Shown in pieces: positions 1 through 10,731 of a stretch of DNA of 10,731 bases. The position numbers and the translations under genes were made by a program. The stretch is from Planctomycetota bacterium (lineage in GTDB: Bacteria > Planctomycetota > Planctomycetia > Pirellulales > Pirellulaceae), in contig JAPLNJ010000507.1 of assembly GCA_026692885.1 (NCBI GenBank), positions 1 through 10,731 of the forward strand, in the 5' to 3' direction. How positions within the stretch are numbered: position 1 is the stretch's first letter; every line of letters begins with the position of its first letter. The notes below the pieces were generated by a model. That model searched no databases and was not told where the DNA came from. It worked only from the letters and a program-made list of their open reading frames with translations.

Positions 1-37
1 TTGACTCCCGACTCCCCATGATAGCGCGGGCCCCCAC

Positions 38-77
38 AACCCTCTCCCCGGAGTACCGGGGCGAGGGAGTTGTTTTT
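38..77 (+). terminator. Terminator-like hairpin with T-tract
   Basis: The arms at 38-51 and 56-71 pair almost completely around a 4-base loop (AGTA), with a small internal mismatch or bulge. The right arm is followed by a run of five T at 73-77, so on the plus strand this has the form of a rho-independent terminator, probably for a gene that ends left of the window. The same CCCTCTCCCCGG/CCGGGGCGAGGG sequence is, from memory, a frequent dispersed intergenic hairpin in planctomycete genomes, so it could be a repeat rather than a dedicated terminator. Confidence 0.45.
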
Positions 78-105
78 CGGCCGTGACTTATGATCAAGGC
101 CCGCG

Positions 106-393
106 TCAGAGTAGCCGGGGCGGGAGTTGTTGTCGGCGGCGGTTGATCTCGTCGAAGATCTGCTCCGCGGACGGTCGGGCTTCAACGGGCAGATTGAGCA
201 GATGCCGCCGGTCGCCCAATGCGTGCGCACGGACGGCGGCGAACCAGGGGAGCAGGGTGACGTCCGCGCCGGACTGTTCCAGCAGTGCCACGAGCCCTTC
301 GCCGAACCCCAGATGCAGCAGCACGGCCGAAGCACGGAACCAGTCGTCCCGACTATCTGGCGGCAGCCGATCGTTGATCAGGGACCATTCCAA
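106..393 (-). CDS. Short hypothetical protein, possibly a C-terminal gene remnant
   Basis: The minus strand is open from 429 down to a TGA at 106-108, but contains no ATG; the first usable start is a TTG at 391-393, giving 95 residues. The product looks like real protein rather than noise: amphipathic segments such as DDWFRASAVLLHLGFGEGL and LLPWFAAVRAHALGDRRHLL, ending in EQIFDEINRRRQQLPP, suggest helical, soluble structure. I do not recognise the family. The missing ATG, the lack of a ribosome binding site before the TTG and the small size fit the tail end of a longer gene whose front is lost. It could also be a small intact gene starting at TTG. No function is assigned. Confidence 0.4.
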   Translation of the reverse strand: MEWSLINDRLPPDSRDDWFRASAVLLHLGFGEGLVALLEQSGADVTLLPWFAAVRAHALGDRRHLLNLPVEARPSAEQIFDEINRRRQQLPPRLL

Positions 394-632
394 GACCCAC
401 TGTGAGTTCCCGATTGATTCAAGATTGACTCAATTCATTTTTGAATCAGGTGCCGATTCGTCAAACCCATGCTCATGGACTCCATCCATCATCGACAAGG
501 AGGGTGTTGTCCGACACGTGTTCATCGCTCAATTCTCGGCAGATCGGCACGTTTCCGACGCTCTCGCTGTGGTTTGACAACTCGCCCAGAGTTGAACGCT
601 CGCTGAGCCCGATGGCTTCGAAGGAGTGGAGC

Positions 633-743
633 ATGAGAATCGCAGTCATTAGTTCCGGCATCAGCGGCCTGCTCGCGGCTCGGCTGCTCAGCAGCACCTC
701 GCCGACCGCTGCGACGTCGAGGCCGTGGTACGGCAGCAAGTGA
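633..743 (+). pseudogene. Stub of an FAD/NAD(P)-dependent oxidoreductase (N-terminus only)
   Basis: An ATG at 633 follows a good ribosome binding site (AAGGAG, 621-626). The first residues, MRIAVISSGISGLLAARLLS, match the dinucleotide-binding start of flavin amine oxidase-like proteins (usually MRIAVIGSGISGLxAAxLL), except that the first glycine of GxGxxG is now serine. After about 21 codons the likely continuation (HLADRCDVEAVV) lies in another frame, so a 1-base shift is probable. Nothing of the several hundred residues that should follow is present; the stop is at 741-743 and the convergent antitoxin gene ends at 749. Such a stub cannot be an enzyme. The call rests on one short motif. Confidence 0.42.
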
Positions 744-748
744 TAGGC

Positions 749-979
749 TCATTTGTGATACCGAGCCAACGCATCTGCCTTGACCTGCTCCCAGGGCACG
801 ACATCTTGTGGGTGCCTCTCGTGCTCCGCCACCCGACGTTCTAGTTCGTCCCGTTGCGCATCGCTGAGGTGCGCACGTCGTGGTTCGACGGCGATGCTAT
901 CCCAAATCTCATGTACGAGTGCGAGTCGATCCTCCACGCTGAGGCGATCGATCCCCAGAGCCTTCATCGTCGATGTCAT
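749..979 (-). CDS. Addiction module component family antitoxin (orphan)
   Basis: This 76-residue protein fits the 'putative addiction module component' family (TIGR02574 type): an N-terminal helix with LSVEDRLALVHEIWDSIAVEP, then LSDAQRDELERRVAEHERHP and a PWEQVKADALARY tail. Members are antitoxins that bind and neutralise a RelE/ParE-type ribonuclease or gyrase toxin. The start at 977-979 has AGGGAG just upstream on the minus strand, and the length is normal, so the gene looks intact. The toxin is normally encoded directly downstream, which here means below 749. No RelE/ParE-like reading frame is found there; the space is taken by the convergent oxidoreductase stub. It is therefore an orphan antitoxin, or the toxin gene has been lost. 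Such modules are usually autoregulated, but I see no clear operator. The 248 bases from 980 to 1227 hold no supportable gene. Confidence 0.8.
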   Translation of the reverse strand: MTSTMKALGIDRLSVEDRLALVHEIWDSIAVEPRRAHLSDAQRDELERRVAEHERHPQDVVPWEQVKADALARYHK

Positions 980-1227
980 CGGATCTCCCTCTAAACTGTT
1001 CGGCGTGCTTTCGTCCCTGAGATATCACAAGGTCATCCAAGGGAGTAGAAGACGGTGTTGATGCTCATGCCGTTCAGGAGCCGTTCGCCAGTCCCCGGGC
1101 CAGCCGGAGGCATTCATTAAGTGCCAAAGTGAGTTCTGGCAACTGGAAGGACCGTTGGATACCAGGTATGCTGGTCCGCCGATTTGGGCCGGAACTTTCG
1201 TTACACGCTGGCTGTCCAGGAGACTGC

Positions 1228-1713
1228 ATGATGTGGGCCATCGATCTACCGCACTGGTGGGAATTCGTCGTGCGCGCCGTTGTCGTGTACGTTTTCCTGC
1301 TGGTGCTGCTGCGACTGACCGGCAAGCGGCAAGTCGGACAGTTGGCTCCGTTTGACTTGGTGCTGCTGCTGGTCCTCAGCAATGCCGTGCAGAACTCGAT
1401 GAACGGCGGCGACAACAGCATCACGGGCGGCATGATCCTGGCTACCACGTTGGTCCTGCTGAACTTCGGCGTCGGCTGGCTCACCTATCGCAGCAAAGGT
1501 CTGGAGGCTCTGATCGAAGGCCGGCCGGTCATCGTCGTTCACGATGGGAAGATCGACCACCGAGCCCTGCGGACGGTGCAGATGACCAAGCACGAACTGG
1601 AAGCAGCGCTCCGAGCCCAAGGCTGCGCCGGGCCCGAAGAGGTGCGATTTGCCGTGCTGGAGAACAACGGTCACGTCACGGTGATCCCGATGCGCAATAC
1701 GCACGGCAGCTGA
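1228..1713 (+). CDS. DUF421/YetF-family membrane protein
   Basis: I chose the ATG at 1228 (a second ATG is at 1231) because AGGAG at 1218-1222 is correctly spaced; the open frame extends upstream to 1129, but those codons do not look like protein. The 161-residue product has three hydrophobic stretches at about residues 13-30, 41-53 and 67-86. Between the first two lies the family signature RLTGKRQVGQLAPFDLV followed by LSNAVQNSM. The cytosolic C-terminal part (IEGRPVIVVHDGKID ... MTKHELEAALRAQG ... VRFAVLENNGHVTVIP) is the compact alpha/beta domain typical of YetF/YcaP proteins, which hold short motifs like ALIEGRP and a conserved 'M..ELxxxLR.xG'. The biochemical role of the family is poorly known; some members form oligomers and are stress-linked. 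It seems complete and monocistronic. Confidence 0.87.
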   Translation: MMWAIDLPHWWEFVVRAVVVYVFLLVLLRLTGKRQVGQLAPFDLVLLLVLSNAVQNSMNGGDNSITGGMILATTLVLLNFGVGWLTYRSKGLEALIEGRPVIVVHDGKIDHRALRTVQMTKHELEAALRAQGCAGPEEVRFAVLENNGHVTVIPMRNTHGS

Positions 1714-1916
1714 TGGCGTCGACCCCGTCGAAATGCGCAACTTCCAAGACCCCGGTGTGCCCCGGCGCCGATCCAGACGAATGTGCAAACCCCGCCAGCG
1801 GCCGGTCGGGTAAGCTAGTTCTCGAACCGATTCTCTTGCTTTGCGGGAGGGGCGGGCTAGGTTACCTAGAGGCCCGGTCGCAGTTGCTGACATGGCTGTC
1901 ATCCGTCGACTCCACA

Positions 1917-2064
1917 GCTGCGGTTTGCAGCCTTGATCGGAACGTTGTGAAAAACGCTAGCAGCGGATCCCCGTAACCCGAAGCGTCAGCGAGGAAACGC
2001 CGCTTTTCCTCGCTGACGCTTCGAGTTACGGTACAACAGCGGTCCGATCGAGGCTGCGGTTTGC
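1917..2064. repeat. Nested inverted repeat (27-base hairpin arms) flanked by 12-base direct repeats
   Basis: The core arms 1971-1997 and 2005-2031 are complementary over 27 bases with a single mismatch and enclose a 7-base loop. Outside them, 1927-1948 and 2033-2057 are a second, looser inverted pair sharing gcagcct-gatcgga. The 12-base word gctgcggtttgc occurs in the same orientation at 1917-1928 and again at 2053-2064, just around the unit. The arms contain AAGCGTCAGCGAGGAAA, which I associate with a highly repeated palindrome of planctomycete chromosomes. It lies in the 469-base gene-free stretch 1714-2182, between the DUF421 gene and the response regulator; nothing else there looks coding. 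It may end transcripts from either side, be a small non-autonomous mobile unit, or both. No T-tract marks one direction. Confidence 0.8.
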
Positions 2065-2092
2065 TCTTCCCCGGATGCCAATGGTTGGCTAG

Positions 2093-2164
2093 ACTTACCC
2101 CCCCGCGGCGGAACTTCCCCCCCGCAGCGGACCTCAAATAATTGGCGGGAATCAATTGGCGGGA
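2093..2164. repeat. Two pairs of short direct repeats upstream of the receiver-kinase gene
   Basis: Two adjacent copies of ACTT(A)CCCCCCCGC(G/A)GCGGA occupy 2093-2112 and 2113-2131. Just after them, AATTGGCGGGA occurs exactly twice, at 2140-2150 and 2154-2164, that is, 14 bases apart. The second pair ends four bases before the AGGAGG ribosome binding site of the gene starting at 2183. Evenly spaced direct repeats in this position could be a regulator binding site, or just local slippage duplication in a GC-rich leader. No convincing -35/-10 pair was found. Confidence 0.5.
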
Positions 2165-2182
2165 CGTCAGGAGGCGGGTACC

Positions 2183-3181
2183 ATGTCCATCTGCAATTCA
2201 ACTTACGATGGGAGAGATTGCGCTATCATGGCCTCCGAATCAGCAGCAGCTCCGTCTTGGGACAGCAACCTGCATACCGTCTTGGTCGTCGATGACTCGT
2301 CGACCGATCGGTGTCTCGTCGGGGCCTTGCTGCGGGAGATTCCCAACCTGCGAGTCGAATTCGCCACGAACGGACGCGAAGCTTTACAACGCATCCGCCG
2401 CCGCCCCCCAGACCTCGTGATCACGGATCTGGTGATGCCCGATGTCGACGGTCTGGAACTGGTGTCTCAGGTAGGTCAGCAGTATCCGCTGCTCCCGGTG
2501 ATTCTGATGACCAGCAGTGGCAGCGAGGACCTGGCGTCCCGCGCTGTGAAGTCCGGCGCCCGCGGCTATGTCCCCAAAACGGCTCTCTCGCGGGTGCTGC
2601 CGGGAACCGTCGAACGACTGCTGACGTTGGCCCACGAAAAACGTGAACAGCGGCGTCTGTTGGAGTCGATCACCGCCACCGAACTGACGTTGGTGCTGAA
2701 GGACAACGACACGTCGCTGATCGAACACCTGATCGACTTCGTCGGCATTTGCCTGCGTAACGCCGGACTTTGTACCGAAGGTGGCGAAACCCTGGTGTGT
2801 CTGGCCTTGGAGGAGGCGCTGCAGAACGCGTTTCTGCACGGCAACCTGGAAATCGGTTCCGCGCTGCGCGACTCCAGCGGCGACCAAGAATTCGCGGAAC
2901 TGGTCGAAACACGCCGCACTTGCTCGCCTTATCGGGACCGCCGGGTCTCCGCCACCATCAGCGTGTCACCGCGCGCGGCCAAGTTCGTCGTACGGGACGA
3001 AGGCCCTGGCTTCGATCCTTCGCAGGTGCCTGATCCCACGGCTCCGGAACATCTGGAAAAGCTGTGCGGTCGAGGTCTGCTCCTGATGCGATCGTTTATG
3101 GACGAGGTGACGTTCAACACGAAGGGCAACGAAGTCACCCTGATCAAATATCTCGGGCCGCGGCCCAGTTCCGCCGAATGA
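2183..3181 (+). CDS. Response regulator receiver fused to RsbW-like HATPase (anti-sigma-type kinase)
   Basis: The ATG at 2183 is chosen for AGGAGG at 2169-2174, eight bases away; a TTG at 2156 and an ATG at 2228 are weaker alternatives. The 332-residue protein has two parts. Residues about 30-148 form a CheY-like receiver: acidic pair D37-D38, phosphoacceptor D82 in ITDLVMPDVDG, T110 and K132 (YVPK). Residues about 165-325 form a GHKL ATPase of the RsbW/SpoIIAB kind: N-box EEALQNAFLHGN (E211, N215), G1 box RDEGPGFD (271-278) and G2 box CGRGLLLM (295-302). There is no histidine phosphotransfer helix and no DNA-binding output. Known relatives use the receiver to control a serine kinase that binds an anti-sigma antagonist or sigma factor in partner switching. 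No STAS or sigma gene is adjacent, so the partners must lie elsewhere. The insert at about 222-255 (NLEIGS to RDRR) is long for the family. Confidence 0.9.
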   Translation: MSICNSTYDGRDCAIMASESAAAPSWDSNLHTVLVVDDSSTDRCLVGALLREIPNLRVEFATNGREALQRIRRRPPDLVITDLVMPDVDGLELVSQVGQQYPLLPVILMTSSGSEDLASRAVKSGARGYVPKTALSRVLPGTVERLLTLAHEKREQRRLLESITATELTLVLKDNDTSLIEHLIDFVGICLRNAGLCTEGGETLVCLALEEALQNAFLHGNLEIGSALRDSSGDQEFAELVETRRTCSPYRDRRVSATISVSPRAAKFVVRDEGPGFDPSQVPDPTAPEHLEKLCGRGLLLMRSFMDEVTFNTKGNEVTLIKYLGPRPSSAE

Positions 3182-3252
3182 CGGCCGGGGGGCGATGCTG
3201 GCACCAAACGGTATTGCTTTTCGCGAATCCAATGCCAGGCCAGGCTCTTCTT

Positions 3253-3360
3253 CTACGTCATGGCCAGCCGCTCGCGCACTGACAGCGGTTGGCCGACCTC
3301 GTCCACCACTTTCACGGAGCCACGAATCAGTCGCGTGTGCCACCGCACGGCCTGCGGGAA
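3253..3360 (-). pseudogene. C-terminal remnant of an unidentified gene
   Basis: On the minus strand, 3360 to the TAG at 3253-3255 reads AVRWHTRLIRGSVKVVDEVG then QPLSVRERLAMT. The balanced composition and clean stop look like the true end of a protein, but there is no start and upstream (above 3363) the sequence is instead the transposase relic. I cannot name the family. It appears to be a fragment joined to the transposase piece by deletion or insertion. Confidence 0.3.
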
Positions 3361-3362
3361 CT

Positions 3363-3530
3363 CAGGTACTCACTCAGGCTCACCGGCAGAAACCCCTTAT
3401 CCGAAGCCCGCCGGAGGGGTTCCCATGCGACCGCAGCTTTCCGATCGGGCTGCAAACTCCACGGGACTGAGCCAGCCGTCCCAACCACGCGCCGCAGGGC
3501 GGTGGCGATCGCCGCGTCGCTCGGCTTCGA
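3363..3530 (-). pseudogene. RAYT-type (Y1-like) transposase fragment, copy A
   Basis: Reading down the minus strand, one frame gives GWDGWLSPVEF at roughly 3455-3530 and, after a frame change, RASDKGFLPVSLSEYL ending at about 3363. Both pieces are recognisable from the linker and C-terminal region of planctomycete transposases related to the IS200/Y1 (REP-associated) family, where SLxEYLxLLDWTGRQ normally follows. Here the sequence breaks right after SEYL. No catalytic HUH or tyrosine region is present. Bases 3363-3454 are about 90 percent identical (9 differences in 92, counted by eye) to 4349-4440 in the second relic. The rest of the stretch 3182-3755, including an open minus frame at 3531-3671, contains nothing I can assign. 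Confidence 0.55.
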
Positions 3531-3720
3531 TCGGCGTTGCTGGTTCCGGTGTGTCCGCAGGCACGGGCTTTCACTTTTGGTCGACCGGCTCGGAATATGT
3601 TGCACATTGACGGACTGGTACTGGAAGTAGGCTTCCTCGCCGAGACGGGCTTGTAACCGAAAAACTTCCAAAATTGTGTCTGGTCGGATTGAATGCCTCG
3701 TCCCAGCGTTTCGCCGGACG

Positions 3721-3759
3721 TGGTAAACTGGCGCTATTGAAGAGCCCCAACAGCGTTGG
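3721..3759 (+). promoter_or_regulatory. Possible extended -10 promoter and operator of the relB-like gene
   Basis: TGG-TAAACT at 3721-3729 fits an extended -10 box; no good -35 was seen. Some 20 bases on, CCAAC-AGC-GTTGG (3747-3759) is a short inverted repeat that runs into the ribosome binding site GGAG (3758-3761) of the antitoxin gene. Toxin-antitoxin operons are usually repressed by their own antitoxin at such palindromes. This is position-based inference only. Confidence 0.33.
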
Positions 3760-3770
3760 AGATTTCGAGC

Positions 3771-3998
3771 ATGAATGAGACTGCCATCCTGCGAGCGAAG
3801 GTCCCTGCTCGCCGCCTACAACGGGCTGAGAAAATCCTTCAGAAACTGGGCCTCACGCCAACCGACGCGGTAAACATGCTGCTGGCCCAAATCGAAATTC
3901 GACAAGGGTTGCCGTTCGAGGTCAGCGTCCAACCAAAGTCGCTCCTCACTGCGGACGAACAGGCGGCGGCCTGGACGGAGACCTACGGTGCCTATTGA
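3771..3998 (+). CDS. RelB/DinJ-family antitoxin
   Basis: Starting at the ATG at 3771 (GGAG at 3758-3761; a TTG at 3756 is less likely), the 75-residue protein opens MNETAILRAKVPARRLQRAE and continues KILQKLGLTPTDAVNMLLAQIEIRQGLPFEV. This is the ribbon-helix-helix DNA-binding and dimerisation part typical of RelB/DinJ: an N-terminal strand, the 'LGLTPTDAVNMLLAQI' helix pair and the 'GLPFEV' end. The C-terminal 25 residues (SVQPKSLLTADEQAAAWTETYGAY) would wrap the toxin. Family members repress their own operon and neutralise a RelE/YafQ-type mRNA interferase. The next ORF overlaps its end by 11 bases, but it is not a recognisable RelE toxin. Beyond that lies a transposase relic, so the toxin seems to have been lost or never present. 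Confidence 0.82.
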   Translation: MNETAILRAKVPARRLQRAEKILQKLGLTPTDAVNMLLAQIEIRQGLPFEVSVQPKSLLTADEQAAAWTETYGAY

Positions 3999-4209
3999 GC
4001 CTCCGGTTGACATCCACGCCACGGACGATGGCTTGTCCACGCAGGCCATGATGCGGCTCGCCGAAACGGCTGGAGCGTTCGATTTTTGGCATGCGCCGGG
4101 CGAAGACGTCTACTCTGTGGAAGATGGTGAGCCAATCCGTGCACCCAGTGTCGGTCGCGGCGTGCGGCTTCCGCCGTCAAGCTCTCCGCCCGACCCGCGG
4201 TTCGCTTGA
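3988..4209 (+). pseudogene. ORF overlapping the RelB-like gene, tail read through into a transposase relic
   Basis: A GTG at 3988 overlaps the last 11 bases of the antitoxin gene, as expected for the second gene of a coupled operon. The first 50 or so residues (including MMRLAETAGAFDFWHAPGED and VYSVEDGEPI) are acidic and look like coding sequence; short 'FW..P.EDVY...DGEP' tails occur in small proteins of toxin-antitoxin loci, but I cannot name the family. From about residue 47 on the frame is antisense to the end of the transposase relic (4125 upward), and the remaining residues (APSVGRGVRLPPSSSPPDP) look like noise. I infer that insertion of the element removed the original stop codon. It could still be a short genuine partner of the antitoxin. 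Confidence 0.4.
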
Positions 4210-4650
4210 ACCAGCGACCAAAGTTAAGCACCGTGTCCACCCACGTCTCGGCCGACAGCTGCAGCCGCGCCAAAATCGGTGCCAGTTCACCCGGAATTTG
4301 GCCCCGCTTGTCCGGCCGTGATTGGCGCCCCGTCCAGTCCAACGGACGCAGGTACTCACTCAGGCTCACCGGCAGAAACCCCTTGTCCGAAGCCCGCTGG
4401 CCGGGTTCTGTGGCGACCGCAACTTTCCGATCGGGCTGCACCGCATGAACCACGACAGGCTCAACAGCCGCCGCCGACGTTGGGCCAACTGTTCCTCGTC
4501 GGCCGTCAGCATCTGCAAGTTGGCCGCGGTCGGCTCCTGCGGCTGACCGTCGGCATCTTTGCGTGCCGGGAACAGGAACCACCAGCGGCGCGCGACTTCC
4601 TGGTCAGACCACTCGTGGACCACATCGGGCCGATTGCGGAGCACGACGTG
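4125..4650 (-). pseudogene. RAYT-type (Y1-like) transposase relic, copy B
   Basis: Two frames on the minus strand carry parts of one protein. From 4650 down to about 4440: HVVLRNRPDVVHEWSDQEVA, RRWWFLFPARKD and LSLSWFMR. From about 4440 down to about 4125: RASDKGFLPVSLSEYLRPLD, WTGRQSRPDKRGQIPGELAP and NFGRWFKRTAGRAESL. In intact family members these blocks are separated by about 100 residues (the 'GRFWEGRFKxQ ... YVDLNPIRAG' part with the catalytic tyrosine region), which is missing here, along with the N-terminal third including most of the MSNHxHVVLR metal site (only HVVLR remains). The gene is therefore deleted, frameshifted and dead. Known intact relatives move or process REP-like palindromes. 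Its end abuts the truncated ORF after the RelB-like gene. The 259 bases above it (4651-4909) contain no gene I can support. Confidence 0.72.
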
Positions 4651-4909
4651 CGCGCGACCGATTCGGTGGCCGTCTTCGTCGCGGGTGACGCCGGCACGCG
4701 GCGTTCTCGCGACTCTGCGGCATAACTGAACTCCTTCGGTTTGGCGACTTGGCGGACTTTGAGGGCCAACTTGATGCCGGCTCCTGGCTTCGCTGAGTTC
4801 CGGCCTGCGTTCCCCGTGGGTTCCCCTCGGCCACTGGCTTGTCGCTTCCGCGACAGGTATGCTGATCGACTTCACCGCGTGATCAAGTCGAATTTGAAGG
4901 GGCTGGGAT

Positions 4910-5740
4910 ATGGCTCGTAAGAAAGCGGCGAAACCGAAGACATCAAAGACCGCGATCGCCCCGCGACGGTCGCTGGACCAACTCGCAATTCCCATCGGCT
5001 ACGGCGAATTGTTGGACGAGATCAAGGGCCGCATTCGTTCGGCTCAGATCAAGGCTGTGTTGGCGGTGAATTCCGAGCTGCTCGTTCTCTACTGGAGCAT
5101 CGGTCGCGACATCGTTCAGCGCCAGCATCGCGAAGGCTGGGGCGCAAAGGTGATCGACCGATTGGCTGCCGACTTACGTTCGGAGTTTCCCGAGATGAGT
5201 GGACTCTCGCGAACCAACGTTTATCGCATGCGGGCCTTCTATCTGGCGTATGAGTCGGACGGTGAGATTGTCCCGCAGGCTGCGGGACAATTACGGCGTG
5301 CGAAGCGGCAGTCATCGAGCACCGAAATTCTCGCGCAGCCTGCGCGGGAATTGAATTCACCAATTTGGCCACCGGCGGTGGCCAAGATTCCGTGGTTCCA
5401 CAACGTCACCGACTTGAAAATGCGCTCGTCCGAGCCGGAGCACGCGGGCCAGATGAGCTTCTACCTGTCGGCGGTGGACGAGCTGCTGCGAGACCCGGTG
5501 GTGGATCAACCGACCCTCGGCCTGATCCTCTGCCGCGACAAGAACCGGCTGATCGCCGAATACGCCCTGCGCGACATCCACAAACCGATCGGCGTCGCCG
5601 GTTGGGAAACCAAGCTCGTCGAGTCGCTGCCCAAAGGCCTGCGCGGCAGCCTGCCGACGATCGAGGAACTCGAAGCCGAACTGTCCCGCGAGCCAGCGCC
5701 GGTGCAGCCACCGAAACGCCGGAGACGCACCGATGCTTGA
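4910..5740 (+). CDS. DUF1016/YhcG-family PD-(D/E)XK nuclease-like protein, internally deleted
   Basis: The ATG at 4910 has AAGGGG at 4897-4902. Residues 26-112 are the DUF1016 N-terminal domain ([65 protein letters not shown]). Residues 167-260 are the C-terminal part of the nuclease domain ([69 protein letters not shown]). Between them, PWFHNV (161-166) joins directly to TDLK, whereas relatives of about 340-380 residues have roughly 110 more here, including EQTIxxGWSRNVL and the GxxFYIDLLFYH strand with the first catalytic aspartate. The frame stayed open. I expect no nuclease activity, though DNA or partner binding may persist. Relatives usually sit in type I restriction loci, and the next ORF, an HsdM relic, overlaps its last 8 bases. 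Residues 119-150 carry two palindrome-encoded insertions. Confidence 0.85.
5267..5352. repeat. Two 25-base palindromes, 60 bases apart, inside the DUF1016 gene
   Basis: Bases 5267-5291 form a perfect palindrome: 12-base arms (ATTGTCCCGCAG) around one central base. Bases 5327-5351 form a second one of the same length and layout with one mismatch (ATTCTCGCGCAG against ATTCCCGCGCAG). The copies also resemble each other as direct repeats (GAgATTgTCcCGCAG / GAaATTcTCgCGCAG) and start exactly 60 bases, or 20 codons, apart, so both are read in the same frame, giving [10 protein letters not shown] and [10 protein letters not shown]. They lie in the linker between the two DUF1016 domains. Confidence 0.75.
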
Positions 5741-5965
5741 ACAACTCGACAACCGAAATCACTGCGTGGTCCGCGTGCTGGTCGAGAGGCTCGCGCCGTA
5801 CCAGGGGCGAGTCTACGATCCGTGCTGCGGCTCGGCCGGCATGTTCGTGCAGAGCCATAAATTCGTCGAAGAGCATGGCGGGCGCAGATGTTTGGCTGCA
5901 ACCTCGCGCTGCGTCACTGGATCCTTCGCAAAGCTGGATGGTTGGAGAAGCCAGAACAGTTCTAG
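5733..5965 (+). pseudogene. HsdM-type DNA adenine methyltransferase relic (type I restriction-modification)
   Basis: The ATG at 5733 overlaps the end of the DUF1016 gene (ATGCTTGA). The frame reads [10 protein letters not shown] and then [20 protein letters not shown] followed by [20 protein letters not shown]. The second part is the SAM-binding motif I region of N-6 adenine methyltransferases of type I systems (usual form [15 protein letters not shown]), which in intact HsdM lies well over 100 residues in. So the N-terminal part was deleted, and nothing of the NPPF catalytic motif follows. After about 5880 a different frame is open (5888-5965: [20 protein letters not shown]), unrecognised and ended by TAG at 5963-5965. 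The original frame runs on to 6044 with meaningless residues. No HsdS or HsdR sequence is visible. The fragment is non-functional. Confidence 0.62.
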
Positions 5966-6005
5966 TACTGCCGCTCCGATGCCGACTTCCAGCCCCCTTT
6001 TGCCT

Positions 6006-6036
6006 TTGACAAAAGCCGCGCAGTCCGCGGAAATCA
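6006..6036 (+). promoter_or_regulatory. Weak promoter candidate for the TIR-STAND operon
   Basis: A perfect TTGACA (6006-6011) lies 64 bases before the ATG at 6075. The best partner is AAATCA at 6031-6036, with a 19-base spacer, which is a poor -10 box. Between them is a short inverted repeat (CCGCG/CGCGG). I include it because this is the only sensible place for the operon's promoter: the upstream sequence is a dead gene. The start codon itself is preceded only by a purine-rich stretch (AGAAAGAAGA, 6061-6070), not a clear Shine-Dalgarno sequence. Confidence 0.22.
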
Positions 6037-6074
6037 CTCGTTAACCAAAAGAACTGAACGAGAAAGAAGACGTC

Positions 6075-7598
6075 ATGTCTCCTTTGCCCGACAACACGAA
6101 CTACGAGTACGACGTGTTCTTGAGTTACGCATGCGCAGAGAACGAGATTCCAGCAGGTGCCATGAAAGGTTGGGTGACGGTTTTCTTTGAGACGCTCAAG
6201 GCAGAACTCGGGAAGTCTGCATTGGGAAAGCGGATCGGCATTCGAGTCTGGTGGGACCAAACAGAAATTGATGGTTCGAAGCCTCTGCGACATCAGATCT
6301 TAGGCACACTGCCCAAGACTCGCTTGCTTGTCGTCTTATTGTCCCAGTCGTATCTGGAATCGGATTGGTGCCGCGATGAACGACAAGCGTTTATCTCCGC
6401 GATGAAAGACAGACCATTGGGAGACCAGCGAATCTTCCTACTCGATCTTGGCAATGTCGAGGAGAAGAGCCGCCCAGCAGAATTTCGAAACCTGGGCCTG
6501 AAAGGATTTCCATTTTACACATCAGACAAGCTGAAATTCGGCCATCCGGTCCCCAATGCGACATGGAACGAGCACCTACCGTTCTTCAAAGACTTGACGA
6601 AACTCGCCGAGAAAATCGCCGCTCGACTCGGTGAACTCGGCATACATGTGCCCCTTGCCAACCAGCGACCTGACGCGAAACCGGTTGCCACGGTTTACCT
6701 TGCTCAGACGACTGATGACCTCGATGATGAGCGAGAGGAACTAGCCAAAGATCTTGCTCAGCATGGTTTCCGAATACTCCCGGATGACGCGCTGCCGCTG
6801 GAGCAAGAAGGTTGTCGGCGAAAAATCTATCAATGTTTAGATGACAATCCAGCGGTGTTTGTGCAACTGATTGGTCCTCATGCTGGGAGAAGGTTTAAAA
6901 GCAGCGATGAGACCGTCGTAACGCTCCAATATCTCTGTGCCATCGAACGCTCGCCAAAGATCCCGATTCTGCAATGGCATGACAAAGTTGTCAGCATTGA
7001 CGGCATTCAACACGACCGCCTCAAGGCGTTGTTGTCCAATCCAGACGTTCGCACGGAACCACTTGAAGCTTTCAAAGCGGAAGTTCGTAACAAAGCGACG
7101 CCGCCGAAACCTAGGCAGGCGTTGCTTCAACACGGAGTGCAACACGCCGACTCGCAACCTAGAAAGTTGCCACCGGCCGTGTTTGTCCAAAGCGACTCCG
7201 TTGATCTGGCGGCCGCCGAGCAACTGTCAAAGCTGCTCACGCAACATCTGCACTTTCGCAGTGGGTGGTCCAAGAGCAGTGATGATCCTGATGAGCAGTC
7301 TGCTTATCGCGATATGCAACAGGAGTGGCTGGAAGACTGCGATGCCATCGTGCTCCTGCATGGAATCGCTAAAGCCGTCAAAATTGAGCAGTTGATTCAT
7401 CGTCTGTGGAAATTGGAGCAGAAACGCGACAAGCCACTAAGGCTGAAGATGCTCTACGTTGGACCGCCCAAAGACAAGATGCACGCAAGCGTGGGTGATC
7501 CGAACTTTGTTGAGATTGACTGCAGCCAGGACTCGGAATTGAACCTAGCCAAGCTCCAACTCGTCCTCGCGACGCTTTGGCAGGAGGATGCATCGTGA
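6075..7598 (+). CDS. TIR-domain protein with two further TIR/DUF4062-like modules
   Basis: This 507-residue protein has three modules. Residues about 10-185 are a TIR domain: YDVFLSYACAENE (12-24), IRVWWDQTEIDGSKP (56-70, BB-loop region), LLVVLLSQSYLESDWCRDER (84-103). In NAD-cleaving TIRs the glutamate of WCxxE is catalytic; here it is E102. Residues about 204-340 (ATVYLAQTTDDLDDEREELA, GFRILPDD, AVFVQLIGPHAGRR, IPILQW) resemble the DUF4062/TIR-like modules that often follow TIR domains in conflict systems. Residues about 367-505 (PAVFVQSDSVDLAAAEQLSK, WLEDCDAIVLLHG, LKMLYVGPP) look like a third flavodoxin-like fold. No membrane segment or signal peptide is seen. Its TGA overlaps the GTG of the STAND gene (GTGA, 7595-7598), so the two are likely translated together and act together, probably with this protein as effector or signal maker. 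The GC content is visibly lower than upstream. An antiphage role is inference. Confidence 0.9.
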   Translation: MSPLPDNTNYEYDVFLSYACAENEIPAGAMKGWVTVFFETLKAELGKSALGKRIGIRVWWDQTEIDGSKPLRHQILGTLPKTRLLVVLLSQSYLESDWCRDERQAFISAMKDRPLGDQRIFLLDLGNVEEKSRPAEFRNLGLKGFPFYTSDKLKFGHPVPNATWNEHLPFFKDLTKLAEKIAARLGELGIHVPLANQRPDAKPVATVYLAQTTDDLDDEREELAKDLAQHGFRILPDDALPLEQEGCRRKIYQCLDDNPAVFVQLIGPHAGRRFKSSDETVVTLQYLCAIERSPKIPILQWHDKVVSIDGIQHDRLKALLSNPDVRTEPLEAFKAEVRNKATPPKPRQALLQHGVQHADSQPRKLPPAVFVQSDSVDLAAAEQLSKLLTQHLHFRSGWSKSSDDPDEQSAYRDMQQEWLEDCDAIVLLHGIAKAVKIEQLIHRLWKLEQKRDKPLRLKMLYVGPPKDKMHASVGDPNFVEIDCSQDSELNLAKLQLVLATLWQEDAS

Positions 7599-10500
7599 AG
7601 GACACGACGTCCATATTAACGACACTCCATTACCCCTATCCCGGCATTCGTCCGTTTCGCCGTGACGAGGCGTATCTGTTCTTCGGACGCGACGAACAGA
7701 CCAAGTCGCTGTTGTTCCGGCTACATCGCGGTCATTTCCTAGCAGTAGTTGGAGCGTCGGGAAGCGGCAAATCGTCTTTGGTAAAGGCAGGCCTGATTCC
7801 CGAAATTGAAGCCGGTGGCTTGGGCACCGCCGGATCGGATTGGCATATCGCCGATTTACGACCGGGCAATTCGCCCTTGCTGAACCTTGCCCGGGGGCTC
7901 ATCCATAGCGGCTTTTTGGGAGACGATTGGCCGGATGATGATATTTCCCTCGGACTGCTGCTGTCGCGGTTGCAAGTCGGGCCTCGGGCGCTCATCGAAG
8001 TGTTGCACTCGGTCGCAATTCCCTCGCTTACAAACCTGCTGATCTTGGCCGACCAGTTCGAAGAAATCTTCCGCTTCTATACCGAACAGACGGCGAATGA
8101 AGCACTCAAATTCGTGAATTTACTCATGGCCACTGCCAAGGACCGAAACGTTCCGGTCTACGTCGTCATCACAATGCGTTCGGATTATTTGGGTGAATGT
8201 GCGATGTTCCCCGGCCTGCCCGAATTGCTCAACGACACACAATTCCTCTGCCCTCGCCTGACGCGAGACCAGATGACCGAGGCCATCGAACTTCCCGCGA
8301 AACTCTTTAGGAAAACGGTGGAGCCCGGGCTTGCAAGTCTTATGATCAACGACGTCGGAGTCAATGCCGACCAACTCCCCTTGATTCAACATTGCTTGGC
8401 AAGGATGTGGGAGAAGGCCGCTGAATTTCCCAGAGTGCCGACATTCAGTGAAAGCCCGCCCCAATTCCACCCGCAACCGCTGACATTGAACCGATACCGA
8501 CGTGAGCGGCTTGAGAAAAGTGGAGAAGAAGCCAAGGATCCAGCTGTATTCGTTGCTTTGTCACATCACGCCGACGAACTTCTCGATGAATTTCAGGATC
8601 CAGAATTGCTTCGTGTCGTTGAGCGAGTGTTTCGTGCCTTAGCAAGTCGAGGTCCGAGCGGCCAAATGGTCCGGCGTTCCGTCACGATCCGTCAACTTGC
8701 CCTAGAGTTGTCCCGAACGGCTGAATCTGACGAAGTGGACCGGATTGAGTCTCAAGTGATCATGGTCGTCAATGCATTCCGCGCTGACGGTCACAACTTT
8801 CTCATTCCGTCAGTATACGATTCGCCGACGCTTACGTCGGACACACTGGCTGACATCAGCCATGAATCGCTACTTCGGCAGTGGGTCACACTGAAGAAGT
8901 GGGTCGAGGAGGAATCTCGATCTGCTGCAATGTTTCGACGGCTTGCGGATACCGCGCGGCGATGGCAACTCGATGAAGCTGAGCTTCTCCGTGGACGCGA
9001 ATTGACTGCCATTCGAACCTGGCAAAAGAAAGAGCTTCCCAACAAGGCTTGGGCGAGTCGTTACGACGACGACTTCGATTTAGCATTCGAGTTCTTGGCG
9101 AAGAGTATTGAGGCAAGCCGAGACATAGACGTCCAAGAGAAAGTACAGCAGGAGGAAGTCCAGGAAGCTCAAACGGAAGCCGTTTTTGACGTTTTCCTGT
9201 CACACAATAGTGCTGACAAACCAGCCGTTGAGTATCTCGCCGACAGATTGGTTAAAGACCAAGGCTTACGCGTTTGGTTTGACAAATGGAATCTCGTTCC
9301 TGGTGCGCAGTGGCAAGTGGAAATCGAATCTGCAATCGAACAATCCGCGACCACCGCCGTTTTTATTGGGCCGAGTGGTTCGGGAGCGTGGTCCAATGAG
9401 GAGTTCTCGCTAGCGCTTCGCCGCGCCGTACGCTCACGAGACGGGTTTCGCATTGTCCCCGTCCTTCTTCCCGGAGCTAACGCTGAGTCCGTCCCCGATT
9501 TTCTGCAACTTTATACGTGGGTCGATTTTGGACAGGGCCTCGATAATCCTGAGGCATTTAACCGGTTGGTCGCTGGCATTCGTGGAGAAGCTTCCACATC
9601 GGAAGCGACTGAGCTACCAGACGAGCCCGCCCCATACCGCGGCCTAGCCGCTTTTGAGCCAAAGCATGCGGAAATCTTTTTTGGACGTGATGCAGAAACT
9701 GCGATGCTTGTGCGAGACTTGATTCGCAATCATTTCGTAGCGGTAATTGGACCATCTGGTTGCGGCAAATCATCTCTCGTCAAAGCCGGGATCTGGACAC
9801 AAGCGGCAGCCAAGCGACTCGAAAAGGAGAATCGTCCGCCCTTTTCCGAATGGAATGTTCTGACGATCAGGCCAGGCAGTAGGCCAGTGGAGTCCATGGC
9901 GATTGAGGTCGCGTCGCTGTTACAAATGCCTGAACAAGGAATTCGCCGTCTAGAACTTATACACCGGCTTGAGGAGACAATTCGACAGGAAGACAATGGA
10001 CTTCAGTCGGTGATGGCGAAGGTCGTCCAAGGCGACGGTCGTCCAACGGTGATCATCGTTGACCAATTGGAGGAATTGTTTACGCACGGGAATGACTCGC
10101 CAAGCGGACCAAACGACGCCCATCGTTTTATCGGCAATCTGATTGACCTCGTTCATCCCGGCAACAAGCAAGTCCATGTCATCATTACGCTTAGGTCGGA
10201 TTACTTAGCGCAATGTCTCGGGAATCGCGGCTTGGCGGGCCTTTTTCAGGATCATACGTTGCTGTTGGGACACCTCTCTCAGGAGTCTTTGCGTGAGGCT
10301 ATTGTTGCTCCTGCTCAAAGAGTCGGGGCTTATTTTGAGAGAGGCTTGGTGGAGCGAATGCTTGGGGACGTGAAAGACCAACCCGGTTCCCTTTCGCCGC
10401 TTCAGTATTGCTTGCTCGAACTGTGGCGTCGGCGGAGTGGATACTGGCTAACAATTCCGGCGTACGAAGAAATAGGAGGTGTTCAAGGCGCGTTGTCCCG

Positions 10501-10731
10501 ACGTGCAGATCGAGTTTATCAAGAACTCGATATGAAACAGCAATCCATCGCTCGCTCTGTCTTGCTAAGGCTAATTGGGATTAGTGCCGACACTAGGGAT
10601 TATCGACGTCGGGTAATGCGTCCCGAACTCTACTCGGCAGACCTACCTCGCGAAGAGGTTGATAGTGTTATTTTAAGACTTTCCCACGAAGCACTAGTTC
10701 TTTGCACAGATGAATTTGTCGAGATTACAAA
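7595..10731 (+). CDS. nSTAND1 NTPase - TIR - nSTAND1 NTPase fusion protein (3' end beyond the window)
   Basis: I translated the frame line by line: it is open from the GTG at 7595 to the window edge, 1045 codons without a stop. Module 1, residues about 12-460, is an nSTAND1 NTPase: YPGIRPFRRDEAYLFFGRDE, Walker A GASGSGKSS (53-61), Walker B LLILADQFEEIF (148-159), MRSDY (194-198), QLPLIQHCLARMW (260-272) and the closing ADISHESLLRQW (419-430). Module 2, residues about 528-662, is a TIR domain: FDVFLSHNSADK, LRVWFDKWNLVPG, and GAWSNEEFSLAL with likely catalytic E603. Module 3, from about 679, is a second nSTAND1: Walker A GPSGCGKSS (719-727), Walker B TVIIVDQLEELF (818-829), LRSDY (866-870), SLSPLQYCLLELW (932-944); the window ends just before its expected HEAL motif. 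Residues about 505-527 are a charged, Q/E-rich linker. STAND proteins are ATP switches that oligomerise on sensing a trigger. The sensor is not seen and may follow. Confidence 0.93.
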   Translation, partial: MKDTTSILTTLHYPYPGIRPFRRDEAYLFFGRDEQTKSLLFRLHRGHFLAVVGASGSGKSSLVKAGLIPEIEAGGLGTAGSDWHIADLRPGNSPLLNLARGLIHSGFLGDDWPDDDISLGLLLSRLQVGPRALIEVLHSVAIPSLTNLLILADQFEEIFRFYTEQTANEALKFVNLLMATAKDRNVPVYVVITMRSDYLGECAMFPGLPELLNDTQFLCPRLTRDQMTEAIELPAKLFRKTVEPGLASLMINDVGVNADQLPLIQHCLARMWEKAAEFPRVPTFSESPPQFHPQPLTLNRYRRERLEKSGEEAKDPAVFVALSHHADELLDEFQDPELLRVVERVFRALASRGPSGQMVRRSVTIRQLALELSRTAESDEVDRIESQVIMVVNAFRADGHNFLIPSVYDSPTLTSDTLADISHESLLRQWVTLKKWVEEESRSAAMFRRLADTARRWQLDEAELLRGRELTAIRTWQKKELPNKAWASRYDDDFDLAFEFLAKSIEASRDIDVQEKVQQEEVQEAQTEAVFDVFLSHNSADKPAVEYLADRLVKDQGLRVWFDKWNLVPGAQWQVEIESAIEQSATTAVFIGPSGSGAWSNEEFSLALRRAVRSRDGFRIVPVLLPGANAESVPDFLQLYTWVDFGQGLDNPEAFNRLVAGIRGEASTSEATELPDEPAPYRGLAAFEPKHAEIFFGRDAETAMLVRDLIRNHFVAVIGPSGCGKSSLVKAGIWTQAAAKRLEKENRPPFSEWNVLTIRPGSRPVESMAIEVASLLQMPEQGIRRLELIHRLEETIRQEDNGLQSVMAKVVQGDGRPTVIIVDQLEELFTHGNDSPSGPNDAHRFIGNLIDLVHPGNKQVHVIITLRSDYLAQCLGNRGLAGLFQDHTLLLGHLSQESLREAIVAPAQRVGAYFERGLVERMLGDVKDQPGSLSPLQYCLLELWRRRSGYWLTIPAYEEIGGVQGALSRRADRVYQELDMKQQSIARSVLLRLIGISADTRDYRRRVMRPELYSADLPREEVDSVILRLSHEALVLCTDEFVEIT

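Follow-up and report, generated by a model that had tools for sequence, protein, structure and literature searches.

The locus and its two genes

The locus lies in the window, which is the whole stretch of 10,731 nucleotides analyzed here, and comprises two genes on the forward strand, designated A and B (Table 1). Gene B encodes a protein in which two nSTAND1 NTPases, referred to as head and tail, flank a central TIR domain. Its frame is open from the TTG codon at 7577, or the GTG codon at 7595, to 10729, and no stop codon occurs before the end of the window. GTG 7595 is likely to be the start. It overlaps the stop codon of gene A, and translation of the two genes is likely to be coupled through this overlap. 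A 4-base ATGA overlap is found at the corresponding gene A/NTPase junction of the related locus L108.

Table 1. Features of the locus and their positions in the window
Feature	Position	Strand	Evidence
Gene A, 507 aa: N-terminal TIR, DUF4062-like middle, third alpha/beta domain	6075..7598	+	ORF, Pfam, AF2
Putative catalytic TIR glutamate of gene A, residue 102 of WCRDE 98–102	6378..6380	+	Invariant in 26/26 alignment rows
GTGA overlap, gene A stop/gene B start	7595..7598	+	Sequence
Gene B: nSTAND1-TIR-nSTAND1	7595..10731	+	1045 residues visible; 3′ end beyond window
Head nSTAND1 NTPase, residues 12–422	7628..8860	+	Walker A 53–61, Walker B 148–159, Pfam
Recombination break, residues ~412–448	8828..8938	+	Maximum chi-square test; sliding identity
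Helical linker of tandem proteins, residues 446–515	8930..9139	+	Sliding identity; AF2 long helix 494–526
Central TIR, residues 533–659	9191..9571	+	TIR_2 91.4 bits
Putative catalytic Glu 603 of central TIR	9401..9403	+	Invariant in 4/4 aligned proteins of the layout
Tail nSTAND1 NTPase, residues 680–1044, cut by window end	9632..10726	+	Walker A 719–727, Walker B 819–830

The Pfam family nSTAND1 (PF20703, cut-off 27.1 bits) matches gene B in two separate stretches with 591.1 bits in all, the best stretch being that of the tail. The match to TIR_2 (PF13676) is likewise well above the cut-off of 28 bits. Both NTPase stretches contain Walker A and Walker B motifs as well as an RSDY motif, at residues 195–198 in the head and 867–870 in the tail. 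The TIR carries the signatures WFDKWNLVPG (561–570) and WSNEE (599–603), the latter with a glutamate in the WxxxE position. An initial annotation had claimed a single frame with two nSTAND1 NTPases and, between them, a TIR at about residues 528–662 with these two signatures, and had suggested profile searches for both families; the open frame, the Pfam matches and the motifs bear this out. Its motif positions hold for both Walker A motifs, the head Walker B and both RSDY motifs, but the tail Walker B, given as 818–829, was one residue off.

In the AF2 model of gene B, pLDDT is mostly 80–95 over residues 11–516 and falls below 50 at 278–292 and, over the TIR, at 564–649. The joint protein alignment, which had placed head-only proteins on the tail, was left out of the folding. 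The Foldseek neighbors of the model are ORC/Cdc6 and STAND ATPases (CED-4, NOD2 and Apaf-1, with Avs4 lower down). The two NTPases of gene B share 33% identity over 284 residues and fall into separate clades, and a recent tandem duplication can therefore be ruled out.

Gene A is the presumed effector partner of gene B. Its TIR_2 match scores 53.9 bits, above the cut-off, and its DUF4062 match scores 23.4 bits, just under the cut-off of 24.7 bits. The AF2 model consists of three alpha/beta domains with a mean pLDDT of 80.2. The TIR domains of RPP1, RUN1 and AbTir are among its Foldseek matches in the PDB, with TM-scores that are low against the whole query. The glutamate at position 102, which by its role in the TIR family we take to be the catalytic residue, was assessed in an alignment of the window protein and 25 of 38 upstream proteins, selected for a match that reaches the start of the TIR. 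The locus is preceded at a short distance by remnants of YhcG and of an N6-methylase. An RR-HATPase protein has relatives with 33–47% identity in 37 of 392 Planctomycetota genomes, the phylum covered by this search, which suggests Planctomycetota as the lineage of the window.

Proteins with the same layout

The search for orthologs of the same order, which the initial annotation had recommended, yielded the protein P0003, along with two further relatives of the layout, P0006 and P0123. P0003 comes from another source, has 1524 aa and ends in TPR repeats; it shares 50% identity with the window protein over 99% of the query. In P0006 the order is the same, but head and tail are shortened (the tail covers positions 1–264 of the 379 of the NTPase profile), the TIR tryptophan is lost, and a patatin domain stands at the end. 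P0123 keeps about 25 linker residues ahead of the TIR, and WD40 families are listed for it. A whole head is thus absent from the predicted protein in two of the three relatives. The incomplete heads, together with the losses in P0006, suggest that some copies of the layout may be decaying.

The helical linker is the best conserved part between the window protein and P0003, with 80% identity compared with 57% for the TIR and 54% for the tail NTPase. Over residues 461–515, the linker is 80% identical to P0003 and only 29% identical to P0005. The misaligned row of P0123 was left out of the sliding-identity comparison.

Since the window is a fragment with a missing 3′ end, a sequencing or assembly artefact that joins two genes had to be considered, and the initial annotation had named, as one finding that would overturn its reading, a sequencing error that conceals a stop or frameshift between about 9120 and 9640. 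The region 9101–9650 contains no stop in the frame of gene B, while the remaining frames contain 3 and 14. Moreover, the same order in P0003 makes a hidden stop or frameshift in this region very unlikely, and the order and the linker are shared with proteins from other sources. A frameshift, stop or chimera is rejected in view of these relatives and the open frame, and the artefact is already contradicted, its probability being practically negligible.

Tandem nSTAND1 proteins are rare. Only 3 of the 291 nSTAND1 proteins and ORFs in the sample examined carry two such domains, and one of the three has a shortened head. In the named genomes, none of 86 loci was tandem (genome scan, best 80 of 516 relatives); the locus L068, a candidate, proved to contain one domain in two pieces. 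No tandem gene was found in 392 genomes of the phylum with two candidates scored per genome; matches at E 1e-90 were confined to the centre genome and comprised single NTPases. In the family of genome G317 (170 genomes, four candidates scored per genome), matches occur at 16 places in 13 genomes, none of which spans both NTPases. A single locus with one NTPase was found on viral contigs. Carriage by plasmids was rejected: there was no near DNA match, and the protein matches in 22 plasmid records neither covered 80% of the query nor included a tandem gene. P0006 was not recovered by the junction search of the protein database, which gave P0003 and P0123 alone and is thus not exhaustive.

This rarity in partial searches, the upstream remnants of other genes and the incomplete heads of P0006 and P0123 would fit a by-product of recombination, in which two STAND systems were fused without a selected joint function and are heading to decay. 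Against this, the frames of the window copy and of P0003 run uninterrupted for about 1000 residues, with intact motifs at about 50% identity, which indicates that the layout has persisted, and the linker is strongly conserved. A by-product is regarded as unlikely.

Origin of the head NTPase

All four proteins with this layout have tails that group in a single clade with 100/100 support. This clade sits within a wider one of, counting these tails, 108 nSTAND1 domains, all of which are preceded by a TIR. The heads behave differently from the tails. The window head groups with the heads of P0004, P0005 and P0007 at 100/100 support, and the heads of P0003 and P0006 pair elsewhere in the tree (support 96/90). 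A single clade for the heads of the window protein, P0003 and P0006 is rejected by the AU test (p 2e-26). In a quick tree, the heads of the window protein and P0003 lie within one set of nine domains with a support of 0.74, which makes the two head lineages neighbors. Left of the break at the end of the head, gene B resembles the free-standing P0005, P0004 and P0007; right of it, the tandem P0003. The observed maximum chi-square at the break was reached by 0 of 2000 permutations in each of four tests. Separate head lineages with a single tail lineage and a break near residues 412–448 indicate that the head NTPase of this layout was swapped for one from a different lineage. The trees and the break support the fusion of an NTPase unit with a TIR-NTPase unit, which the initial annotation had offered as one of two alternatives, and same-order relatives exist.

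The other alternative was a built-in dimer, in which the NTPases of one chain pack together and jointly gate the central TIR; gene A would then be a bystander. The intact motifs of both NTPases agree with it, as does the conservation of the linker, which makes a fixed arrangement of head and TIR probable. However, a fixed intramolecular interface would resist a swap of the head across lineages while the tail stayed. As two head lineages fill this position and a separate gene-A-like TIR gene usually precedes a head of this class (see below), the built-in dimer is not favored and is considered quite unlikely.

Integrated decoys are exchanged in plant NLRs, and the swapping of head modules across lineages resembles this. 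The head might accordingly no longer signal but bait a phage inhibitor of STAND ATPases, with the TIR-nSTAND1 tail reporting the disturbance. Decoys are often inactive, whereas the motifs of the head are intact, and gene A, the usual partner of the head, has been retained and overlaps the head gene. We regard a decoy or guard function as quite unlikely.

The two-gene operon to which the head belongs

Relatives of gene A were sought directly upstream of the related nSTAND1 ORFs examined. They were found in front of 63 of the 92 ORFs that lack their own TIR and in front of 0 of the 10 that have one (Fisher p 3e-5); for the other 29 TIR-less ORFs, no gene-A relative was in reach. The TIR part is reached by 53 of the 63 upstream matches and not by the remaining 10. 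The distances of gene A and of the NTPase correlate with r 0.92 over 49 pairs, a value matched by 0 of 5000 permutations. The nearest gene A belongs to locus L007 and the nearest head NTPase to locus L106, and thus to different loci. By comparison, gene A and the head NTPase are parts of a two-gene operon that is conserved and co-inherited. As in that operon, a gene of the gene-A type immediately precedes the head on its strand, and no TIR lies before the NTPase. The three nearest genome examples, L108–L110, have WD40 repeats after the NTPase, and in this respect gene B departs from them, as a TIR-nSTAND1 module follows its head instead.

The upstream counts point to a locus that joins two systems. 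By sequence comparison, the head corresponds to the NTPase half of an operon of two genes that is widespread, and the tail to an ordinary TIR-nSTAND1 receptor in the usual sensor slot of the head. The fusion of units offered by the initial annotation is supported, but the annotation missed the operon partner, the TIR gene A directly upstream. NCBIfam gave only partial matches for genes A and B, and PADLOC only partial matches for both genes and four relatives. No name for the TIR/DUF4062-like plus nSTAND1 operon was found in the literature passages searched. The operon may therefore represent a large candidate defence family.

Proposed mode of action

Walker A, Walker B and RSDY are intact in both NTPases, as is the glutamate of the central TIR. 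The best explanation for the locus, which we hold to have about an even chance of being right, is a STAND immune operon of two genes, with a complete TIR-nSTAND1 receptor fused to the NTPase half of a different STAND system, so that one trigger would activate two TIRs. The trigger would bind a C-terminal sensor beyond the window, corresponding to the TPR repeats of P0003 or the WD40 repeats of P0123. The tail NTPase would then exchange its nucleotide and oligomerize, and the oligomer would cluster the central TIR and so activate it as an NADase or a signal-making enzyme. Simultaneously, the head NTPases would be forced to form a ring, by which the TIR of gene A would be recruited and activated. 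One trigger would in this way act on the central TIR in cis and on gene A in trans, leading to suicide or signalling upon phage infection.

STAND receptors such as Apaf-1, NLRs and Avs are usually pictured with one switch per chain and exchangeable ends. The position of gene B behind the TIR gene A suggests a single alarm that could set off two weapons. More tentatively, the locus may encode a two-tier receptor, a complete STAND receptor in the sensor slot of another, with one trigger for two TIRs and an NTPase switch that is itself swapped between systems. Two intact switches arranged in series would show how immune receptors of bacteria can be linked into cascades or coupled to two effectors, and the layout of gene B would provide a direct test case for whether STAND rings can nucleate one another.

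Comparison with known systems

No description of the nSTAND1-TIR-nSTAND1 layout was found in the open-licence literature searched; the initial annotation did not know the layout as a characterised system. Its view that known STAND chains ordinarily have a single NTPase is consistent with the few double carriers in our sample and with PMC12931631, which describes STANDs, for example Avs, with a single NTPase in the centre and the effector at the N-terminus. Gene B resembles Avs (AVAST) in having a STAND NTPase and an enzyme effector, with C-terminal repeats in its relatives. It differs from the Avs proteins described there by its two NTPases and central TIR, and no Avs model is among the 19 PADLOC families matched, so that gene B is not assigned to Avs. 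For Thoeris, PADLOC gives weak partial matches to ThsB (13.7–25.3 bits).

In PMC8195603, a two-gene nSTAND2 pair is described in which two STAND NTPases, one of them inactive, are proposed to act together. Joint action of two STAND NTPases would be common to both cases. The nSTAND2 pair, however, consists of two proteins of another STAND family, whereas both NTPases of gene B are nSTAND1, lie in one chain and have intact motifs. Swarozyc, as described in PMC13174449, is a DUF4062-AUX protein with a DUF4062 NADase activated by phage portal. Gene A shares a weak DUF4062-like domain with it, and TIR-type NAD chemistry is proposed. The score of this domain, 23.4 bits against 24.7, leaves gene A outside Swarozyc, from which it also differs by the added canonical TIR and the STAND partner.

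The locus resembles the two-gene TIR/DUF4062-like plus nSTAND1 operon in gene A, in the 4-base overlap as seen in L108 and in the head NTPase, and differs from it in what follows the head. The central TIR and the tail NTPase fall inside the separate, single-gene class of TIR-nSTAND1-sensor STANDs (PF13676 and PF20703 with WD40 or TPR), with the TIR directly before an NTPase of the same clade. Gene B is distinguished from this class by an extra whole NTPase module and a special helical linker before the TIR. We regard it as a rare variant of a known immune-receptor type.

Domain architecture and occurrence of gene B

The frame of gene B opens with a GTG codon and reaches the end of the window with no stop. 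In a Pfam profile search it matched nSTAND1 at two places and TIR_2 at one, giving the order NTPase–TIR–NTPase, which bears out the two NTPases (here head and tail) with a TIR between them that the initial annotation had read in one frame. Its motif positions hold as well, except for the second Walker B motif, which is shifted by one residue. Walker A and B are kept in both NTPases. The glutamate of the WSNEE motif in the TIR, which from the TIR family we take to be the catalytic residue, is invariant in the four aligned proteins of this layout. A Foldseek search with the gene B model matched AAA+ and STAND ATPases, with ORC/Cdc6 at the top, followed by CED-4, NOD2, a maltose-system regulator (MalT) and Apaf-1; Avs4 was ranked 50th. 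Whole-query TM-scores did not exceed 0.21, and model confidence was low for the TIR and mixed for the tail.

The initial annotation had proposed looking for orthologues of the same order, and these exist: P0003 and, with an incomplete head and a shortened tail NTPase, P0006. Of 7995 candidates evaluated in an initial protein search, 3131 were matches, 120 of them listed. P0003 (1524 aa) shares 50% identity with gene B over 99% of the query and comprises, by Pfam, nSTAND1, TIR, nSTAND1 and TPR repeats; inspection by eye also showed an apparent membrane helix. The P0006 protein (1246 aa) begins within the head NTPase and continues with the TIR, the tail NTPase (264 of 379 profile positions matched) and a patatin domain at its end. 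When P0003 was itself used as the query, P0123 (1181 aa) also emerged, sharing 73% identity with P0003 across 56% of the query. The predicted P0123 protein has no head NTPase, keeps about 25 residues of the linker (the helical stretch between head and TIR) before its TIR, and has WD40 families listed. Among 291 nSTAND1 proteins or ORFs, two nSTAND1 domains occur only in the window protein, P0003 and P0006 (head incomplete); ten further rows with two or three nSTAND1 pieces represent one domain split by the search, as judged from profile positions. A search restricted to the P0003 junction returned P0003 and P0123 alone. On these comparisons, the layout is real but rare within the searched data, one genome scan having covered the best 80 of 516 relatives and the other genome searches 2 to 5 candidates per genome.

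Origins of the head and tail NTPases

In a quick tree of 293 domains, the four tail NTPases form one clade within a set of 108 domains (the four included), all located after a TIR. The heads of the window protein and P0003 fall into a set of 152 domains, none of which follows a TIR. For TIR and tail NTPase taken together, a careful tree with the nearest neighbours (34 rows) recovered the four-protein clade with 100/100 support. The careful head tree, whose 33 rows comprise nearest neighbours and also the partial head of P0006, joined the window head to the free-standing P0004, P0005 and P0007 (100/100) and placed the P0003 and P0006 heads together, away from it (96/90); P0128 shows a long branch and odd residue make-up there. 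A single clade of all three heads was rejected (log-likelihood 239 lower, AU p 2e-26), as was a clade of the window and P0003 heads alone (p 2e-71). The two head lineages are neighbours, both lying within a set of nine in the quick tree (support 0.74).

Over residues 11–190, gene B shares 78% identity with P0005 and 51% with P0003; for residues 461–515 the values are 29% and 80%. No other part of the chain is as well conserved as the linker, so that constraint, besides recombination, adds to this contrast. Maximum chi-square analysis located a break at about residues 412–448. In all four tests, 0 of 2000 permutations reached the observed value, compared with 177 and 1508 of 2000 for two control head pairs. 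The disagreement between head and tail trees, the identity switch and the chi-square break show by comparison that a head NTPase was exchanged and the linker, TIR and tail were retained. In P0004, an NTPase closely related to the head (64% identity) precedes a different kind of TIR, one that the window TIR did not match at E 1e-8. Uptake of a TIR into the slot behind this NTPase may therefore have happened on more than one occasion.

Gene A and its pairing with the NTPase

Features of the window and of two related loci
Sequence	Position	Strand	Feature	Basis
Window	749-979	-	small antitoxin-like gene	Unstab_antitox and RelB families (for the two antitoxin-like genes together)
Window	3756-3998	+	small antitoxin-like gene	as preceding row
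Window	4910-6044		YhcG/DUF1016 gene and N6-methylase fragment	profile matches
Window	6075-7598	+	gene A	
Window	7595-10731	+	gene B, open at 3′ end	
L108	1833-3971		TIR-bearing gene after ordinary two-gene operon, 712-717 aa (both loci)	
L109	11315-14540		TIR-bearing gene as in preceding row, followed by patatin-like gene	

Gene A overlaps gene B as GTGA. It encodes a TIR and a DUF4062-like domain, the latter just below the Pfam cut-off. Its AF2 model (mean pLDDT 80.2) has three alpha/beta domains. TIR domains from plants and bacteria are among its PDB matches, with low TM-scores against the whole query. The TIR glutamate is invariant in 26/26 aligned rows, namely the window and 25 of 38 upstream proteins preselected because their match included the start of the TIR.

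The sample comprised 107 loci, nearly all collected as gene B relatives; 99 yielded nSTAND1 ORFs, 102 distinct after removal of 3 duplicates. A gene-A relative (blastp E ≤1e-3, same strand) had to end between 60 bases inside and 700 bases before the NTPase domain. It was present upstream of 63 of 92 ORFs with no TIR before the NTPase, a class in which another N-terminal effector is possible, vs 0 of 10 with a TIR (Fisher p 3e-5), the distance limit being slightly stricter for the latter, whose NTPase begins further into the ORF. Of the 63 matches, 53 extend into the TIR part; the other ten cover later domains alone or a cut gene. Twelve of the 102 ORFs had at most 1500 bases upstream (11 TIR-less, one TIR-bearing), and 6 of these 11 still have the partner.

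Across 49 pairs, from 48 loci plus the window, gene A and NTPase distances correlate with r 0.92 (reached by 0/5000 permutations), a value inflated by shared species history. Considering the window only, gene A distances track those of the head (Spearman 0.42, p 0.003) but show no such relation to the tail (0.14, p 0.34). The nearest gene A and nearest head are at separate loci, L007 and L106. By comparison across loci, gene A and the NTPase are shown to be co-inherited.

In L108–L110, related to the window head, the ordinary form is seen, nSTAND1 followed by WD40 repeats (3/3). The gene-A relative upstream is intact in L108, with an ATGA overlap, and broken in L109; the L110 region ends before this position. 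The TIR-bearing gene after the L108 operon combines TIR with SLOG cluster2; in L109 it is followed by a patatin-like gene (read by eye), and P0006 has its patatin domain at the C-terminus. The TIR/DUF4062-like plus nSTAND1 operon (L001–L107) occurs in cyanobacteria, acidobacteria, proteobacteria, verrucomicrobia and others. Those proteins of the two-gene operon that were scanned matched PADLOC and NCBIfam models only in part.

G+C by windows is 0.51–0.57 from position 6001 on (genes A and B) vs 0.57–0.66 before, and GC3 is 0.33–0.66 in gene B and 0.47–0.63 in gene A vs 0.72–0.77 in three flanking genes. These lower values therefore suggest horizontal arrival of both genes. For the window itself, a Planctomycetota origin is suggested by relatives of the RR-HATPase protein in 37 of 392 genomes searched in that phylum (33–47% identity). 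Upstream, the best YhcG/DUF1016 match lacks the middle, YhcG_C is matched from profile position 75 only, and the short N6-methylase fragment after it covers profile 34–74 of 311. These pieces are likely remnants of older defence genes adjoining the STAND operon.

Proposed mechanism and comparison with known systems

We read the window as a two-gene operon in which the sensor slot is occupied by a complete TIR–nSTAND1 receptor. The likeliest mechanism of genes A and B is two-tier. A trigger acting at the gene B C-terminus, beyond the window, would cause the tail to assemble; the assembled tail would cluster the central TIR and, via the helical linker, also the head NTPases, which would then engage gene A. 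Known STAND and TIR proteins are the basis on which we infer the trigger, the assembly and the enzyme activity.

The tandem NTPase–TIR–NTPase layout was not found in the open-licence literature searched. In PMC12931631, STAND proteins are described with an effector at the N-terminus, the NTPase in the centre and a sensor at the C-terminus. Related conflict systems appear in the accessible portions of PMC7159879 and PMC10907252, there without the gene B layout. DUF4062 is a TIR-like NADase family, and the antiphage system is named Swarozyc (PMC13174449); the available text of that source mentions operons with other enzymes and does not describe the pair of gene A and nSTAND1. PMC8195603 named nSTAND1 and reports an operon whose two genes encode a pair of nSTAND2 proteins, one being inactive, and this pair is the nearest idea of two STANDs acting jointly.
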